Assembly (NCBI GenBank): GCA_944324265.1
Contig: CALUVS010000001.1
Location: forward strand, 1-64,000
DNA length: 64,000 nucleotides
Direction of reading: 5' to 3'
DNA from: an uncultured Traorella sp.
Lineage (GTDB): Bacteria; Bacillota_I; Bacilli_A; Erysipelotrichales; Erysipelotrichaceae
Shown: positions 1-64,000 of the stretch, piece after piece
Position numbering within the stretch: position 1 is the first letter of the stretch
Layout: every line of letters begins with the position of its first letter
Translations under genes and position numbers: made by a program
The notes under the pieces: model-generated
Seen by the model: only the letters and a program-made list of their open reading frames with translations
What the model was told of the DNA's origin: nothing
Database searches by the model: none

Positions 1-53
1 ATTATCATACAGTTTATGTAGGTGAAATTGAAAAAATATTGATCAATGAGTAA
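1..53 (+). CDS. 3' end of an unidentified gene
   Basis: The third reading frame is open from the window edge to a TAA at 51-53 and gives a 16-residue tail ending in VGEIEKILINE. A hairpin terminator follows at once, which supports this being a real gene end. The fragment is too short to assign a family. Confidence 0.5.
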   Translation, partial: YHTVYVGEIEKILINE

Positions 54-76
54 GAACCTGCAAAGGTTCTTTTTTT
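53..76 (+). terminator. Intrinsic terminator
   Basis: The inverted repeat AGAACC/GGTTCT with a 6-nt loop is followed by a run of six or more T. It ends the partial upstream gene just before the GNAT ribosome binding site. Confidence 0.85.
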
Positions 77-87
77 GAGGAGAGAGT

Positions 88-555
88 ATGGAAAGAAGAA
101 TTTTGAATGAACAAGATAAGAAAGAAATCTGTAAATGGAAATATGAGGGAGAATATGCCATTTATGATCTTCCTTCTTATGAAGAAATGAAAAACAATCA
201 AATTGGGTTTATGAATCCCAAAAGCTATGATCATTTTTATGGATATCTGGAAAATGATCAGCTGATTGGGTTTATCAATCTATTGGAAGAAGAAGAGGAG
301 GTATTTGTCGGCATTGGGGTAAATCCGAAATATTGCAATCAGCATTATGGCCAGCGCATGCTTTTGGATATAGCCGATTTGTCCAAAATGCTGCATCCGC
401 ACAAGCCATTGTATTTGGAAGTAAGAACTTTCAATCAGCGAGCTATTCGCTGCTATCAGAAAGCGGGTTTTGTGATTGAAGGAGATGCTTATGAGATGGT
501 GACACTCAGTGGCAAAGGAATCTTTTATCGAATGAGAAAAGTATTGGATGAATAG
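88..555 (+). CDS. GNAT family N-acetyltransferase
   Basis: This 155-residue protein has the GNAT fold pattern: a beta-strand block ending in VFVGIGV near residues 72-78, then the acetyl-CoA loop with QHYGQRM (the Q/R-x-x-G-x-G/A signature) around residues 84-90. A C-terminal NQRAIRCYQKAGF segment is typical of the RimI/RimJ branch. The ATG at 88 follows a good GAGGAGAG ribosome binding site, and a terminator upstream makes it the first gene of its unit. The substrate cannot be told from sequence. GNAT members acetylate protein N-termini, antibiotics or small amines. Confidence 0.85.
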   Translation: MERRILNEQDKKEICKWKYEGEYAIYDLPSYEEMKNNQIGFMNPKSYDHFYGYLENDQLIGFINLLEEEEEVFVGIGVNPKYCNQHYGQRMLLDIADLSKMLHPHKPLYLEVRTFNQRAIRCYQKAGFVIEGDAYEMVTLSGKGIFYRMRKVLDE

Positions 556-563
556 GGTAAGTG

Positions 564-592
564 TTGCTTAAAATAGATGGATTGGATAAAAT
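564..592 (+). promoter_or_regulatory. Promoter for dnaE, predicted leaderless
   Basis: TTGCTT (564-569), a 17-nt spacer and TAAAAT (587-592) form a sigma-A type promoter. The -10 box ends only 6 nt before the dnaE ATG at 599, so the transcript would start at or next to the A of AUG. No Shine-Dalgarno sequence fits between them. Confidence 0.6.
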
Positions 593-598
593 AAGAGT

Positions 599-3500
599 AT
601 GGTACATTTACATATGCGCAGTGCTTATACATTGCTTCAAAGCACTGTAAGAATTGAAGAAAGTGTCGCAAAAGCAAAGGAAATGGGAATGAGTGCGCTG
701 GCTTTGACGGATAAAAATGTCATGCACGGTGTCCCATCTTTTGTGCGTGCCTGTCAAAAGTTTCATATCAAGCCGATCATCGGTCTTGAATGTGATGCTT
801 ATGATCAGGAAAACCAATTCAGCTTTGTGCTTTTGGCGAAAAATGATAATGGCTATAAAAATCTATTGAAGCTGAGTACGCGGCTGAATACCAGCAAAGA
901 AAAATTGAGTTTAGAAGAATTGAAAACTTTCAGTCAGGATAATTATGTGCTTTTAAGTTTTGATCATTCTTCTTTTGATGCTTGGCTGATTCAGGAAGAT
1001 GAATTAAAGATGATTGAAACGCTGACTTTGTTTCATCAAAGCTTTGATGATTTTGTCTGCGGTATTGCGATGAATGATTCAGGTCTGCTGCGGCTGCGCA
1101 ATCAGCATCTTAAACAGCTATGCATTGCCAATGGCATTGATACTGTTGCTTTGAGCCGTATTTATATGCTGAATCAAGAGGATGAAGAAAGCTATAAAGT
1201 GTTGTGTGCAATTCAGCAGGGAGTGACTGTTCAGGATAAAACATTGAATGTGGCCGGCGGCCGTTATATGCGCACACCAAGTGAAATGAGTGCGCTGTAT
1301 GAAGAAGATGACTGCAGAAGAAGTGAGAGGATTGCTGAGGCTTGCAATGTAACCTTTGAGTTTTCTAAATCTCATCTGCCTGCTTTTCAGAATCGTTTTC
1401 ATGTAAGCAGTCAGGAATATCTGAAAAGTCTTTGCTACAAGGGACTTGAAAAAAGATTGAATACGAATCATCCGCCTAAGGATTATGTCAATCGGCTGAA
1501 ATATGAATTGGATGTCATAGCAGAGATGCATTATGAAGATTATTTTTTGATTGTCTATGATTTTATTCGTTATGCCAAATCACAGAAAATTTATGTGGGA
1601 CCGGGAAGAGGATCTGCTCCGGGCTCATTAGTTGCTTATTGCTTAGGGATCACCCAATTGGATCCGCTTCGCTATCATTTGCTTTTTGAGCGCTTTTTGA
1701 ATCCTGAAAGAATTTCACTACCGGATATTGATACGGATTTTCCGGATAATCATCGTGATGATGTCATTGCTTATGTGCGTGAAAAATATGGTCATAAGCG
1801 AGTGGCACATATTGTTACTTTCGGTACTTTGGCTGCCAGAGCAGTATTGCGCGATGTCGGCAAGGCCATCGGACTGCCTTTGTATGATATTGATATGATC
1901 TGCAAAAGCGTACCGATGATGCTGAATAACCGCAAAGTAACTTTGCCGATGGCTTATGAAATGGTTCCGCGTTTCCGTCAGTTCATTGAATCAAAAACGG
2001 AATATCAAAAGCTTTATCGAATTGCTTTGCAGCTGGAAGGATTGCCGCGTCATTCTTCGCTGCATGCGGCAGGCATTGTGCTTTCCAATCAGTCAATCGA
2101 AGAAGTCTGTCCTTTGATGGAATGCGATGAAGGTGTTTATGCGACACAGTATACCATGGAAAATCTGGAAGAATTAGGTCTTATCAAGATGGATTTTCTG
2201 GCTATCCGCAATTTAACGATCATTGACGAGATTGTTCAGAATATCATTGCTCATGAAAAGGCTGATTTTGATATCATGAAGATTCCTTTGAATGATGCAA
2301 AGACATTTGCTTGTCTGAAGGAAGTAGATACGGCTGGTATCTTTCAGCTGGAAAGTGAAGGAATGAAAAATCTGTGTCGGAAAATGCAGCCGCAGAGCTA
2401 TGAAGAAATTGCGGCCATGATTGCACTGTTTCGACCAGGTCCGATGGAAAATATTCCATTGTATTTGGAAAATCGCCGGCATCCGGAAAATATTGTGTAT
2501 CTTCATGAGGATCTGCGTGAAATTTTAGCTGAAACTTATGGTGTGATCTTATATCAGGAACAAATCATGCAGATTGCTACTAAGATGGCTGGCTTTTCTT
2601 TGGCGAAAGCTGATACATTGCGATATGCAATGAGCAAAAAAAAGGTCAAGGAATTGGAATCTTTGAAAGAAGAATTTATTGCCGGCTCTATTGCCAAAGG
2701 ATATGAACGGGAATTAGCTGTTTCGGTTTATGAATTGATCTTAAAATTTGCAAATTACGGCTTTAATAAATCACATTCGTTTGCTTATGGACTTGTGGCT
2801 TATCAGATGGCTTATCTGAAAGCCAATTATCCGAATTATTTCTTTACAAGCTTATTGAACAGTGTCATCGGTTCAGAAAGCAAAACCAGTGAATATATTT
2901 TTGAGGCCCGCAAAAGGGGAATTACAATTGTGAATCCCAATATCAATGTTTCTTGTGATGTGTATGTCACCGTTAATGATCAAGTGCTGTTTCCGCTTTT
3001 GGGAATCCGCAATGTGGGCAGTGCAGCTGCCAATGCTATCTTGAAAGAAAGAGAAAAAGGAACATTTATTGATTATTTTGAATGTGTGGCACGTCTGTGC
3101 ATGCATCGCATCAATCGCAAGACATTGGAAAGCTTGATCATGGCCGGTGCTTTTGACTGCTTCAATGAAAGCCGTGCCAGCATGCTGGCGACCTTAAATG
3201 ATGCTTTACGCTATGCAGATATTGTGAAGATCGAAGATGAAGATCAGATTTTTGCGGATTTTGATCTTGTCTCAAAGCCGCCGATGATTGCAGTCAAAGA
3301 TACAAGAATGACAAGAGCCAATGATGAAAAAAGTGTGTTAGGCTTTTATTTAAGTGATCATCCGATGAATGATCTGCGCCGTCATCTCCAGTTCAAAGGC
3401 GGAACGCTGATGGAAAATAAAGGAAAGCAGGGATTGGTCACCCTTTTAGGAACACTGACGCATATCAAGCAGCATCGTACTAAAAAAGGTGATTTGATGG

Positions 3501-3673
3501 CTTTTGCTGTTTTAAGCGATGATACGGCTCAGATGGATGTGGTGATCATGCCTCAGTTATATAAACAAACAGTGGAGCATCTGATCAAGGGCAGAAATGT
3601 TATCATCCATGGAAAAATGGATAAGGAAACCTCTTGCTTGGCTAATCAAATACAATTTATCGATACAAAGTAA
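599..3673 (+). CDS. dnaE: DNA polymerase III subunit alpha, DnaE type
   Basis: The 1024-residue protein is a C-family replicative polymerase. It opens with an N-terminal PHP domain (HLHMRSAYTLL, residues 3-13) and continues with the polymerase core. Catalytic aspartates lie in PDIDTDF near residues 375-381 and in KMDF near residue 532. A tandem helix-hairpin-helix region follows, and an OB fold closes the C-terminus (LVTLLGTLTHIKQ). It lacks the exonuclease insertion of PolC and is slightly short for the family. In low-GC Gram-positives DnaE extends primers before PolC takes over, and it also serves in repair. There is no Shine-Dalgarno before the ATG, and the promoter position predicts a leaderless mRNA. 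Confidence 0.96.
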   Translation: MVHLHMRSAYTLLQSTVRIEESVAKAKEMGMSALALTDKNVMHGVPSFVRACQKFHIKPIIGLECDAYDQENQFSFVLLAKNDNGYKNLLKLSTRLNTSKEKLSLEELKTFSQDNYVLLSFDHSSFDAWLIQEDELKMIETLTLFHQSFDDFVCGIAMNDSGLLRLRNQHLKQLCIANGIDTVALSRIYMLNQEDEESYKVLCAIQQGVTVQDKTLNVAGGRYMRTPSEMSALYEEDDCRRSERIAEACNVTFEFSKSHLPAFQNRFHVSSQEYLKSLCYKGLEKRLNTNHPPKDYVNRLKYELDVIAEMHYEDYFLIVYDFIRYAKSQKIYVGPGRGSAPGSLVAYCLGITQLDPLRYHLLFERFLNPERISLPDIDTDFPDNHRDDVIAYVREKYGHKRVAHIVTFGTLAARAVLRDVGKAIGLPLYDIDMICKSVPMMLNNRKVTLPMAYEMVPRFRQFIESKTEYQKLYRIALQLEGLPRHSSLHAAGIVLSNQSIEEVCPLMECDEGVYATQYTMENLEELGLIKMDFLAIRNLTIIDEIVQNIIAHEKADFDIMKIPLNDAKTFACLKEVDTAGIFQLESEGMKNLCRKMQPQSYEEIAAMIALFRPGPMENIPLYLENRRHPENIVYLHEDLREILAETYGVILYQEQIMQIATKMAGFSLAKADTLRYAMSKKKVKELESLKEEFIAGSIAKGYERELAVSVYELILKFANYGFNKSHSFAYGLVAYQMAYLKANYPNYFFTSLLNSVIGSESKTSEYIFEARKRGITIVNPNINVSCDVYVTVNDQVLFPLLGIRNVGSAAANAILKEREKGTFIDYFECVARLCMHRINRKTLESLIMAGAFDCFNESRASMLATLNDALRYADIVKIEDEDQIFADFDLVSKPPMIAVKDTRMTRANDEKSVLGFYLSDHPMNDLRRHLQFKGGTLMENKGKQGLVTLLGTLTHIKQHRTKKGDLMAFAVLSDDTAQMDVVIMPQLYKQTVEHLIKGRNVIIHGKMDKETSCLANQIQFIDTK

Positions 3674-3695
3674 GCTCATCTTGAGCTTATTTTTC
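3672..3695 (+). terminator. Intrinsic terminator of dnaE
   Basis: The 7-bp inverted repeat AAGCTCA/TGAGCTT overlaps the dnaE stop codon and is followed by a T-rich tract. Confidence 0.65.
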
Positions 3696-3741
3696 TTGAA
3701 AAGCATTGGTTTTGAGACTAGTGAAAAAATTTGAACAAGAG

Positions 3742-3747
3742 TATAAT
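3742..3747 (+). promoter_or_regulatory. Candidate -10 box for tldD
   Basis: A perfect TATAAT lies 18 nt before the tldD ATG at 3766, and the ribosome binding site AGAGGTG follows almost directly. The -35 region is poor (AGTGAA at about 16 nt). The predicted leader is only about 10 nt. Confidence 0.55.
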
Positions 3748-3765
3748 AGAACAAGAGGTGATACT

Positions 3766-5163
3766 ATGCTTGAGAAACAACAGCTGGAACAAATCTTGTC
3801 TGTATGTCTGACAACAGGCGGAGATTTTGCGGAAGTGTTTGAAGAAAAGAAATTTACAAGCAGCTACAGCATGCTGAATGAAACTGTTGAGAATGCCAAT
3901 AGCGGCATTGTTTATGGAATCGGATTAAGGATCCTACAGGGAACGAATTCCGTATATGCGTATACCAATCAAACTGACTTTAACAATCTTATGAAGATGG
4001 CAAAAGACTTGGCCGATTCTTTTGAAGGTGAAAGTCATGCTAAAGAAATTGCTTTGAAAGATGTGGTTTATGAAAACAGACATCCTGTTGCTAAACATCC
4101 AAGTCAATATGGCAGCGATGAAAAGATTGCCATCATGAGAAAAGCCGGCAATGCTGCTTTGGCTTATGATGAAAAGATTACTAAAGTGAATGTAAGCTAT
4201 ATGGATGAAGAACAGCATGTGGTGATTTCTAATACAGATGGAAAGCGTATTGAAGATACACGTATCCGCACTCGTTTGGGAATTGTGGCCATTGCCAGTG
4301 ATGGTGAAAAGATGCAGGATGGTTCCTATGCTCCTGGAGCTTCCAAGGGATTGGAATTTTATGATGAGATGGATGTAGAAGAGGCAGGCAGAGAAGCTGC
4401 TCGAATTGCATTGACGATGCTGGATGCGGATGAATGTCCAAGCGGTACGATGCCTGTCATCATTGATAATGGCTTTGGCGGTGTTATTTTCCATGAAGCC
4501 TGCGGTCATTCGCTGGAAGCGGCCTCTGTTGCGAAAAATCAATCTGTTTTTGCCGGCAAATTAAATCAGAAAATTGCTTCTGATTGTGTCAGTGCCGTAG
4601 ATGACGGTACAATTCCGAATGCTTGGGGTTCCTGCAATATTGATGATGAAGGAAACTTCATGCAGCGCAATGTGCTGATTGAAAATGGAATCTTAAAGGG
4701 CTATTTGATCGATCCTTTGAATGGACGGCGCATGAATATGAATCAGACAGGTTCTTCTCGCCGCCAGTCTTATAAATATGAACCGGTTTCCCGTATGACC
4801 AATACGTTTATCTTGGAAGGAAAGAGTACATTAGAAGAAATGATTGCCGCAACTTCTTATGGCTTGTATGCGAAAAGCTTGGGCGGAGGATCTGTGGATC
4901 CATCTACCGGTGATTTCAACTTTGCAGTCAATGAAGGCTATCTGATTGAAAACGGAAAGATCGTAAAACCAGTCAAAGGAGCTACATTGATTGGCAATGG
5001 CGCAGATACATTGATGAAGATTGATCATGTCGGCACGAATCTGAAACGAGCTCAGGGAATGTGCGGAGCTTCCAGCGGTTCGATTCCGGTTGATGTCGGA
5101 CAGCCGGCAATTCGCGTCAGTGCTATGATTGTCGGCGGAAAGGAAGGCGAAGTTCATGAATAA
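3766..5163 (+). CDS. tldD: Metalloprotease TldD
   Basis: This 465-residue protein is the TldD subunit of the TldD/TldE peptidase. The zinc motif HEACGH is seen with its first His at residue 243. The complex cleaves unfolded peptides and matures modified peptides in other bacteria. The ATG at 3766 is chosen because AGAGGTG precedes it; an in-frame TTG at 3706 would run through the promoter. It overlaps its partner gene by 8 nt, the usual arrangement for this heterodimer. The native substrate here is unknown; no peptide precursor gene is seen beside it. Confidence 0.93.
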   Translation: MLEKQQLEQILSVCLTTGGDFAEVFEEKKFTSSYSMLNETVENANSGIVYGIGLRILQGTNSVYAYTNQTDFNNLMKMAKDLADSFEGESHAKEIALKDVVYENRHPVAKHPSQYGSDEKIAIMRKAGNAALAYDEKITKVNVSYMDEEQHVVISNTDGKRIEDTRIRTRLGIVAIASDGEKMQDGSYAPGASKGLEFYDEMDVEEAGREAARIALTMLDADECPSGTMPVIIDNGFGGVIFHEACGHSLEAASVAKNQSVFAGKLNQKIASDCVSAVDDGTIPNAWGSCNIDDEGNFMQRNVLIENGILKGYLIDPLNGRRMNMNQTGSSRRQSYKYEPVSRMTNTFILEGKSTLEEMIAATSYGLYAKSLGGGSVDPSTGDFNFAVNEGYLIENGKIVKPVKGATLIGNGADTLMKIDHVGTNLKRAQGMCGASSGSIPVDVGQPAIRVSAMIVGGKEGEVHE

Positions 5164-6487
5164 ACAGCAATTGATTGAAAAAGCACTTCAGGAAGGCTTT
5201 GAACAGGTAGAAATTTATACCAATCAGAAATCCTCTAATGGAATTCAGGTATTTCAGGGAAATGTCGATAATTTTGAAATTTCCGAAACGGGCGGTATTG
5301 CTGTAAGAGGAATTTATCAAGGTAAGCCGGGATACTGCTTTTTGGAAGAAGACAGTGATGAAAATATTGATTTTTGTGTGGAACAGATGAAATCCAATGC
5401 TTGTGCGATTACAAGCAAAGATAAGGTGATGATCTATGAAGGGGATAAGGAATATCCGACAATTGAAAAAAACCCTTCATTGATTCAAAATACATCAAGC
5501 ACGCAGCGCATTGCTTTTCTGAAGGAAATGGAACAAGCTTTATTGAATGCGGATCACAGAATTGCACAGGTCATGGATTGTTTTCTGCAAGTTGTAAAAG
5601 GAGAAGTGACCATTGTCAATTCTAAGGGATTGAATATTCAGCGTCAGGAGGAATATGGCATTTTCGGTGCTTCTGTGTTAGCTAGTGAAAACAATGAAAA
5701 TAAATCAGCTTATGATGTTGCCTTGATTTATGATCTGGATACGTTTGACAAGCAGAAATTTATTTCGACTCTTGTTCATAAAGCTGTCGATAAGCTAAAG
5801 GCGATTCAGCCAATCAGCGGAAAATATCCAGTGATCTTACAGAATAATGTGATGTGTGACTTGCTGGGAACAGCTGCGGGAAGTTTCTATGGAGAAAATG
5901 CTTATAAAGGTATTTCTATCTTAAAAGATAAACTGAACAGTGCTATTTTTGATGAAAAGGTCACTTTGATTGATGATCCTTTGTTAAAGGATGGATATTC
6001 CAGCACGCCTTTTGATGATGAAGGGGTGGCCAGCCGCTGCAAGCATATTGTTGAGAAAGGGGTATTGATAAGTTATCTGCATAATCAAAAATCTGCGGCC
6101 CTGATGAATACTCTTTCTACCGGCAACGGATTTAAAGCAGGCTATGCCGGCAGTGTAGGCATTATGCCGACGAATTTCTATTTTGAAAAGGGAGAAGATT
6201 CGCTGGAAGAAATGATTGCTTCTGTCAGCAAAGGTATCTTGATTGATACAGTTACCGGACTTCATGCCGGATTTAATACATTAACAACAGATTTTTCTCT
6301 GCAGGCCAGCGGATTTATGATTGAAGATGGGAAAATTGCTCAGCCGATTCAGCTAGTTACAGTAGCGGGCAATTTCATGGAAATGTTAAAACAGGTAGAA
6401 AAAATAGGCAATGATCTGAAATTTGATCTGAGCGGGTGCGGCAGTGCCTCTATGAAATTCACTTCATTGACAATCAGCGGGAAGTAA
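5156..6487 (+). CDS. tldE: TldE/PmbA subunit of the TldD/E protease
   Basis: The 443-residue protein is a TldD paralogue of the PmbA/TldE type and lacks the HExxxH zinc motif, as expected for the non-catalytic partner. The C-terminal glycine-rich region (FDLSGCGSASMKF) is typical. The ATG at 5156 lies inside the end of tldD (ATGAATAA overlap), with GGAAAGGAAGG upstream as ribosome binding site, so translation is probably coupled. An upstream in-frame TTG at 5129 is less likely. Confidence 0.92.
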   Translation: MNKQQLIEKALQEGFEQVEIYTNQKSSNGIQVFQGNVDNFEISETGGIAVRGIYQGKPGYCFLEEDSDENIDFCVEQMKSNACAITSKDKVMIYEGDKEYPTIEKNPSLIQNTSSTQRIAFLKEMEQALLNADHRIAQVMDCFLQVVKGEVTIVNSKGLNIQRQEEYGIFGASVLASENNENKSAYDVALIYDLDTFDKQKFISTLVHKAVDKLKAIQPISGKYPVILQNNVMCDLLGTAAGSFYGENAYKGISILKDKLNSAIFDEKVTLIDDPLLKDGYSSTPFDDEGVASRCKHIVEKGVLISYLHNQKSAALMNTLSTGNGFKAGYAGSVGIMPTNFYFEKGEDSLEEMIASVSKGILIDTVTGLHAGFNTLTTDFSLQASGFMIEDGKIAQPIQLVTVAGNFMEMLKQVEKIGNDLKFDLSGCGSASMKFTSLTISGK

Positions 6488-6489
6488 TT

Positions 6490-7377
6490 ATGAAGATTGA
6501 TTTGCATATGCATTCCTGTTATTCTGCCGATGGCGAGTTTTCTGTTGCTCAGCTGGCAGAAAAGGCCAAGGAAGCACAATTGGATGTTATTGCGCTTTCA
6601 GACCATGATACCACGGCCGGAGTTGAAGAGATGATTCAAAAAGCGGCTGCCTATCACATTGAAGTGATTCCGGCAATTGAATGTTCAACTGTGTTTGAAG
6701 GAATGGATGTTCATCTTCTTGGTTATGGCATTGATATCCATGATCCCTATTTTCATAGCTTAGGCGCTCATATCAAGAAAATGATGGATGATGCTTTGCA
6801 TGAACGTGTAGTGAAACTGGAAAAGAAATATGGGGTCAAGATTGATGAGAAAAGATGCATTGAAGAGGCCAATGGCGGAAATGCTTATTTTAACATCATT
6901 ACTTCTATGCTCAATGATCCGGCCAATGCTCATATTGAAGATTTTCGGCCATATCAGGCCAATGGCAGCCGCAGTGATTCACCGGTAGTAAATTTCTTTT
7001 GGGATAAGGCTCATGCCGGTACAGATTTGTTTGTGGCAGTCAATTATCCTTCATTCAAAGAAAGTGTTGAAAAGATTCATCAAGCAGGCGGTATTGCTGT
7101 GCTGGCTCATCCTTGGATTCAGTTTTATGAAAAAGAAGATCTGCTGGAAAAAGCCATTGCCTGCGGCATTGACGGCATTGAAGCCTTCAGCAATTATCAT
7201 AATGCAGAACAAAATGCTTATTTTGCGTCTTATGCCAAAAAGAAAGGATTGCTGATTACCTGCGGTTCGGATTTCCATGGGAAAAATAAGCCGAAGATCA
7301 TGATGGGAGAATATGGCTATCATGGGGATGAAATTGATGAATGGCTTTTGCGATTGAAGAACACTTTGAATCAATAA
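6490..7377 (+). CDS. PHP domain phosphoesterase (RNase AM/YciV type)
   Basis: This 295-residue protein starts with the PHP metal motif DLHMHSCYSADGE (residues 4-16), followed by ALSDHDTTAG and a C-terminal GSDFHG motif. These supply the His/Asp/Glu ligands of a trinuclear metal centre. Homologous YciV/RNase AM proteins act as 5'-3' exoribonucleases or 3',5'-bisphosphate nucleotidases. Its start is 2 nt after the tldE stop, so the three genes form one operon. A terminator follows. The exact substrate is inferred from family only. Confidence 0.85.
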   Translation: MKIDLHMHSCYSADGEFSVAQLAEKAKEAQLDVIALSDHDTTAGVEEMIQKAAAYHIEVIPAIECSTVFEGMDVHLLGYGIDIHDPYFHSLGAHIKKMMDDALHERVVKLEKKYGVKIDEKRCIEEANGGNAYFNIITSMLNDPANAHIEDFRPYQANGSRSDSPVVNFFWDKAHAGTDLFVAVNYPSFKESVEKIHQAGGIAVLAHPWIQFYEKEDLLEKAIACGIDGIEAFSNYHNAEQNAYFASYAKKKGLLITCGSDFHGKNKPKIMMGEYGYHGDEIDEWLLRLKNTLNQ

Positions 7378-7380
7378 TGA

Positions 7381-7406
7381 AAAGCGATGGACAGTCGCTT
7401 TTTTTG
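7381..7406 (+). terminator. Intrinsic terminator
   Basis: AAAGCGA/TCGCTTT with a 7-nt loop is followed by a T tract. It closes the tldD-tldE-PHP operon. Confidence 0.88.
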
Positions 7407-7410
7407 TCAT

Positions 7411-7439
7411 TCATAAATCAATTGCTGGATGCATAAATT
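7411..7439 (+). promoter_or_regulatory. Sigma-E-like promoter before the dacB-spmAB operon
   Basis: TCATAAA (7411-7417), 14 nt and CATAAATT (7432-7439) resemble the mother-cell sigma-E consensus (KMATATT, 12-15 nt, CATACAAT). The orthologous dacB-spmA-spmB operon of B. subtilis is sigma-E dependent. The yqfC gene in this window has the same layout, which strengthens the call. Confidence 0.5.
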
Positions 7440-7453
7440 GAAACAGGTGAAAT

Positions 7454-8410
7454 ATGAAAAAAATTCAAGTCGTCCTGCTTTTATTTCTGCTTTGGCCGTC
7501 TCCTGTATCAGCTGCTTATGTAGTAGTCAGTGAAGGAGTTGTGATTGAAGGTGTCAATGAGCATGAAATTCAAAGTGTGGCCAGTATTTCTAAGACAATG
7601 ACAGCGCTGCTGGCCATTGAATACAGTGAATTGCAGGATATTGTGGTTGTTGATAAGGAAACTACGCTGCAGATCGGCAGTTCCCTTTACTTAGAAGAAA
7701 ATGAACAGTATACGATGCTGAGTCTTTTGTTTGGTCTGATGATGCGCAGCGGAAATGATGCGGCTTATTTGATTGCCAAGCATGTCAGCGGCAGCAGTGA
7801 GCAATTTGCTGTTTTAATGAATGAAAGAGCAGAACAGATCGGCATGAAAAATACAACCTTCAGAAATCCAAGCGGTTTGGATGAGACTGACGGCGGTAAT
7901 TTATCTACCTGCTATGACATGGCATTGTTAATGGAAGAAGCCATGAAAAATGAAGTTTTCCGTATTATCGTTTCCGCAAAGACCTATGAAAGTGAACACA
8001 AGGATATCTGGCAGAATAAAAATAAGCTTTTGTATCGTTATGAATATGCCAATGGCGGCAAGACCGGTTATACAGTCAATTCCGGCAAAACGCTGATCAG
8101 CAGTGCCAATAACGGCAAAAATGAAAATGTAGTGGTCAGTTTCAGAGAAGGCGATTATTTTGATTTGCATGAACAACTGCATGAAAAGGCATTTTCAATG
8201 GTAGAATCTCATTTATTGATTCGAAAAGGTACATATACTGTACGAGGCAGACAAGTAACAGTGGATCAAGAGATTGATCTTTTGATTCCGAAGGATGGTA
8301 AGATTGAATTGACTTTTTATTATGAGAACAGACAATTGATCATTGATTATGTCAATTATGATCAGCAAAGACGTCTGAGTTATGACATGACGGAGGGAAA
8401 GCATGACTAA
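7454..8410 (+). CDS. D-alanyl-D-alanine carboxypeptidase, sporulation DacB/DacF type
   Basis: The 318-residue protein has an N-terminal signal peptide (hydrophobic LLLFLLWPSPVSAA) and the three motifs of an S11 penicillin-binding protein: S44-I-S-K47, S99-G-N and K203-T-G. It would remove the terminal D-Ala from peptidoglycan stem peptides outside the membrane. A C-terminal beta region follows the catalytic domain. It heads an operon with spmA and spmB (7-nt overlap), as DacB does in Bacillus, where it tunes spore cortex cross-linking. AGGTGA precedes the ATG. The sporulation role is inferred from neighbours and promoter type. Confidence 0.9.
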   Translation: MKKIQVVLLLFLLWPSPVSAAYVVVSEGVVIEGVNEHEIQSVASISKTMTALLAIEYSELQDIVVVDKETTLQIGSSLYLEENEQYTMLSLLFGLMMRSGNDAAYLIAKHVSGSSEQFAVLMNERAEQIGMKNTTFRNPSGLDETDGGNLSTCYDMALLMEEAMKNEVFRIIVSAKTYESEHKDIWQNKNKLLYRYEYANGGKTGYTVNSGKTLISSANNGKNENVVVSFREGDYFDLHEQLHEKAFSMVESHLLIRKGTYTVRGRQVTVDQEIDLLIPKDGKIELTFYYENRQLIIDYVNYDQQRRLSYDMTEGKHD

Positions 8411-8975
8411 ATTTTGGTGTACTTTGATCTTGGGTTCATTTGCTTATGGATTGATGCAGGGAAGAGTGGATCTGATCAGCAATACGATTGTGACAGTAGG
8501 TGAAGAAACGCTTGAGTTCGTTCTGCCGATGGTTGCAGTGACTTGTTTTTTCAGCGGGATCGTAGAAATTGCCAAAGAAGGAGGATGTATTGCTTTTCTG
8601 GAGCGATGTCTGAGTCCCTTTTTAAGATTTCTCTTGCCGGATATCAAAGATGATCATGAAACCTTGGGGTATGTTGCAGCCAATATCATCATCAATATGT
8701 TCGGATTAGGTTCGGCAGCTACGCCGGTTGGATTAAAAGCCATTGCCGGAATGCAGAAACATAATCCAGAACCCAATCGAGCTACACGAAGCATGGTCAC
8801 TTTTTTGGTGCTGAATACAGGAGGAGTCACCTTGTTTCCGACAAGCATCATTGCACTGCGAGTAGCTTATGGTTCATTGGATGCGACTTCCTTTATTCCT
8901 TTTGCGGTCATTGCGACCTTGAGTGCTTCCTGCATCGGTTTGATTGTCGACAGGCTGTGGAATCATGCTCACTAA
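8403..8975 (+). CDS. spmA: Spore maturation protein A
   Basis: This 190-residue integral membrane protein has a nucleoside-recognition (Gate) domain. Conserved glycine-rich segments such as NMFGLGSAATPVGLKA and NTGGVTLFPTS are recognisable. SpmA and SpmB together affect spore core dehydration in Bacillus. The gene overlaps the carboxypeptidase gene by 8 nt and spmB by 11 nt, which implies coupled translation. Confidence 0.9.
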   Translation: MTKFWCTLILGSFAYGLMQGRVDLISNTIVTVGEETLEFVLPMVAVTCFFSGIVEIAKEGGCIAFLERCLSPFLRFLLPDIKDDHETLGYVAANIIINMFGLGSAATPVGLKAIAGMQKHNPEPNRATRSMVTFLVLNTGGVTLFPTSIIALRVAYGSLDATSFIPFAVIATLSASCIGLIVDRLWNHAH

Positions 8976-9474
8976 TTATGTGCTGCCGGTATTTATCGGT
9001 ATTATCTTAGTTGTGGCATTAATTAAGAGAGTAGATGCTTACAGCAGTTTTATCAAAGGGACCAAAGAAGGACTTTCATTATTTCATGAGGTGTTTCCGG
9101 CAATGATGGCGATGATGCTTTCGATTAACTTGCTTCGGGTCAGCGGTTTATTGGAAGCAATTGCTTCGCTTTTCAGCGGCCTATTGGCAAATGTAGATGC
9201 TTCTTTGTGGGCAATGATGCTGTTTCGGCCGTTTTCCGGCACAGCCTCTTTGGCTATTATGATTGATATATTTAAAACACTTGGTGTAGATTCTTTCAGC
9301 GGGATTATGGCCAGCATCATTCAGGGAAGCACAGATACGACTTTATATGTCATTACCTTGTATTTTGGCTCTGTTGGTGTCAAAAAAATAAGAAATTCTA
9401 TGTTTATTGGCCTTATCAGTGATTTAGCTGGCATTGCAATGGCAATTTTTCTTACTATTACCTTCTTTTCATGA
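8965..9474 (+). CDS. spmB: Spore maturation protein B
   Basis: The 169-residue membrane protein is the partner of SpmA, with the matching Gate-domain features (RPFSGTASLAIM and IMASIIQGSTDTT). The start is taken at ATG 8965, inside the end of spmA; an upstream in-frame alternative at 8944 would give a hydrophilic extension that the family lacks. It is the third gene of the sporulation operon and is followed after 27 nt by rluB. Confidence 0.88.
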   Translation: MLTNYVLPVFIGIILVVALIKRVDAYSSFIKGTKEGLSLFHEVFPAMMAMMLSINLLRVSGLLEAIASLFSGLLANVDASLWAMMLFRPFSGTASLAIMIDIFKTLGVDSFSGIMASIIQGSTDTTLYVITLYFGSVGVKKIRNSMFIGLISDLAGIAMAIFLTITFFS

Positions 9475-9501
9475 TATGATAGGTATGCATGGAGGTATGG
9501 C

Positions 9502-10230
9502 ATGGAAAGACTACAGAAAGTAATTGCAGCCAGCGGCATCACATCAAGACGCAAAGCTGAAGGATATATTGTGGAAGGAAGAGTCAAGGTGAATGGAGTG
9601 GTGATCACTGAACTTGGCTATAAGGTAAAAAAAGGTGATATTGTTGAAGTGGATGGCGAGCAGATCCAAAAAGAAAATAAAGTATATTATGTCATGAATA
9701 AGCCGAAAAAAACAGTTTGTACATTGAGTGATGAATTTGATCGCAAGACAGTGGTTTCTTTGATTGATTCACCGGAACGTATTTTTCCGGTAGGACGTTT
9801 GGATTATGATACCAGCGGTGTTTTGATCTTGACCAATGACGGTGAATTTGCTAATCAGATCATTCATCCGGCTTATCATATTCCTAAGACCTATGATGTG
9901 ATGATTACCGGTATTTTGACAACACCGCAGATCAAGCAGCTGGAAAAGGGCATTGAATTGGATGGTGTGATGACCTTGCCGGCAAAGGTTCGTATCCGCC
10001 GCAAGGATCTTGCTTTGAAAAAGACAAAACTGGATCTGACGATTCAGGAGGGCAGAAATCATCAGGTGAAAAAAATGATGGAATATTTTGGCTATGAAGT
10101 AACTTCGCTTCACCGTAAATCCATTGGATTTCTGAAAGTAGATGATATGTCTCAAGGAGATTATCGATTGCTGAAGCCATATGAAGTGAAGCGTCTGCGT
10201 GCGCTGGCGATGAAGGGAAAAGAAGAATAG
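9502..10230 (+). CDS. rluB: 23S rRNA pseudouridine synthase RluB family
   Basis: The protein has 242 residues, with an N-terminal S4 RNA-binding domain (MERLQKVIAASGITSRRKAE) and a RsuA/RluB/RluE/RluF catalytic domain. The catalytic Asp lies in PVGRLDYDTSGVL and the signature EGRNHQVKKM is present. It isomerises a uridine in the peptidyl-transferase region of 23S rRNA. GGAGGTATGGC serves as ribosome binding site. The location directly after spmAB matches B. subtilis, where the RluB orthologue follows spmB. Confidence 0.92.
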   Translation: MERLQKVIAASGITSRRKAEGYIVEGRVKVNGVVITELGYKVKKGDIVEVDGEQIQKENKVYYVMNKPKKTVCTLSDEFDRKTVVSLIDSPERIFPVGRLDYDTSGVLILTNDGEFANQIIHPAYHIPKTYDVMITGILTTPQIKQLEKGIELDGVMTLPAKVRIRRKDLALKKTKLDLTIQEGRNHQVKKMMEYFGYEVTSLHRKSIGFLKVDDMSQGDYRLLKPYEVKRLRALAMKGKEE

Positions 10231-10254
10231 ATAGGGGAGATCCTATCTTTTTTG
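10229..10254 (+). terminator. Intrinsic terminator of rluB
   Basis: AGATAGG/CCTATCT with a 6-nt loop is followed by six T. The 5' arm overlaps the rluB stop codon. Confidence 0.88.
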
Positions 10255-10265
10255 GTTGTTTTGAT

Positions 10266-10293
10266 TTGCATTCTGATTGATTTTCTATATAAT
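10266..10293 (+). promoter_or_regulatory. Promoter for rsmE
   Basis: TTGCAT (10266-10271), 16 nt and TATAAT (10288-10293) form a near-consensus sigma-A promoter. Only 15 nt separate the -10 box from the ATG, and GTGAGGTG fills that gap. Confidence 0.75.
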
Positions 10294-10308
10294 GAGTGAG
10301 GTGATTTT

Positions 10309-11076
10309 ATGCAGCAGTATTTTTTAGATCAAAGTGTTCAATGTCATGAAACAGTGGAAATGAATGAAGAACAGGCTCATCATATCCGTCATGTATTGCG
10401 GATGAAAGAAAATACGAGAATTCGTATTGTGGATGAGAATCAATGTGTTTATTTTGCTCATGTTTTGTATGAGAATGAGAAAACATTGGCTTATATTGAG
10501 GAAGCCTTTGATGCAAAGAGTGAATCCAGCATCCAAATACGTCTTTTGATGGGATTGATCAAACAGGAGAAATGGGATTACTGTATTCAAAAATGCTGTG
10601 AAGCAGGAGTGAATGAAATCATTCCTTTTGTCAGCAAGCGCAGTGTTGTGAAAATCAAAGAGGATAAAAATGACAGTAAACTGAAACGATGGAATAAGAT
10701 TGCTTTGGAAGCATGTGAACAAAGCAAAAGAAGTCATTGTGTTGCAGTAGCTCCGGCCATGAGTTTGAAAGAAGCATTGAATCTGGAGGCAGATCTGAAG
10801 CTGATTGCTTATGAATGTGCCGATGTCAAAGGAATGAATCTGGCCAGTGTATTAAGAAAGAATCCGCATATTCAAAGTGTATTGATCTGTGTCGGCTGTG
10901 AGGGTGGTTTTGATCCTTCTGAGGTAGAAGAAGCTATTCAGAAGGGATTTATCTGTGTGTCATTAGGACCGCGCATCCTGCGGGCAGAAACGGCTGCTGT
11001 ATCAATGATCAATTATCTGACTTATCATTATGACATGTTGGAGGAAAGTTATGAAAATGCTGAAGAAATTAACTGA
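10309..11076 (+). CDS. rsmE: 16S rRNA m3U1498 methyltransferase
   Basis: This 255-residue protein is a SPOUT methyltransferase of the RsmE family. The N-terminal PUA-like part contains HHIRHVLRMK (residues 24-33). The C-terminal knot carries the SAM motifs CVGCEGGFDPSEVE and LGPRILRAETA. It methylates U1498 of 16S rRNA on the assembled 30S subunit. In many Firmicutes it follows prmA; here it starts its own transcription unit. Its end overlaps the next gene by 26 nt. Confidence 0.94.
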   Translation: MQQYFLDQSVQCHETVEMNEEQAHHIRHVLRMKENTRIRIVDENQCVYFAHVLYENEKTLAYIEEAFDAKSESSIQIRLLMGLIKQEKWDYCIQKCCEAGVNEIIPFVSKRSVVKIKEDKNDSKLKRWNKIALEACEQSKRSHCVAVAPAMSLKEALNLEADLKLIAYECADVKGMNLASVLRKNPHIQSVLICVGCEGGFDPSEVEEAIQKGFICVSLGPRILRAETAAVSMINYLTYHYDMLEESYENAEEIN

Positions 11077-11803
11077 TTCAGAAACGGTATCTATTTTAAA
11101 GACAGCTTATGCCAAAACATTTATCAAAGAAAATACCGCTCTTTTGAATCGTTATCACATAAAAGCAAACTGGAAAAATGATCATGATTTCTTTTTTAAT
11201 GAAATGATTGTTCATTCTCTGAAAAACAAAGAAATAATAGAAAATGCTTTTCTGATTGCATATGATTCGATGCATGATTATTGGGATACTTTGGTTTATA
11301 CAGAAAAGAATCATCTGATTAATGTAGAATTAGAGCCGATGTATGCCGCATTGAATGCTATTGTTTATGAAGCACAAATAACATATGTACCGTATTTTGA
11401 TGAACGGATCAATCATATATATGCTCATGAAATGAATCTGTTTGAATTAAAGCAGTATGATCGTCTTCGCTTTGATATTTCTTCGATTCCGCTTCATTCA
11501 CAATTGAGTGAGGATATGATTCGCTTTGGCTTTACGTCTTTGCAGCTGGTGCATGTCTCAGACGATCGATTGTATGCGTATTGTGCAGAAAATCATACTT
11601 TATATATTCAAAAAGAGAATCGCTTTATTGATCAGTATGCCTTTGTTCAATGTGATGGAGATATGGAAAAACTGATGCAGTTTGTTTTGCTTCGGGAGAA
11701 GGAAAATGAATTGGAAATCTTATCTTTTTTATTGGAACAACATTGGCTGAATCATAAACATGAGAAAAAACTTGAAAAGTATCTGACAAAACTATTAAAA
11801 TAG
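11051..11803 (+). CDS. Hypothetical protein, 250 residues, coupled to rsmE
   Basis: I do not recognise this family. The ATG at 11051 is preceded by TGGAGGAAAG inside rsmE, so translation is coupled. The protein is soluble and rich in His, Tyr and acidic residues, with no signal peptide, membrane helix or known motif. The C-terminal 45 residues are charged and helical (EKENELEILSF, then LEKYLTKLL). Codon use looks like that of its neighbours. A link to RNA modification is only suggested by its position between rsmE and mtaB. Confidence 0.75.
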   Translation: MKMLKKLTDSETVSILKTAYAKTFIKENTALLNRYHIKANWKNDHDFFFNEMIVHSLKNKEIIENAFLIAYDSMHDYWDTLVYTEKNHLINVELEPMYAALNAIVYEAQITYVPYFDERINHIYAHEMNLFELKQYDRLRFDISSIPLHSQLSEDMIRFGFTSLQLVHVSDDRLYAYCAENHTLYIQKENRFIDQYAFVQCDGDMEKLMQFVLLREKENELEILSFLLEQHWLNHKHEKKLEKYLTKLLK

Positions 11804-11815
11804 AACAATGTCGTT

Positions 11816-11821
11816 TATAAT
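11816..11821 (+). promoter_or_regulatory. Candidate -10 box for mtaB
   Basis: A perfect TATAAT lies 17 nt before the mtaB ATG, followed by TAGAGGTG as ribosome binding site. The -35 (TATTAA, 17-nt spacing) is weak. Confidence 0.5.
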
Positions 11822-11838
11822 GAATTAGAGGTGATTGA

Positions 11839-13131
11839 ATGACTACATTTGCGATCAGTACACTTGGATGCAAGGTCAATTCTTATGAATCGGAAGCCTA
11901 CATCGCAAAATGTCTTGAATTAGGATATCAGCAAGTAGATTTCAAAGAGAAAGCAGATATCTACTTGATCAATACATGCGCTGTTACCAATACAGCTTCC
12001 AGCAAATCCCGTCAAAAAATCCATGCGGCAATCAAAAACAATCCGCAGGCATTGATTGCGGTCATCGGCTGTTATTCACAGACAGCTGAAAAAGAAGTAG
12101 CTGCAATAGAGGGTGTAGATGTTGTTGTGGGCAGTGACAGCAAAGATGTTTTTTTGGACCAGTTGGCAGATTTAGTCGCTCAGCGAAAGAAAAAGAACTA
12201 TGTTCATGAATTGAAAGAAACCGCTTTTGAAGCATTGCCTGTCGAACAGTTTTCAGCTCATACACGAGCATTTCTGAAAATCCAGGATGGATGCAATCAA
12301 TTCTGTACCTATTGTGTGATTCCATATGCCAGAGGCCGTGAAAGAAGCATGCCGGCAGATGAAGTGATTCGTCTTTCGCAGAAGCTGGTCGATCATGGTC
12401 ACAGTGAAATTGTATTGGCGGGTATTCATACAGGCCGCTATGGACGTGATATCGGTACAGATCTGACAGCGCTGCTTTCCCGAATGCTTCAAGAAGTAGA
12501 GGGACTGAAGCGTATTCGTCTTTCTTCCATTGAAATGAATGAATTAACAGAAGAATTTATTGCATTGATGGAAAAAGAAAAAAGAATTGCAGCTCATCTG
12601 CATATCCCGATTCAAAGCGGCAGTGATGCCGTTTTAAAAGCTATGCATCGTCCGTATACAATTCAGGAATACATTGAGAAGATTGAAGAAATCCGCAGAC
12701 GTATTCCGAACATTTCCATTTCTACCGATATCATGGTTGGTTTTCCGAATGAAACAGAAGAAGATCATCAGGAAACATTAAATAATCTTGAAAAAATACA
12801 TTTCAGTTTTATGCATGTTTTCCCTTATTCCAAGCGAGAGGGAACAGCAGCAGCTTTGATGAAAAATCAAATTCATGGTACAATTAAAAAGCAAAGAGCT
12901 CATCAGCTGAATGAATTAAGCAAACAATATCGTCTGCGCTATCATCAGTCGATGATCGGCCAGACCGTAGAAGTTATCGTAGAAAAAAATAAAAACGGGG
13001 AATGCAGCGGGCATTCCAGTGAATATATCCCAGTTGTCTTCCGCAGTGATGAAATGCTGATAGGAAAATGCATCCGTGTTGAAATTACACAGGCAGATGA
13101 GAATGGATGTTTTGGTGAAAGGAGAGTATAA
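11839..13131 (+). CDS. mtaB: tRNA t6A37 methylthiotransferase
   Basis: The 430-residue radical-SAM enzyme converts N6-threonylcarbamoyladenosine at tRNA position 37 to its 2-methylthio form. The N-terminal UPF0004 domain supplies Cys in LGCKVN, NTCAV and IGCYSQ for one [4Fe-4S] cluster. The radical-SAM motif GCNQFCTYC supplies the other. A C-terminal TRAM domain (VEVIVEKNKNGECSGHS) binds RNA. The GCKVNSYE start is typical of MtaB rather than MiaB or RimO. The murE gene follows after 2 nt. Confidence 0.94.
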   Translation: MTTFAISTLGCKVNSYESEAYIAKCLELGYQQVDFKEKADIYLINTCAVTNTASSKSRQKIHAAIKNNPQALIAVIGCYSQTAEKEVAAIEGVDVVVGSDSKDVFLDQLADLVAQRKKKNYVHELKETAFEALPVEQFSAHTRAFLKIQDGCNQFCTYCVIPYARGRERSMPADEVIRLSQKLVDHGHSEIVLAGIHTGRYGRDIGTDLTALLSRMLQEVEGLKRIRLSSIEMNELTEEFIALMEKEKRIAAHLHIPIQSGSDAVLKAMHRPYTIQEYIEKIEEIRRRIPNISISTDIMVGFPNETEEDHQETLNNLEKIHFSFMHVFPYSKREGTAAALMKNQIHGTIKKQRAHQLNELSKQYRLRYHQSMIGQTVEVIVEKNKNGECSGHSSEYIPVVFRSDEMLIGKCIRVEITQADENGCFGERRV

Positions 13132-13133
13132 GA

Positions 13134-14606
13134 ATGGATCTATCGATCATGTTTGATCATGCCCCACATATCGAAATACATGAGTTAGGTTTTGATTCAC
13201 GAAAGAAAATGGATCATGGCATGTTTTTCTGTCTGACTGGCATGAATACAGACGGACATGAATATATTGATCAGGCAATTGAAAATGGAGCTGTATGCAT
13301 TGTGCATTCCAAGCCTGTAGAAAATAAGAAAAACGGAGTGGTTTATATCAAAGTGGAAAATGTGACCTCTACAATGAATCGTATTGCGGCACGTTTCTAC
13401 GATTATCCGACACGAAAACTCAAAGTGTATGGGGTAACTGGAACTAACGGCAAGAGCACAATTGCTAAGATCATTCGCGATGTACTTTCTCGATTTGAAC
13501 CATGCGGCTATATCGGAACAATTTCCATCAGTTACGGTGATGTGACATTGCCGCCGGATCTGACAACACCAGATTCCATTTCACTGCAGCGAATTGCGAA
13601 TGATATGGTGCAGGCCGGAATGAAATCATTGGCGCTGGAGGTCAGCTCTATTGGTTTGGAACTTCACCGTGTCGATGCCATTTCCTTTGATGCCGCCATC
13701 TTTACGAATTTTACATATGATCATTTGGATTTTCACGGAACCATGGAAAATTATCTGGAAGCCAAAAAACGCTTGTTCCGCATGATGGATCCATCTAAAT
13801 ACTGTATCATCAATGCTGATGATGAAATGTTTGAACAGATCAAAGAAGCCTGCAATGGGAAAATAGTTACCTATGGGATTCAAAAGGAAGCGATTTATCG
13901 TGCAGATAATATTTCTTTGGGAACAAGCGGATCTGCATTTACGCTGATCTATGAAGGAAAAGAATATCCGGTGCAGACGAATTTGATTGCACTGTATAAT
14001 ATCTATAATCTTTTGGGTGCCATTGCAGCACTGCATCGCACAAGCGGATTGGAATTGACCGAAATATTGAACTGCCTGAACAGTCTGGAACAGGTAGATG
14101 GACGATTGGAAAGAATTAATGAGGGACAGCCTTTCAATGTGTTTGTGGATTTTGCCCATACACCGGATGGTTTTGAAAAGGTCTTTGAGTATGCACGTAT
14201 GATCACGCCGCCGGAACGCAATATCATTGCGGTATTCGGCAGTGCCGGAAAAAGAGATGTCAAGAAAAGAAAAGTATTTGGTTCTATTGCAGATCAATAC
14301 TGTTCAACGATTATTTTGACAGAAGATGATCCTCGTGATGAAGATCCAAGTGAAATTGCTGCACAAATTCGTCAGGGAATTGAAAATACAAAGTGTGTCT
14401 TTATTGAAGATCGTTATGACGCTATCCGTCAGTCCATTGAGATGGCGGGAGTCGATGATACGATCTTGATTCTGGGTAAAGGGGATGAAACCTTTATTTA
14501 TCGAGAAAACGGACGGGAACCTTATTGCGGAGATCATGTTGCCGCAAAGGATATCATCAGAAAATACTATTTAGGTATTGAGGAGGAACAAGATGAAAAC
14601 AAGTAA
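13134..14606 (+). CDS. murE: UDP-MurNAc-L-Ala-D-Glu ligase (third amino acid)
   Basis: The protein has 490 residues with the Mur ligase layout: an N-terminal UDP-binding domain, an ATP domain with P-loop [10 protein letters not shown] (residues 100-109), and a C-terminal domain. It adds the third stem-peptide residue in the cytoplasm. The specificity signature reads D-D-P-R rather than the D-N-P-R of meso-diaminopimelate enzymes or the D-N/D-P-A form of lysine enzymes, so the substrate is uncertain. GAAAGGAGAG is a strong ribosome binding site, and the start lies 2 nt after mtaB. Confidence 0.93.
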
Positions 14607-15255
14607 GTACATTGATCACACATTACTGAAAGCAAATGCGACAAAAAGCCAGATCTTAACTTTATGCGATGAAGCAAAGCAATATGATTTTGCTTCTGTC
14701 TGTGTCAATCCTTGCTGGGTTTCAGCCTGCGCTGAGGTATTGAAAGGGACTGATGTCATGGTTTGTACGGTAATCGGCTTCCCGCTGGGGGCTACGACTT
14801 CAGAAACAAAAGCATTTGAAACAAAGCAGGCGATTGCCAATGGTGCCAGTGAAGTCGATATGGTTATCAACATCGGTGCTTTAAAGGATAAAGATTATGA
14901 TTTTGTCACAAAGGATATTGAAGCTGTTGTGGCTGCAGCAGAAGGAAAATGCGTCAAGGTCATCTTGGAAACATGTCTTTTGAGTGATGAAGAAATTGTG
15001 AAAGCATGTGAATGCTGTGTGAAAGCAAAAGCTACTTTTGTGAAGACAAGCACTGGTTTTTCTACTGAAGGAGCGAATCCAAGAGTCGTAAAAATCATGA
15101 AAGAGGCTGTGCATGGAGCTTGTCTTGTGAAGGCTGCCGGAGGTGTAAAATCCCCTCAAGATATGGACGAAATGATAAAAGCAGGGGCTGATCGCATAGG
15201 TACGAGTTCCGGGGTAAAATTAATGCAGGGAGAAAATGCAAATTCTTCATATTAA
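14593..15255 (+). CDS. deoC: Deoxyribose-phosphate aldolase
   Basis: This 220-residue TIM-barrel enzyme splits 2-deoxyribose 5-phosphate into glyceraldehyde 3-phosphate and acetaldehyde. The Schiff-base lysine lies in FVKTSTGF, and the second lysine in VKAAGGVKS. The ATG at 14593 follows GAGGAGGAAC and overlaps the murE end by 14 nt. With phosphopentomutase DeoB, encoded at 48961-50145, it completes deoxynucleoside catabolism. No terminator is seen before the rpsU promoter. Confidence 0.94.
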
Positions 15256-15258
15256 AAC

Positions 15259-15287
15259 TTGCATAATTTCACATAATTCTGTATAAT
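15259..15287 (+). promoter_or_regulatory. Promoter for rpsU
   Basis: TTGCAT (15259-15264), 17 nt and TATAAT (15282-15287) make one of the best sigma-A promoters in the window, as expected for a ribosomal protein gene. Confidence 0.85.
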
Positions 15288-15320
15288 ATATTTGCTTGCA
15301 TCAGAAGGGAGGGTTAGTAC

Positions 15321-15500
15321 ATGCCAAAAGTAGTGCTGAAAGAGAACGAAGTTCTAGACGATGCTCTGCGTAGATTTAAACGTCAGGTATCTAGAAACGG
15401 TACCCTCGCTGAAGCTCGCAAAAAAGAGTTTTATGTTAAACCAGGCGTTCGCCGTAAATTGAAACAGGAAGCTGCACGTAAAGCTCGTCGCGGAAAATAG
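15321..15500 (+). CDS. rpsU: 30S ribosomal protein bS21
   Basis: The 59-residue product begins [19 protein letters not shown] and ends with a very basic tail ([15 protein letters not shown]), the hallmark of S21. The strong ribosome binding site AAGGGAGGG precedes the ATG at 15321. Its own promoter and a strong terminator make it monocistronic. Position 5' of yqfC/phoH is common in Firmicutes. The leader sequence GAGGGTTAG at 15309-15317 is fully complementary to the loop of the candidate sRNA at 29881-29889. Confidence 0.95.
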
Positions 15501-15518
15501 TTTTCAAAAATAAATTTG

Positions 15519-15548
15519 AAAGAGATTGCAATTGCAGTCTCTTTTTTT
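15519..15548 (+). terminator. Intrinsic terminator of rpsU
   Basis: An 11-bp stem (AAAGAGATTGC with GCAGTCTCTTT, one G-U pair) with loop AATT is followed by seven T. Confidence 0.93.
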
Positions 15549-15576
15549 CATACACTTGTTCAAGAGCTCATATAAT
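15548..15576 (+). promoter_or_regulatory. Sigma-E-like promoter for yqfC-yqfD
   Basis: TCATACA (15548-15554), 14 nt and CATATAAT (15569-15576; 7 of 8 to CATACAAT) match the sigma-E pattern. B. subtilis yqfCD is transcribed by sigma-E. The -10 box could also be read as sigma-A TATAAT. Confidence 0.5.
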
Positions 15577-15591
15577 AAGGTGAGGTGGAAC

Positions 15592-15798
15592 ATGATAGTT
15601 ATTGAGAAGAAGTCACTTCATGTCAGTCGTTACCGTTCAATTTTGTATGTGAGTGATGACAAGATTGTTTTGCTGTGCAGTGAGGCAACGATCACAATTA
15701 TCGGCACACAGCTGAAAATAGCGGCGATGAATCAGGATGAGATCAAGATTGAAGGATTGCTGCTGGAAATAGGATTCACATATGAAAATCGGCACTGA
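15592..15798 (+). CDS. yqfC: Sporulation protein YqfC (YabP/YqfC family)
   Basis: The 68-residue protein has the YabP/YqfC pattern: a short beta-rich fold starting MIVIEKKSLHVSRYRSILYVSDDKIVLL. The ATG at 15592 follows GAGGTGG; a longer reading frame from 15526 would overlap the rpsU terminator and is rejected. The gene overlaps yqfD by 17 nt. In B. subtilis the yqfC-yqfD pair is expressed in the mother cell during sporulation. Confidence 0.85.
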   Translation: MIVIEKKSLHVSRYRSILYVSDDKIVLLCSEATITIIGTQLKIAAMNQDEIKIEGLLLEIGFTYENRH

Positions 15799-16714
15799 TG
15801 CGTATGCATTAAATGAAAATCTTTATGATTTTCTGGAAAATGCTCATCGCCATGATTGGCAGATTTATGATATTCAGGCTGCGGATCAATTGTATTTTCA
15901 TGCTTCTATAACTTCGCGTCATGATATTTTGCGTACATATCCGCAAGCTTTGATTTTGTATACCGGCGGAGTGATCGGGATGGGTTTAAGAAGTCTGATG
16001 CGCATCGAACGAGTCACTGCTCTGATTTGCTGCTGTATCTGCTGGATGTTTGTCAGTCATATCATTTTTGAAACAGATATTCGCGGAGACAGTGCTTTTC
16101 ATGAACTGCTGCTTTTAGAAACACTGGAGGAGCTGCAGATGGAATCCCCGTTTTTCTTGCAGAACAGTGAACAGCTGAAAGATGAATTATGGCTGAAACT
16201 GCAGAAAGAACTGAATTGGCTTGAAGTCAGCAAGAATGGCTCTAAGCTGGATATTCGCTATTTAGGCAAAAAGCATGCAGAGCCATGGATCATCGGCACC
16301 CAAGGTCTTGTAGCGCAGAAGGACGGTGTTATTGCTTCTTTTGATGTGACACACGGCAATAAAGTAGCTGCGCTGAATCAGCATGTCAGTCAGGGAGATT
16401 TGTTGGTTTCACCGATCTTGGTTGACAGTATGAATCAAGAAAAAGAAACGTATGTTCACGGCAAAGTATATGCCTATACGTTTGTGAATATGGAAATAGA
16501 GATTGAACCATTTTCCGATCTTGCGCCGCTGCAGTATTATGAATGCTTGTTTGCCATCCGCATGCAGGTATCTGAAATGCTGGAAAAGGATGAATATATC
16601 GTCAAAGAAATACCTTTACAATTTATGGAAAAAGAAGATAAAATAATGATGAAAAACTATTATGTTTTATATGAACAGATCGCTGTTACAGGAGAATTGA
16701 ATGAAACAGAGTAA
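15782..16714 (+). CDS. yqfD: Sporulation protein YqfD
   Basis: This 310-residue protein matches YqfD: an N-terminal cytoplasmic part, one membrane segment near residues 68-98 (TALICCCICWMFVSHIIF), and an extracellular part with GLVAQKDGVIASFDV and VSQGDLLVSPIL, a lipoyl/barrel-sandwich-like hairpin motif. It is shorter than the Bacillus protein (about 400 residues). It is needed for normal sporulation in relatives, by an unknown mechanism. It overlaps both yqfC and phoH. Confidence 0.88.
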   Translation: MKIGTDAYALNENLYDFLENAHRHDWQIYDIQAADQLYFHASITSRHDILRTYPQALILYTGGVIGMGLRSLMRIERVTALICCCICWMFVSHIIFETDIRGDSAFHELLLLETLEELQMESPFFLQNSEQLKDELWLKLQKELNWLEVSKNGSKLDIRYLGKKHAEPWIIGTQGLVAQKDGVIASFDVTHGNKVAALNQHVSQGDLLVSPILVDSMNQEKETYVHGKVYAYTFVNMEIEIEPFSDLAPLQYYECLFAIRMQVSEMLEKDEYIVKEIPLQFMEKEDKIMMKNYYVLYEQIAVTGELNETE

Positions 16715-17705
16715 ATATTTGGATTGTACTTATTGGGAACTTGAAGAAAGAATGCTGATGTGCGGCACAAATGATAAAAATCTTCATATGCTTTGTGAAG
16801 CGTTCAATGTTGAAATTGCTTTATATGATGAAGGTTTTTTATTGAACTATGACAATGAAGAAGATTATTTCATGTGTGCGAAGATCATCAAAGCTTGTCA
16901 TGAATTGATTGCTGAACAGAAAAAATTGAATGAAAGTGATGTATATTATCTGATCAATTTGGTCAAACGAAATAAAGATGTTAAATTGGAGCATTTGAGC
17001 TGTGAGCCGATTGCCAAAACAGTCAGCGGCAAATTGATTTATCCGAAAACAATCGGTCAGCGTCTTTTGGTAAAGGCCATGGACAGCAAGGATATTGTAT
17101 TTGCCAGCGGAGTCGCCGGAACAGGAAAAACATATTTAGCTGTTGTTTATGCGGTAACACAGCTCAAAAAAGGCAGCTATACACGTTTGATATTGACTCG
17201 TCCGGCAGTGGAAGCAGGAGAAAATCTCGGTTTTCTTCCGGGCGATCTGAAAGAAAAGGTAGATCCGTATCTGCGCCCTTTATATGATGCCTTGTACGAT
17301 GTTTTGGGACATGAACAAGTCAGCAAGCTTTTGGAAAAAGAAGTGATTGAAATTGCGCCGTTGGCTTATATGCGTGGAAGAACATTGGATAATGCGTTTA
17401 TTATTTTGGATGAAGCTCAAAATACGACTTCTTCCCAGATGAAAATGTTTTTGACCCGTATGGGCTTTAACTCCAAAGTTGTGATTACCGGTGATGCTTC
17501 TCAGATTGACCTCGCTAAGAAAAGTGAGTCCGGTCTGACACAGGCCATTGAAATTTTAAAGGATATCAAAGAAATCGGTGTGGTAGAGCTGACAAGCTTG
17601 GATGTTGTCCGTCACCCGATTGTTCAGAAAATATTGGATACTTATGAAAAATATGAAAACAATACTAACAACACAAAGAACAATTTTAAGAGAAATGAGT
17701 CTTGA
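16701..17705 (+). CDS. phoH: PhoH family ATPase
   Basis: The 334-residue protein has a P-loop ATPase of the PhoH type with Walker A GVAGTGKTYLA near residue 136, Walker B FIILDEAQN and a conserved TGDASQIDL motif. An N-terminal KH-like region precedes it. PhoH proteins are linked to RNA metabolism and often sit beside ybeY, as here. GGAGAATTG precedes the ATG, which overlaps yqfD. Its 3' end overlaps the start of the broken acetyltransferase gene by 53 nt. Confidence 0.93.
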   Translation: MKQSKYLDCTYWELEERMLMCGTNDKNLHMLCEAFNVEIALYDEGFLLNYDNEEDYFMCAKIIKACHELIAEQKKLNESDVYYLINLVKRNKDVKLEHLSCEPIAKTVSGKLIYPKTIGQRLLVKAMDSKDIVFASGVAGTGKTYLAVVYAVTQLKKGSYTRLILTRPAVEAGENLGFLPGDLKEKVDPYLRPLYDALYDVLGHEQVSKLLEKEVIEIAPLAYMRGRTLDNAFIILDEAQNTTSSQMKMFLTRMGFNSKVVITGDASQIDLAKKSESGLTQAIEILKDIKEIGVVELTSLDVVRHPIVQKILDTYEKYENNTNNTKNNFKRNES

Positions 17706-18175
17706 TGATTTCAAAGAGATTGCTTTGATCTTACAGGATGAGGAAACGATGACAGCCTATGAGCATGCATTCAGTGATGAGGAAGTCAAAGAATGGATCA
17801 TACGCCAGATGAAACGTTATGAAACTTTTGGCTTTGGCTTGTGGGCCATGATTGAAAAAAGAAAGCGGCAAGCTGATCGGACAATGCGGTCTTACGATGC
17901 AGGAAACACCTTACGGAGATAAGCTTGAGATCGGGTATCTGTTAAACAGAGCCTATTGGCACAAGGGATTTGCGGCAGAATGTGCTGCGGCCTGCAAGGA
18001 ATATGCTTTTCAAGTCTTAAAGGCTGAAGAAGTAACTTCTATCATCCGCGATAACAATCTGGCTTCTCAGAAAGTAGCCTTGCGCAACGGCATGGAACCG
18101 ACAAAAACTTTTGTGAAGCATTATCATGGCATCGATATGCCGCATATTATTTTTTCCATTAAAAGTCAGAAATAA
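17653..18175 (+). pseudogene. GNAT acetyltransferase split by a one-base frameshift
   Basis: Two overlapping frames encode the halves of a single RimJ/RimL-like acetyltransferase. The first (17653-17922) carries TQRTILREMSLDDF to GFGLWAMIEK and then runs to nonsense. The second resumes with ESGKLIGQCGLTM, the acetyl-CoA motif HKGFAAE and a normal C-terminus ending at 18175. Removing one A from the six-A run at 17855-17860 restores a 173-residue protein. Causes could be a real inactivation, a sequencing error or slippage. There is no good ribosome binding site; the start lies inside phoH. Confidence 0.8.
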
Positions 18176-18190
18176 AACTGACTTTTTTTC
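18162..18190 (+). terminator. Intrinsic terminator after the GNAT gene
   Basis: AAGTCAG/CTGACTT with an 8-nt loop holding the stop codon is followed by a T tract. Confidence 0.85.
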
Positions 18191-18223
18191 TTTTTGTGCA
18201 TATATAAAAAGTGAGGTGAGTTT

Positions 18224-18580
18224 ATGAATTGTGCAATTGCCGTATTGAAAAGACTGCAGGAAAAGTATGGATGGCCGATGGAAGAGGCTATTGAAATCTG
18301 CAGCGGAAAATTAACAGCGAAGGGCTTAAGCTTCTATGATCTTTTATGTGAGTGCCGCAAGGTAAAGAAGTGCCAAGGAGTTATGTCACTGCGATTGATT
18401 ACCTCAACACCTTACATTGCTTATATTTCCTTTTTTCGTCAGGGCCATTATGTTTTGGTTGAAGAAGTTGCGAAAAAAGTTGTTCTCTATGATAATCTTC
18501 ATCATCAAAGAACAATCAATCGTTTTTTGTTTTGGTTAGTTTGGAGCAAAAAAGCAATTATTTTTGAAAATATCTCATAA
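18224..18580 (+). CDS. Small C39-peptidase-like protein
   Basis: This 118-residue protein resembles a minimal bacteriocin-processing (C39) peptidase fold. Cys3 lies in MNCAIAVLKRLQEKYG, near the position of the catalytic Cys helix. A central RQGHYVLVEEV supplies a His, and a following VVLYDNL supplies an Asp. The usual Gln before the Cys is absent and the N-terminus is very short, so activity is doubtful. There is no transporter domain. It has its own GTGAGGTG ribosome binding site. It occupies the place where relatives carry pgpH. Family call is tentative. Confidence 0.6.
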   Translation: MNCAIAVLKRLQEKYGWPMEEAIEICSGKLTAKGLSFYDLLCECRKVKKCQGVMSLRLITSTPYIAYISFFRQGHYVLVEEVAKKVVLYDNLHHQRTINRFLFWLVWSKKAIIFENIS

Positions 18581-18625
18581 ATTAGATTTTTTTAAATGTA
18601 CAGTTTCTATCTTATGATAATTCTG

Positions 18626-18634
18626 TGGTATAAT
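18626..18634 (+). promoter_or_regulatory. Extended -10 promoter for the ybeY operon
   Basis: TGG-TATAAT (TGn extended -10; TATAAT at 18629-18634) lies 28 nt before the ybeY ATG. The -35 (TTCTAT, 18 nt) is poor, as is common for extended -10 promoters. Confidence 0.65.
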
Positions 18635-18662
18635 GAATGCGAAAAAAGATGGGAGCTAAAAA

Positions 18663-19115
18663 ATGGAAGTAAATATTGTCAATCAGACGAATGATGATAC
18701 ATGGATGCAGTATGCAGACAGTTTTGAAGCTATTTTAAACAAATGTGCACAAGTGCTTCAGATCGATACAGATTGCTGCTGCTCACTGATTTTTGTCGAT
18801 GCAAAGCAAATTCATGAGATCAATCGTGATTATCGGCAGATTGATCGTCCGACAGATGTGATTTCTTTTGCAATTCATGATGCAGAGGATGAAATGGAGC
18901 TGGCGGAACTGGAGGAAGAACTGGGCGATATTTTTATTAATATTGAAGCGGTTGCTGCTCAGGCGAAAGAATATGGACATAGTGAAAAAAGAGAAGTCAT
19001 GTTTTTGTTTACACATGGTCTTTTGCATCTTTTGGGATATGATCACATGAATGAAGAAGATGAAAAGGAAATGTTTGAACTGCAGGATGTGATATTAGAT
19101 GGATTCACTTTTTAA
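18663..19115 (+). CDS. ybeY: Endoribonuclease YbeY
   Basis: The 150-residue metalloprotein has the zinc motif HGLLHLLGYDH (H-x3-H-x5-H) near residues 118-128. YbeY takes part in 16S rRNA 3' end maturation and ribosome quality control. GGGAGC precedes the ATG. It is the first gene of the ybeY-dgkA-cdd-era-recO operon, whose members overlap by 1 to 17 nt. Confidence 0.94.
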   Translation: MEVNIVNQTNDDTWMQYADSFEAILNKCAQVLQIDTDCCCSLIFVDAKQIHEINRDYRQIDRPTDVISFAIHDAEDEMELAELEEELGDIFINIEAVAAQAKEYGHSEKREVMFLFTHGLLHLLGYDHMNEEDEKEMFELQDVILDGFTF

Positions 19116-19443
19116 TAAATTCAAGAATGCTTTTCATGGTCTTTATTTAGCTGTGCTTGACAAAAGCGTCTTTGTGCAGATTGCAATTGGATTATGTGTC
19201 ATTGTATTTGGCCTTTTTTATTCTTTTACAGCAATGGAATGGGTCTTGATCTTATGCTGTATTTTGGCGGTTATTGCTGCAGAGATATTCAATACAGCTA
19301 TAGAGATCTTATGCAACAAAGTGGAATATAGAGAGGATCCGATGATCCGTCAGGTCAAGGATCTGAGTGCAGCGGCAGTAATTGTTGTCTGCGTGATTGC
19401 CGTTATCGTAGGACTGGCTGTCCTGAAAGGAGTATTTAGATGA
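19099..19443 (+). CDS. dgkA: Diacylglycerol/undecaprenol kinase DgkA family
   Basis: The 114-residue membrane protein has three hydrophobic helices and the signature AEIFNTAIEILCNKV that contains catalytic Glu and the metal-binding residues. In Gram-positives DgkA proteins mostly phosphorylate undecaprenol, feeding the lipid carrier of cell-wall synthesis. The gene overlaps ybeY by 17 nt and cdd by 4 nt. A shift in frame inside ybeY is normal for this operon. Confidence 0.92.
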   Translation: MDSLFNKFKNAFHGLYLAVLDKSVFVQIAIGLCVIVFGLFYSFTAMEWVLILCCILAVIAAEIFNTAIEILCNKVEYREDPMIRQVKDLSAAAVIVVCVIAVIVGLAVLKGVFR

Positions 19444-19835
19444 TTGATCAGGAATTATTAAATCGAGCTTTTAAAAATTTAGAAAATGCTTATGCCCCTT
19501 ATTCGAACTATCGAGTAGGTGCCTGTGTAAAAACAAAGAATGGTGATTTTTATGATGGTGCCAATATTGAAAATGCTTCATATGGCTTAAGCAACTGTGC
19601 AGAGAGAAGTGCTATTTTTGCTGCTTATTCCAAAGGTGTCCGCAAAGAGGATATTGAAGCGATTGCTATTGTATGCGAAGGCAAGACGATTGCAGCCCCT
19701 TGCGGAGCATGCCGTCAAGTACTGGTAGAACTTTTGAATGGCGATACACCGATTTATTTGGCCAATCGTTCTGAACAGATGGAAACAACGATTGAGGAAT
19801 TGATGCCGATGAGCTTTACAGGAGCGGATCTATAA
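19440..19835 (+). CDS. cdd: Cytidine deaminase
   Basis: This 131-residue zinc enzyme deaminates cytidine and deoxycytidine to uridine forms. The catalytic Glu lies in CAERSAIF and the zinc Cys pair in PCGACRQVL. The N-terminal APYSNYRVGA segment is typical. The start ATG overlaps the dgkA stop, and the end overlaps the era start by one base (TAATG). Confidence 0.95.
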   Translation: MIDQELLNRAFKNLENAYAPYSNYRVGACVKTKNGDFYDGANIENASYGLSNCAERSAIFAAYSKGVRKEDIEAIAIVCEGKTIAAPCGACRQVLVELLNGDTPIYLANRSEQMETTIEELMPMSFTGADL

Positions 19836-20722
19836 TGCGCAGTGGTTTTGTTGCTATTGTCGGCCGTCCCAATGCAGGGAAAAGTACTTTGCTGAATGCA
19901 ATCATGAATCGCAAATTGGCCATTATTTCAAGTAAGCCGCAGACAACGCGCAATAATATCATGGGAATTTTGACAGAGGAAGATTCTCAGATGATCTTTA
20001 TTGATACACCGGGCATTCATAAACCGCATCATGCTTTGGGCAGAACTTTGAATAAATCAGCTTATGCCAGCCTTGCAGATGTAGATTTGATTTATTATAT
20101 GGTGGATGCATCGGTGCCGTTTGGCAGCGGGGAAGAATTTGTTCTGAATCAGATCAAAGATAAATCAAACAATATTATATTGCTGTTAAATAAAGTGGAT
20201 CTGATCAGCAAGGATAAACTGATGCAATTGATCCTGCAGTGGTCCAAAAGAGCAAATTTCATTGAAATATTTCCGATCAGTGCCACAGAAAAGATTAATG
20301 TGGACAAGCTTTTGGACATCAGCAGAACTTATCTGCCGGAAGGTCCGATGTATTTTGATGAATCAACGATCTGCGATCATGATGAAAACTTCTTGATCAG
20401 TGAATTGATCCGTGAAAAAATTATTTGGCGCACTCAGGAAGAAGTGCCGCATTCGGTTGCTGTGGTGATTGAAAATCGTGAAGATACAGAAACCAAGACA
20501 TATATTCAAGCCTTGATCATTGTAGAAAGAGCTTCTCAGAAAGGAATTTTGATTGGTTCACAAGGCAAGATGATTGCTTCGATCACGCAGGATGCGCGCA
20601 GAGATCTGCGCCATATTTTAGGACGCAGAGTAGAATTGGAATGCTATGTGCGTGTCGAAGAAAACTGGCGCAATAAAGAAAGTAAGATTCATCAGTTCGG
20701 TATAGGAGAAATGGATGAATGA
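19835..20722 (+). CDS. era: GTPase Era
   Basis: The 295-residue protein has a GTPase domain with GRPNAGKST (G1), the switch region KPQTTRNN, DTPG (G3) and NKVD (G4), followed by a C-terminal KH RNA-binding domain (GSQGKMIASI). Era binds the 3' end of 16S rRNA during 30S assembly. Its operon partner YbeY acts in the same process. Start ATG at 19835 overlaps the cdd stop codon. Confidence 0.96.
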   Translation: MRSGFVAIVGRPNAGKSTLLNAIMNRKLAIISSKPQTTRNNIMGILTEEDSQMIFIDTPGIHKPHHALGRTLNKSAYASLADVDLIYYMVDASVPFGSGEEFVLNQIKDKSNNIILLLNKVDLISKDKLMQLILQWSKRANFIEIFPISATEKINVDKLLDISRTYLPEGPMYFDESTICDHDENFLISELIREKIIWRTQEEVPHSVAVVIENREDTETKTYIQALIIVERASQKGILIGSQGKMIASITQDARRDLRHILGRRVELECYVRVEENWRNKESKIHQFGIGEMDE

Positions 20723-21449
20723 TATAGAAGGACTTGTGATTTCTTTCAGTGAGATCAATGAAGCAGATGCTTTGCTGCATGTACTGACTGCACAGGGCAA
20801 AGTGACATTGAAGGCAAAAGGAATCTTAAAAGTGAATTCAAAAAATGCCAGAGGATGTCAATTGTATACTCATTCCATGTTTCATTTGCTTCAAAGCAAT
20901 GCCAAGACAACTCATGTGATCAAAAGTGTCGATGTGATTCATTCGTATCGAATGGTTCGGGAAGATCTGCTGAAACAGACATTGGCCTGCTGCATGATGG
21001 AAGCCTTGGATAAGATCAATATCCGTGAAACAGAATTGGATTTTAATGAATGCTGTGCCTATTTGCAGGCTTTAGAAACAAGCAGGCATCCTTACTGCGT
21101 TTTCAGCTTATTTTTATGTATGATCCTGCGCTTAAGCGGAATTGCTTTATGGAGTGATTCTTGTGTCATATGCAATACAAAGCAGTCCATCTGTGCTGTT
21201 TCTTTGAAGGAAGGCGGGTTTATCTGCAAAGATTGTTTTAAGCCATCGGTGCATCGTCATTTTCCTGCAGAGAAACTGCGTCAGCTGCGCTATTTGACTC
21301 ATGCTGACTTGAAACAGCTGCCATTGCTGGAGTCTTATGGTCCATGGGAATATGATATCGTGGAAGTGCTGCTTGGAATGCTGGAATTACATGGTGAATT
21401 TAAAATGAATGGAGCTGCCTTTTTAGGACATTTGAATGTCTTGAATTGA
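20715..21449 (+). CDS. recO: DNA repair protein RecO
   Basis: This 244-residue protein starts with an OB fold (GLVISFSEINEADALLHVLT) and has a four-cysteine zinc site (CVICN ... CKDC, residues 152-177). RecO loads RecA on SSB-coated single-stranded DNA with RecR. It is the last gene of the ybeY operon, overlapping era by 8 nt. No terminator is evident before the glyS promoter. Confidence 0.93.
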   Translation: MNDIEGLVISFSEINEADALLHVLTAQGKVTLKAKGILKVNSKNARGCQLYTHSMFHLLQSNAKTTHVIKSVDVIHSYRMVREDLLKQTLACCMMEALDKINIRETELDFNECCAYLQALETSRHPYCVFSLFLCMILRLSGIALWSDSCVICNTKQSICAVSLKEGGFICKDCFKPSVHRHFPAEKLRQLRYLTHADLKQLPLLESYGPWEYDIVEVLLGMLELHGEFKMNGAAFLGHLNVLN

Positions 21450-21479
21450 TTGACAAGGCTCTAGTTTTTGTGGTATAAA
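21450..21479 (+). promoter_or_regulatory. Promoter for glyS
   Basis: TTGACA (21450-21455), 18 nt and TATAAA (21474-21479) with an upstream TGG extension form a strong sigma-A promoter directly after recO. Confidence 0.8.
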
Positions 21480-21492
21480 TTATTGTATGCGA

Positions 21493-21535
21493 AAATGCCT
21501 TTTCTATGCCCGTTTTTTGTAGAAAAATAGCATTT
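21493..21535 (+). other. Stem-loop in the glyS leader
   Basis: AAATGC (21493-21498) pairs with GCATTT (21530-21535), and TTTTCTA (21500-21506) pairs with TAGAAAA (21520-21526). The hairpin has a 13-nt loop and ends just before the ribosome binding site AAGAGGAGATG. It lacks a U tract, so it is not a terminator. The leader is too short for a T-box. Confidence 0.6.
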
Positions 21536-21553
21536 CTAAGAGGAGATGTGAAA

Positions 21554-22930
21554 ATGAAGGATGTAAAATTTGAAACCATTGTGAATCACGCAAAAAACTC
21601 AGGCTTTGTTTATCAGGGGTCTGAGATTTATGGCGGTTTAAGCAATACTTGGGATTTTGGCCCATTAGGTGTGGAACTGAAAAACAATATCAAAGCTGCC
21701 TGGTGGAAGAAATTTGTCCAGAGTTCCCCTTATAATGTCGGGATCCAGACAGCTATCTTGATGAATCCGAAGGTTTGGGAAGCTACCGGTCACTTGGCTG
21801 GATTCTCTGATCCTTTGATGGATTGCAAAGTGTGCAAGACACGTCATCGTGCCGATCATCTGATTGAAGAATTTTCAAAAGGAACCGTAAATCCAGAAGG
21901 CTGGAGCAACGAAGAAATGATGAATTATATTAAAGAAAATCATATTGGATGTCCAGATTGCGGAGCTCATGATTTTACAGAGATTCGTCAATTCAATTTG
22001 ATGTTCAAAACATTCCAGGGAACTTTAGAGGATGCGAAGAGTACGATTTATCTGCGTCCTGAAACAGCACAGGGAATGTTTGTCAATTTTAAAAATGTAC
22101 AGCGCACGATGCGCAAAAAGATTCCTTTTGGTATTTGTCAGTTTGGAAAATCATTCCGCAATGAGATCACACCTGGAAACTTTATTTTCCGTACACGTGA
22201 ATTTGAACAGATGGAAATGGAATTTTTCTGTAAACCGGGAACAGATTTAGAATGGTATGATTATTGGAAGAATTATTGCATGGATTTCTTGCAGCATTAT
22301 GGAGTAAAAGCGGAAAATCTGCGTTTCAGAGATCATGCAAAAGAAGAATTATCCTTCTATTCCGTCGCAACTTGCGATATTGAGTATAAATTTCCGTTTG
22401 GCTGGGGAGAATTATGGGGAATTGCCGATCGTACAGACTATGACCTCAAACGCCATATGGAACATGCGAAAACAAATTTTGAATATTTGGATCCAGCAAC
22501 CAATGAAAAATATGTTCCTTACTGCATCGAACCGGCAGTTGGGGTAGAACGTGTCTTCTTGAGCATGTTCTGTGATGCTTATGATGAAGAAGTGATCAAT
22601 GACAATGATACTCGAATTGTCATGCATTTCCATCCTGCTATGGCGCCATATAAGGCATGCATCACACCGCTTTCTAAAAAGCAAAGTGAAAAGGCAATGG
22701 AAGTATTTGAAATGCTGGCAGGTGATTTTGCTGTTGAATTTGATGATGCCGGAAGCATCGGCAAGCGTTATCGCCGTCAGGATGCTATCGGTACACCTTT
22801 CTGTATTACTGTGGATTTTGATACAGAAAATGATGGCTGTGTGACAGTGCGTGACCGTGATACGATGGAACAGGTACGTCTGCCATTGAATGAAGTTAAG
22901 GATTACATCAAAGAAAGAATTCAATTTTAA
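21554..22930 (+). CDS. glyS: Glycyl-tRNA synthetase, dimeric single-chain type
   Basis: The 458-residue class II synthetase is of the alpha-2 (eukaryote-like) form. Motif segments are visible: the N-terminal [22 protein letters not shown], then [24 protein letters not shown] and [14 protein letters not shown], and a C-terminal anticodon domain. Bacillus uses a two-gene GlyQ/GlyS at the same place before dnaG in some lineages, so this form is taxonomically informative. The ATG at 21554 with AGGAGATG is preferred to the upstream in-frame codon at 21506, which lies inside the leader hairpin. Confidence 0.95.
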
Positions 22931-22944
22931 TTGAGGTGAGAACA

Positions 22945-24687
22945 TTGGCTCGTATCAGCGAAGAAAAAATACGTGAAATTCGTTCAAAAGCAGATATAGC
23001 AGAAGTGATTGCCAAATATGTGCCCATTACACGTAAAGGCAGAAACTATGTATGCGTTTGTCCTTTTCATGATGACCATGATCCTTCGCTTTCTATTTCC
23101 GCGGATAAGCAGATCTTCAAGTGCTTTGTCTGCGGTGCAGCGGGCAATGTTTTCGGCTTTGTAAGCCGCTTTGAAAATATTTCCTATGTTGAGAGTATTG
23201 TGAAAGTGGCTGAGATGGTGCATGTAGATGTATCTGAATATGATAAGTCAGAGAGCTATGAAAAAATTGATCCCAGAGTCAGTGCCATCCATAAAGTCAA
23301 TCAGGCGGCCATTGATTACACCAATTACTCATTAAAAAGTTCATTGGGAAGCAGTGTGGTTGATTATCTGCATCAACGCGGGATTCAGGATAATCTGATT
23401 GAAAAGTTTCAGATTGGCTATAATCCGCCCAATGATGCTTTGTATCGGTTTCTGCATGCGAAAAAGTTTGCGGATAAGGATTTGGTGGAAAGCAATGTGG
23501 TGCGCCTGACATCCAGCGGTATTCATGATGTGTTTGCCAATCGTATCATGATTCCGATCCATGATCGCCAAGGACATCCGATTGCTTTTACGGCAAGACG
23601 TTTCGGCAGCGGCGAAGAAGCAAAATATATCAATACTCAGGAAACTATCTGTTATATCAAAGGAAATGTGATTTTTAATTATCATCGTGCCAAAGAAATC
23701 TGCCGGCAGACAAAGCGTGTTTTGCTGGTAGAAGGAGCGATGGATGTCATTGCTTTTGAAAAGGTGGGCATCGGAGATGTTGTTGCGACATTGGGAACGG
23801 CCTGCACCAAGGAACAGATTGCTCTTTTGAAAGGATTACATGTTCGTGTTGACGTATGCTATGACGGGGATGAAGCAGGAATCAACGCCATCTATAAATT
23901 CGGCATACTGGCCAGTGACATGAATCTTGAATTTGAAGTTGTAAATAATAAGACGGGATTGGACCCGGATGAAATTATTGAGAAATATGGCAGGGAAGAA
24001 TTGATCAGCCTGTCAAACAAAACTATTTCATGGATTGATTTTCTTTTTGAATATCTGCAGAAAAAATACAATTTGGAGAATTATTCCCAGCGAGTGGAAT
24101 TTGCCAAATTGCTGCAGTCTCAAATAGAAAAAGTACGTGAACAATTTGCCAAAGAACAGGCATACAAGCGTCTGCAGGAGTTAACGCAGTTTGATATGCG
24201 CACTCAAACACAGACCAAAAAAGTTTCACAAAAGATTGTGCAGAGCAGCAAGGCCGGCAGTGCAGCTGAGTATGAAATTCTTTCAGAAATGCTTTTATCA
24301 CTGCAGGCATGCAATCGCTTTAAAGAAGAATTGGGCTTTTTGCCTCACTCAGTCTGCAATAAGTTAGCTATTTACATTATAGATGCTTATCGCAAAAGCA
24401 ATACGATCGAAATCGCAGATTTATTAAGTGCAATTGCAGAAGAAGAAGTGCGTGAACTGCTCATTGAACTTTCTGATTGGGATCTGGCACCGCTGGAGTA
24501 CAACCCCAAAGTATTTAAAGATGCCTGCACCAAGATCAAGATTAGCTGTATTGATCATGAGATCAATAAATTAAATGATCTGATCAGCAAAATTTCTGAT
24601 CCTTTAAAAAAAGGAGAAATCGGAAACCAGATCATTAAAAAACAGCAGGAAAAGATGGAGCTGATGAATCATCAGCTGATTCAGTAA
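22945..24687 (+). CDS. dnaG: DNA primase
   Basis: This 580-residue primase has an N-terminal zinc finger ([10 protein letters not shown] ... CFVCG), a TOPRIM core ([12 protein letters not shown] and YDGDEAG) and a C-terminal helicase-binding region. The start is taken as TTG at 22945, giving MARISEEKI, since GAGGTG lies 6 nt before it; the GTG at 22936 is part of that ribosome binding site. It forms the classic macromolecular-synthesis operon with rpoD. Confidence 0.95.
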
Positions 24688-24698
24688 GGAGGACTTGC

Positions 24699-25904
24699 AT
24701 GAGCAAAACAAAAGAATTGAAAGAAATCAAGACGTTAGATGAAATCAAACAGGAATTGTTGGATGCATATAAAGTAAATCATGTTTTGTATCAAAAGGAT
24801 ATTTTGGATGCTACAGAGCATTTGGATCTGAATGATACAGATATGGATGAATTGATCAATTATTTCGCAGATAACAATGTGGAAATCAAAGATGATGAGG
24901 ACGAAGATATCGACCTGAGCATTGCAGATACTGAATTGGCATTGGATCCGGATGATCTGGATGATTTTGATGACGCTGATCTTGATGGGGATGAATTTGA
25001 TGATGACGATGCTTTGGCAAGTGATATTGAATCACTGGAAAAATCATTTGCGAATTCGACACAAACAAAGATCAATGATCCTGTCAAAATGTATTTGAAA
25101 GAAATCGGGCGAGTAGATTTATTGAATCCTGAAGATGAGCCGGAAATTGCTCGACGTATTCAGGCTGGTGATGAAGAAGCGAAGAAGATCTTGATTGCTG
25201 CCAACTTACGTTTGGTTGTTTCTATCGCTAAAAAATATGTTGGCCGCGGTATGCTTTTCCTTGATTTGATTCAGGAAGGAAATATGGGGCTTGTCAAAGC
25301 GGTTGAAAAATTTGACTATACAAAAGGCTTTAAATTTTCTACATATGCCACATGGTGGATCCGTCAGGCCATCACCCGTGCAATTGCGGATCAGGCAAGA
25401 ACAATTCGTATTCCAGTACATATGGTTGAAACCATCAATAAGCTGACTCGTATTCAGCGTCAATTAGTACAGGATCTGGGCAGAGATCCAACGGCAGAAG
25501 AAATTGCTGCCAAGATGGATGGAATTTCACCTGAAAAAGTGCGTGAAATTCAGAAGATTGCTTTGGAACCTGTTTCATTGGAAACGCCTATCGGTGAAGA
25601 AGATGATTCGCATTTAGGAGATTTCATTGAAGATAAAGAAGCTTTATCCCCAGATGAATATGCCAATAATCAATTATTGAAAGATGAAATCAACACGGTA
25701 CTGCAGGGATTGACCGAACGTGAAGAAAAAGTACTTCGTCTGCGTTTTGGTCTGTATGATGGAAGAACCAGAACATTGGAGGAAGTTGGAAAAGAATTCA
25801 ATGTTACGCGTGAACGTATTCGTCAGATTGAAGCAAAAGCTTTGCGTAAATTAAAGCATCCTACACGAAGCAAACGTTTAAAAGACTTCGTTGATAAACC
25901 ATAA
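24699..25904 (+). CDS. rpoD: RNA polymerase primary sigma factor
   Basis: The 401-residue housekeeping sigma factor has region 1.1 (residues about 1-60), a long acidic stretch (about 64-107, mostly Asp and Glu), region 1.2 ([12 protein letters not shown]), region 2 with [18 protein letters not shown]-like core (here [17 protein letters not shown]), region 3, and region 4 with the [17 protein letters not shown] helix-turn-helix. It directs the TTGACA/TATAAT promoters seen in this window. AAGGAGG precedes the ATG, 11 nt after dnaG. Confidence 0.97.
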
Positions 25905-26557
25905 TGAAGCTGACACGTCGTCTTTCTGCGATTGAAAGCTTTATTCCGCAGAATAGCATATTGGCTGATATCGGCTGTGATCATGCTTATCTGGCATGTG
26001 ATGCCGTGCAGAAGGGAATTGTTGTTAAGGCGTATGCCTGTGATGTGAAGCAGGGACCTTTGAATGCGGCATTATCTACGATCAATGAAAATAATCTGCA
26101 GAATAAAGTGATTCCAGTTTTATCTGATGGATTGCAGAATGTACCGGAAGATGCGAATGTCTGTGTCATTGCCGGCATGGGTGTAGAAACGATGAAAATG
26201 ATCTTATCGCATGAAAAAATCAAACAATTTCATACAATCATTCTTCAGCCGAACAGTGATGCAGATGAAATGAGAAAATGGGCTTATGAACACGATTTGA
26301 ACTTGACGGATGAATCAATTGTTCAGGAAGGACACTTTTATTTCATCTTAAAATATGTCAATGAACCCGCTGCTTATTTAAGCGAAAAAGAAATGAAATT
26401 CGGTAAGTACTGCACTCATCTGAATGATTACAAAAATTATTGGAATTTCAGAAAAGAAAGATTGGGAGCGATTGTTTCTCAGATGGAACAATCCGCAAAG
26501 AAACAAGAATTAGCTGAACTTCTGGATCAAATCAATGAACAGCTGGCTTCACTTTAA
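25904..26557 (+). CDS. trmK: tRNA adenine-22-N1 methyltransferase
   Basis: This 217-residue class I SAM methyltransferase (YqfN/TrmK family) has the SAM motif LADIGCDHAYLA (residues 20-31), CVIAGMGVETM and an ILQPNSDADEMR catalytic segment. The C-terminal coiled region is typical. It forms m1A22 in tRNA Ser and Tyr in Gram-positives. The ATG overlaps the rpoD stop codon by one base, so it is co-translated. Confidence 0.92.
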   Translation: MKLTRRLSAIESFIPQNSILADIGCDHAYLACDAVQKGIVVKAYACDVKQGPLNAALSTINENNLQNKVIPVLSDGLQNVPEDANVCVIAGMGVETMKMILSHEKIKQFHTIILQPNSDADEMRKWAYEHDLNLTDESIVQEGHFYFILKYVNEPAAYLSEKEMKFGKYCTHLNDYKNYWNFRKERLGAIVSQMEQSAKKQELAELLDQINEQLASL

Positions 26558-26560
26558 TAA

Positions 26561-26590
26561 AAAACATGTACTTGGATAGGTACATGTTTT
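26561..26590. terminator. Bidirectional terminator between trmK and ispH
   Basis: A perfect 11-bp stem (AAAACATGTAC/GTACATGTTTT) with an 8-nt loop is flanked by A and T runs and can serve the two convergent genes. Confidence 0.92.
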
Positions 26591-27474
26591 TATATGATCT
26601 TGGATAAGTCAATTTCTTTGTCACAGCATCCGCTTTCTAATGCTTCAATGACTTGCTGAGTGATGCAGGTCGGAGTGGAGGCACCTGAAGTTACCGCACA
26701 GACCTGTATGCCCTGCAGATCAATTTGCTTGAGATCTTTGGCAGATTCAACGGCAAAAACTTGTGGTGTATTTCTTCGGCCCAGTTCAGCTAAGCGCTGT
26801 GTGTTGTGGGAATGAGGATCGCCGACAACAATCAAGGCATCGGCATTCTTGAGATCCAATACAGCCTGCTGGCGCAGATAGGTTGCTTGGCAGATGTCAT
26901 TGTGGATCTGAGCATTGGGAAATCTTTTTTTGATTTCATCAAACAAAAGCTGAGTATCATAAAAGGACAGAGTTGTCTGATTGGTAAAAAGCCAATTTCG
27001 ATCATCAGCTTGAGGAATATCATTTATTGATTCAATGAGATGCACATGAGAAGAAATGGCCAGTACAGCTTCACTTTCCGGATGATTTTTCTTGCCGATA
27101 TAGCCGATTTCCATCTTGTTGGCTAAGCTTTCAAAAATAAGTTCATGAATCTTAGCCACATCACTGCATGTAGCATCGACAATGATCAATCCTTTTTCTT
27201 TTGCTTTTGTCATGACTGATGGACTGACCCCATGAGCCGTAAAAATGACAATGCCTTCCTGAATCAGATCTAACAGTTCTTCGCGGGAACCTTTTTGATC
27301 CAAGGTTTCAATATTTAATTGTTTCAATGCTTCTGTTACATATTTATTATGAACCAGATGTCCTAATATTGTGATTTTTTCATTTGGATACATTTTTCGT
27401 GTATTTTTGGCCATATTGATAGCTTTTACCACACCTTTGCAGTATCCTCGGGGAGTAACTTTGATAACTTGCAT
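26590..27474 (-). CDS. ispH: 4-hydroxy-3-methylbut-2-enyl diphosphate reductase
   Basis: The 294-residue [4Fe-4S] enzyme makes IPP and DMAPP in the last MEP-pathway step. Cluster cysteines are seen in RGYCKGV (Cys12), DATCSDV and NDICQAT. The FTAHGVSPS and TSGASTP motifs bind the substrate diphosphate. GAGGTGAATT precedes the ATG. It is divergent from cshB. Dxs, IspG and IspA are encoded elsewhere in the window. Confidence 0.95.
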   Translation of the reverse strand: MQVIKVTPRGYCKGVVKAINMAKNTRKMYPNEKITILGHLVHNKYVTEALKQLNIETLDQKGSREELLDLIQEGIVIFTAHGVSPSVMTKAKEKGLIIVDATCSDVAKIHELIFESLANKMEIGYIGKKNHPESEAVLAISSHVHLIESINDIPQADDRNWLFTNQTTLSFYDTQLLFDEIKKRFPNAQIHNDICQATYLRQQAVLDLKNADALIVVGDPHSHNTQRLAELGRRNTPQVFAVESAKDLKQIDLQGIQVCAVTSGASTPTCITQQVIEALESGCCDKEIDLSKII

Positions 27475-27487
27475 AATTCACCTCATC

Positions 27488-27493
27488 ATTATA
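27488..27493 (-). promoter_or_regulatory. Candidate -10 box for ispH
   Basis: On the minus strand TATAAT lies 13 nt before the ispH ATG, with GAGGTG directly after it. The -35 is not clear. Confidence 0.55.
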
Positions 27494-27513
27494 TTACCAT
27501 AAATCAAGAGTTA

Positions 27514-27522
27514 TGTTATAAT
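27514..27522 (+). promoter_or_regulatory. Extended -10 promoter for cshB-nfo
   Basis: TGT-TATAAT at 27514-27522 is an extended -10 element. It is divergent to the ispH promoter, with the -10 boxes only 23 bp apart. Confidence 0.6.
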
Positions 27523-27552
27523 GAATAAGCCTTTTTGAAAGGAGATGAGAAA

Positions 27553-28914
27553 ATGAGCAAATACAGTGATTATACATTTCGTCCTGAAACGAAAAAATTT
27601 ATTGAATTAAACGGATTTACTGAACCTACACCGATCCAGCAGCAGGTGATTCCTTTGGCTTGCAAAGGAAAAGATATTATTGGCATTTCAGATACCGGAA
27701 CAGGGAAGACACATGCCTTTTTGATTCCGATCATGGAAAGAGTGGATGCTGAAATCAACGAAGTGCAGGCAGTGATTACTGCCCCTACTCGAGAATTGGC
27801 TATGCAGCTCTATAACCGTGCTGTGAAGATGCAGGAAGCTTATCCAGGACTGCGTGTGCGTCTGATTGCCGGAGGTACGGATAAAAGCCGTACTACCTTG
27901 AAGCAGCAGCCGCATATTGTTATCGGTACGCCGGGAAGAATCAAGGACATGTTTCTTCAGGAAAAGACCTTGCGTGTTGAAAAAGCAAGCATTTTAGTTG
28001 TCGATGAAGCGGATATGACTTTGGAATTTGGTTTTCTTGAAGACATTGATGCAATTGCTTCACGCATGCGTTCTGATCTGCAGATGCTGTCTTTTTCTGC
28101 CACAATACCAATGGGCTTAAAACCATTTTTGAAAAAATACATGCAGGCACCTGTGACAGTTGAAATTGAAGATAATACTCACTTGTCAGCACCTAAGATT
28201 GAACATATTCTAATTCCGTGCAAACATATGAGCTATGAAGAAAAACTTTTGGAAGTGCTCAAAGGCTTTACGCCTTATGTCTGTCTGATTTTTGCCAATA
28301 CCAGACAGCAGGCAGCCAGTGCTGCTCAGATGATGCGGGATGCCGGTTATGACTTGATTGAGCTCCATGGAGATATGCAGGCACGCGCCCGCAAGAACTC
28401 TATGAAGAATCTGATGAATCTGGAAAAGAGCTATGTGGTAGCGACTGATATTGCGGCCAGAGGAATTGATATTGACGGTGTCAGTCATGTTATTTCCTTG
28501 GGATTGCCAAGTGATCTGGATTTTTATATTCACCGCAGCGGAAGAACCGGACGTGCGGGTCAAAGCGGAACTTGCTTTACTTTATTCAGAAGTGAAGATG
28601 AACAAGCAATCAAACAGCTTCAGACACGAGGCATTGGATTTAAACAGAAAAATATCAAAAATGGTGTATGGAGCGACATGAGAACGATTCATACCAAAAA
28701 AGAATTCAAAGAAGATCCGCTTGCTTCAGAAATTTCAAAGATTGTCAATCGAAAAAAGAAAGTAGTGAAGCCGGGGTATAAGAAAAAAAGAGCAGCCGAA
28801 GTTGAAAAATTAAGACGCAAAGCGAAACGTGCGATGATTCAGGAAGATATCAAGCGACAGAAAAAAGAAAGAGCTCAATTGAAACAAATCGAAAAGCGAG
28901 GAAATGAACAATGA
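27553..28914 (+). CDS. cshB: DEAD-box RNA helicase CshB type
   Basis: The 453-residue protein has the Q motif (TPIQQQVI), motif [19 protein letters not shown], the DEAD box in [16 protein letters not shown], and the C-terminal [12 protein letters not shown] basic tail of about 70 residues rich in Lys and Arg probably binds RNA. CshB-type helicases act in ribosome assembly and cold adaptation. Position next to nfo matches B. subtilis. ATG at 27553 follows AAAGGAGATGAG. The gene overlaps nfo by 4 nt. Confidence 0.92.
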
Positions 28915-29780
28915 TCATTGGTTCTCATGTAAGCATGAGCGGCAGTGAATACCTTGTGGGTTCAGTCAAGGAAATGCTCAGCTATCAGGCGAATGCCATG
29001 ATGATCTATACAGGAGCACCGCAGAACAGCCGCCGTGTTCCTTTGGAAAAATTAAAGATTGAAGAAGCAAAAGCTTTACTAGAAGAACATAACATTCCAT
29101 TCAATCAAATAATTATTCATGCCCCATATCTGATCAATTTGGCGAATACACAGAAACCTGAAACTTTTCAATTAGGGGTTGAACTTCTGCAGAATGAAAT
29201 CAAGCGAAGTGAAGCTATCGGCGCCAAGTATCTTGTGCTTCATCCCGGATCTCATGTCGGCAGCGGCATTGAAAAGGGAATTGAAAGCATCATTGCTGGA
29301 TTGAATCAAGCCTTGAGTGAAACCAATCAAGTTTTGGTGTGTATTGAAACGATGGCTGGCAAGGGAAGTGAATGCGGTCATACTTTGGAAGAAATTGCTC
29401 AGATCATGCAGGGATGTCAGTATCCTTTAGGTGTTTGCCTGGATACTTGCCATATGCATGATGCAGGTTATGATGTTTCCGATTTTGATGCTTTGCTGGA
29501 TGAATTTGATCAAGTCATCGGTTTAGAACATTTGCATGTCATTCATCTGAATGATTCTGTCAATGTGAAAGGAGCCAGAAAGGATCGTCATGCCAATATA
29601 GGTTTTGGACAAATTGGCTTTGATGCTTTATGTCAAATTGCTCATCATCCAAGAACCGCACATGTTGCCAAAATATTGGAAACACCATATATCAATGGAC
29701 ATGCTCCTTATGGGATTGAAATTGAGATGCTGAAAAACAGATGCTTTGATGAAAATGCATTGTCAGTATTAAGGAAATGA
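28911..29780 (+). CDS. nfo: Endonuclease IV (AP endonuclease)
   Basis: This 289-residue TIM-barrel enzyme with three zinc sites cuts abasic DNA. Family signatures include [45 protein letters not shown] and [20 protein letters not shown]. It is translationally coupled to cshB (ATGA overlap). After the stop there is no immediate terminator; the next hairpins belong to the element at 29867-29998. Confidence 0.95.
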
Positions 29781-29796
29781 TTTCATCAAAAGTTTT

Positions 29797-29835
29797 CTTA
29801 ATTTTCACTTAATTTTCACGTTCAGTGAGTATGAT
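29797..29835 (+). promoter_or_regulatory. PhoB/PhoP-like direct repeats and -10 box
   Basis: Two exact 11-bp tandem repeats CTTAATTTTCA (29797-29807 and 29808-29818) match the 11-bp period of OmpR-family response-regulator boxes (TTAACA-like hexamers 5 bp apart). TATGAT (29830-29835) follows 11 bp later. There is no -35 consensus, as expected for an activator-dependent promoter. No protein gene lies downstream on this strand before the terminator. Confidence 0.5.
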
Positions 29836-29841
29836 AAAAGC

Positions 29842-29998
29842 ATGGAAGATAAAGTACATCTTTCATCTGGCAGCAAATCCCTAACCCTCTAATCAAACAT
29901 TGCTGTCAGTAAGAAGATATTGTTTCAATGTCTTAAAATTTTTTCATATCCCTATCCTTATAACAAAAGCCCCGATAATAATATGGGGCTTTTGTTAT
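29842..29998 (+). ncRNA. Candidate small RNA with a C-rich loop
   Basis: The segment between nfo and ispG has the layout of an sRNA. A 10-bp stem CTGGCAGCAA/TTGCTGTCAG (29867-29876 with 29900-29909) exposes a 23-nt loop containing CCCTAACCCTC. A second 9-bp hairpin (29914-29922 with 29926-29934) precedes AAAATTTTTT, and a strong terminator ends the region. The loop is complementary to ribosome binding sites: 9 nt at rpsU (15309-15317) and 8 nt at mrp (48950-48957). Alternatively it is the 3' UTR of nfo. A 16-codon frame at 29842 lacks a ribosome binding site. Confidence 0.45.
29960..29998. terminator. Bidirectional terminator before ispG end
   Basis: A perfect 14-bp stem (ATAACAAAAGCCCC with GGGGCTTTTGTTAT) with an 11-nt loop has A and T runs in the arms, so it works in both directions. 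Confidence 0.93.
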
Positions 29999-31053
29999 GA
30001 TGTCATTTTTATTATTTCTTCTTTTAATCTTGCTGCCATCTGACTTGTCGGCAGTTTTTCTATGATAACGCCTTTTTTGATCAATAGGCCTTCATCTTTT
30101 CCTCCAGCAATGGCAATATCAGCATGTCGGGCTTCACCTGGTCCATTGACAGCACAGCCCATGATAGCTACTGTGATATCAGCATTGATGGATAAAAGAA
30201 ATGGTTCAATCTCTTTGATGACACTTTCGATATCATAGCTGGTTCTGCCGCACATCGGACAAGCAATCAGATTCGGTACATTATTGATCAAGCCTAAGCA
30301 TTTCAGCAGCTGTTTGCAGATGATGATTTCATTGACAGGATCTCCATTGACAGAAATGCGGATCGTATCGCCGATACCTTCATGAAGCAATATAGATAAT
30401 GCAGCACTGGATTTAATGGAACTTGTCAGCATTGTGCCTGCCTCTGTTACACCCAGATGCAGCGGATAGGGAAATGTTTGGGCAGCTAAGCGATAGACCT
30501 CAATGCATAAATTGACATCACTGGATTTAAAAGATAAAACAATATCGTGAAAATCCAGATCTTCCAATATCTTTACATGTCTTTGAGCGCTTTCGATCAT
30601 TCCCTGAGCACAAGGCTTTCCGTATTTATCATGAATATCCTTTTCCAAGGATCCGGAGTTGATGCCGATGCGGATAGGAACATGATGCTTTTTGCATACT
30701 TCCACTACTTTCTGTACGTTTTCTTTTGAACCGATGTTGCCTGGATTGAGACGGATCTTATCTACTCCGGCTTCCACAGCTGCAATTGCTACTCGATAAT
30801 TATAATGAATATCCGCAACAAGCGGTATATGCACCTGCTTTTTGATCTGAGCGATGCATTGAGCCTCTTTTTCATCGACAACCGCTAAGCGTACAAGTTC
30901 ACAGCCGGCTTTTTCCAATTCCAGAATTTGCTTGACAGTCGCATCAATATCACTGGTTTTGGTGTTGCACATCGATTGAATAACAACTTTATTTTGTTTT
31001 CCTATCTGCAGTCCGTTGACGAAGACAGGACGAGTTTGTTCACGATGATTCAT
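29995..31053 (-). CDS. ispG: 4-hydroxy-3-methylbut-2-en-1-yl diphosphate synthase
   Basis: The 352-residue MEP-pathway enzyme (GcpE) reduces methylerythritol cyclodiphosphate with a [4Fe-4S] cluster. It has the TIM-barrel part with GCELVRLAV and VADIHYN, and the cluster domain with CPMCGRT and MGCAVNGPGEA. AGGTGAAAAT precedes the ATG. It is a single-gene unit convergent with the nfo/sRNA region and divergent from the PBP gene. Confidence 0.95.
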   Translation of the reverse strand: MNHREQTRPVFVNGLQIGKQNKVVIQSMCNTKTSDIDATVKQILELEKAGCELVRLAVVDEKEAQCIAQIKKQVHIPLVADIHYNYRVAIAAVEAGVDKIRLNPGNIGSKENVQKVVEVCKKHHVPIRIGINSGSLEKDIHDKYGKPCAQGMIESAQRHVKILEDLDFHDIVLSFKSSDVNLCIEVYRLAAQTFPYPLHLGVTEAGTMLTSSIKSSAALSILLHEGIGDTIRISVNGDPVNEIIICKQLLKCLGLINNVPNLIACPMCGRTSYDIESVIKEIEPFLLSINADITVAIMGCAVNGPGEARHADIAIAGGKDEGLLIKKGVIIEKLPTSQMAARLKEEIIKMTS

Positions 31054-31070
31054 ATTTTCACCTCATTACA

Positions 31071-31079
31071 AGTATATCA
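31071..31079 (-). promoter_or_regulatory. Extended -10 promoter for ispG
   Basis: On the minus strand TGA-TATACT lies 17 nt upstream of the ispG ATG and just before TGAGGTG. Confidence 0.6.
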
Positions 31080-31087
31080 TAATTCGA

Positions 31088-31117
31088 TGTACAATTTCCT
31101 GTGTTTTGCGTTATAAT
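31088..31117 (+). promoter_or_regulatory. Promoter for the PBP gene, predicted leaderless
   Basis: TGTACA (31088-31093), 18 nt and TATAAT (31112-31117). The ATG at 31124 is only 6 nt after the -10 box (TATAATAAGAACATG), closely matching the dnaE arrangement (TAAAATAAGAGTATG). No Shine-Dalgarno is present. Confidence 0.6.
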
Positions 31118-31123
31118 AAGAAC

Positions 31124-33247
31124 ATGCTAAAAAATCCATTTCGAGAAATAGACCAAAAAAATAGAAAAAACAGTTCTGATTTATTAAAGAAACAGTTTGA
31201 TTTTTTCAAGATCGTGAATCAGCGGGCCAATATTGTGATTGCCTGTATTGCTGTGTGCTTTTTGATATTGGGCATGCGCTTGACTTATATTCAGATTTTT
31301 GAAAATGAAAGCTATACGATGAAGCTGGAAGCTTATACACGAAAGAATCAAGTAGTAACGCCTCCTCGAGGCGAGATGTATGACCGCAACGGCAATTTGC
31401 TGGTCGGCAACGATGATGTATTGAACATTACGTATTATCCGCCGAATTATGTTGATTCTTACAGTGAAGAAAAATGGCAACTGGCATATGATTTTGCTGT
31501 TGAATTTGATATCGGCAGTGAAGAAGCATCATTCCGTGAATGGCAGGATTATTATCTTCAGGTAAGTGAAGATTACGGTAATTCTTTGCTGAGCGAACAG
31601 GAAATGCAGGATGCAATTGCGAAAACCAGCGATACTGTTTCATTGGAATCTATTATTTATCCTATTAAAATTTCCCGCATCACACAGGAAATGATTGATG
31701 AAATCAAAGAAGTTCCATTGACTGCTGAAGAAAGAGAAGCAGGCTATTTGAGCAATGAACAGAAATACATTGCTTGGCCTGTCATGCTGAAGATGGAAAA
31801 AGCGACAGAACAGAATTCCAGCATTATTGTTGAAGATGCTTCGACAGAAGATGTGTCTTATCTGATTGAACATAAAGTTGATTTCCCTGGTTTTGATGTT
31901 CAGGCTGACTGGAAAAGAACTTATCCGTATGGTTCCACTTTGCGTGATGTTTTCGGTACAGTTGCAACCAATGGTTTGGAAGAAGAAACCATGGATTATT
32001 ATTTGGCGAAAGGCTATGCACTGAATGAACGATTTGGTTCCAGCGGATTAGAGGAGCAATATGAAAACTATCTGAAAGGTGAAAATACGATCAATGAGAT
32101 TACCTATGATGAGGAAAGCGGCATTGCTATCATGACACCGATTCAGGAAGGAAAGAAGGGCTATGATCTGCAGCTGACCATTGATATTGATCTGCAGCAG
32201 AAAGTCGATCAGATCATTCAGGATGTTTTGACGGAAGAAGAAGACAATGAATATCGTAAATATTTCGATGAAGCATTTGTTATACTGATGGATCCGAATA
32301 CCGGTGAAATATTGGTCATGAGCGGACAGCAGCAGCTGGAAGATGGCGAAGGCTTTATGCCGTATGCTTCCGGCAATTATCTGCAGAACAATATGCCGGG
32401 ATCCATTGTCAAACTGGCAACTTTATATATGGGCTTAAATGAAGGGGCCGTCTCACCGGGAGAAATTATTTTGGATGCACCGATCTGCTTCAAGGATACC
32501 GCCTGCAAAGCTTCCGCAACTAATAAAGGTCTGATTAATGATATTGAAGCCATTGCTCAATCAAGTAATGTTTATATGTTCCATATTGCCATTCGCATGG
32601 CAGGGGGCGTTTATGTACCGAATGCGCCATTGTATTTGCCTTTGTTTGAAGATACCTATGATACATACCGCAAATACTACAGCATGTTTGGTTTAGGGGT
32701 ACCGACCCAGATAGATCTGCCATTTGAAGAAAGCGGTGTTGCCGGTACAAATGACAATGAAGTTTCTTTATTGGACTATTCGATCGGTCAATATGAATCT
32801 TATACACCTCTGCAGCTGGCACAGTATGTTTCAACAGTCGCAACCGGACGTAAGGTGAAGCCTCATTTCTTAAAAGAAGTGCGTGAAGTGAATTCTGAAG
32901 AATCTGTTGTATATCAATACGGAACACAGGTCATTTCGAATCTGTACGGAAATGAAGAATATTTGGATCGTGTCAGAGAAGGAATGATTGAATGTGTCAA
33001 TACAGGCTTCTGCGGTACAAGATTCAGAAGCATGAACAAGGATATTGCTGCTAAGACTGGAACTGCCGAATTGACAAATGCCTATATTCGTACAAATTCC
33101 AGCGTTGTCGGCTTTGCTCCGGCAGATAATCCGACAATTGCGTTTGTCTGTGTCGCACCGGATTCCAACAATGATCGCAGCCAGTCCAATATCGCTGTTA
33201 CAATTATGGAAAGAGTGCTGGAAGAATACTATAAAACTTATGAATAA
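31124..33247 (+). CDS. Class B penicillin-binding protein (PBP2/MrdA type)
   Basis: The 707-residue transpeptidase has a cytoplasmic N-terminus, one membrane anchor (residues about 36-56), a dimerisation domain starting PPRGEMYDRNGNLLV, and the catalytic domain with SIVK (active-site Ser), SSN and KTGTAEL. It cross-links peptidoglycan outside the membrane, probably with RodA in side-wall growth; FtsI is less likely because no PASTA domain or division cluster is near. ATG 31124 is the only good start; an upstream codon at 31106 would lie inside the promoter. Confidence 0.9.
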   Translation: MLKNPFREIDQKNRKNSSDLLKKQFDFFKIVNQRANIVIACIAVCFLILGMRLTYIQIFENESYTMKLEAYTRKNQVVTPPRGEMYDRNGNLLVGNDDVLNITYYPPNYVDSYSEEKWQLAYDFAVEFDIGSEEASFREWQDYYLQVSEDYGNSLLSEQEMQDAIAKTSDTVSLESIIYPIKISRITQEMIDEIKEVPLTAEEREAGYLSNEQKYIAWPVMLKMEKATEQNSSIIVEDASTEDVSYLIEHKVDFPGFDVQADWKRTYPYGSTLRDVFGTVATNGLEEETMDYYLAKGYALNERFGSSGLEEQYENYLKGENTINEITYDEESGIAIMTPIQEGKKGYDLQLTIDIDLQQKVDQIIQDVLTEEEDNEYRKYFDEAFVILMDPNTGEILVMSGQQQLEDGEGFMPYASGNYLQNNMPGSIVKLATLYMGLNEGAVSPGEIILDAPICFKDTACKASATNKGLINDIEAIAQSSNVYMFHIAIRMAGGVYVPNAPLYLPLFEDTYDTYRKYYSMFGLGVPTQIDLPFEESGVAGTNDNEVSLLDYSIGQYESYTPLQLAQYVSTVATGRKVKPHFLKEVREVNSEESVVYQYGTQVISNLYGNEEYLDRVREGMIECVNTGFCGTRFRSMNKDIAAKTGTAELTNAYIRTNSSVVGFAPADNPTIAFVCVAPDSNNDRSQSNIAVTIMERVLEEYYKTYE

Positions 33248-33253
33248 TCATTT

Positions 33254-33274
33254 TTTGGCAGTCTTGCTGCCAAA
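33254..33274 (+). other. Strong hairpin after the PBP gene
   Basis: TTTGGCAG/CTGCCAAA with a 5-nt loop lies 7 nt after the stop codon. The following bases are not a T tract, so a classical terminator is not supported. It may protect the mRNA 3' end or act as a weak terminator. Confidence 0.45.
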
Positions 33275-33341
33275 TCGATGAAAAAGGCGCTTAAAAGCGT
33301 AGATTATGCATAAAAATGGGGTAGAAATTTCGAAAAGACTA

Positions 33342-33350
33342 TGATATAAT
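33342..33350 (+). promoter_or_regulatory. Extended -10 promoter for rpmG
   Basis: TGA-TATAAT (33342-33350) with a weak -35 TAGAAA (17-nt spacer) precedes rpmG by 27 nt. Confidence 0.7.
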
Positions 33351-33377
33351 TGACTAGCGAATCAAGGAGGATGAACC

Positions 33378-33527
33378 ATGAGAGATAGATTAACTTTAAA
33401 ATGTTCTGTATGTGGTGAAGAAAATTACATCTCAACTAGAAATAAAAAGAAACATCCTGACCGTATGTCAGTTCAAAAATACTGCCCACGTTGCAATAAA
33501 AAAACAGAACACAAGGAGAAGAAATAA
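33378..33527 (+). CDS. rpmG: 50S ribosomal protein bL33
   Basis: The 49-residue protein begins MRDRLTLKCSVCGEENYIS and has both zinc pairs (CSVC and CPRC), the zinc-binding C+ form of L33. CAAGGAGGATG is a strong ribosome binding site. Its own promoter and terminator make it a single-gene unit. In relatives rpmG often sits beside secE-nusG, which is not the case here, so another copy may exist elsewhere. Confidence 0.95.
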   Translation: MRDRLTLKCSVCGEENYISTRNKKKHPDRMSVQKYCPRCNKKTEHKEKK

Positions 33528-33550
33528 AAAGAGTCCGCAGGACTTTTTTT
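33527..33550 (+). terminator. Intrinsic terminator of rpmG
   Basis: AGTCC/GGACT, extended by A-T and G-U pairs, with loop GCA and seven T. Confidence 0.85.
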
Positions 33551-33560
33551 ATATTTATGC

Positions 33561-34166
33561 ATGATAATGAAAAATATCAAAACACTTGTTTTAGGTGAGA
33601 TGCAGGTCAATTGTTATCTGATTGAAGAAAATGGTCATGTGATCATCGTTGACCCGGGATCCACTCCGCGCCGCATTTTAGAAGCGGTCGACGGCAAACA
33701 GACAGAGGCAATTCTGCTGACGCATGGACATTTTGATCACATTGGTGCTGTGGATGAATTGGTCAAGAAATTGAATTGTCCGGTATACATCAGTGAAGAG
33801 GATGCACCGATGCTTCAAGATGTTCGATTGAACGGTTCTTATATGATGCGTGAATTTACGGTTCATACAAAGCCTAAGCATTATACTTCACATATGAAGA
33901 TCGGCAGCTTTGAATTTGATGTTCTGCCAATGCCCGGACACACTTTGGGCAGTGTATGTCTGTGCATGGAAGATGTTATGTTCAGCGGAGATGTTTTGTT
34001 TAAAGAAGGAATCGGCAGAACTGATCTGGCTTGGGCAAGTCCGAGTCAGATGGTCAATACATGCAAAGCTTTATCTGCAATGACAAAGGACTGGATCGTT
34101 TATCCTGGACATGGTCCATCTACAACCTTATTTTATGAATTTGAACATAATCCATATTTAAAATGA
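33561..34166 (+). CDS. MBL-fold hydrolase (glyoxalase II-like)
   Basis: This 201-residue metallo-beta-lactamase-fold protein has the HGHFDH metal motif (THGHFDHIG), further His and Asp ligands in MPGHTLGS and FSGDVLF, and a C-terminal PGHGPSTT. The short size without the GloB C-terminal domain fits the YqgX/hydroxyacylglutathione hydrolase-like group common in Firmicutes. Two starts are possible, ATG 33561 or ATG 33567; neither has a clear ribosome binding site. The substrate is unknown. Confidence 0.88.
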   Translation: MIMKNIKTLVLGEMQVNCYLIEENGHVIIVDPGSTPRRILEAVDGKQTEAILLTHGHFDHIGAVDELVKKLNCPVYISEEDAPMLQDVRLNGSYMMREFTVHTKPKHYTSHMKIGSFEFDVLPMPGHTLGSVCLCMEDVMFSGDVLFKEGIGRTDLAWASPSQMVNTCKALSAMTKDWIVYPGHGPSTTLFYEFEHNPYLK

Positions 34167-34192
34167 TCATCTTGAAAAAGATGATTTTTTTT
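34166..34192 (+). terminator. Intrinsic terminator
   Basis: ATCATCTT/AAGATGAT with loop GAAA followed by seven T. Confidence 0.92.
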
Positions 34193-34220
34193 GTTCTTTT
34201 TTCTGTTTGCTGCCTATAAA
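34191..34220 (+). promoter_or_regulatory. Candidate promoter of the comG operon
   Basis: TTGTTC (34191-34196), 18 nt and TATAAA (34215-34220), with GTGAGGTGG just downstream. No ComK-type paired A4-N5-T4 boxes were recognised. Confidence 0.5.
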
Positions 34221-34236
34221 AATAGTGAGGTGGTTT

Positions 34237-35226
34237 ATGAAAGAATTATTTTATGATTTGATCTTACTGGCTCAAAAGGAAAAAGCCAGTGATATTCATT
34301 TTATGATCAAAGATGATGTCTGTATATGTTCATTGAGAACATTAAAAGGCTTTAAAAAAATTGATCTTGAGCAGGGGATGCAGCTTTTTCAATATATCAA
34401 GTATCGGGCTAATTTGGATCTGGGCAATTTGATGACGCCTCAATCAGGAACCTTTGATCTGCTGTTCAATGAGAAAATCCATTTATATTTTCGGTTTTCT
34501 TTGATTGCAACACTTCAGTCACAAACAGGGGTCCTGCGTATTCTCAACAATCATGCACAATTTCAGATCAAAGATCTGACCAAGGATAAAAAGCAGCAGG
34601 AATTATTTTTGCAATGGTGTCATATGCGGACAGGATTGATTTGTTTCAGCGGACCGACCAATTCCGGAAAAACGACAACACTGAATGCTTTGTTAAGTGA
34701 GATCAGCCGCAATGAACAACTGAAAGTCATTACTTTGGAAGATCCTATTGAAATATTGAATCCTGCTTTTCTGCAGCTGCAGGTGAATGAAAAATTGAAT
34801 TTTACTTATGAAGAGGGAATTCGTCAGCTGCTGCGTCATGATCCGGATGTTATCATGATCGGTGAAATCAGAGATGCTGTCACAGCTGCAATGACCTTTC
34901 GCTGTGCTTTAAGCGGACATTTGGTATTTACAACGATTCATGCGAAAAGTGCTCAGGAAGCAATCAAGCGATTGGAGGAGTTTGGTCTTGATAAAAGAGA
35001 ATTGACGGATACACTTACAGTTGTTGTCAATCAGCGTCTTTATCCCAATAAAAAAAGAAAGGAGCGAATTTGTATTTATGAGATCCTTCATGGAAAAGCT
35101 TTATGCGATGTTTTGGCAGGCCGAAAACCAACCAATCATGAAACAATTCAAATGCGCATCCAAAAAGCTGTCGATGCCAATGAAATTTCCTTGGATGATG
35201 CCCGCTACGACCTGCTGGATCAATAA
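34237..35226 (+). CDS. comGA: Competence traffic ATPase ComGA
   Basis: The 329-residue protein is a PulE/GspE type ATPase with Walker A SGPTNSGKTTT, the Asp box ITLEDPIE, Walker B RHDPDVIMIGEIRD and the His box LSGHLVFTTIHA. It powers assembly of the competence pseudopilus for DNA uptake. It lacks the large N-terminal domain of type II secretion ATPases, as ComGA does. ATG 34237 follows GTGAGGTGG. It begins a seven-gene comG operon in which neighbours overlap. Confidence 0.93.
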   Translation: MKELFYDLILLAQKEKASDIHFMIKDDVCICSLRTLKGFKKIDLEQGMQLFQYIKYRANLDLGNLMTPQSGTFDLLFNEKIHLYFRFSLIATLQSQTGVLRILNNHAQFQIKDLTKDKKQQELFLQWCHMRTGLICFSGPTNSGKTTTLNALLSEISRNEQLKVITLEDPIEILNPAFLQLQVNEKLNFTYEEGIRQLLRHDPDVIMIGEIRDAVTAAMTFRCALSGHLVFTTIHAKSAQEAIKRLEEFGLDKRELTDTLTVVVNQRLYPNKKRKERICIYEILHGKALCDVLAGRKPTNHETIQMRIQKAVDANEISLDDARYDLLDQ

Positions 35227-36163
35227 AAAAGATCTGCGGGTCATGGGACTTCTTTTATCAAAAGGCTATCCGATTGGGGAAGCATTGAGGATGCTGGATG
35301 AGAAATATATCGGTATTGTCGAAAAACTCGAAGAGGGAGAGAAATTAGAACAATTTATTCCTTTTCATAAGAAGAACAGCTTCTATTCACAATTGAAGTT
35401 TTTTATGAGTGTATCTCCCATGCATGAAGCGATTGAAATTGCTTTTGATTATGAAAAACTGCATCAGAACTTATTGGAGCTTGTTTTAAAACAGATTACT
35501 TATCCGATATTTGTTCTGTGCTTAGCTATCGGTGTATTTTTTCTTTTTGAGATCATGATCTACCCGCAGCTGCTGACATTTGTCAGTTCAGCTGAACAAA
35601 ATCCATTATTTTTTCAGCTGATGCATTTCATTTTGATCATGTTATTTCTTTTGCTTTTTGTCTTGCTTGTTTTCATTGCTTTGATTCATTTCAACAGAGA
35701 TTTTTATCATCTTGTATTTGATAAGTTTTTGGTTCAGCTGCCATTTATCAAAAGTTATGTCTCTTATCAATTTGCCTCTTATTTATTGCTTTTTATGAGA
35801 AAAGGCTATGCGACTCGTCAAATCTTACAGGCATTATGCCATTTATCCAGACAATCTCCTTTGTCTTGGCTGGCGGCAGATCTGAATCAGATGAGCGAAA
35901 GCGGGCAGGAGTATATGCCGATGATCAATAAACATGTTTATCTGACGGATAGTTTTTGCTTTTTCTTTCGTATAGGATATTATGCTTCGACTCTTGAAAG
36001 TACACTGAAAGATTATCTGGATTATCAGCAAGATCAATTTCAGCGTCATCTGAAGTATTTCAGCATTGCTGTTTCACTTTTCAGCTATGGCTTTATTGCC
36101 GTATTAGTTGCTATGATTTATCAAATGCTTTTAAGTCCGCTCGAAATGTTAACGATAATGTAA
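35198..36163 (+). CDS. comGB: Competence pseudopilus membrane protein ComGB
   Basis: This GspF/PilC-family polytopic membrane protein has three hydrophobic regions (LVLKQITYPIFVLCL, FILIMLFLLLFVLLVFI and SLFSYGFIAVLVAMI). The frame is open far into comGA, so the start is uncertain. ATG 35198, or the adjacent 35195, gives 321-322 residues, the normal length, with the expected GLLLSKGYPIGEAL opening. No clear ribosome binding site is seen; coupling to comGA, which ends at 35226, is likely. Confidence 0.88.
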   Translation: MPATTCWINKKDLRVMGLLLSKGYPIGEALRMLDEKYIGIVEKLEEGEKLEQFIPFHKKNSFYSQLKFFMSVSPMHEAIEIAFDYEKLHQNLLELVLKQITYPIFVLCLAIGVFFLFEIMIYPQLLTFVSSAEQNPLFFQLMHFILIMLFLLLFVLLVFIALIHFNRDFYHLVFDKFLVQLPFIKSYVSYQFASYLLLFMRKGYATRQILQALCHLSRQSPLSWLAADLNQMSESGQEYMPMINKHVYLTDSFCFFFRIGYYASTLESTLKDYLDYQQDQFQRHLKYFSIAVSLFSYGFIAVLVAMIYQMLLSPLEMLTIM

Positions 36164-36172
36164 GGAGGAACT

Positions 36173-36466
36173 ATGAAAAAAGGATTTACGATTTTGGAAA
36201 TGATTTTAGTTTTATCTGTCATATCACTGATCTTTTTGATTACTTTGCCGAATATCCAGCAGAAAAATGAGATTATTCAGAAAAAGGGGTGTGAAGCGCT
36301 GATCGAAGTAGTGAATTCACAGATTTTGCTGTATGAACTTGAAAATTTAGAGACCCCTAGTGATATCAGCCAGCTGATTGACGGCGGTTATCTAAAAGAA
36401 GGACAGCAAAGATGTCCGAATGGCCAGCAGATTCAGATTGTCGAGGGTGAAGCCAGTGCACAGTAG
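36173..36466 (+). CDS. comGC: Major competence pseudopilin ComGC
   Basis: The 97-residue prepilin has a type IV leader MKKGFTILEMILVL, with processing expected between Gly4 and Phe5 and the conserved Glu at mature position 5. One hydrophobic helix forms the filament core. AAGGAGGAAC precedes the ATG. ComGC is the main subunit of the DNA-uptake pilus. The required prepilin peptidase ComC is not encoded in this window. Confidence 0.94.
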   Translation: MKKGFTILEMILVLSVISLIFLITLPNIQQKNEIIQKKGCEALIEVVNSQILLYELENLETPSDISQLIDGGYLKEGQQRCPNGQQIQIVEGEASAQ

Positions 36467-36827
36467 AGGTTTTACAATGATTGAGATGATTTTTGTATTG
36501 ATGATTGCAATGATCTTTGTTTTGATCAGTACTCATACAAGGCCGAATTCCATGCATCTGCAGGCTCAAAGAATTACAGAACTGCTTCATTTAGCGCAAT
36601 TGAGATCTATAATGAATGCTGAAAATGTCAGAATCGAATTTGATGGAAAGATATTGTATATTGATGAACAAAGCTATGATTTATCCCCGTTAGTATGTGA
36701 ACATGAACAATTTCATTACAATGAACTCGGTCATATCTCACAAGCAGATACAATTTCTTGCTTTCAGAATGAAAAGGAAATTCAATTTGTTTTTCAATTA
36801 GGAAGCGGGTGGCAGCGTGTACAGTAG
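36456..36827 (+). CDS. comGD: Minor pseudopilin ComGD
   Basis: The protein has 123 residues if translation begins at GTG 36456, which has GAGGGTG upstream and overlaps comGC by 11 nt. Its leader VHSRGFTMIEMIFVL has the G|F prepilin peptidase site and Glu at +5, followed by a hydrophobic helix. An in-frame upstream codon at 36420 would add an unlikely basic extension. Confidence 0.88.
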   Translation: MHSRGFTMIEMIFVLMIAMIFVLISTHTRPNSMHLQAQRITELLHLAQLRSIMNAENVRIEFDGKILYIDEQSYDLSPLVCEHEQFHYNELGHISQADTISCFQNEKEIQFVFQLGSGWQRVQ

Positions 36828-36993
36828 AAAGGGATTTATGCTTGTGGAAGCATTGCTGGTATTTGCTTTGTGCATATTGATCGTGGCAGCTGTTGTCAGC
36901 GGCAGCTTTGATGTTTCAATCATGGATGACCAAATTCAGCTGATAGAGAAGAGCAGTGCAGATGAGAAACTGCGGGATGCTTATGGTACGTAA
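36817..36993 (+). CDS. comGE: Very short minor pseudopilin ComGE
   Basis: A 58-residue frame starts at GTG 36817 with GCGGGTGG upstream and overlaps comGD by 11 nt. Its start, VYSRKGFMLVEALLVF, is a type IV prepilin leader (KG|FMLVE). A 20-residue hydrophobic helix and a short charged tail complete the protein. It is about half the usual ComGE length, which makes it easy to miss. It overlaps comGF by 11 nt, so the overlapping-gene pattern holds on both sides. Confidence 0.82.
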   Translation: MYSRKGFMLVEALLVFALCILIVAAVVSGSFDVSIMDDQIQLIEKSSADEKLRDAYGT

Positions 36994-37369
36994 AGGATTT
37001 ACGATGATTGAAGCCCTATTTTCACTGATGATTCTTTCATTCAGTTTTGTTTTGCTTGCAATAGGACTTCCATCCCTTCATAAAATAACAGCTGTTCGAT
37101 ATCCTGTTGAAGAAGAAATTGCTTTGCGTCAGATTCGCCGCTTGCTGCTTTTGAGTGAGGATATTCAGTGCAGCGGCACACAGCTGGATTTCTGGTATCA
37201 GGATGATTGGTTTACACTTCTTTTGGATGGCAATCGATTGGTGCGGGTGGATGGTTATTTGATTTATATGGAGAATATTGATTCGCTGGAATTTCGCGAA
37301 AAGAAGGGATGTATTTATCTTTACTATGAAAAAAATCAGAAAGCAAAGGAACGTCTGCTTGTTTGTTAG
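36983..37369 (+). CDS. comGF: Minor pseudopilin ComGF
   Basis: The 128-residue protein begins MVRKGFTMIEALFSLMIL, a prepilin leader with G|F and Glu at +5. The rest resembles ComGF: RQIRRLLLLSEDIQ and a C-terminal beta region. Start ATG 36983 is chosen for the GCGGG upstream; ATG 36977 is also possible. It overlaps comGE and the next gene. Confidence 0.82.
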   Translation: MVRKGFTMIEALFSLMILSFSFVLLAIGLPSLHKITAVRYPVEEEIALRQIRRLLLLSEDIQCSGTQLDFWYQDDWFTLLLDGNRLVRVDGYLIYMENIDSLEFREKKGCIYLYYEKNQKAKERLLVC

Positions 37370-37718
37370 AAGAGGTTTTGCATCAATATCACTGGTTTTT
37401 CTTCTGCAGCTTTTCATGGCAGTCTTGCTTCTGCTTCAGGTTCGGCTGCAGATACTGACTGAAATGAAGAAACAGACGTATGAATTGGAATTGATTGAAA
37501 TAGAACTGGTCAATCATCTGAAGCAGACACTGGCCAATTATCAAACGGAAGAAGAATCATTGCAGATTCAGGGAATTGAAGTCAATATTAATTATGGAGA
37601 ATTAGAAGCATTTGCAGAGATTCATACAAATCCTATCCGGCAATTGCATGTCGTCTATGATGATATATGGATGTGCATCAGTGAATTTGAATATGTTGAA
37701 GGAATTGATGCAGACTAA
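37326..37718 (+). CDS. ComGG-like protein, last of the comG operon
   Basis: This 130-residue protein has a basic N-terminus, one hydrophobic segment (ASISLVFLLQLFMAVLLLLQV) and a soluble C-terminal half, the general form of ComGG, which lacks a good prepilin site. The assignment rests mostly on its place directly after comGF, overlapping by 44 nt. The start could also be a later TTG near the RRGF sequence. It is 14 nt from the next gene. Confidence 0.65.
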   Translation: MKKIRKQRNVCLFVRRGFASISLVFLLQLFMAVLLLLQVRLQILTEMKKQTYELELIEIELVNHLKQTLANYQTEEESLQIQGIEVNINYGELEAFAEIHTNPIRQLHVVYDDIWMCISEFEYVEGIDAD

Positions 37719-37732
37719 AAATGAGGTGGCTT

Positions 37733-38062
37733 ATGAAAAACAGTTTGGTGGCCAGTTTCTTTTATTTTCTATTATGTACATTTTTCATTGCCGGTACTTT
37801 TTTGCCGATAAAAGCATTTCTTTTATGTTTTATTTATTTCGGCTATAGCTGGCTGATCCGCTTTTTCTATAAAAAGAATGAAAGAAAAGATGTAGAAGCG
37901 AAGGATTTTATGGCTGCGGGAATGTTTACTTTGCTTGTATTGTTTCTCCACATATGGACAGGCGGCCAGATTGAAATAGTTCAAGTCATTATTCTATTCT
38001 GTATCAATTGCATTGCCAGTGTTAATTTTGGAGCTTTATTGCGCTATGAGATACTTACATAG
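37733..38062 (+). CDS. Hypothetical membrane protein after comG
   Basis: I do not recognise this 109-residue protein. It has about four hydrophobic segments (SLVASFFYFLLCTFFIAGTF, AFLLCFIYFGYSWLI, MAAGMFTLLVLFLHIW, VIILFCINCIASVNF) and a charged loop KKNERKDVEAKD. GAGGTGG precedes ATG 37733, so it is probably cotranscribed with comG. A role in competence is suggested only by position. Confidence 0.7.
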   Translation: MKNSLVASFFYFLLCTFFIAGTFLPIKAFLLCFIYFGYSWLIRFFYKKNERKDVEAKDFMAAGMFTLLVLFLHIWTGGQIEIVQVIILFCINCIASVNFGALLRYEILT

Positions 38063-38090
38063 CATTTTATCATCAAAAAGTGCCTGTTTT
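38062..38090 (+). terminator. Weak terminator of the comG operon
   Basis: GCATTTT pairs with AAAGTGC (one G-U pair) and is followed by CTGTTTT. The stem is AT-rich. Confidence 0.4.
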
Positions 38091-38091
38091 A

Positions 38092-38119
38092 TTGACAAAA
38101 TGAAGATTTTCGTTACAAT
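38092..38119 (+). promoter_or_regulatory. Promoter for efp
   Basis: A perfect TTGACA (38092-38097), 16 nt and TACAAT (38114-38119). Confidence 0.8.
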
Positions 38120-38149
38120 AAAGGGTGGACTTTAGAAGGAGTGAAAATA

Positions 38150-38707
38150 ATGATTATTGTAAATGATTTAAAACCAGGACTTACAATTGAATACGAAAAT
38201 GGTATTTACGTAGTTCTTGATATTTCTCACAATAAAACTGCTATGCGTCAGATGATCGTTAAAGCTAAAGCTAAAAACTTAAGAACAGGTACGATCATTG
38301 ATTTATCTTTCACAGGCGGAGATAAGGTTGAACAGGCTCATATTGATAAAAGAGAAATGCAGTATTTATATGATGATGGTACAAACTGCATCTTCATGGA
38401 TAATGAAACTTATGAACAGTTAGAAATTCCAATGGAAAATTTAAAATGGGAATTGAATTTCATCAAACCAAATTCAAATGTCAACATTTCTTTATTTGAA
38501 GGGGAAGTTTTAGGTGTTATTTTACCAGATAAGGTTGCTTTGCAGATCGTTGAAGCTGAACCGGCTGTAAAAGGTGATACAGCTACTGGTGCAACGAAAA
38601 ATGCTAAGCTGGAAACAGGACTTGAAATTCGTGTACCTTTATTCATCAATGATGATGAAATGGTCATGGTTACTACTGCAGACGGCAAATACGCAGGAAG
38701 AGCATAA
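38150..38707 (+). CDS. efp: Elongation factor P with an atypical tip loop
   Basis: The 185-residue protein has the three beta-barrel domains of EF-P (KOW-like N-terminus and two OB folds, ending with the TADGKY signature). EF-P binds beside the ribosomal P site and relieves stalling at polyproline. The tip loop, normally K-P-G-K-G with a modified residue 32, reads HNKTAMRQ here: Met32 and Arg33 replace the usual Lys or Arg and Gly, and Pro30-Gly31 are lost. ATG 38150 follows AGAAGGAGTG; the GTG at 38141 is part of that site. Confidence 0.94.
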   Translation: MIIVNDLKPGLTIEYENGIYVVLDISHNKTAMRQMIVKAKAKNLRTGTIIDLSFTGGDKVEQAHIDKREMQYLYDDGTNCIFMDNETYEQLEIPMENLKWELNFIKPNSNVNISLFEGEVLGVILPDKVALQIVEAEPAVKGDTATGATKNAKLETGLEIRVPLFINDDEMVMVTTADGKYAGRA

Positions 38708-38733
38708 GAATCAGGAAACTGATTCTTTTTTTA
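38706..38733 (+). terminator. Intrinsic terminator of efp
   Basis: AAGAATCAG/CTGATTCTT with loop GAAA followed by a T tract; the 5' arm overlaps the stop codon. Confidence 0.93.
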
Positions 38734-38741
38734 TAAAATTC

Positions 38742-38770
38742 TTTACATTGCTGCTGGCAAAGACTATAAT
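38742..38770 (+). promoter_or_regulatory. Promoter for the FMN riboswitch and ribU
   Basis: TTTACA (38742-38747), 17 nt and TATAAT (38765-38770). Confidence 0.85.
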
Positions 38771-38783
38771 AAGGGTGACAAAA

Positions 38784-38886
38784 CTTCAGGGTCGGGTGAA
38801 ATTCCCTACCGGCGGTATACCCCGCGAGCCTTAGGGCATGAATCGGTGCAATTCCGATGGCGACAGTAAAGTCTGGATGAAAGAAG
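38784..38886 (+). promoter_or_regulatory. FMN riboswitch (RFN element)
   Basis: The conserved RFN blocks are present in order: TTCAGGGTCGGGTGAAATTC, CCTACCGGCGGTA, GAGCC, GCAATTCCGATGGCGACAG and AGTCTGGATGAAAGAAG. It would bind flavin mononucleotide and, with the terminator at 38901-38932, shut off riboflavin uptake when FMN is plentiful. Confidence 0.97.
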
Positions 38887-38900
38887 TTCATATTTCTTTT

Positions 38901-38932
38901 GGTTTCCTGCTGTTTTGTGAGAAACCTTTTTT
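38901..38932 (+). terminator. Riboswitch-controlled terminator
   Basis: GGTTTC/GAAACC with a 14-nt loop and six T lies between the aptamer and ribU, the usual attenuation layout. Confidence 0.85.
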
Positions 38933-38962
38933 ATTGGAAAAAGGACACAAGGAGGAAAAAGT

Positions 38963-39568
38963 ATGTCAAAAAAATTTTTAAGTATTGATCGTATTGCACG
39001 CATTGGAGTTTTATCTGCGCTGGCTGTCATTTTAATGCTTTTGGAAATTCCGCTGCCTTTTTTGCCGCCATTTTATAAAATAGATTTTTCAGAAGTAGTT
39101 GTATTGCTCGGCGGATTTTCATTGGGACCATTGAGTGCCATGCTGATTGAAGGATTTAAAATATTGTTATTTATGCTTTTTAAACCGACTGAAACGGCTT
39201 TTGTCGGTGAATTGGCTAATTTTATCATTGGCTGTTCATTTACTGTACCTGCTGCTTTCATCTATCAGAAGCATAAAACACAAAAACAGGCTATTGTCGG
39301 GATGACTGTCGGTACATTGATCATGATCATTGTGGGCGGTATCATGAATGCCTTTGTGCTTCTGCCGACTTATGCGGCAGTATTTCATTTGCCGATTGAA
39401 GAATTGATTGCGATGGGAACAAGTGTCAATGCCAGCATCAACAGTCTGACAACCTTTGTTTTGTTTGCGACAACACCGCTGAATCTGATCAAAGGAGTTG
39501 TTTGCAGCGGTATAGTCTTTGTTATTTACAAACGAGTCTCCCCATTTTTAAAAATCAAAAATCATTAA
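38963..39568 (+). CDS. ribU: Riboflavin ECF transporter S component
   Basis: The 201-residue integral membrane protein has six hydrophobic segments and RibU features (FLPPFYKIDFSEVVVLLGGFSLGPLSAMLIEG and GMTVGTLIMIIVGGIMNAFVLLP). It binds riboflavin and works with the shared energising module EcfA/A'/T, encoded elsewhere. AAGGAGGAAAAAG precedes the ATG. The upstream FMN riboswitch confirms the substrate class. Confidence 0.95.
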   Translation: MSKKFLSIDRIARIGVLSALAVILMLLEIPLPFLPPFYKIDFSEVVVLLGGFSLGPLSAMLIEGFKILLFMLFKPTETAFVGELANFIIGCSFTVPAAFIYQKHKTQKQAIVGMTVGTLIMIIVGGIMNAFVLLPTYAAVFHLPIEELIAMGTSVNASINSLTTFVLFATTPLNLIKGVVCSGIVFVIYKRVSPFLKIKNH

Positions 39569-39590
39569 AGCGAAGTCATTTCGCTTTTTC
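39567..39590 (+). terminator. Intrinsic terminator of ribU
   Basis: AAAGCGAA/TTCGCTTT with a 5-nt loop and trailing T residues; the 5' arm overlaps the stop. Confidence 0.85.
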
Positions 39591-39644
39591 ATTGCATTGA
39601 ATTGCATTTCTTTTTCTGAAACAGTATAATTGAGAACGAAATTT

Positions 39645-39653
39645 TGTTATAAT
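39645..39653 (+). promoter_or_regulatory. Extended -10 promoter of the cmk-der-gpsA operon
   Basis: TGT-TATAAT (TATAAT at 39648-39653) lies 22 nt before ATG 39676. A second TATAAT occurs at 39625-39630. Confidence 0.6.
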
Positions 39654-39675
39654 AAATGCGTTGGAGGTTTTGATT

Positions 39676-40431
39676 ATGGAGAATTATTCACGTGTAAAAA
39701 AATACGAACAATTACGTAAAGAAATAGATATGGGGACGGAGGATGAAATTCGCAGTGAAGAATTAAGCGAATATGCAAATAAATTAAATGAATTTGATCC
39801 AAAATTCTTTAAAAAGATGGAAGTGCAGAGTGAAGCACAGCCAACACGTATCAAAGATACAACAGAGAGTTTTCCAATGAAGGAGGACACTTTTAAAAAT
39901 GAATATATGGATGATTTTATCCGTGAAGTCAAAGCCTACAATAAGGAAAAAGGATTGATTGAAAGTGAAATTACAGAAATAGATATTTTAAATCAATTGA
40001 GAAATCCTGTTCGCTTGAAAAGAGAAAACTATGTAAAAGAACTGACTTCTTCTCAGCCTGTACTGCGTACGGCAGAAGAAGAGAAATCAAATGAAACGAT
40101 CCAGCAGTCAAAGATGGAAATTGCACGTCAGATCAAGGAATTGCTGAATGAGGAGCCAAGCGGCAGCGGCATGAATGTATCCAAGGTGGATATGGAAGAA
40201 AAGAAGATGCCGGAAGATGACAGAAATCAGGAATTCATTGAAAAGATCAATGAACAGACACAGCAGATCAAACTGCAGATGGATCAGCAGTCCAGTGACT
40301 TAAAGGAATTGAACACTGATTTGGATAAGACAAATAAAATGCTGAATGTCATTCTGATCATTGTTCTTTTGGCTTTGCTTGGGCTGATTGCCTTTATGGT
40401 TTACTGGATGTTAACTGGAGGAAATGCTTAA
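39676..40431 (+). CDS. Tail-anchored coiled-coil protein of unknown function
   Basis: I do not recognise this 251-residue protein. It is highly charged and rich in Glu, Lys and Gln, with probable coiled coil at residues about 185-225 (EFIEKINEQTQQIKLQ and SSDLKELNTDLDKTNKM). A single C-terminal membrane helix (VILIIVLLALLGLIAFMVYW) is followed by only a few residues. It would face the cytoplasm as a tail-anchored protein. It overlaps cmk by one base. TTGGAGG precedes ATG 39676. Scaffold or division roles are possible but unsupported. Confidence 0.8.
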   Translation: MENYSRVKKYEQLRKEIDMGTEDEIRSEELSEYANKLNEFDPKFFKKMEVQSEAQPTRIKDTTESFPMKEDTFKNEYMDDFIREVKAYNKEKGLIESEITEIDILNQLRNPVRLKRENYVKELTSSQPVLRTAEEEKSNETIQQSKMEIARQIKELLNEEPSGSGMNVSKVDMEEKKMPEDDRNQEFIEKINEQTQQIKLQMDQQSSDLKELNTDLDKTNKMLNVILIIVLLALLGLIAFMVYWMLTGGNA

Positions 40432-41096
40432 TGAAGATCAACATAGCTATTGATGGACCAAGTGCTGCCGGCAAAAGCACTATTGCACGATTGTGTGCTT
40501 CTTTGCTCAATTATTCTCATTTGGATACAGGGGCTATGTATCGCTGTGTAGGATATCAATCAAAGATTGAAGGAATTGCAGAAGATGATGAAGAAGCCTT
40601 GGCTGAGATGATTCAGCGGATGAAAATTGATTTTGATGCGGAAGGGCATGTGTATATTAACCAAGAAGATGTGACATCGAAGATTCGTGATAATGAGATG
40701 TCAATGCGTGCCAGCAATGTTTCAAAATTAGCTAAAGTGAGAGAAAGTCTTGTAGCACTTCAAAAAGAAATTGCTAAAAACAAAGGTTATATCTTGGATG
40801 GCCGAGATATCGGAACAGTAGTTTTACCGGATGCAGAGCTGAAGGTATTCTTGGTTGCCAGTGTTGAAGCAAGAGCTAAACGCAGAATTTTAGAATATCA
40901 GGAAAAAGGAATTGTCTTTGATGAACAAGAAGTCATCGAAGATATCAAAAGAAGAGATTATCAGGATTCTCATCGTGAGAATTCTCCATTGAAAAAAGCC
41001 AATGATGCTTATACATTGGATACTTCTGACATGAGCATTGAAGAAGTCAAACAATGGTTTATTGATAAGCTGAAGGAAATGGGGGTATATCATTGA
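40431..41096 (+). CDS. cmk: Cytidylate kinase
   Basis: The 221-residue kinase phosphorylates CMP and dCMP. The P-loop GPSAAGKST lies at residues 8-16, and the CMP-binding motifs LDTGAMYR and [10 protein letters not shown] are present. The C-terminal [18 protein letters not shown] is typical. Start overlaps the upstream coiled-coil gene; the end overlaps der by 4 nt. Confidence 0.96.
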
Positions 41097-42403
41097 TACA
41101 CGGTGTAGTTGCCATTGTCGGCAGACCTAATGTAGGCAAATCGACAATATTTAATCGTATGATCGGAGAAAGAAAGAGCATTGTGGAAGATGTTCCCGGT
41201 GTGACAAGAGATCGCATTTATGGAAAAGCTGATTGGCTGACCAAGGAGTTCCGTGTGATTGATACAGGCGGAATTCAATTGGAAAATCAGCCTTTTCGTG
41301 ATGAAATTCAAATGCAGGTTGAAATTGCGATTGATGAAGCAGATACGATTGTATTTGTTGTCAGCGGTAAAGAAGGAATGACCAGTGATGATGAATATAT
41401 TGCCAAAATACTTCGCAGAAGTAAAAAACCTGTCATATTAGCTGTAAATAAAATTGATGATTTTCAATTAAAAGATGCTATTTATGAATTTTATAGTTTA
41501 GGTTTGGGGGATCCGATTCCGGTGAGCGGTGTGCACGGCATCGGTATGGGTGATATTTTGGATAAGATCATTGAATCTTTCCCAAATAACAAACGCAATG
41601 AATATGAAGGAATGACGAAATTTGCTTTGATCGGACGTCCGAATGTCGGAAAGAGTTCTTTGGTCAATGCAATTTTGAATCAGGATCGTACAATTGTATC
41701 GAATATTGAAGGAACAACGCGTGATGCCATTGATACGCCTTTTAAGCGAGATGGCAAGGATTATGTTGTGATTGATACTGCCGGTATCCGCAAACGCGGC
41801 AAAGTTTATGAAAATGTAGAAAAGTATTCTGTTCTGCGTGCACTTTCTGCCATTGAAAGAAGCGATGTGGTTTTAGTTCTGTTAGATGGGGAAACCGGTA
41901 TTCGTGAACAGGATAAGCATGTAGCGGGCTATGCACATGAAGCAGGCAAGGGCGTTATCATTGTTTATAATAAATGGGATACAGTTGAAAAAGATGAAAG
42001 AACAATGAATGAGATTGAAAAGAAGATCCGCAATGAATTCTTATATTTAAGTTATGCACCGATTGCCTTTGTATCAGCGAAGACGAAACAGCGTGTTCAG
42101 ACGCTGCTTCCATTGATTGATGAAGTGCATGATTATTCTTTATTGCGTATTCAGACAAATGTTTTGAATGAGGTGATCATGGATGCTCAGCTGATGACTC
42201 CGCCGCCAACTCATAATGGAAAGCGTCTGCGTATTTATTATTGTTCACAAGTGGCTGTAGCGCCTCCTACTTTTGTTTTATTTGTTAATGATCCGGAATT
42301 GCTGCACTTTTCTTATAAGCGTTTCTTGGAAAATAAGCTGCGTGAAGCATTTAACTTTACTGGTACAACATTGCGTATTATTGCCAGAGAAAGGCAGCAG
42401 TAA
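41093..42403 (+). CDS. der: Ribosome-assembly GTPase Der (EngA)
   Basis: The 436-residue protein has two tandem GTPase domains, each with GRPNVGKS (residues near 9 and 178), and a C-terminal KH-like domain. Der acts in 50S subunit assembly. The start is a TTG at 41093 giving [17 protein letters not shown], with GGGGGTA upstream; the overlap with the cmk stop supports it. Confidence 0.96.
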
Positions 42404-43395
42404 TGAAAATATTTGTTGCAGGAAGCGGTACTTGGGGACTGGCTTTATCGCAGATACTTTGTGATAATGGTCATGAAGTAACGGTATATGCTCGTGATGA
42501 AAAACAAGTTGAAGAGATCAATACTTATCATACAAACAGAAAATATTTCGGCGATCAGCTTCTGCCGGAGAATATTATAGCTGTTCATAGTTTTGAAATG
42601 CTTGCTTCCAGTGATCTACTGTTATTAGCAGTACCGAGCAATGCAGTAGAGAGCATGTGCTTGGCAGTGAGAGAGTATATGACAAAACCTATGATCGTTA
42701 TCAATACGGCCAAGGGATTTGATCCTGCTACCAATGATCGTATGAGTGAAGTAATTCGCCGATGCATTCCGGAAGATAAATTGAAGAGTGTTGTTTCCTT
42801 GATTGGACCTTCTCATGCTGAGGAAGTCATTTTACGTCTGCTGACCACAGTCTGTGCTGTGTCTTTGTGTGAAGAAGATGCCAAATTTGTACAGGAGTTA
42901 TTTTCAAATGAAACCTTCCGTGTTTATCGCGGGAATGATGAAATTGGTTCTGAATTAGGAGCGGCTATTAAGAATCCGATTGCTTTGGCCAGCGGTATGC
43001 TGACAGGATTAGGCTATGGGGATAACACAAGGGCTGCTCTGATTACCCGAGGACTGGCAGAGATGATACGCTTTGGTATAAAGGCTGGGGCTCAGAAGGA
43101 AACGTTTATGGGCCTGACAGGCATGGGAGATCTGATTGTTACATGCACCAGTGTACATTCCCGTAATTATCAAGCGGGTCTGATGATTGGAAAGGCAGAT
43201 AATGCCGATGTATTTTGGAAGAATAATACGAAGACCGTTGAAGGAGTTCGTACAACCAAGGTTTTATATGAATTAAAGCAGAAGTATGATATTTCAATGC
43301 CGATCGTTGATGAAATCTATCAGGTTCTTTATGAAGGAAAAAGTCCTTCACGATCTGCTAAAGATTTGATGCTTCGTGAATTAAAAGCTGAATAA
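42403..43395 (+). CDS. gpsA: Glycerol-3-phosphate dehydrogenase NAD(P)+
   Basis: This 330-residue enzyme reduces dihydroxyacetone phosphate to sn-glycerol 3-phosphate for phospholipid synthesis. Motifs include the Rossmann GSGTWGLALSQ (residues 6-16), IGPSHAEEV, ELGAAIKNPIALASGM (catalytic Lys) and GLTGMGDLIVTC. The ATG overlaps the der stop by one base. A terminator follows. Confidence 0.96.
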   Translation: MKIFVAGSGTWGLALSQILCDNGHEVTVYARDEKQVEEINTYHTNRKYFGDQLLPENIIAVHSFEMLASSDLLLLAVPSNAVESMCLAVREYMTKPMIVINTAKGFDPATNDRMSEVIRRCIPEDKLKSVVSLIGPSHAEEVILRLLTTVCAVSLCEEDAKFVQELFSNETFRVYRGNDEIGSELGAAIKNPIALASGMLTGLGYGDNTRAALITRGLAEMIRFGIKAGAQKETFMGLTGMGDLIVTCTSVHSRNYQAGLMIGKADNADVFWKNNTKTVEGVRTTKVLYELKQKYDISMPIVDEIYQVLYEGKSPSRSAKDLMLRELKAE

Positions 43396-43417
43396 ACAGG
43401 TGCAAACCTGTTTTTTT
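43394..43417 (+). terminator. Intrinsic terminator of gpsA
   Basis: AAACAGG/CCTGTTT with a 6-nt loop and T tract. Confidence 0.88.
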
Positions 43418-43498
43418 CTGACATTTCAAGAAATCAGAGTACTTTGCTTCTAAGCATCAGCACTTGTACATAGAGTGTAAGTGAATAAGGAGGAAAGT

Positions 43499-44977
43499 AT
43501 GAATACAATTGAAGTCCTGAAAAACATAGCGCAGCGATGTGGGGGCGATATATACTTAGGCATCGTAGGACCTGTGCGGGTAGGTAAGAGTACCTTTATT
43601 AAAAAATTTATGGAACAGACAGTTTTGCCTTATGTCAGTGATGAGTTTGAAAAAGCGCGGATGATCGATGAACTGCCGCAATCCGGCGAAGGAAAGACGA
43701 TCATGACGACCGAGCCTAAATTTGTACCGAATAATGCGGCATTGATTGAATTTGATGATGGCTTTAAAGTGAATGTACGTCTGGTGGACTGTGTGGGATT
43801 TGTATTCGATCAAGCTCAGGGATTCAAAGATGAAAATGGATTGCGCATGGTACGCACTCCTTGGTTTGAACAAGCCATTCCTTTTGATGAAGCAGCTAAG
43901 ATCGGTACTCAGAAAGTCATCCAGGATCATTCTACAATCGGCATTGTTGTGACAAGTGACGGCAGTATTACTGATCTGCCAAGAGAAGCCTATGAACAGG
44001 CAGAGATGGAAGTGATTGAAGAATTGCAGTCTATCGGCAAACCTTTTATCGTCATCGTGAATTCCAAAAATCCGCAAGGTGTTCATTGTCAGAATATCGC
44101 CGAAAAGATGAAAGAAAGAGTAAATGTGCCTGTTTTATCTATGTCAGTTCAAAGCATGAGCCAAGAAGATATACTTTCCATCTTGAGAGAAGCCTTATAT
44201 GAATTTCCTGTCAGTGAAATTTCTATTCAATTGCCGACCTGGATTGCCATATTGCATGAAGATCATTGGCTGAAACGAAATATCAATGCTTCGATTCAAG
44301 CAGGAATGTCAGTCATAGAAAAACTTAGGGAAGTCGAAAATATTTTAGCTATTTTAAATGAGAATGAATGGATTGAAAGCTGTCATATTGCAAATATTGA
44401 TCCAGGAAATGGCAATGTCAATGTAGAGGTCAAAGCAATCAATGGCTTATATAATCAGATCTTAAAAGAAATTATCGGTGTTGAAGTAAAGGATAAAGCA
44501 GAATTATTGAATCTTATGCAGGAATTTTCTTTGGCTAAGAAGGAATTTGATGCAATTGCCAGTGCTTTGAAAATGGTCAAGCAAACCGGCTATGGCTTTG
44601 CCAGTGCTTCACTGAATGATATTCATTTATCCACACCTGAAGTTGTCAAGCAAGGAAATCGATATGGGGTAAAATTAAAAGCGATTGCACCAAGCATTCA
44701 TATGATCAAAGTCGATGTAGAAAGTGTGTTTGAACCAATTATCGGATCGAAGGAACAAAGTGAAGAATTGATTCGTTATTTATTGCGAGATGCCGAAACA
44801 AATAATCAGAGTATTTGGGATTCGGATATTTTTGGACGGAAGCTTTCTGATTTGATTCGGGATGGTTTGAATGTGAAATTATCGATGATTCCGGAAGCTG
44901 CAAGAATGCGTCTGCAGGATATTTTGACAAAACTTGTAAACAAAGGAAAAGGGAATGTCATAGCGATTGTTTTATAG
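43499..44977 (+). CDS. spoIVA: Stage IV sporulation protein A
   Basis: The 492-residue protein is a diagnostic spore-coat ATPase, equal in length to B. subtilis SpoIVA. The Walker A GPVRVGKST lies at residues 23-31, and the long C-terminal domain ends in GKGNVIAIVL. It polymerises on the outer forespore membrane to anchor the coat. AAGGAGGAAAG precedes ATG 43499. A possible sigma-E -10 box CATAGAGT sits at 43469-43476, without a good -35. Position between gpsA and hup matches Bacillus. Confidence 0.96.
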   Translation: MNTIEVLKNIAQRCGGDIYLGIVGPVRVGKSTFIKKFMEQTVLPYVSDEFEKARMIDELPQSGEGKTIMTTEPKFVPNNAALIEFDDGFKVNVRLVDCVGFVFDQAQGFKDENGLRMVRTPWFEQAIPFDEAAKIGTQKVIQDHSTIGIVVTSDGSITDLPREAYEQAEMEVIEELQSIGKPFIVIVNSKNPQGVHCQNIAEKMKERVNVPVLSMSVQSMSQEDILSILREALYEFPVSEISIQLPTWIAILHEDHWLKRNINASIQAGMSVIEKLREVENILAILNENEWIESCHIANIDPGNGNVNVEVKAINGLYNQILKEIIGVEVKDKAELLNLMQEFSLAKKEFDAIASALKMVKQTGYGFASASLNDIHLSTPEVVKQGNRYGVKLKAIAPSIHMIKVDVESVFEPIIGSKEQSEELIRYLLRDAETNNQSIWDSDIFGRKLSDLIRDGLNVKLSMIPEAARMRLQDILTKLVNKGKGNVIAIVL

Positions 44978-45008
44978 TGAAATTTTTGTGAAAAAGCGTT
45001 AAAATCAG

Positions 45009-45037
45009 TTGTAATAAGTACGCCATCGTGTTATTAT
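45009..45037 (+). promoter_or_regulatory. Promoter for hup
   Basis: TTGTAA (45009-45014), 17 nt and TATTAT (45032-45037). Confidence 0.7.
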
Positions 45038-45063
45038 ATCCTAGTAATTGGAGGTTAATTTAA

Positions 45064-45345
45064 ATGGAAATTTTAAACAAAAAAGGACTTGTGGAAGTAG
45101 TAGCAACTAAATTAGAAATGACTAAGAAAGATGCTGCTGTTGTAGTTGATACAGTATTTGAAACAATCACATCTTCTTTAGTAGAAGGAAATAAAGTAGA
45201 TATTAGCGGATTTGGAAAATTCGAAGTGAAGACTCGTGCTTCTCGTACAGGTATCAACCCTGCAACAAAAGAAAGCATTGAAATTCCAGCAACAAAAGCA
45301 CCTTCATTCAAGGCTGCTAAAGCATTAAAAGAAGCTGTTAAATAA
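45064..45345 (+). CDS. hup: DNA-binding protein HU
   Basis: This 93-residue nucleoid protein has the HU/IHF fold and the DNA-arm signature GFGKFEVKTRASRTGINPATKESIEIPA. TTGGAGG precedes the ATG. It has its own promoter and terminator, as expected for an abundant protein. The C-terminal FKAAKALKEAVK is typical of HU. Confidence 0.96.
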   Translation: MEILNKKGLVEVVATKLEMTKKDAAVVVDTVFETITSSLVEGNKVDISGFGKFEVKTRASRTGINPATKESIEIPATKAPSFKAAKALKEAVK

Positions 45346-45366
45346 GAAGCTTAGTGCTTCTTTTTT
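45344..45366 (+). terminator. Intrinsic terminator of hup
   Basis: AAGAAGC/GCTTCTT with a 5-nt loop and T tract; the 5' arm overlaps the stop codon. Confidence 0.9.
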
Positions 45367-45384
45367 AATAGGAGGAGGTATAGG

Positions 45385-46059
45385 ATGGAACCATTACTTT
45401 ATTTGTTTGGATTGCTTGTTGTCATTGCGGCACAAGGCTTGCTGCAAAGCAAGTATCACCAATATCGCAGAGTGGAAACACATAGAGGTGTTCGAGGCTG
45501 TGATGTTGCTAGAATGATATTGGATCGCAATGGACTGTATTCAGTGGCGGTCAATGTATCTCAGGGAGGTACATTGTCGGATCATTATAATCCGGTAACG
45601 AAAACGATCAATCTTTCGCCTGAAATCTATTACAAATCAAGCATTGCCTCTGTTTCAGTTGCTGCGCATGAAGTGGGACATGCCATTCAGCATGCCCAAG
45701 GCTACAAATTATTGGCGATACGCAATCGTCTGCTGCCCGCAACACAATTTGCCAGTCAATTTGGTTGGTTTGCTGTATTCATTGGCTTGATTGCCAGCTT
45801 GACAGGATTCTTGTACTTCGGTATTGCTTTATTGATCATTATTGCTTTATTTCAGATTGTTACTTTACCGATTGAGTTTAACGCATCGAATCGTGCACTG
45901 GTGCAATTAAGTGAATCCGGTATTATCATGGAAGATGAAAGAAATGATGCCAGAAGTATGTTAACAGCAGCGGCATTGACTTATGTAGCTTCATTGGTTT
46001 CAACTTTGGCCAATATATTCAGAATTCTTTTAATTGCCGGCAGAAGAAATAATGATTAA
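45385..46059 (+). CDS. yugP: YugP family membrane zinc metallopeptidase
   Basis: The 224-residue membrane protein has the zinc motif AAHEVGHAIQH near residues 92-102, flanked by an N-terminal helix and further hydrophobic segments (FAVFIGLIASLTGFLYFGIALLIIIALFQIV). The EFNASNRAL segment carries the third ligand region. GGAGGAGG precedes the ATG. No substrate is known. It may be cotranscribed with the secreted protein gene 50 nt downstream. Confidence 0.88.
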   Translation: MEPLLYLFGLLVVIAAQGLLQSKYHQYRRVETHRGVRGCDVARMILDRNGLYSVAVNVSQGGTLSDHYNPVTKTINLSPEIYYKSSIASVSVAAHEVGHAIQHAQGYKLLAIRNRLLPATQFASQFGWFAVFIGLIASLTGFLYFGIALLIIIALFQIVTLPIEFNASNRALVQLSESGIIMEDERNDARSMLTAAALTYVASLVSTLANIFRILLIAGRRNND

Positions 46060-46108
46060 ATTGATGCAAATGTAAATGCGTGCATATAAAAAGGGTAGGA
46101 GGTATTTT

Positions 46109-47578
46109 ATGAAAAAATACATTTTACCCTTTTGTTTTGTATTTTCTTTGTTTTATCTATTGAATCTGAATGTAAAAGCAGCTTCTACGAACAAGGCTTT
46201 GCTGCCTTATGAAGTGAACAGCATTACAGCCAATGAGAATGGTTTTGTGATTGAAGGATGGGCCATGATCTCCAATCTTCAGCACTTTCAAAATGCTTCA
46301 ACTCATAGTTATGAGCTTGTATTAAGTTCTTCTGATCAAACGATTCGCTATACATCACAGCCATCAGCCAATGATCAAACGGATACAATGCGTGTTTTCA
46401 ATAAACCGCGCTGTGCAAACAATGCCACTTATCAGGAAGGATCCGTATGCTATTACGATTATCAAAATGTCGGTTTTCGATTTCTTGTTCCTTATGAAGA
46501 TCTGACGGAAGGGAATTATACGGTCAGTTTGATTGTTCATGCCCACACAACACAGGTCAGCCAATCCACGACCTTATTTTATCCTACACATGTACCTGTC
46601 ATGCATGAAAAGGATGGTATGACATATAAAGCCAGAAGTGATCTGCAGGATACTTCTCTGCATGTTGTTTATGATGATGTCTTGGTACGTATTTCTCCGG
46701 ATAAATACTCAGAAGTAAGAACGTCGGATAATTATTGCGGTTCGATGTATGGCTATCGTGTTTATTTTGCTAAGAATACGACTTATACTCATGTATTTGA
46801 CCGCATCAGCAACGGCGATACAACGTATTACAAAGTCGGTACTCAAAAGGCGACTTTCTGCAGCGCCAATCAGAATCAGACCAAAGAGGGAAGCGACCAT
46901 TATTCCTGGATTCCCAGCAATTTTGTTGACTATGTCGGTGTCCCGCTGACTATTGAAGTAATTGCCAATACACCGCCAGTACTTACGGTGCATGAACATC
47001 CAACCATTCAGATAGGGCAGGCAATTGATCCTTTTGATTATGTCAGTGCCTTGGATAAAGAAGAAGGAGATCTTACTGATCAAATCATATTGCTGAAAGG
47101 CAAGATAGAACAAGAAGCAGGTGTATATGAATTCGTTTTTTATGTAGAAGACAGTCAAAAAGCCTATGACATAGAAAGCATGTTTGTGGAAGTGGTTAAA
47201 GAAAATACACCGCCGGATATATTTGCGGCAGATAAAGTAATTTATCAATATACAGAATTTGATTATTATGAAGATGTATCTGCCAGTGATTTTGAAGATG
47301 GTATTGTAGATATTCTTTGGTATGAAGGAGAAGTCAATGTTGAAGAATTAGGAATTTATTATGTCACCTATTACTGCATGGACTCAGAAGGTTTAATATC
47401 AAGCAAAACTATTTCTGTTATGGTCATACGAAATCCAAGAGAGAAGATACGCTATATTGATGCTGAACTTCCTTTCTATGAAGAACCTATTCCCAGAAAC
47501 TGGATCTATAAATATCCATATCTGTTTGAGCAATTAGAAAATCCGCGAATCTATGAAGAAATACATATTCGTTTATAA
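46109..47578 (+). CDS. Secreted protein with two Ig-like (DUF5011-type) repeats
   Basis: The 489-residue protein has a clear signal peptide (ILPFCFVFSLFYLLNL then VKA-AS, cleavage near residue 24). The N-terminal 280 residues have no known domain but contain paired Cys that may form disulfides. Two tandem repeats of about 75 residues follow, each with PP-V/D-I..., a central VSA(L/S)D-x-E(D/E)G and a closing YYV/FYV(E/M)DS(Q/E)G-like strand. No LPXTG or membrane anchor is seen, so it is released or held non-covalently. The ATG at 46109 has TAGGAGG upstream. Confidence 0.8.
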   Translation: MKKYILPFCFVFSLFYLLNLNVKAASTNKALLPYEVNSITANENGFVIEGWAMISNLQHFQNASTHSYELVLSSSDQTIRYTSQPSANDQTDTMRVFNKPRCANNATYQEGSVCYYDYQNVGFRFLVPYEDLTEGNYTVSLIVHAHTTQVSQSTTLFYPTHVPVMHEKDGMTYKARSDLQDTSLHVVYDDVLVRISPDKYSEVRTSDNYCGSMYGYRVYFAKNTTYTHVFDRISNGDTTYYKVGTQKATFCSANQNQTKEGSDHYSWIPSNFVDYVGVPLTIEVIANTPPVLTVHEHPTIQIGQAIDPFDYVSALDKEEGDLTDQIILLKGKIEQEAGVYEFVFYVEDSQKAYDIESMFVEVVKENTPPDIFAADKVIYQYTEFDYYEDVSASDFEDGIVDILWYEGEVNVEELGIYYVTYYCMDSEGLISSKTISVMVIRNPREKIRYIDAELPFYEEPIPRNWIYKYPYLFEQLENPRIYEEIHIRL

Positions 47579-47591
47579 AAGAAGAAAATCA

Positions 47592-47627
47592 AAAAACGAT
47601 AGTAGCTGTAAATACTATCGTTTTATT
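47592..47627. terminator. Bidirectional terminator
   Basis: A perfect 12-bp stem AAAACGATAGTA/TACTATCGTTTT with an 8-nt loop lies between the convergent genes and has A and T runs on its two sides. Confidence 0.92.
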
Positions 47628-47699
47628 ATGATAACGAAGAAGTACAGAATAAACATACTTTACTTCGCATAATCTATATTATGTTATGTTTAGAAGCGG

Positions 47700-47927
47700 T
47701 TATTGCAGGTTATTTTCATCAATGATTTCGATTTGACAGGCACTGCATCGAAAAACCTTTACTTTGCTTCCATTAAAAAAATCTACTTTGGACAATAATT
47801 TTTCACAACTTTTGGGATGATTATAACGCCAACCAGGTGTCATATTCTTGGGTGTCCATCGAATATCAGTTTTGCTGGAATGAATATATCCTTCATCCAT
47901 TATCTTATTGCAATACGGACATTTCAT
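47700..47927 (-). CDS. Small zinc-ribbon protein (DUF6487-like)
   Basis: This 75-residue protein begins MKCPYCNKIMDEGYIHSS and has a second pair FRCSACQIEIIDE, a two-knuckle zinc ribbon. The central WTPKN segment matches a family of small uncharacterised zinc-ribbon proteins. The ATG at 47927 is preferred to 47975 because GAGAGTGAT lies upstream and the family starts at MKCPYC. It stands alone on the minus strand. Confidence 0.75.
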   Translation of the reverse strand: MKCPYCNKIMDEGYIHSSKTDIRWTPKNMTPGWRYNHPKSCEKLLSKVDFFNGSKVKVFRCSACQIEIIDENNLQ

Positions 47928-48097
47928 AATTTGTATCACTCTCAGTATATGAATTGTGCTCATTGAATTGAGCAATTCTCGATATACTTTTTCCTTTCTT
48001 TCTACTCATATTATAATGTATTTTATATTGAGAGATTTGTTTATAAAACATAGTATTTGATTTTAATAGAATTATCTTATTTGTGAAAATTTCACAA

Positions 48098-48124
48098 GAA
48101 AAAAGCAACCCTTCTGGATTGCTT
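48098..48124 (-). terminator. Intrinsic terminator of the mrp operon
   Basis: On the minus strand AAGCAATCC pairs with GGGTTGCTT (one mismatch), followed by TTTTTC. It overlaps the mrp stop. Confidence 0.82.
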
Positions 48125-48944
48125 AAGCTAATAAATCAGCGACAGGCAGGATCCATTCACGGATAGCCTCAATGTCTTCCTGATCCATATTGTCTTCATC
48201 ATTGAGGCGAGAGATACCATTATTGAATGGTAATTCTGCCAACAATGGCACATGATTTTCCTGTACAAATTGTTCTACGTTGCTTTCATAAAGATTGATC
48301 TTTTTGCCACAGTCTGGACATGTGATATAGGACATGTTTTCAATGACACCTAATACCGGAATATCCATTTGACGAAGCATATTGATAGCTTTTGAAACAA
48401 TCATAGACACCATTGGCTGAGGTGTAGATACCATCACTACCCCGCTCACCGGCAATGTCTGCATGACAGTTAAAGCTACATCTCCGGTTCCAGGAGGCAT
48501 ATCGATGAATAAAACATCTAATTCTTCCCATAATACATCACTGTAAAATTGCTGAATGGCAGACTGAATAATAGGTCCGCGCCAGATGACTGGTGTATTT
48601 TCTTCTTCAATCAGATAATTGATGGACATTGTTTTGATTCCATCTTTATCAATGACTGGGAAAATTTGTTTTTCACCGTCACCGTAAGCTTTTTCATTTT
48701 CCAAACCAAATAAACGAGGAATGGAAGGACCTGTAATATCTGCATCCAATACACCTACTTTCAGACCTTTGGCCTGCATAGCCTTTGCTAAAAGCGCTGT
48801 AATGGAGCTTTTCCCTACGCCTCCTTTACCGCTCATAACAGCGATAATTCTTTTGATTTTGTTATTTGGGTTATTGGTAACCCCACATGTTTCTGCACTT
48901 TTGCCGCAAGTTCCTGCACTTGGGCATCCTTCACAATTGGACAT
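48123..48944 (-). CDS. mrp: Mrp/NBP35 family iron-sulfur carrier ATPase
   Basis: The 273-residue P-loop ATPase has a deviant Walker A GKGGVGKSS, the IWRGPIIQSAI and FIDMPPGTGD motifs and a C-terminal CPDCGKK cluster pair. A short Cys-rich N-terminus (CEGCPSAGTCGKSAETCG) is typical of the clostridial form. It transfers [4Fe-4S] clusters to target enzymes such as IspG and IspH. Its ribosome binding site AGAGGGTT is complementary to the candidate sRNA loop. It follows deoB by 16 nt. Confidence 0.93.
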   Translation of the reverse strand: MSNCEGCPSAGTCGKSAETCGVTNNPNNKIKRIIAVMSGKGGVGKSSITALLAKAMQAKGLKVGVLDADITGPSIPRLFGLENEKAYGDGEKQIFPVIDKDGIKTMSINYLIEEENTPVIWRGPIIQSAIQQFYSDVLWEELDVLFIDMPPGTGDVALTVMQTLPVSGVVMVSTPQPMVSMIVSKAINMLRQMDIPVLGVIENMSYITCPDCGKKINLYESNVEQFVQENHVPLLAELPFNNGISRLNDEDNMDQEDIEAIREWILPVADLLA

Positions 48945-48960
48945 TCTTAAACCCTCTTTT

Positions 48961-50145
48961 CTACTTCAAATAAGATAAATAGCTGTCTCCCAACGCTGGC
49001 ATTTTCACTTGGAAGTTATCTGCAATGGTTGCTCCTAAGGAAGCAAAAGTATTGCTTAAAGGCAATAGACCATAGCCCTTGAATGATGGTGAATAGGCTA
49101 CAAATGGCACCATTTCGCGTGTATGATCTGTACCTGTATAAGTTGGATCATTGCCATGGTCAGCAGTTAAGATGATCAGATCATCCTCTTTCATTTTTGC
49201 CATCAGCTGACCCAGCAGCACATCAAATTTTTCCAGTTCTGCTGCATATCCTTGCGGATTTCTTCTGTGACCCCATAAAGCATCAAAATCAACTAAATTG
49301 ACAAAGCATAATCCATTGAAATCTTTATCAGCCAACTCAATAGTTTGTTCCATGCCATGAACAGAACTCTTAGATTTGTAAGCTTCTGTAATGCCTTCTG
49401 TATCAAAAATATCATTGATCTTACCGACACTGATCACATCATAGCCGGCATCCTTCAATTCATTCAGAACTGTTCTTCCGAAAGGTTTCAAAGCATAGTC
49501 ATGGCGATTGCTGGTACGTGTGAATTTTCCTTTGCCTTCACCGACATAAGGTCTTGCAATGACACGACCTACTTTGTATTCATCCTGCAGTGTCAATTCA
49601 CGGGCAATTTCACAGCAGCGATATAATTCGTCTAACCCAAATGTTTCTTCATGACCGCAGATCTGCAGAACAGAATCGGCTGAAGTATAGACGATCATAT
49701 CACCAGTTTTCATCTGGTGTTCACCGAGTTCATCCAAAATTTCAGTACCGCTGGCACTCTTATTGCCGACAATTTTATGACCTGTTCTTTTTTCAAGTTC
49801 ATCAATCAATTCTTTCGGAAAGCCGGTTTCTGTAAAAGTCTTGAAAGGTTTATCAATTCTTAGACCCATTAATTCCCAGTGTCCTGTCATTGTGTCTTTT
49901 CCGTTACTGACTTCCATCATTTTAGCATAATAGCCGATCGGTTCATTGACAGGATCTACATGAGCGATTGAATGCAGATTCGCAAAACCTAATTTCTGCA
50001 TATTTGGAATATGAAAAGAATCGACAGCAGCTGATAAATGTCCCAGCGTATCTGTACCTTCATCACCAAACAATGCAGCATCCGGTTCAGCACCTACACC
50101 TAATGAATCAATAACAATGGTGAATATACGTTTGTATTTACTCAT
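48961..50145 (-). CDS. deoB: Phosphopentomutase
   Basis: The 394-residue alkaline-phosphatase superfamily enzyme converts (deoxy)ribose 1-phosphate to the 5-phosphate. Metal sites include [21 protein letters not shown] and TADHGNDPT. The product feeds DeoC (14593-15255). The ATG at 50145 has AAGGAG upstream; an earlier in-frame start at 50190 would sit deep in xerD. It overlaps xerD by 8 nt. Confidence 0.96.
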
Positions 50146-51040
50146 TTTTAATCTCCTTTTTGCTGCGCGGATGAAAGTTTGCATAAGCATCTTTCAAACG
50201 CTTGTTTTGTATATGCGTATAAATCTGTGTTGTGGATATATCGCTGTGTCCCAAAAGCTCCTGAACTGTTCTTAAGTCAGCTCCTCCATCCAATAGGTGA
50301 GTCGCAAAAGAATGACGCAGTGAGTGGGCAGAGATTCGCTCATCCAAGCCAAGCTTCTGACATCTTTTTTTGATCATCACATGGATCTCTTCCCTTTTAT
50401 ACGGAGTACCGCGGGAATTCACAAATAAGGCCTGCGTTCTTTTGCCGGCCCATTTTGGACGAACCTCATCCAAATATCGGGTAATGGCAGCAACCTGACG
50501 ATCATTCATCGGAATCATGCGTTCTTTGTCGCCTTTACCGCGGCATCGAAGCATTTTTCTGTCCAAATGAATTTGTCCTAACTGCATGGAACAGCATTCA
50601 CTGACACGCAGTCCGCAGCCATAGATCAGTTCAAAAATTGCTACTTGAGCAATTTCTTGTGCATCCTCACTTAAAGGAGTCAAAAATAATTCCAGTTCGC
50701 TTTCACTCAGATAGACCGGCAGTTTCTTTTCGCTTTTCTGACTTTTGATCAATGCCGCCGGATTTTCAATGCCGAAGCGCCATTCGCAGAACTGATGAAA
50801 GGAACGTATGACAACAATCAAGTGGTTCAAAGAACTGGGAGCCAAATTTTCTTTTTTTAAAGCGATATAATCCATGATATCCTGATATTTGACATCTTCC
50901 ACTTGCTGAAAAAGCCGAGATTCAAGAAAAGCTAAATAACGATTCAGTTCTCTTTCATAAGATTCAATGGTCTTCATGCTCTTCTGTTCGACAGCTGTAA
51001 TATGATGCAGATATTCCTGATGTGCTTCCACAAGATTCAT
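50138..51040 (-). CDS. xerD: Tyrosine recombinase XerD
   Basis: This 300-residue recombinase has an N-terminal SAM-like core-binding domain and a catalytic domain with Arg in GCGLRVSE, the [12 protein letters not shown] box (H-x-x-R), LGH and the nucleophile Tyr in TTQIYTHI. It resolves chromosome dimers at dif with XerC. Its place between spoIIM and deoB is that of the Bacillus chromosomal XerD (RipX), so it is not a phage integrase. GGTGAT precedes ATG 51040. Confidence 0.93.
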
Positions 51041-51067
51041 AGATATCACCGTACATATTATAGCACA

Positions 51068-51652
51068 TTAAAAGCTGTTAAAGAAACGGATTAGCCCGAT
51101 AATTACAGTAGCTTTTAAATAAGAACAAATCAACACACCGATACAGGCAATGATCAAGTGATTCAAGCCTCGATTCAGTTCATTGCGAATATCCAGCTTT
51201 GCATGATTCACACAGGCATACATGATATGAGAAGAAGCATCAATAGCAAATATAGCAATGATGATGATCGGCAGTAAATCCAAAATAAGCTGCGGAATCA
51301 AAGTTAGACCAATTCCCAGCACCCCTTTTAATTGATATGTATAAATAAACATCATGCATGTCATACCGGCTTGTATTCCTTTCACAAATAAGACAAAGGC
51401 CAATACAAATAAGCCCACCAAAGATGTACCGACAAGTGCAATGCAGAAGATAAATAGAATCTGAATAAAAAACTGCGAAAGAAAAGTCTGATAAGTATTG
51501 ATCTGTTCACTTGCAGGAATCAAAAAGACATCCATTTGACTCAATGATTCCCTGCTCAATATCATTGAACAGAAAACACCTGTAATACACCCGCCAATCA
51601 GCATCAAATAAATAAATACCAGCTGATTTTCATAAAATTTCTTCATTTTCAT
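51068..51652 (-). CDS. spoIIM: Stage II sporulation protein M
   Basis: The 194-residue polytopic membrane protein has about five hydrophobic segments and the SpoIIM features GIQAGMTCMMFIYTYQLKGVLGI and LIPQLILDLLP. With SpoIID and SpoIIP it drives engulfment of the forespore. TGAGGTGAT precedes the ATG. A sigma-E-like -10 box CATAGAAT lies at 51669-51676 (minus strand), 16 nt before the start, but the -35 is not convincing. It heads spoIIM-xerD-deoB-mrp. Confidence 0.92.
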   Translation of the reverse strand: MKMKKFYENQLVFIYLMLIGGCITGVFCSMILSRESLSQMDVFLIPASEQINTYQTFLSQFFIQILFIFCIALVGTSLVGLFVLAFVLFVKGIQAGMTCMMFIYTYQLKGVLGIGLTLIPQLILDLLPIIIIAIFAIDASSHIMYACVNHAKLDIRNELNRGLNHLIIACIGVLICSYLKATVIIGLIRFFNSF

Positions 51653-51685
51653 AGGATCACCTCAATCCATTCTATGTCTTATCCA

Positions 51686-51709
51686 TAAAAAAAAGAGCTT
51701 AATGCTCTT
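51686..51709 (-). terminator. Intrinsic terminator of dinB
   Basis: On the minus strand AAGAGC pairs with GCTCTT (5-nt loop), followed by eight T. It overlaps the end of dinB. Confidence 0.88.
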
Positions 51710-52871
51710 GTTTCTTTTTAAGAAGTTCGCTGGCAAACATCAGTTTCCCGTCACTTAATTGTTCATTCAACGCATCCAGCACAGATTGATTTTCCGGTAC
51801 AGCTGTCTGAAAGAAAGACAATTGTTCAATTTTTTTCGCTGCTGAATACAAAGAACCTAATGCAATTCCTAAATGACGGATAGGCTGATCTGATTGATAA
51901 TTTTTATCAAACAGCAATGCTGCACATTCATAGATTTCTACATCATTGTCTGTCGGCTTTGACAAGGTTAAAGAACGAACGATTGTCGAAAAATCCGAAT
52001 ATCGGATGGATACAGAAATATGTTTTCCGCTGACGCGTTCCACCTGGGCTTTTCTGCTTAAAGAAATTGCCAGTTTTCTTAAAACACTGCGTGCTTCTTC
52101 CTCTTCATCAATATCCTTTTCCAGTGTTGTGCTCTGAGATAAGGATTTAACAGAGGTATTGAAATTCAGCTGATTGCTGCCATATCCCCGTGCATTCTGA
52201 ATTCGCGGCAATGCCTGACGTCCCAAAAGACGCTTGATTAGTTCCTCATTTTCCGGATTGGCCAGATCGCCGATCGTCATAATACCGTTTTTCATTAAGA
52301 TCGGAGCTGTCTTGCTGCCGATTCCCTGCATTTCTGAAATAGGCAGAGGCCATAGCTTTTTGGCAACTTCATTGATTCTTAAGATTGTAATGCCCATAGG
52401 CTTTTTCATGTCACTGGCCATTTTAGCTAAGAAACGATTCGGTGCTACTCCAATACTGCAGGTTAAGCCTAATTCCTTCTGCAGACCGTTTTGAATCTGC
52501 CAAGCTAAATCCAGCGGGCGTTTATATTTGGCTATTACATCTGTAACATCAACATAGCATTCATCAATGCTGGCCGGTTCTACATAAGGACTGAAACGAC
52601 GGATGTAGTCAAAAAAACGCGCACTGCATTGTTCATACCATTCAAAATCACAAGGTACGACAATCAAATCAGGACATAGCTGCAGTGCTTGAGCAATCGG
52701 CATCGCAGAATGAACGCCATATTCTCTTGCTGCATAGCTGGCTGTACAGACGACAGCTCTTTTTGACATACCTGCAACAACCAAAGGCTGATTTTCCAGT
52801 GCACAGTTGCGCATAATTTCTGCATTTGCAAAAAATGCATTCAGATCTATATGAAAGATTACTTTTCCCAT
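51699..52871 (-). CDS. dinB: DNA polymerase IV
   Basis: The 390-residue Y-family polymerase has FHIDLNAFFANAE (first catalytic Asp), YAAREYGV, PASIDECYVDV (catalytic Asp-Glu) and a little-finger domain ending with basic residues. It carries out translesion synthesis. The ATG at 52871 gives the standard start MGKVIFHIDLNAFF. There is no Shine-Dalgarno, and the -10 box ends 7 nt before the AUG, so a leaderless mRNA is predicted. No LexA box is visible. Confidence 0.94.
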   Translation of the reverse strand: MGKVIFHIDLNAFFANAEIMRNCALENQPLVVAGMSKRAVVCTASYAAREYGVHSAMPIAQALQLCPDLIVVPCDFEWYEQCSARFFDYIRRFSPYVEPASIDECYVDVTDVIAKYKRPLDLAWQIQNGLQKELGLTCSIGVAPNRFLAKMASDMKKPMGITILRINEVAKKLWPLPISEMQGIGSKTAPILMKNGIMTIGDLANPENEELIKRLLGRQALPRIQNARGYGSNQLNFNTSVKSLSQSTTLEKDIDEEEEARSVLRKLAISLSRKAQVERVSGKHISVSIRYSDFSTIVRSLTLSKPTDNDVEIYECAALLFDKNYQSDQPIRHLGIALGSLYSAAKKIEQLSFFQTAVPENQSVLDALNEQLSDGKLMFASELLKKKQEH

Positions 52872-52878
52872 AAGTATT

Positions 52879-52907
52879 ATTATACTGAAAACAGAACAGA
52901 ATGAAAA
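52879..52907 (-). promoter_or_regulatory. Promoter for dinB, predicted leaderless
   Basis: On the minus strand TTTTCA (52902-52907), 17 nt and TATAAT (52879-52884). Only AATACTT separates the -10 box from the ATG. Confidence 0.65.
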
Positions 52908-52961
52908 GTCTTGCGATTGATTTCTGATATTTCTTGATAAAATGTTTTTAATCTTTTTGAA

Positions 52962-52990
52962 AGAAAAACGGTTCATTATAGATAACCGTT
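52962..52990 (-). terminator. Intrinsic terminator of the ECF S-component gene
   Basis: On the minus strand AACGGTT/AACCGTT with a 10-nt loop, then TTTCTTTC. Confidence 0.8.
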
Positions 52991-53019
52991 CTATGTAGTT
53001 GCTATAAATTGTTATAGAT

Positions 53020-53670
53020 TTATCCTATGAAGGCTCCTCTTTTCTTTAATAGGATTCTGCCGATAAAAAGGGTCAAAATTCCTGCGATAATTGCTTCAGG
53101 CACTCCATTGATGCCGATAATTGATAAAATAAAGCCATAGACGGCAGAGACTGTTTTGTTATTTGCCAAAGCATATTCTTCCTTAAAGAAAATAAAAGTT
53201 AAATTCATGACCAAAAGTGTATTGGTCAGTGATCCGCAGATACCGGAAAGAATTAATCCTATTTGGGAGATTTCTTCCTTTTTCGATAGTTTCTGACAGA
53301 ATTGATATACATAATATGGAACTACACCGACTAAGATTCGCGGCACAAAACAAATGATCAGACTGCTGAAATTGCCGCTGGTTTCCCCCAGACTGAAAAA
53401 AGGTGTAAACATAAAGGAGGTAGGAGTAGGATTCATTGTGTTATTGATAAAACTGGTAAGACCAAATAAAAATCCTAATGCTGCTCCCTTTTTAGGCCCC
53501 AAAAGCAATGAAGCAATGATGACAGGAATATGGACGATTGTAGCTCGGGTAAATCCCAAAGGAATATAGCCGATAAATGGTGTAAAAGCCAAAATACAGA
53601 TAATTGCAGCTAATAATGCCATCAAAGCCATACTTCTGACATTTGTTTTATTTTTCATGGATCTGCTCAT
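53020..53670 (-). CDS. ECF transporter S component (possibly pantothenate)
   Basis: This 216-residue membrane protein has five to six hydrophobic segments and the S-component pattern SMALMALLAAIICILAF near the N-terminus, the helix-1 Ala motif that contacts EcfT. It continues VHIPVIIASLLLGPKKGAALGFLFGLTS. That region resembles pantothenate-type S components, but no riboswitch or vitamin gene confirms the substrate. AGGGAGGAATT precedes the ATG. It follows the metallophosphoesterase gene by 14 nt, so they are cotranscribed. Confidence 0.8.
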   Translation of the reverse strand: MSRSMKNKTNVRSMALMALLAAIICILAFTPFIGYIPLGFTRATIVHIPVIIASLLLGPKKGAALGFLFGLTSFINNTMNPTPTSFMFTPFFSLGETSGNFSSLIICFVPRILVGVVPYYVYQFCQKLSKKEEISQIGLILSGICGSLTNTLLVMNLTFIFFKEEYALANNKTVSAVYGFILSIIGINGVPEAIIAGILTLFIGRILLKKRGAFIG

Positions 53671-53684
53671 AATTCCTCCCTATT

Positions 53685-54764
53685 CTATTCCTCTAACAGC
53701 TTATAAGCGAAATGATATCTTCCGACTTTGCCGTTTTTCTTGAATAATCCTTTTTCACAGAAAGATAATATATCAGATTGATTTACTTGTAAATCATAAG
53801 TTGTAAAATCATTGCAATAGTTTTTTCCTTTATATTGATAAATATCCTCATTCTTAAAAATCATTGTTTGTTTGAGATAAGGAATATAACATTCAGTTTC
53901 TGATTCATTCTGTGTTAAAAGTGTGACTTCAGTGTTTGGAAAGGCTAAAGTAAATGCATCTGGATTGACAGATTGATCTTCAAGGGCAATGACCTTCGGA
54001 AGACGATCATAAGCATCAAAATAGATATGATCCTTTTCGAAAATCAAAAGATTGATCTGCTGCCAGCTTTTCATGCTGTTTCCGCCATCAATATTATAGA
54101 TATTGCTTTTTTCGTTATAATAAATATTAGCATCAATATATTTTCTGCCATAATTCGAAGCAGGCCAATGCCCTACTACAACGGGCTTTTCAAATACATA
54201 TTCACATTCCCCAAATGCTTTTGTACATAAACAATATTCTTCATCTTGTTCTTCCAATGGAATAGGCTTTATGCCGGCATGAACAAAAGTTGCCTTTTCA
54301 CAATCAAGAATGACAGGCAGCTGTTCCAGAAATTCAATTTCTTGTGCATAATTTTCTTTGATTTTTTCTCTTAATTGATGCACCTCATGAATTGTTTCAT
54401 AAGACATATTCATTTCTATAGCCATTTCACATAAAATTGTATTCTGTACATAATGAATGTAATTCAGGACATCTTCATCACTTGTATCTCTATGTAAGCA
54501 TTCAGAAATAATCGTATCATTGTTTCCCTTCAGCAGATAGAAATTTGGATTATTTTCTGAACATTTCATGATTTCTCTTAATAATGCCAAAGACTGTTTT
54601 CCTTTCTCCAGGATATCTCCGACAATGATCAAAACATCATTTTCATCGAATTTTATTTTTTTATAAATTTCTTGGAATGATTTTAAATCTCCATGGATAT
54701 CACTCATGGCAATCACTCGGTTTTTATCGGTAAAATCTGCAGTTATAATTTGTTTCTTATTCAT
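53685..54764 (-). CDS. Calcineurin-like metallophosphoesterase
   Basis: The 359-residue protein has all metallophosphoesterase motifs: MSDIHGD (residues 20-26), VGDILEKG, KGNNDT, a later VHAGI and VVVGHWPASN, the order found in PPP-type serine/threonine phosphatases such as PrpA. About 120 C-terminal residues form an additional beta-rich domain of unknown type. The substrate could be a phosphoprotein or a dinucleotide. GAGGAATT precedes the ATG. Confidence 0.85.
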   Translation of the reverse strand: MNKKQIITADFTDKNRVIAMSDIHGDLKSFQEIYKKIKFDENDVLIIVGDILEKGKQSLALLREIMKCSENNPNFYLLKGNNDTIISECLHRDTSDEDVLNYIHYVQNTILCEMAIEMNMSYETIHEVHQLREKIKENYAQEIEFLEQLPVILDCEKATFVHAGIKPIPLEEQDEEYCLCTKAFGECEYVFEKPVVVGHWPASNYGRKYIDANIYYNEKSNIYNIDGGNSMKSWQQINLLIFEKDHIYFDAYDRLPKVIALEDQSVNPDAFTLAFPNTEVTLLTQNESETECYIPYLKQTMIFKNEDIYQYKGKNYCNDFTTYDLQVNQSDILSFCEKGLFKKNGKVGRYHFAYKLLEE

Positions 54765-54785
54765 AAATAATTCCTCAGCTCATTT

Positions 54786-54794
54786 ATTATAACA
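54786..54794 (-). promoter_or_regulatory. Extended -10 promoter for the phosphoesterase operon
   Basis: On the minus strand TGT-TATAAT lies 21 nt before the ATG at 54764. Confidence 0.65.
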
Positions 54795-54795
54795 C

Positions 54796-54836
54796 AGAAA
54801 AAAAGCCATATTCATCAAAATGATTTCATGGCTTTT
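54796..54836 (-). terminator. Intrinsic terminator of spo0A
   Basis: On the minus strand AAAAGCCAT pairs with ATGGCTTTT across an 18-nt loop with further pairing, followed by a T tract. Confidence 0.88.
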
Positions 54837-54855
54837 ATAATGATAAGTATATAAT

Positions 54856-55674
54856 TTAGCGATATGTACGTGCAGATTCATGATTTTTCATACGATTTTC
54901 CAAACGCATCTTATCAGAGATCATCGCAATAAATTCTGAATTGGTAGGCTTGGCTTTGCTGGCAGAGATAGTATAGCCGAAGATATCATCAATGGCATCA
55001 ATGTTTCCCCGATTCCAAGCGACTTCAATGGCATGACGGATGGCTCTTTCAACTCTTGAACTAGTTGTGGCATAGCGCCGGGCAATTTCAGGATATAATA
55101 CTTTAGTAATCTGACCCAAGAAATCAACATTCTCATAGGTTTCCAAGATTGCGGTTCTTAAATAGAGATATCCTTTGATATGTGCCGGTATCCCGATTTC
55201 ATGTAATAGATCAGTTATTTCTCTTTCTAATTCCAGCTTTAATATTTTATCTCTCTCGCTGATATCTAAATTAATGACAATTCCCTCATGATCATCCTCA
55301 TGTCCGCTCAAGGAGATCATTTTATTGATGATCTGTTTTACTTCAAAGGGCTTCATCAATAAATAAGAGATAGCATATTGCTGCAGATCTTTGATCATCG
55401 TATCGTTGATGATTGGTGTCGTACATAGGACATAACGAACGCTGATCCGGCATTCTTTTAATTCTTTTAATACTTGAAATCCATCTTTGATGGGCATGAT
55501 CAGATCAAGAATCAGAAAATCAACACTGCGGTTGCTGAGCTCTCTTAAGCACTGCTCCCCATTGCAGGCACTTCCGACAACTTCAAAATGTTCAGATTTT
55601 CTCAGTTCATCCTTGATTTTATTGCAGCCGTCACTATTATCATCTACTACGTAGACACTCATTTTTTTATTCAT
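54856..55674 (-). CDS. spo0A: Sporulation master regulator Spo0A
   Basis: The 272-residue response regulator has a receiver domain with the acidic pair Asp11-Asp12, phospho-acceptor Asp57 in LDLIMP and Lys108 in MKPF. The C-terminal Spo0A DNA-binding domain is recognisable from [30 protein letters not shown] and [13 protein letters not shown]. Phosphorylated Spo0A starts sporulation. AGGAGG precedes ATG 55674. It lies downstream of spoIVB as in all endospore formers. Confidence 0.97.
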
Positions 55675-55710
55675 TTGTATTTCCTCCTATCTTCATTATA
55701 AGCTATAAAT

Positions 55711-55718
55711 GTGTCGAG
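55711..55718. promoter_or_regulatory. Possible Spo0A box upstream of spo0A
   Basis: GTGTCGAG matches the Spo0A box TTGTCGAA at 6 of 8 positions, including the TGTCGA core. On the minus strand it lies just upstream of a TATAAT -10-like box for spo0A, so autoregulation is possible. Confidence 0.35.
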
Positions 55719-55794
55719 TAATGCCAAATGCTGTCTAATTTGCGATGTTAGTGCATAGTTTTGAACAATATGTGCGAAAAGTTGCTATGAATGA

Positions 55795-55831
55795 AGAAAA
55801 AAAGCGCCTTATTGTCGATAAAGGTCGCTTT
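55795..55831 (-). terminator. Intrinsic terminator of spoIVB
   Basis: On the minus strand AAAGCG/CGCTTT, with inner CCTT/AAGG pairing and a T tract. The 5' arm lies inside the last codons of spoIVB. Confidence 0.85.
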
Positions 55832-56798
55832 TGCTTTCTTCCAGCATCCATTCAATATAAATGCCGTATCCTTTTGCAGGATCATTTCCTGAAACATGGG
55901 TGACTGCACCGATGAGCTTATCATTCTGAACAATAGGTGAACCGCTCATTCCCTGTACGATTCCATTGGTCAAGGATAAACAATGAGGATCAATAATACG
56001 AAATTCAAATCCTTTGATATCTTTGGCAGACTGAGGATTGATATGAGTGATTTCAATCAAAACTTCATGAATTTCATCATTTTCAAGTACAGTATACATG
56101 ATGGCTTCCTTTATTTCAATTTCATGAGCTTCTGCCGTTTCGATAGTCGGCATTCCGGCAATTTGATCTGTTTTGCCGTAGATGCCGAAAGCATTGTTTT
56201 TTGTAATTGAACCAATCTGTGCTGAGAAATTGATGCGTGCTTGTTTTTCACCTATCTGATGTACACTGGCTTTTCGTATGCCGATGACCTGGCTTTTGAA
56301 TAAAGTGCCGCTGCCGACAGGTGCTAACTGCTGAGTTTCACTGTTTAAGACTTCATGTCCCAAAGAAGCAAAACTTTGCATCTGCGGATGAATGAATGTC
56401 AATGTACCGATTCCCAATATTTCATCTTTCACAAACAATCCGCTTCTGATCTGACCGTTTTGCTGACGAACTTCTAATTTTCTTTCTAATATTTCTTCAT
56501 TCCGATTGATCTTTAAGATAACTGTTTCATTGATATGATCCAAAAGAATGGAAGAAAAATCAGAAATTGTCGCAATCGGAATGTCATTGACTGCTTGAAT
56601 CAAATCGCCGGAGACAATATCTGAGGTGAAGGGATCATATTTCACACCATCCAGATTCACCTCATAAGTTCCTGTGACAAGTACGCCGTCAAATTGGATT
56701 TGAATACCGATGCTGTCTCCGCCCAATATGACTGTATCCGCCAAAACTGGCATAAGAAACAGCTGTAAAATAATCCAGAAAGAGATAAATCTTTTCAT
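55809..56798 (-). CDS. spoIVB: SpoIVB serine peptidase (S55)
   Basis: This 329-residue protein has an N-terminal signal anchor (FISFWIILQLFLMPVLA), a PDZ domain (SGDLIQAVNDIPIATISDF) and the S55 peptidase domain with SLGHEV (catalytic His region) and GMSGSPIVQ (catalytic Ser near residue 287). It is secreted from the forespore and triggers sigma-K activation by cleaving SpoIVFA. Start ATG 56798 follows GGGAGG and seven T. The start region is part of a combined terminator and sigma-G promoter element. Confidence 0.94.
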   Translation of the reverse strand: MKRFISFWIILQLFLMPVLADTVILGGDSIGIQIQFDGVLVTGTYEVNLDGVKYDPFTSDIVSGDLIQAVNDIPIATISDFSSILLDHINETVILKINRNEEILERKLEVRQQNGQIRSGLFVKDEILGIGTLTFIHPQMQSFASLGHEVLNSETQQLAPVGSGTLFKSQVIGIRKASVHQIGEKQARINFSAQIGSITKNNAFGIYGKTDQIAGMPTIETAEAHEIEIKEAIMYTVLENDEIHEVLIEITHINPQSAKDIKGFEFRIIDPHCLSLTNGIVQGMSGSPIVQNDKLIGAVTHVSGNDPAKGYGIYIEWMLEESKSDLYRQ

Positions 56799-56801
56799 AA
56801 A

Positions 56802-56831
56802 AAAACCTCCCACTGATAGTATGGAGGCTTT
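56802..56831 (-). terminator. recN terminator that contains the spoIVB ribosome binding site
   Basis: On the minus strand AAAGCCTCC pairs with GGAGGTTTT (one G-U), a 9-bp stem with a 12-nt loop and a T run ending at the spoIVB ATG. The 3' arm is the Shine-Dalgarno sequence GGGAGG. Read-through transcripts from recN would both tend to terminate and have the spoIVB start blocked. Confidence 0.75.
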
Positions 56832-56846
56832 TGCTGGTTTTATCTA
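56817..56846 (-). promoter_or_regulatory. Sigma-G-type promoter for spoIVB
   Basis: On the minus strand TAGATA (56841-56846), 17 nt and CATACTA (56817-56823). CATACTA is the exact sigma-G -10 consensus; the -35 matches TGMATA at 4 of 6. The -10 box lies in the loop of the recN terminator hairpin. Transcription would begin near 56810, at the start of the GGGAGG arm. Confidence 0.6.
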
Positions 56847-58502
56847 TCTATCCTGCTGGGCAATTTCATAAAGCTCTTTGGCAGAAGATAAAGCCGATTC
56901 ACTGCAGGAATTCGTGCTCATCAAAGCCATGGCCTGAATGCGCTGGGATTCATTGAGCGGATAGATCAGAGTTTCGGTAGAAGTATCATCTTGTTTCTTC
57001 TCAACCATGTAGTGTTTCATGGCACAGGCAGCCACCGGACTTAAATGTGTGATGGCAAATACTTGCTGCTTCTGTCCGATACAGCGCATCTTTTTGCCGA
57101 TAGCCAAAGCGACTTTTCCGGAAACACCTGTATCAATTTCATCAAAGATGACCGTTTCAATGTGAGTCAAGGCTGTAAATACGGTCTTTAAGCCCAGCAT
57201 CAATCGGGAGAGTTCCCCGCCGCTGGCCACACTGGACAAAGGACGTATAGGTTCGCCTGGATTCATAGAAATATAAAATTCTGCATGATCCAATCCTTTA
57301 CCTGAAGGCTTATCCTCTTTGATAAGCACTTCAAAGCGAGCATGCGGCAAATAAAGATCGGCACATTCTTTTTGAATCTGTGTCTGCAATTCTTTTGCTT
57401 TCTTTTGACGCACTTCTCTTAACTGCAAAGCTTGTTTTTCAAAAACTTGATATTTTTTCTGTACCTGCTTTTCCATGCGTTCTAATACTTCCTGACGATT
57501 TTCAATGGCATCAATACGCTTCTGCAATTCTTCTTTCTTTTCCAGTATCAAATCAATGGAATTGCCGTATTTTCTTTTTAATTTACTTAATTGAAAAAGA
57601 TATTCCTGTAATTCATTATAACGCTGCTCATCATATTCCAAATTGTTTTGAATGTGCTGAAGATCACTGCATTTTTCTTCTAATGTATAGTAACAATCCA
57701 TTATTTCAGAATGAATCGCAGCAATATTTTCAAATTCTAAGCAATTCGCTAATTCTTTTTGTGCAGTATACAGCAATTCCAATACCGCATCATTGCCATT
57801 TAAACAAGTAATGCTTGCCTGCATGGCACGATTGAGTTTTTCAAATGCATTCATTTTTTTTACTTCAGCTAAAGCATTTTCTTCTTCTTCTTTGGATAAA
57901 TGAGCATTTTCAATTTCATCTACCTGAAAATGCAGATATTCCAGATCATCTTCATTCAGCTCCCCTTCTTTGATTTGTTCATATTCTTTTAAGGCAGCAG
58001 CATATTCTTGATAGCTTTCATTGACCTTTGAGAGCAGATCCGGCTCATGAATAAATTGATCCAAAAGCGTAATATGATAACGGCTGTTTAATAGATATTG
58101 AGTATCATGCTGAGAATGAATGTCGATTACTTCATTCATCATTTCTCTTAAAACAGATACAGAAACAGAACGCTGATTGATACGGGCAACACTTTTCCCA
58201 TCACTGGTCAATGTGCGGGTAATTGTCACAGTATCATCCTCACAATCAATGCCCATTTCTTCACATCGTGCAAAAAAAGGATGGTGCTTATCTAATTCAA
58301 ATATTCCTTCAATGACAGCTTTATCTTTTCCTTGTTTGATCAGCGAAGGTTTGGCACGTTCGCCGCATAAAAGTGAAATAGCATCGATCAATAAGCTTTT
58401 CCCTGCTCCTGTTTCACCCGTAAAGACTGAAAAGCAGGAATCAAAATCCAGATGCAATTCTTCTATTAACACAAAATCTTTGACATAGATTTCTCTAAAC
58501 AT
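56844..58502 (-). CDS. recN: DNA repair ATPase RecN
   Basis: The 552-residue SMC-like protein has Walker A GETGAGKSLLID near residues 32-43, two long coiled-coil arms around a hinge, and the ABC signature SSVASGGELSRLMLG plus Walker B TVIFDEIDTG. It acts early at double-strand breaks. ATG 58502 is preferred (GAGGAGG at 6 nt) to ATG 58508, which abuts that site. Relatives have ahrC directly upstream; here a divergent HAD gene is found. Confidence 0.95.
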   Translation of the reverse strand: MFREIYVKDFVLIEELHLDFDSCFSVFTGETGAGKSLLIDAISLLCGERAKPSLIKQGKDKAVIEGIFELDKHHPFFARCEEMGIDCEDDTVTITRTLTSDGKSVARINQRSVSVSVLREMMNEVIDIHSQHDTQYLLNSRYHITLLDQFIHEPDLLSKVNESYQEYAAALKEYEQIKEGELNEDDLEYLHFQVDEIENAHLSKEEEENALAEVKKMNAFEKLNRAMQASITCLNGNDAVLELLYTAQKELANCLEFENIAAIHSEIMDCYYTLEEKCSDLQHIQNNLEYDEQRYNELQEYLFQLSKLKRKYGNSIDLILEKKEELQKRIDAIENRQEVLERMEKQVQKKYQVFEKQALQLREVRQKKAKELQTQIQKECADLYLPHARFEVLIKEDKPSGKGLDHAEFYISMNPGEPIRPLSSVASGGELSRLMLGLKTVFTALTHIETVIFDEIDTGVSGKVALAIGKKMRCIGQKQQVFAITHLSPVAACAMKHYMVEKKQDDTSTETLIYPLNESQRIQAMALMSTNSCSESALSSAKELYEIAQQDR

Positions 58503-58671
58503 ATGCATCCTCCTCGTATCTTCTATATTTTATCATTTTTTTGGACGATTCACATTGTTAAATCATCAATTCACAAAAAAAGTATTAAAAAAACTGATTT
58601 GAATGATTGCATTTATTGCTTGTTCTGTTAAGAAAATAAATAATCTGAAGTGATGTTTAAGTTTAATTTTC

Positions 58672-58700
58672 TTGAATGCTATCATTGAAAAAGATACAAT
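58672..58700 (+). promoter_or_regulatory. Promoter for the HAD phosphatase gene
   Basis: TTGAAT (58672-58677), 17 nt and TACAAT (58695-58700). The remaining part of the 220-nt gap to recN is AT-rich and shows no other feature beyond the recN ribosome binding site. Confidence 0.7.
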
Positions 58701-58723
58701 AGAAATGAAAGAGGAAAAGTAAA

Positions 58724-59380
58724 ATGAAAGCAATCATATTTGATTTTGACGGATTATTAGTAGATACTGAGATCATTTCTTTCAAAGTATACCAGAAATT
58801 ATTGGCTGATTATGGTTTTAGTTTCAGCAAAGAAGAATATGCGAAGCATTACAGCGGAAAGACAGAAGCTGCAAATGTTGCCCGTTTGATTGATACATAT
58901 CATTTGCCTTGGACACAGCAGGAGGGCTTTAATCAAGTAGTTGAGATTGAAAAAAGGTTCATAGCTGAAGGGGTTGAGCTGAAGCAAGGGGCGAACCAAT
59001 TATTGACTTATTTGAAAAACAAAGGGCTGAAAGCAGCTTTAGCCACTTCCAGCACCAAAGATAGAGCGATGGATATTTTACAGAAGCATGAGATTCATCA
59101 ATTCTTTGATGCTTTTGTTTTCAGTGAAGATGTTCAAAGAAGCAAGCCGGATCCAGAAGTATTTTTGAAGGCTTGTGAGAAATTAGACATAGCCCATGAT
59201 GAAGCAATCGTTCTGGAAGATAGTGAAAATGGGATCTTAGCTGCGTGGCAGGCACAAATACCTGTGATATGTATTCCGGATATGAAAAAGCCGGCACAAT
59301 CTTTTTTGGATAAAACGCTGGCAGCAGCGAATACATTGGAAGATGTCATTGATTATTTAGAGAATATGTGGATTGAGTAA
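58724..59380 (+). CDS. HAD family phosphatase, beta-phosphoglucomutase-like
   Basis: This 218-residue haloacid-dehalogenase-fold enzyme has motif I DFDGLLVDTE (nucleophile Asp), motif II ATSSTK, and motifs III/IV KPDPEVFLKA and VLEDSENGILAA. A cap of the C1 type sits between motifs I and II. It is the only plus-strand gene in the 47.7-64 kb block and interrupts the conserved tlyA-recN neighbourhood. Substrate may be a sugar phosphate. GAGGAAAAG precedes the ATG. Confidence 0.9.
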   Translation: MKAIIFDFDGLLVDTEIISFKVYQKLLADYGFSFSKEEYAKHYSGKTEAANVARLIDTYHLPWTQQEGFNQVVEIEKRFIAEGVELKQGANQLLTYLKNKGLKAALATSSTKDRAMDILQKHEIHQFFDAFVFSEDVQRSKPDPEVFLKACEKLDIAHDEAIVLEDSENGILAAWQAQIPVICIPDMKKPAQSFLDKTLAAANTLEDVIDYLENMWIE

Positions 59381-59382
59381 GG

Positions 59383-59424
59383 AAAAAGATGCAGACGATC
59401 ATGAATCTGCATCTTTTATTTTTG
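59383..59424. terminator. Bidirectional terminator between the HAD gene and tlyA
   Basis: A perfect 12-bp stem AAAAGATGCAGA/TCTGCATCTTTT with a 10-nt loop and A/T runs serves the convergent genes. Confidence 0.92.
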
Positions 59425-60195
59425 TTTGCTTTTTTTAACAATTTGTGTTGTATTGAACACTTTGAGATTTTCATTTCGATTAAAATGAATGAGATATTCC
59501 TGATTGCCATCTCTTCCCGCTAATTCACTGGCACTTAAGTGCAGGATACCGCAATGCAGAGCTTTGACAAAATCAATGATCTCGTTTAAAACACGAATGT
59601 GTACTTTTTCATCTTTGACAATGCCGTTCTTGCCGATATCCTTTTTCCCTGCTTCAAACTGCGGTTTGATCAGTACAACATATTCACAATTCTGTGATGT
59701 AATATCCAACAGATGAGGCAGGATGGATTTGATGGAAACAAAGGAAACATCCATGCATAAAAAATCAATCGCTTCTTCAAAGTCTTCTTTTTTAAGATTT
59801 AAGGCATTGGTGTTTTCCCAATTGATGACTTTGGGATGATTTCTTAACGATGGAATGAGCTGATCATGCCCGACATCGACGGCATAGATTTTTTTGGCTC
59901 CTTCCTGTAGGCAGACATCGCTGAAGCCGCCGCTGGAAGCACCTACATCCAATACTACTTTGTCCTGCAGGTCAATGTGAAATTGATGCAGAGCATGATA
60001 AAGCTTAAATCCGGCTCTGGAAGCAAAAGTAAGTTCTGCTTGTTTGAGCTCTATGACATCTGTTTCACTGACCTCATAAGAGGGCTTAGTAATGATTTTT
60101 TGGTTCACGCTGACTCTTCCCTCTTTGATGGCATCTTGTGCCTGAGAGCGGCTTTCTGTCAGCTTGTGCGCGGTTAAATATACATCAATGCGCAT
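59416..60195 (-). CDS. tlyA: rRNA 2'-O-methyltransferase TlyA family
   Basis: The 259-residue protein has an N-terminal S4 domain (MRIDVYLTAHKLTESRSQAQDAI) and a FtsJ-like methyltransferase domain with LDVGASSGGFSDVCL and a K-D-K-E tetrad pattern. TlyA methylates 16S and/or 23S rRNA cytidines; it was once called hemolysin. Its start overlaps the dxs end by 11 nt, as in Bacillus yqxC. Confidence 0.93.
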   Translation of the reverse strand: MRIDVYLTAHKLTESRSQAQDAIKEGRVSVNQKIITKPSYEVSETDVIELKQAELTFASRAGFKLYHALHQFHIDLQDKVVLDVGASSGGFSDVCLQEGAKKIYAVDVGHDQLIPSLRNHPKVINWENTNALNLKKEDFEEAIDFLCMDVSFVSIKSILPHLLDITSQNCEYVVLIKPQFEAGKKDIGKNGIVKDEKVHIRVLNEIIDFVKALHCGILHLSASELAGRDGNQEYLIHFNRNENLKVFNTTQIVKKSKQK

Positions 60196-62050
60196 GATAG
60201 AATTCCTCTATTTGATCAAATAAGCTATTAAGATCCAATCCTTCAAGCTTGCGAAGAGCTGAAACAGATCCATGATGAACATAATGATCGCCGATACCGA
60301 TACGATGAAGCTTCAGATCAATGTCTGCATCATTGCAATATTCAAGAATTGCACTGCTTAAACCGCCGGCCAGCATATCTGTTTCATGAACATATACCGG
60401 CAGCTTCTGCTGGGCAATTTTTTGAATGCAGGCAGTATCTAACGGCTTAAAGAAACGTGCATTCACAACAATCATATCAAATTCATTGGCTTTAGCTTTC
60501 TGTTTGATAGCTTCTACCTCATTGCCATAAGCAATAATGATGCATTTTGGCTGTGAACCGATTGTTTTATAAGTCCAGCTGCCGACTGCAATCTTTTCAG
60601 GCTGATGATCACTGATGGTCACATTGCCGCGCGGATAACGAAGAGCAAAAGGCTGATTCAATGAAAATGCCAGATGCATCAGATCAACAGCCTCTTCATA
60701 AGTAGAAGGCTGTGCCAAAATCACATTCGGCAATGCGCGTAAAAGCTGGATGTCAAAAACCCCGTGATGAGTCGGACCATCTTCGCCGACCAAACCGGCT
60801 CGATCAATCGCAATGACTACCGGCAGATTCATACGGGCAATATCATGATTGATCGGATCATAGGCGCGCTGCAGAAAACTGGAATAGATAGAAAGAAACG
60901 GACGTTTGCCTTCACTGGCTAATCCAGCTGCCAGTACAGCTGCATGATCTTCTGCAATTCCGCAGTCAATAAATCGATTTGGGAATGCTGCCGCAATTTT
61001 TTCAAGCTTGCTTCCGGATGTCATGGCTGGTGTAATCGTCACTACATCTTTGTTTGTCTTGGCAATATCATATAAGATCTGGGCAATTGCTTCACTCCAA
61101 GATAATGTATTTTCATCTAACTGCGATAAGGTTTCACCTGTACGAATATTGAAAGGCCCAATGCCGTGCCATTTCCCGCTCTTGTCATTTTCTGCAAAGC
61201 TATAGCCTTTGCCTTTGATTGTACACACATGCACAACAATCGGACCATGATGATTTTTAGCAATTTCCAAGGTCTGAATCAATGCTTTCAGATCATGTCC
61301 ATTGACCGGACCGATATAATCCAAGCCGAAATCACCGAAGAAAGAAGATTCAACGACACTTTTTTTCAAAGAATCTTTGACATCTTTCAATTTATGCAGC
61401 ATGTTCTTTCCTGCATCATTATTATTCAATAAATCTGAAAGACCGCTTTTCAAAGAGTTATACGGCTTAGAAGTTCTTAATTTCGTAAATGTTTCGCTTA
61501 AAGCTCCGACATTTTTAGAAATCGACATATCATTGTCGTTTAATATAATGACCATATTGGGCTGTTTCATTCCAATTGTATTCAAGGCTTCCAAAGAAAT
61601 ACCGCTGACAATGGAGGCATCACCGACAATCGGAACAACCTGATAATGCTCATGGTTCAGATCACGGGCAATGCAGAAGCCCAAGGCCGCAGATAAAGCT
61701 GTAGATGAATGTCCGGCTTCCCAAACATCATGTTCACTCTCACATTTTTTCTGAAATCCGGAAATACCGTTTAACTGACGCAATGAATAGAATTTATCTG
61801 CTCTGCCGGTCAGAATTTTATGAACATAGCTTTGGTGACCGACATCAAATAAAATACGATCTGTCGGTGAATCAAAAACTTTATGTACGGCAATCGTCAA
61901 TTCAACAATACCTAGGTTGCTTGAAAGATGCCCGCCGGTACGTGCAATGTTCTGTATTAAAAATGTACGGATTTCCTGAGCCAGCTCTTCCAGTTCTTGA
62001 ATGGAAGCTTCTTTGATATCTTCTGGACCATGAATTTCACTAATTTTCAT
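60185..62050 (-). CDS. dxs: 1-deoxy-D-xylulose-5-phosphate synthase
   Basis: This 621-residue thiamine-diphosphate enzyme condenses pyruvate and glyceraldehyde 3-phosphate, the first MEP-pathway step. Motifs include FDVGHQSYVHKILTGR, the TPP-binding VGDASIVSGISLEALN with LNDNDMSIS, and the transketolase part DCGIAEDHAAVLAAGLA and DRAGLVGEDGPTHHG. AGGTGATTGA precedes the ATG. It sits 8 nt after ispA. Confidence 0.96.
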   Translation of the reverse strand: MKISEIHGPEDIKEASIQELEELAQEIRTFLIQNIARTGGHLSSNLGIVELTIAVHKVFDSPTDRILFDVGHQSYVHKILTGRADKFYSLRQLNGISGFQKKCESEHDVWEAGHSSTALSAALGFCIARDLNHEHYQVVPIVGDASIVSGISLEALNTIGMKQPNMVIILNDNDMSISKNVGALSETFTKLRTSKPYNSLKSGLSDLLNNNDAGKNMLHKLKDVKDSLKKSVVESSFFGDFGLDYIGPVNGHDLKALIQTLEIAKNHHGPIVVHVCTIKGKGYSFAENDKSGKWHGIGPFNIRTGETLSQLDENTLSWSEAIAQILYDIAKTNKDVVTITPAMTSGSKLEKIAAAFPNRFIDCGIAEDHAAVLAAGLASEGKRPFLSIYSSFLQRAYDPINHDIARMNLPVVIAIDRAGLVGEDGPTHHGVFDIQLLRALPNVILAQPSTYEEAVDLMHLAFSLNQPFALRYPRGNVTISDHQPEKIAVGSWTYKTIGSQPKCIIIAYGNEVEAIKQKAKANEFDMIVVNARFFKPLDTACIQKIAQQKLPVYVHETDMLAGGLSSAILEYCNDADIDLKLHRIGIGDHYVHHGSVSALRKLEGLDLNSLFDQIEEFYHAH

Positions 62051-62058
62051 TCAATCAC

Positions 62059-62898
62059 CTAATGCTTTCTGTTATATATCTTATTCATTAATTCATTGAT
62101 TATTTGTTGATCTATATCAATTTTATTGATTTCAGCATTCATTTTCTCAAAAAGATCTTCAACTCTTTTTTTTGCCTGATCAATGCCCAATAATGAGACA
62201 TACGTAACTTTGTTGTTCTGAATATCACTTAGGCTTTTGCCCATCGTTTCTTCATTGCTTTCAATATCGAGAATATCATCTTGTATCTGGAAAGCTTCTC
62301 CTAACAGATAACCGATTTTTTCCCAGATCGGCAGATCTGTTTCATGATGACTCAACAGAGCTCCGCAAAGCAAAGGAAGTGTCAATAAACAGCCTGTTTT
62401 ATAATGATCGGTATGCAGACAGCTTTCCATTGTCGCATTTGGATTGTCTTGATTCTGCAGATCACAGATCTGTCCATAAATCATGCCATCAGCACCGCTC
62501 ATCTTCGCAAATAATGCGACAAGCTGAAGATTGATGGAAGCATCCTCACAAGCAGAAGCAGCCATCAAAAAGGCTTGCGTCAACAAGGCATCTCCTGCCA
62601 GCATAGCTGTAGCTTCATCAAATTGAATATGACAGGTAGGCTTGCCCCTTCGCAGATCATCATTGTCCATGCAGGGCAGATCATCATGAATCAAAGAGTA
62701 AGTATGAATCATTTCAATGCCTATAGCCGCTTTGTATCCGATTTTTTCATCGCATCCATAAGCTCTTAAAACAGAAAAAAGCAGCTGCGGACGAATACGC
62801 TTTCCGCCGGCACATAAAGAATAAAGCATCGCATCTTTGACTTTTGAATCCATCAATGAATCCAGACAATGTGTCAATGCATTCTCAAAATCATTCAT
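62059..62898 (-). CDS. ispA: Geranyl/farnesyl diphosphate synthase
   Basis: The 279-residue prenyltransferase has the first Asp-rich motif DDLPCMDNDD and the second DDILDIE, plus GGKRIRPQL. It makes farnesyl diphosphate from IPP and DMAPP, completing the pathway of Dxs, IspG and IspH. The ATG at 62898 is chosen because GGAGAAG lies just upstream and overlaps the xseB end by 8 nt; ATG 62910 is an alternative. Confidence 0.94.
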   Translation of the reverse strand: MNDFENALTHCLDSLMDSKVKDAMLYSLCAGGKRIRPQLLFSVLRAYGCDEKIGYKAAIGIEMIHTYSLIHDDLPCMDNDDLRRGKPTCHIQFDEATAMLAGDALLTQAFLMAASACEDASINLQLVALFAKMSGADGMIYGQICDLQNQDNPNATMESCLHTDHYKTGCLLTLPLLCGALLSHHETDLPIWEKIGYLLGEAFQIQDDILDIESNEETMGKSLSDIQNNKVTYVSLLGIDQAKKRVEDLFEKMNAEINKIDIDQQIINELMNKIYNRKH

Positions 62899-63100
62899 GT
62901 TCTTCTCCATTGTAATCATTCATCAGCTGATTGATCTTTTCTTCAAAGCCTTTGAGCTGTTGATCACATGAATTGACTAATTTCAATCCCTCTTCAAAAA
63001 CAGCAATAGCTTCTTCTAATTCAATTTCATTTTTCTCTAAAAGACTGATTATTTCCTCAATGCGATTCATGGATTGTTTAAATGTTTTTTCCTGTTCCAT
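62891..63100 (-). CDS. xseB: Exodeoxyribonuclease VII small subunit
   Basis: The 69-residue helical protein has the XseB pattern FKQSMNRIEEIISLLEKNEIELEEAIAVFEEG. It binds XseA to form exonuclease VII, which degrades single-stranded DNA. ATG 63100 (or 63103) follows AAAGGAGAAAG; a frame opening at 63145 is rejected as too long. It overlaps both xseA and ispA. Confidence 0.93.
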   Translation of the reverse strand: MEQEKTFKQSMNRIEEIISLLEKNEIELEEAIAVFEEGLKLVNSCDQQLKGFEEKINQLMNDYNGEEHE

Positions 63101-64000
63101 CATCTTTCTCCTTTGATAATATTTGTGAAGTGATTCGTCCGTCACTTACCTGTGTCGTTAAGATTGAACCAACGGATACTTCCTCTACGCTTTTGATCAA
63201 ATGCTCATCAGCAAAACTTAGTGTATAGCCTCTGGATAATATTTTCAGCGGTGAAAAAGCATCCAGCAGCAATGCCTGATGGCTTAACTGCTTTCTTGCA
63301 AAATGAAAAACATATTGCATCTGTGTTTCCAGCAATTGTTTTGACTGTGCAATATCTGCTTGATTTTTATCATAAATTGACAATGCCAATGCACTCAGCT
63401 GTTTTTGAAAATGCATCAGCTGCATCTCCTCTTTTTTCACCGTATCATAAAAATGCAGTAATTTTTCTCTTTGAATATCCAGCTGCATGACATCACTCAA
63501 TATATAACTGAGAGGATCGGTAATCCAGTGATGAGCTTTGATTCTGTCCAATCGCATCTTTTCGGAACGAATACGGGTATTCAAAGCTTGTTCCATTCGT
63601 TTTTTCATTGTATTGAGCTGCTGGATCACTTCATTGATCTGAGGAGTGACCAATTCAGCTGCTGCAGTCGGTGTAGGTGCTCGTTTATCAGAGACATAAT
63701 CAATCAATGTCGTATCTGTCTCATGTCCGACACCGCTGACAATGGGTGTAATACATTGGCTGACACAGCGAGCCAATGCTTCTGAATTAAAACACCAAAG
63801 ATCTTCAATGGATCCGCCGCCACGGACAACCAAAATAACATCATGATGCATTGCATCTGCTTTCTGCAATGTTTTGATAATTTCTGCATCCGCCCCTGCT
63901 CCCTGCACTGTTGTCGGATAAAAGGTAACACGAGCCAATGGCCATCTTCTTTTTAAAGTGGTCAGTACATCTTGTGTAGCCGCCCCTTCTTTAGCTGAAA
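63078..64000 (-). CDS. xseA: Exodeoxyribonuclease VII large subunit, 5' end outside the window
   Basis: The C-terminal 307 residues are present, and the frame stays open to the window edge with sequence GAATQDVLTTLKRRWPLARV, a conserved XseA region, so the gene begins beyond 64000. The catalytic segment VVRGGGSIEDLWCFN, SGVGHETDTTLIDYV and RAPTPTAAAE follow, then a long coiled coil and ILSRGYTLSF near the C-terminus. It overlaps xseB by 23 nt. Confidence 0.95.
   Translation of the reverse strand, partial: SAKEGAATQDVLTTLKRRWPLARVTFYPTTVQGAGADAEIIKTLQKADAMHHDVILVVRGGGSIEDLWCFNSEALARCVSQCITPIVSGVGHETDTTLIDYVSDKRAPTPTAAAELVTPQINEVIQQLNTMKKRMEQALNTRIRSEKMRLDRIKAHHWITDPLSYILSDVMQLDIQREKLLHFYDTVKKEEMQLMHFQKQLSALALSIYDKNQADIAQSKQLLETQMQYVFHFARKQLSHQALLLDAFSPLKILSRGYTLSFADEHLIKSVEEVSVGSILTTQVSDGRITSQILSKEKDDGTGKNI

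Follow-up and report, generated by a model that had tools for sequence, protein, structure and literature searches.

A sigma-G-type promoter embedded in a predicted ribosome-binding-site-masking hairpin between recN and spoIVB recurs with unrelated sequences in the Erysipelotrichales

Results

Organization of the recN-spoIVB junction

The minus strand of the window, meaning the whole 64,000-nucleotide stretch analysed, carries recN, spoIVB and spo0A in that order, as defined by open reading frames and NCBIfam models; the features described at this junction all lie on that strand. recN (56844-58502; TIGR00634, E 2e-145) is the proposed source of run-through RNA, spoIVB (55809-56798) encodes the SpoIVB peptidase and matched TIGR02860 with an E-value of 5.7e-82, slightly under the curated cut-off, and spo0A (54856-55674) lies downstream of spoIVB. 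The 45-bp gap between recN and spoIVB reads, 5′ to 3′, AGATA, a 17-nt spacer with AAAAGCCTC at its end, CATACTA, TCAGT, GGGAGG, T7 and ATG. GGGAGG (56806-56811) is the Shine-Dalgarno sequence (SD) of spoIVB, and the T7 tract (56799-56805), which is at the same time the stem base, the terminator U-tract and the spacer between SD and start, is directly followed by the start codon ATG (56796-56798), assigned from sequence, open reading frame and NCBIfam model.

On folding, GGGAGG fell within the 3′ arm of a hairpin of 14 bp that leads into the U-tract, in line with what an earlier note on this DNA had claimed. The lower stem consists of 10 pairs between AAAAGCCUCC (56832-56823) and GGAGGUUUUU (56810-56801), and above it follow a bulged A56822 and four pairs between UACU (56821-56818) and AGUG (56814-56811) enclosing the loop AUC (z = −2.55 for the folded 91-nt piece). 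At the DNA level the anti-SD 5′ arm is AAAAGCCTCC (56823-56832), situated within the promoter spacer, and the 3′ arm is GGAGGTTTTT (56801-56810), which holds the SD core; besides the fold, the former is backed by co-adaptation in arm swaps and the latter by opening energies, both given below. The apical stem-loop TACT-ATC-AGTG (56811-56821) is built from the −10 and start-site region.

The −10 CATACTA (56817-56823) is an exact sigma-G match, again in agreement with the earlier note, which had however placed it in the loop: C56823 belongs to the lower stem, A56822 is the bulge, TACT forms part of the upper stem, and of the seven letters just the final A reaches the three-nucleotide loop. The sigma-G-like −35 AGATA (56841-56845; TAGATA with 56846) overlaps the recN stop codon (56846-56844), and the arrangement AGATA-17-CATACTA constitutes a near-perfect sigma-G promoter, with a CATACTA-like −10 and a GNATR-like −35 at 17-18 nt. 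The genome encodes a sigma-G homologue, and the predicted promoter may also be read by sigma-F. Promoter geometry predicts the transcription start at 56810-56811, 6-7 nt past the −10 and downstream of the 5′ arm, in accordance with the previously proposed start near 56810. The predicted sigma-G RNA would start (G)GGAGGUUUUUUUAUG and have a leader of 12-13 nt from which the entire 5′ arm is missing.

The element also has the hallmarks of an intrinsic terminator (56832-56799), namely a GC stem, A/U flanks and a U7 tract directly after the stem. It was not listed by a simple promoter and terminator scan of the window, probably because of the bulge. An Rfam search of 55600-58700 with E-values up to 1 gave no match and hence no known leader family, riboswitch or thermometer.

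Predicted masking of the spoIVB start region

Masking was assessed by keeping the SD and everything downstream fixed and dinucleotide-shuffling the upstream part, and a junction was called masked when its opening cost had p≤0.05. Opening the spoIVB SD and start region was computed to cost 17.2 kcal/mol in run-through RNA, 8.1 ± 2.2 kcal/mol with shuffled upstream sequence and 3.3 kcal/mol in the predicted sigma-G RNA, energies that leave aside co-transcriptional folding and ribosomes on recN; the expectation that GGGAGG is left free in a sigma-G transcript is thereby borne out computationally.

That sigma-G spacers or AT-rich leaders simply happen to be complementary to an SD is extremely unlikely in our judgement. 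Short anti-SD strings are common, and the control on window genes gave 4 of 36 masked (about 11% at p≤0.05), but this reading is contradicted by the covariation and arm-swap tests and by the spoVAC genes that possess a same-spaced sigma-G-type promoter without an adjacent sigF, only 6 of 41 of which are masked. The pattern CCTCC-N3-25-GGAGG has 10 sites in the 2.2-Mb genome, compared with 7 for the reversed control, and CATACTA-N2-14-GGAGG has two, before spoIVB and spoVAC, both with the same architecture. A strict pattern that accepted any CATNNTA matched 44 sites in the genome, about as many as its reversed control (42), so short consensus matches alone reveal no further cases. Four genes of the window were more closed at SD and start than their shuffled versions: 43499-44977, 46109-47578 and 20715-21449 on the plus strand, and spo0A (54856-55674) on the minus strand.

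spoIVB junctions in the Erysipelotrichales

At the family level spoIVB was recovered from 37 genomes, with four of the genus's five genomes among them, and at the level of the order from 69; junctions were taken with strand correction. Masking was present at 25 of 29 recN-adjacent junctions in family f1, 29 of 31 in the sister family f2, 3 of 9 f1 junctions not beside recN and 1 of 38 in Clostridia, raw counts that overstate independence because the species are related. Counted by genus, 24 of the 29 with a close upstream gene were masked; the five unmasked genera include g20, g62 and g69, which have a separate terminator, and g44, which is borderline. In the Erysipelotrichales masking amounted to 56/63 where the co-directional upstream gene was less than 80 nt away and to 1/7 at 80 nt or more. 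The junctions thus show co-direction and proximity of the upstream gene, from which RNA would run into spoIVB. A specific need for recN was considered and rejected, since masking is still present where the upstream gene is zupT-like (L017) or degV (L025), 75 and 66 nt away. Beyond the order, masking was seen in 1 of 38 Clostridia and 1 of 34 junctions of other orders; these had long leaders or separate terminators and showed no excess of masking.

NANA(C/A)TA is found at nearly all Erysipelotrichales spoIVB junctions, and in nearly all f1 cases the sigma-G-like −10 stays 5-10 nt ahead of the SD core; the promoter of L003 and L004, for instance, is GAATA-18-CATACTA. With both the −10 and a masking stem in the 24 of 29 genera, the conservation whose absence in relatives had been named beforehand as fatal to the proposal is present. 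In family f1 the median opening cost falls from 12.8 kcal/mol in run-through RNA to 3.5 kcal/mol in sigma-G RNA, and all 28 of 28 masked cases fall by more than 3 kcal/mol. Exchanging the upstream parts for those of other genera lowered the median from 15.2 (native) to 8.0 kcal/mol (Wilcoxon p 6e-9), which indicates a match between each arm and the SD region it belongs to.

The stems themselves are unlike between genera: CCTCCCAT/GTGGGAGG in L003, CCTCCTATA/TATAGGAGG in L005, CAGCCTCC/GGGAGGCTG in L002, GCGCATCATCT/AGGTGATGCGT in L018, AAGTAT..TCTGA/TCAGGA..ATACTT in L008 and, with the start codon inside, ACGCATGAT/ATCATGCGT in L019. The compensating changes that the earlier note proposed to look for at the junctions of relatives are seen as arms that differ yet are co-adapted between genera, and as strong covariation in f2. 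An inverted repeat overlapping the −35/−10 spacer and +1 might also be an operator at the DNA level, bound by a repressor or an activator of spoIVB transcription, a reading made scarcely credible by arm sequences that are wholly different between genera and by two outer pairs in f2 that are mostly G-U and would not be kept by a DNA palindrome.

Two further arrangements were observed. In one the −10 itself forms the 5′ arm and the SD lies in the loop (L009:1373-1452, CATACTAACA/TGTTAGTATG; L213 and L215, TACATACT/AGTATGTA and AACCATAC/GTATGGTT). The other is a perfect 12-bp spoIVB mask in unclassified Bacilli MAGs (L032:1930-2009 and L033:1930-2009; AATAAAAACCTC/GAGGTTTTTATT in L032).

Covariation in the sister family f2

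Thirty f2 sequences have in common an outer stem of 12 bp, AGCATAnAtgCC/GGtgTnTATGCT; its 5′ arm occupies the spacer of the promoter GTATA/GAATA-17-CAAA(C/A)TA, and its 3′ arm lies over the start region and some of the SD. In the outer stem alone 97.7% of cells were paired, and in the outer and inner stems together 96.2%, with double-sided changes in 52 cells as against 18.6 in shuffled alignments and a covariation of 0.312 versus 0.135 shuffled and <0.07 when slid. Two of the 12 outer pairs are mostly G-U (UG 15 and GU 21 of 29), and such frequent G-U pairs point to RNA rather than a DNA palindrome. The weakest point is that in some f2 genera (g61, g71, g79 and others) little difference was computed between run-through and sigma-G RNA, so the case for masking in them is carried by covariation.

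Between the −10 and the SD of f2 lies an inner hairpin, TGTAnnn/nnnTACA, with compensating changes (L114-L126, L133-L151, e.g. L149:1205-1284), which would remain at the extreme 5′ end of the sigma-G RNA. Hairpins at ribosome-binding sites often act as switches, and the masking hairpin might likewise be a thermometer, ligand sensor or RNase cleavage site that opens in run-through RNA, which the conservation of the f2 inner hairpin and its retention in sigma-G RNA would fit. We rate such a conditional switch as highly unlikely, given that there was neither an Rfam match nor a sequence motif conserved between genera and that a promoter between the arms already provides release.

Recurrence at spoVAC and sigG

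In the same genome the sigF-spoVAC junction (L153:1480-1570; contig C26 near 19600) has a fused hairpin of terminator, sigma-G −10 and SD, with the stem ACCTTCTGA/TCAGGAGGT, CATACTA between the arms and a T7-ATG end. Relatives with spoVAC next to sigF have the stems CTCCTTGTC/GACAAGGAG (L193) and AATCCTCC/GGAGGATT (L194). Masking was found for 6 of 7 sigF-adjacent spoVAC genes versus 6 of 41 others, most of which keep CATACTA or a related −10 in the same place, and an explanation of masking by mere sigma-G spacer composition is ruled out by the latter count.

The design recurs, more weakly, at the sigE-sigG junction, where in genus g1 all three cases (L249, L250, L251) were masked, in run-through RNA only, with the −10-like GGGAAAAAT between the arms. 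The sigG leaders of L226 and L230 carry instead a short hairpin at the ribosome-binding site past the promoter, CTCCTAG tgtg CTAGGAG, like the in-leader sigG hairpin of B. subtilis.

Terminator or mask

At close spoIVB and spoVAC junctions a mask only was found 62 times, a mask with a separate terminator three times, a terminator only 15 times, and neither a mask nor a clear terminator five times (Fisher p 6e-10 for terminator versus mask, computed on raw counts with shared descent). The element could in principle be merely a compact recN terminator with a 3′ arm that doubles by chance as the spoIVB SD, transcription stop being selected and masking a by-product. This fits the stem and T7 tract in the window, the T7 tract being kept or nearly so in the g1 relatives, g41 and the four sigF-linked spoVAC junctions of G000, G024, G058 and G091, and it fits the usual lack of a mask where a separate terminator is present. 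We nevertheless hold it to be unlikely. In most genera with a mask the stem lacks a following U-tract, which holds for all of the masked f2 and for the majority of f1 genera with a conserved stem, and the f2 structure for that reason cannot be an ordinary terminator; the start codon itself lies in the arm in L009, L019 and f2; and nothing about a terminator requires that its 5′ arm precede the sigma-G start and its 3′ arm coincide with the SD. It had been proposed earlier that a vegetative transcript would fold and terminate or be masked. Masking of SD or start stands as the feature common to the lineages, since the U-tract, and with it the terminator part of that proposal, is present in some of them only (g1, g41 and the four sigF-linked spoVAC junctions).

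Discussion

Sequence and computation here document the anatomy of the hairpin, the conservation of its promoter, non-random masking, co-adaptation of the arms, dependence on a close upstream gene and a trade-off with terminators. The reading that we regard as probable, on the basis of sequence and modelled folds, is that a promoter-embedded hairpin masking the ribosome-binding site shields spoIVB, a forespore gene, against run-through from recN. Run-through RNA from recN would carry both arms and fold, closing the spoIVB SD and in some genera the start codon, and in the present genus it would also meet a U-tract at which it could terminate in part. With the 5′ arm placed in the −35/−10 spacer, RNA polymerase with sigma-G would start between the two arms and give a leader without the 5′ arm, in which the SD would be free and translation could begin. 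SpoIVB would in this way be made from the forespore (sigma-G) promoter only, with a presumed loss of translation from run-through RNA and an effect on timing.

Somewhat less firmly, but still as the likelier outcome, we propose that Erysipelotrichales forespore genes situated right behind an earlier-expressed gene have either a separate terminator or a ribosome-binding-site mask whose arm lies in the promoter spacer, and that masks of this kind evolved or were re-invented repeatedly, with unrelated sequences, at spoIVB, spoVAC and sigG, being merged in some lineages with the upstream terminator. If true, a cell-type-specific sigma factor decides both transcription and the readability of the RNA, as the mask is removed by where transcription begins. 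This would then explain how compact gut spore-formers avoid synthesis of a forespore protease or of SpoVA proteins from recN or sigF run-through ahead of time or in the wrong cell, and it would give a sequence signature for genes that need silence in run-through RNA.

In B. subtilis, SpoIVB starts the sigma-K activation pathway and its gene is under sigma-F and sigma-G control (PMC12251134). The genome studied here encodes a sigma-K homologue whose N-terminus resembles a pro-sequence; a profile search for BofA gave no match in it, and the same model was also blank in the B. subtilis control genome.

Comparison with known systems

A literature search turned up no previous description of a hairpin of this type at spoIVB. 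The nearest likeness is to phage T4, in which early transcripts of gene e (lysozyme), soc and I-TevI hide the ribosome-binding site and the 5′ side of the hairpin contains a late promoter (PMC3014915, PMC2988022). As described in these accounts, a long upstream transcript folds over SD and start, which here is predicted from folds and opening energies, and a later-stage promoter with its −10-type element in the hairpin starts between the arms and gives translated RNA, both start and translation being predictions in the present case. The T4 examples concern early and late phage timing, whereas here a cellular sporulation gene is involved, with unrelated stems in many genera, a trade-off with separate terminators and a fusion to a U-tract, which the cited accounts do not describe for T4.

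Ordinary intrinsic terminators share with the window element the GC stem with A/U flanks and the U7 tract; they differ from it in that its stem is bulged, its 3′ arm is the SD, the start codon comes right after the U-tract, and this tract is lost in most relatives that keep the mask.

Within the same regulon, a big hairpin has been proposed for B. subtilis sigG (spoIIIG) that blocks translation of read-through RNA from PspoIIG and cannot form in RNA from PsigG (Masuda 1988 and Sun 1991, as cited in PMC5942855). According to that summary the logic is the same, with a forespore gene directly behind an earlier gene and the promoter between the arms, and the g1 sigG itself also fits this scheme. 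The B. subtilis case is a stem of 20+ bp proposed for one gene, in contrast to the shorter stems at spoIVB and spoVAC compared here across 29 genera, with arms inside the promoter spacer and sometimes fused to a terminator. The logic is accordingly already known from T4 and, as a proposal, from B. subtilis sigG, and the spoIVB-type design recurs with different letters at another spore gene and across two families of bacteria; what is new are the genes, the breadth, the terminator fusion and the terminator-or-mask rule. If true, a mechanism established in T4 and put forward for a single B. subtilis gene becomes a recurrent rule with directly testable predictions.
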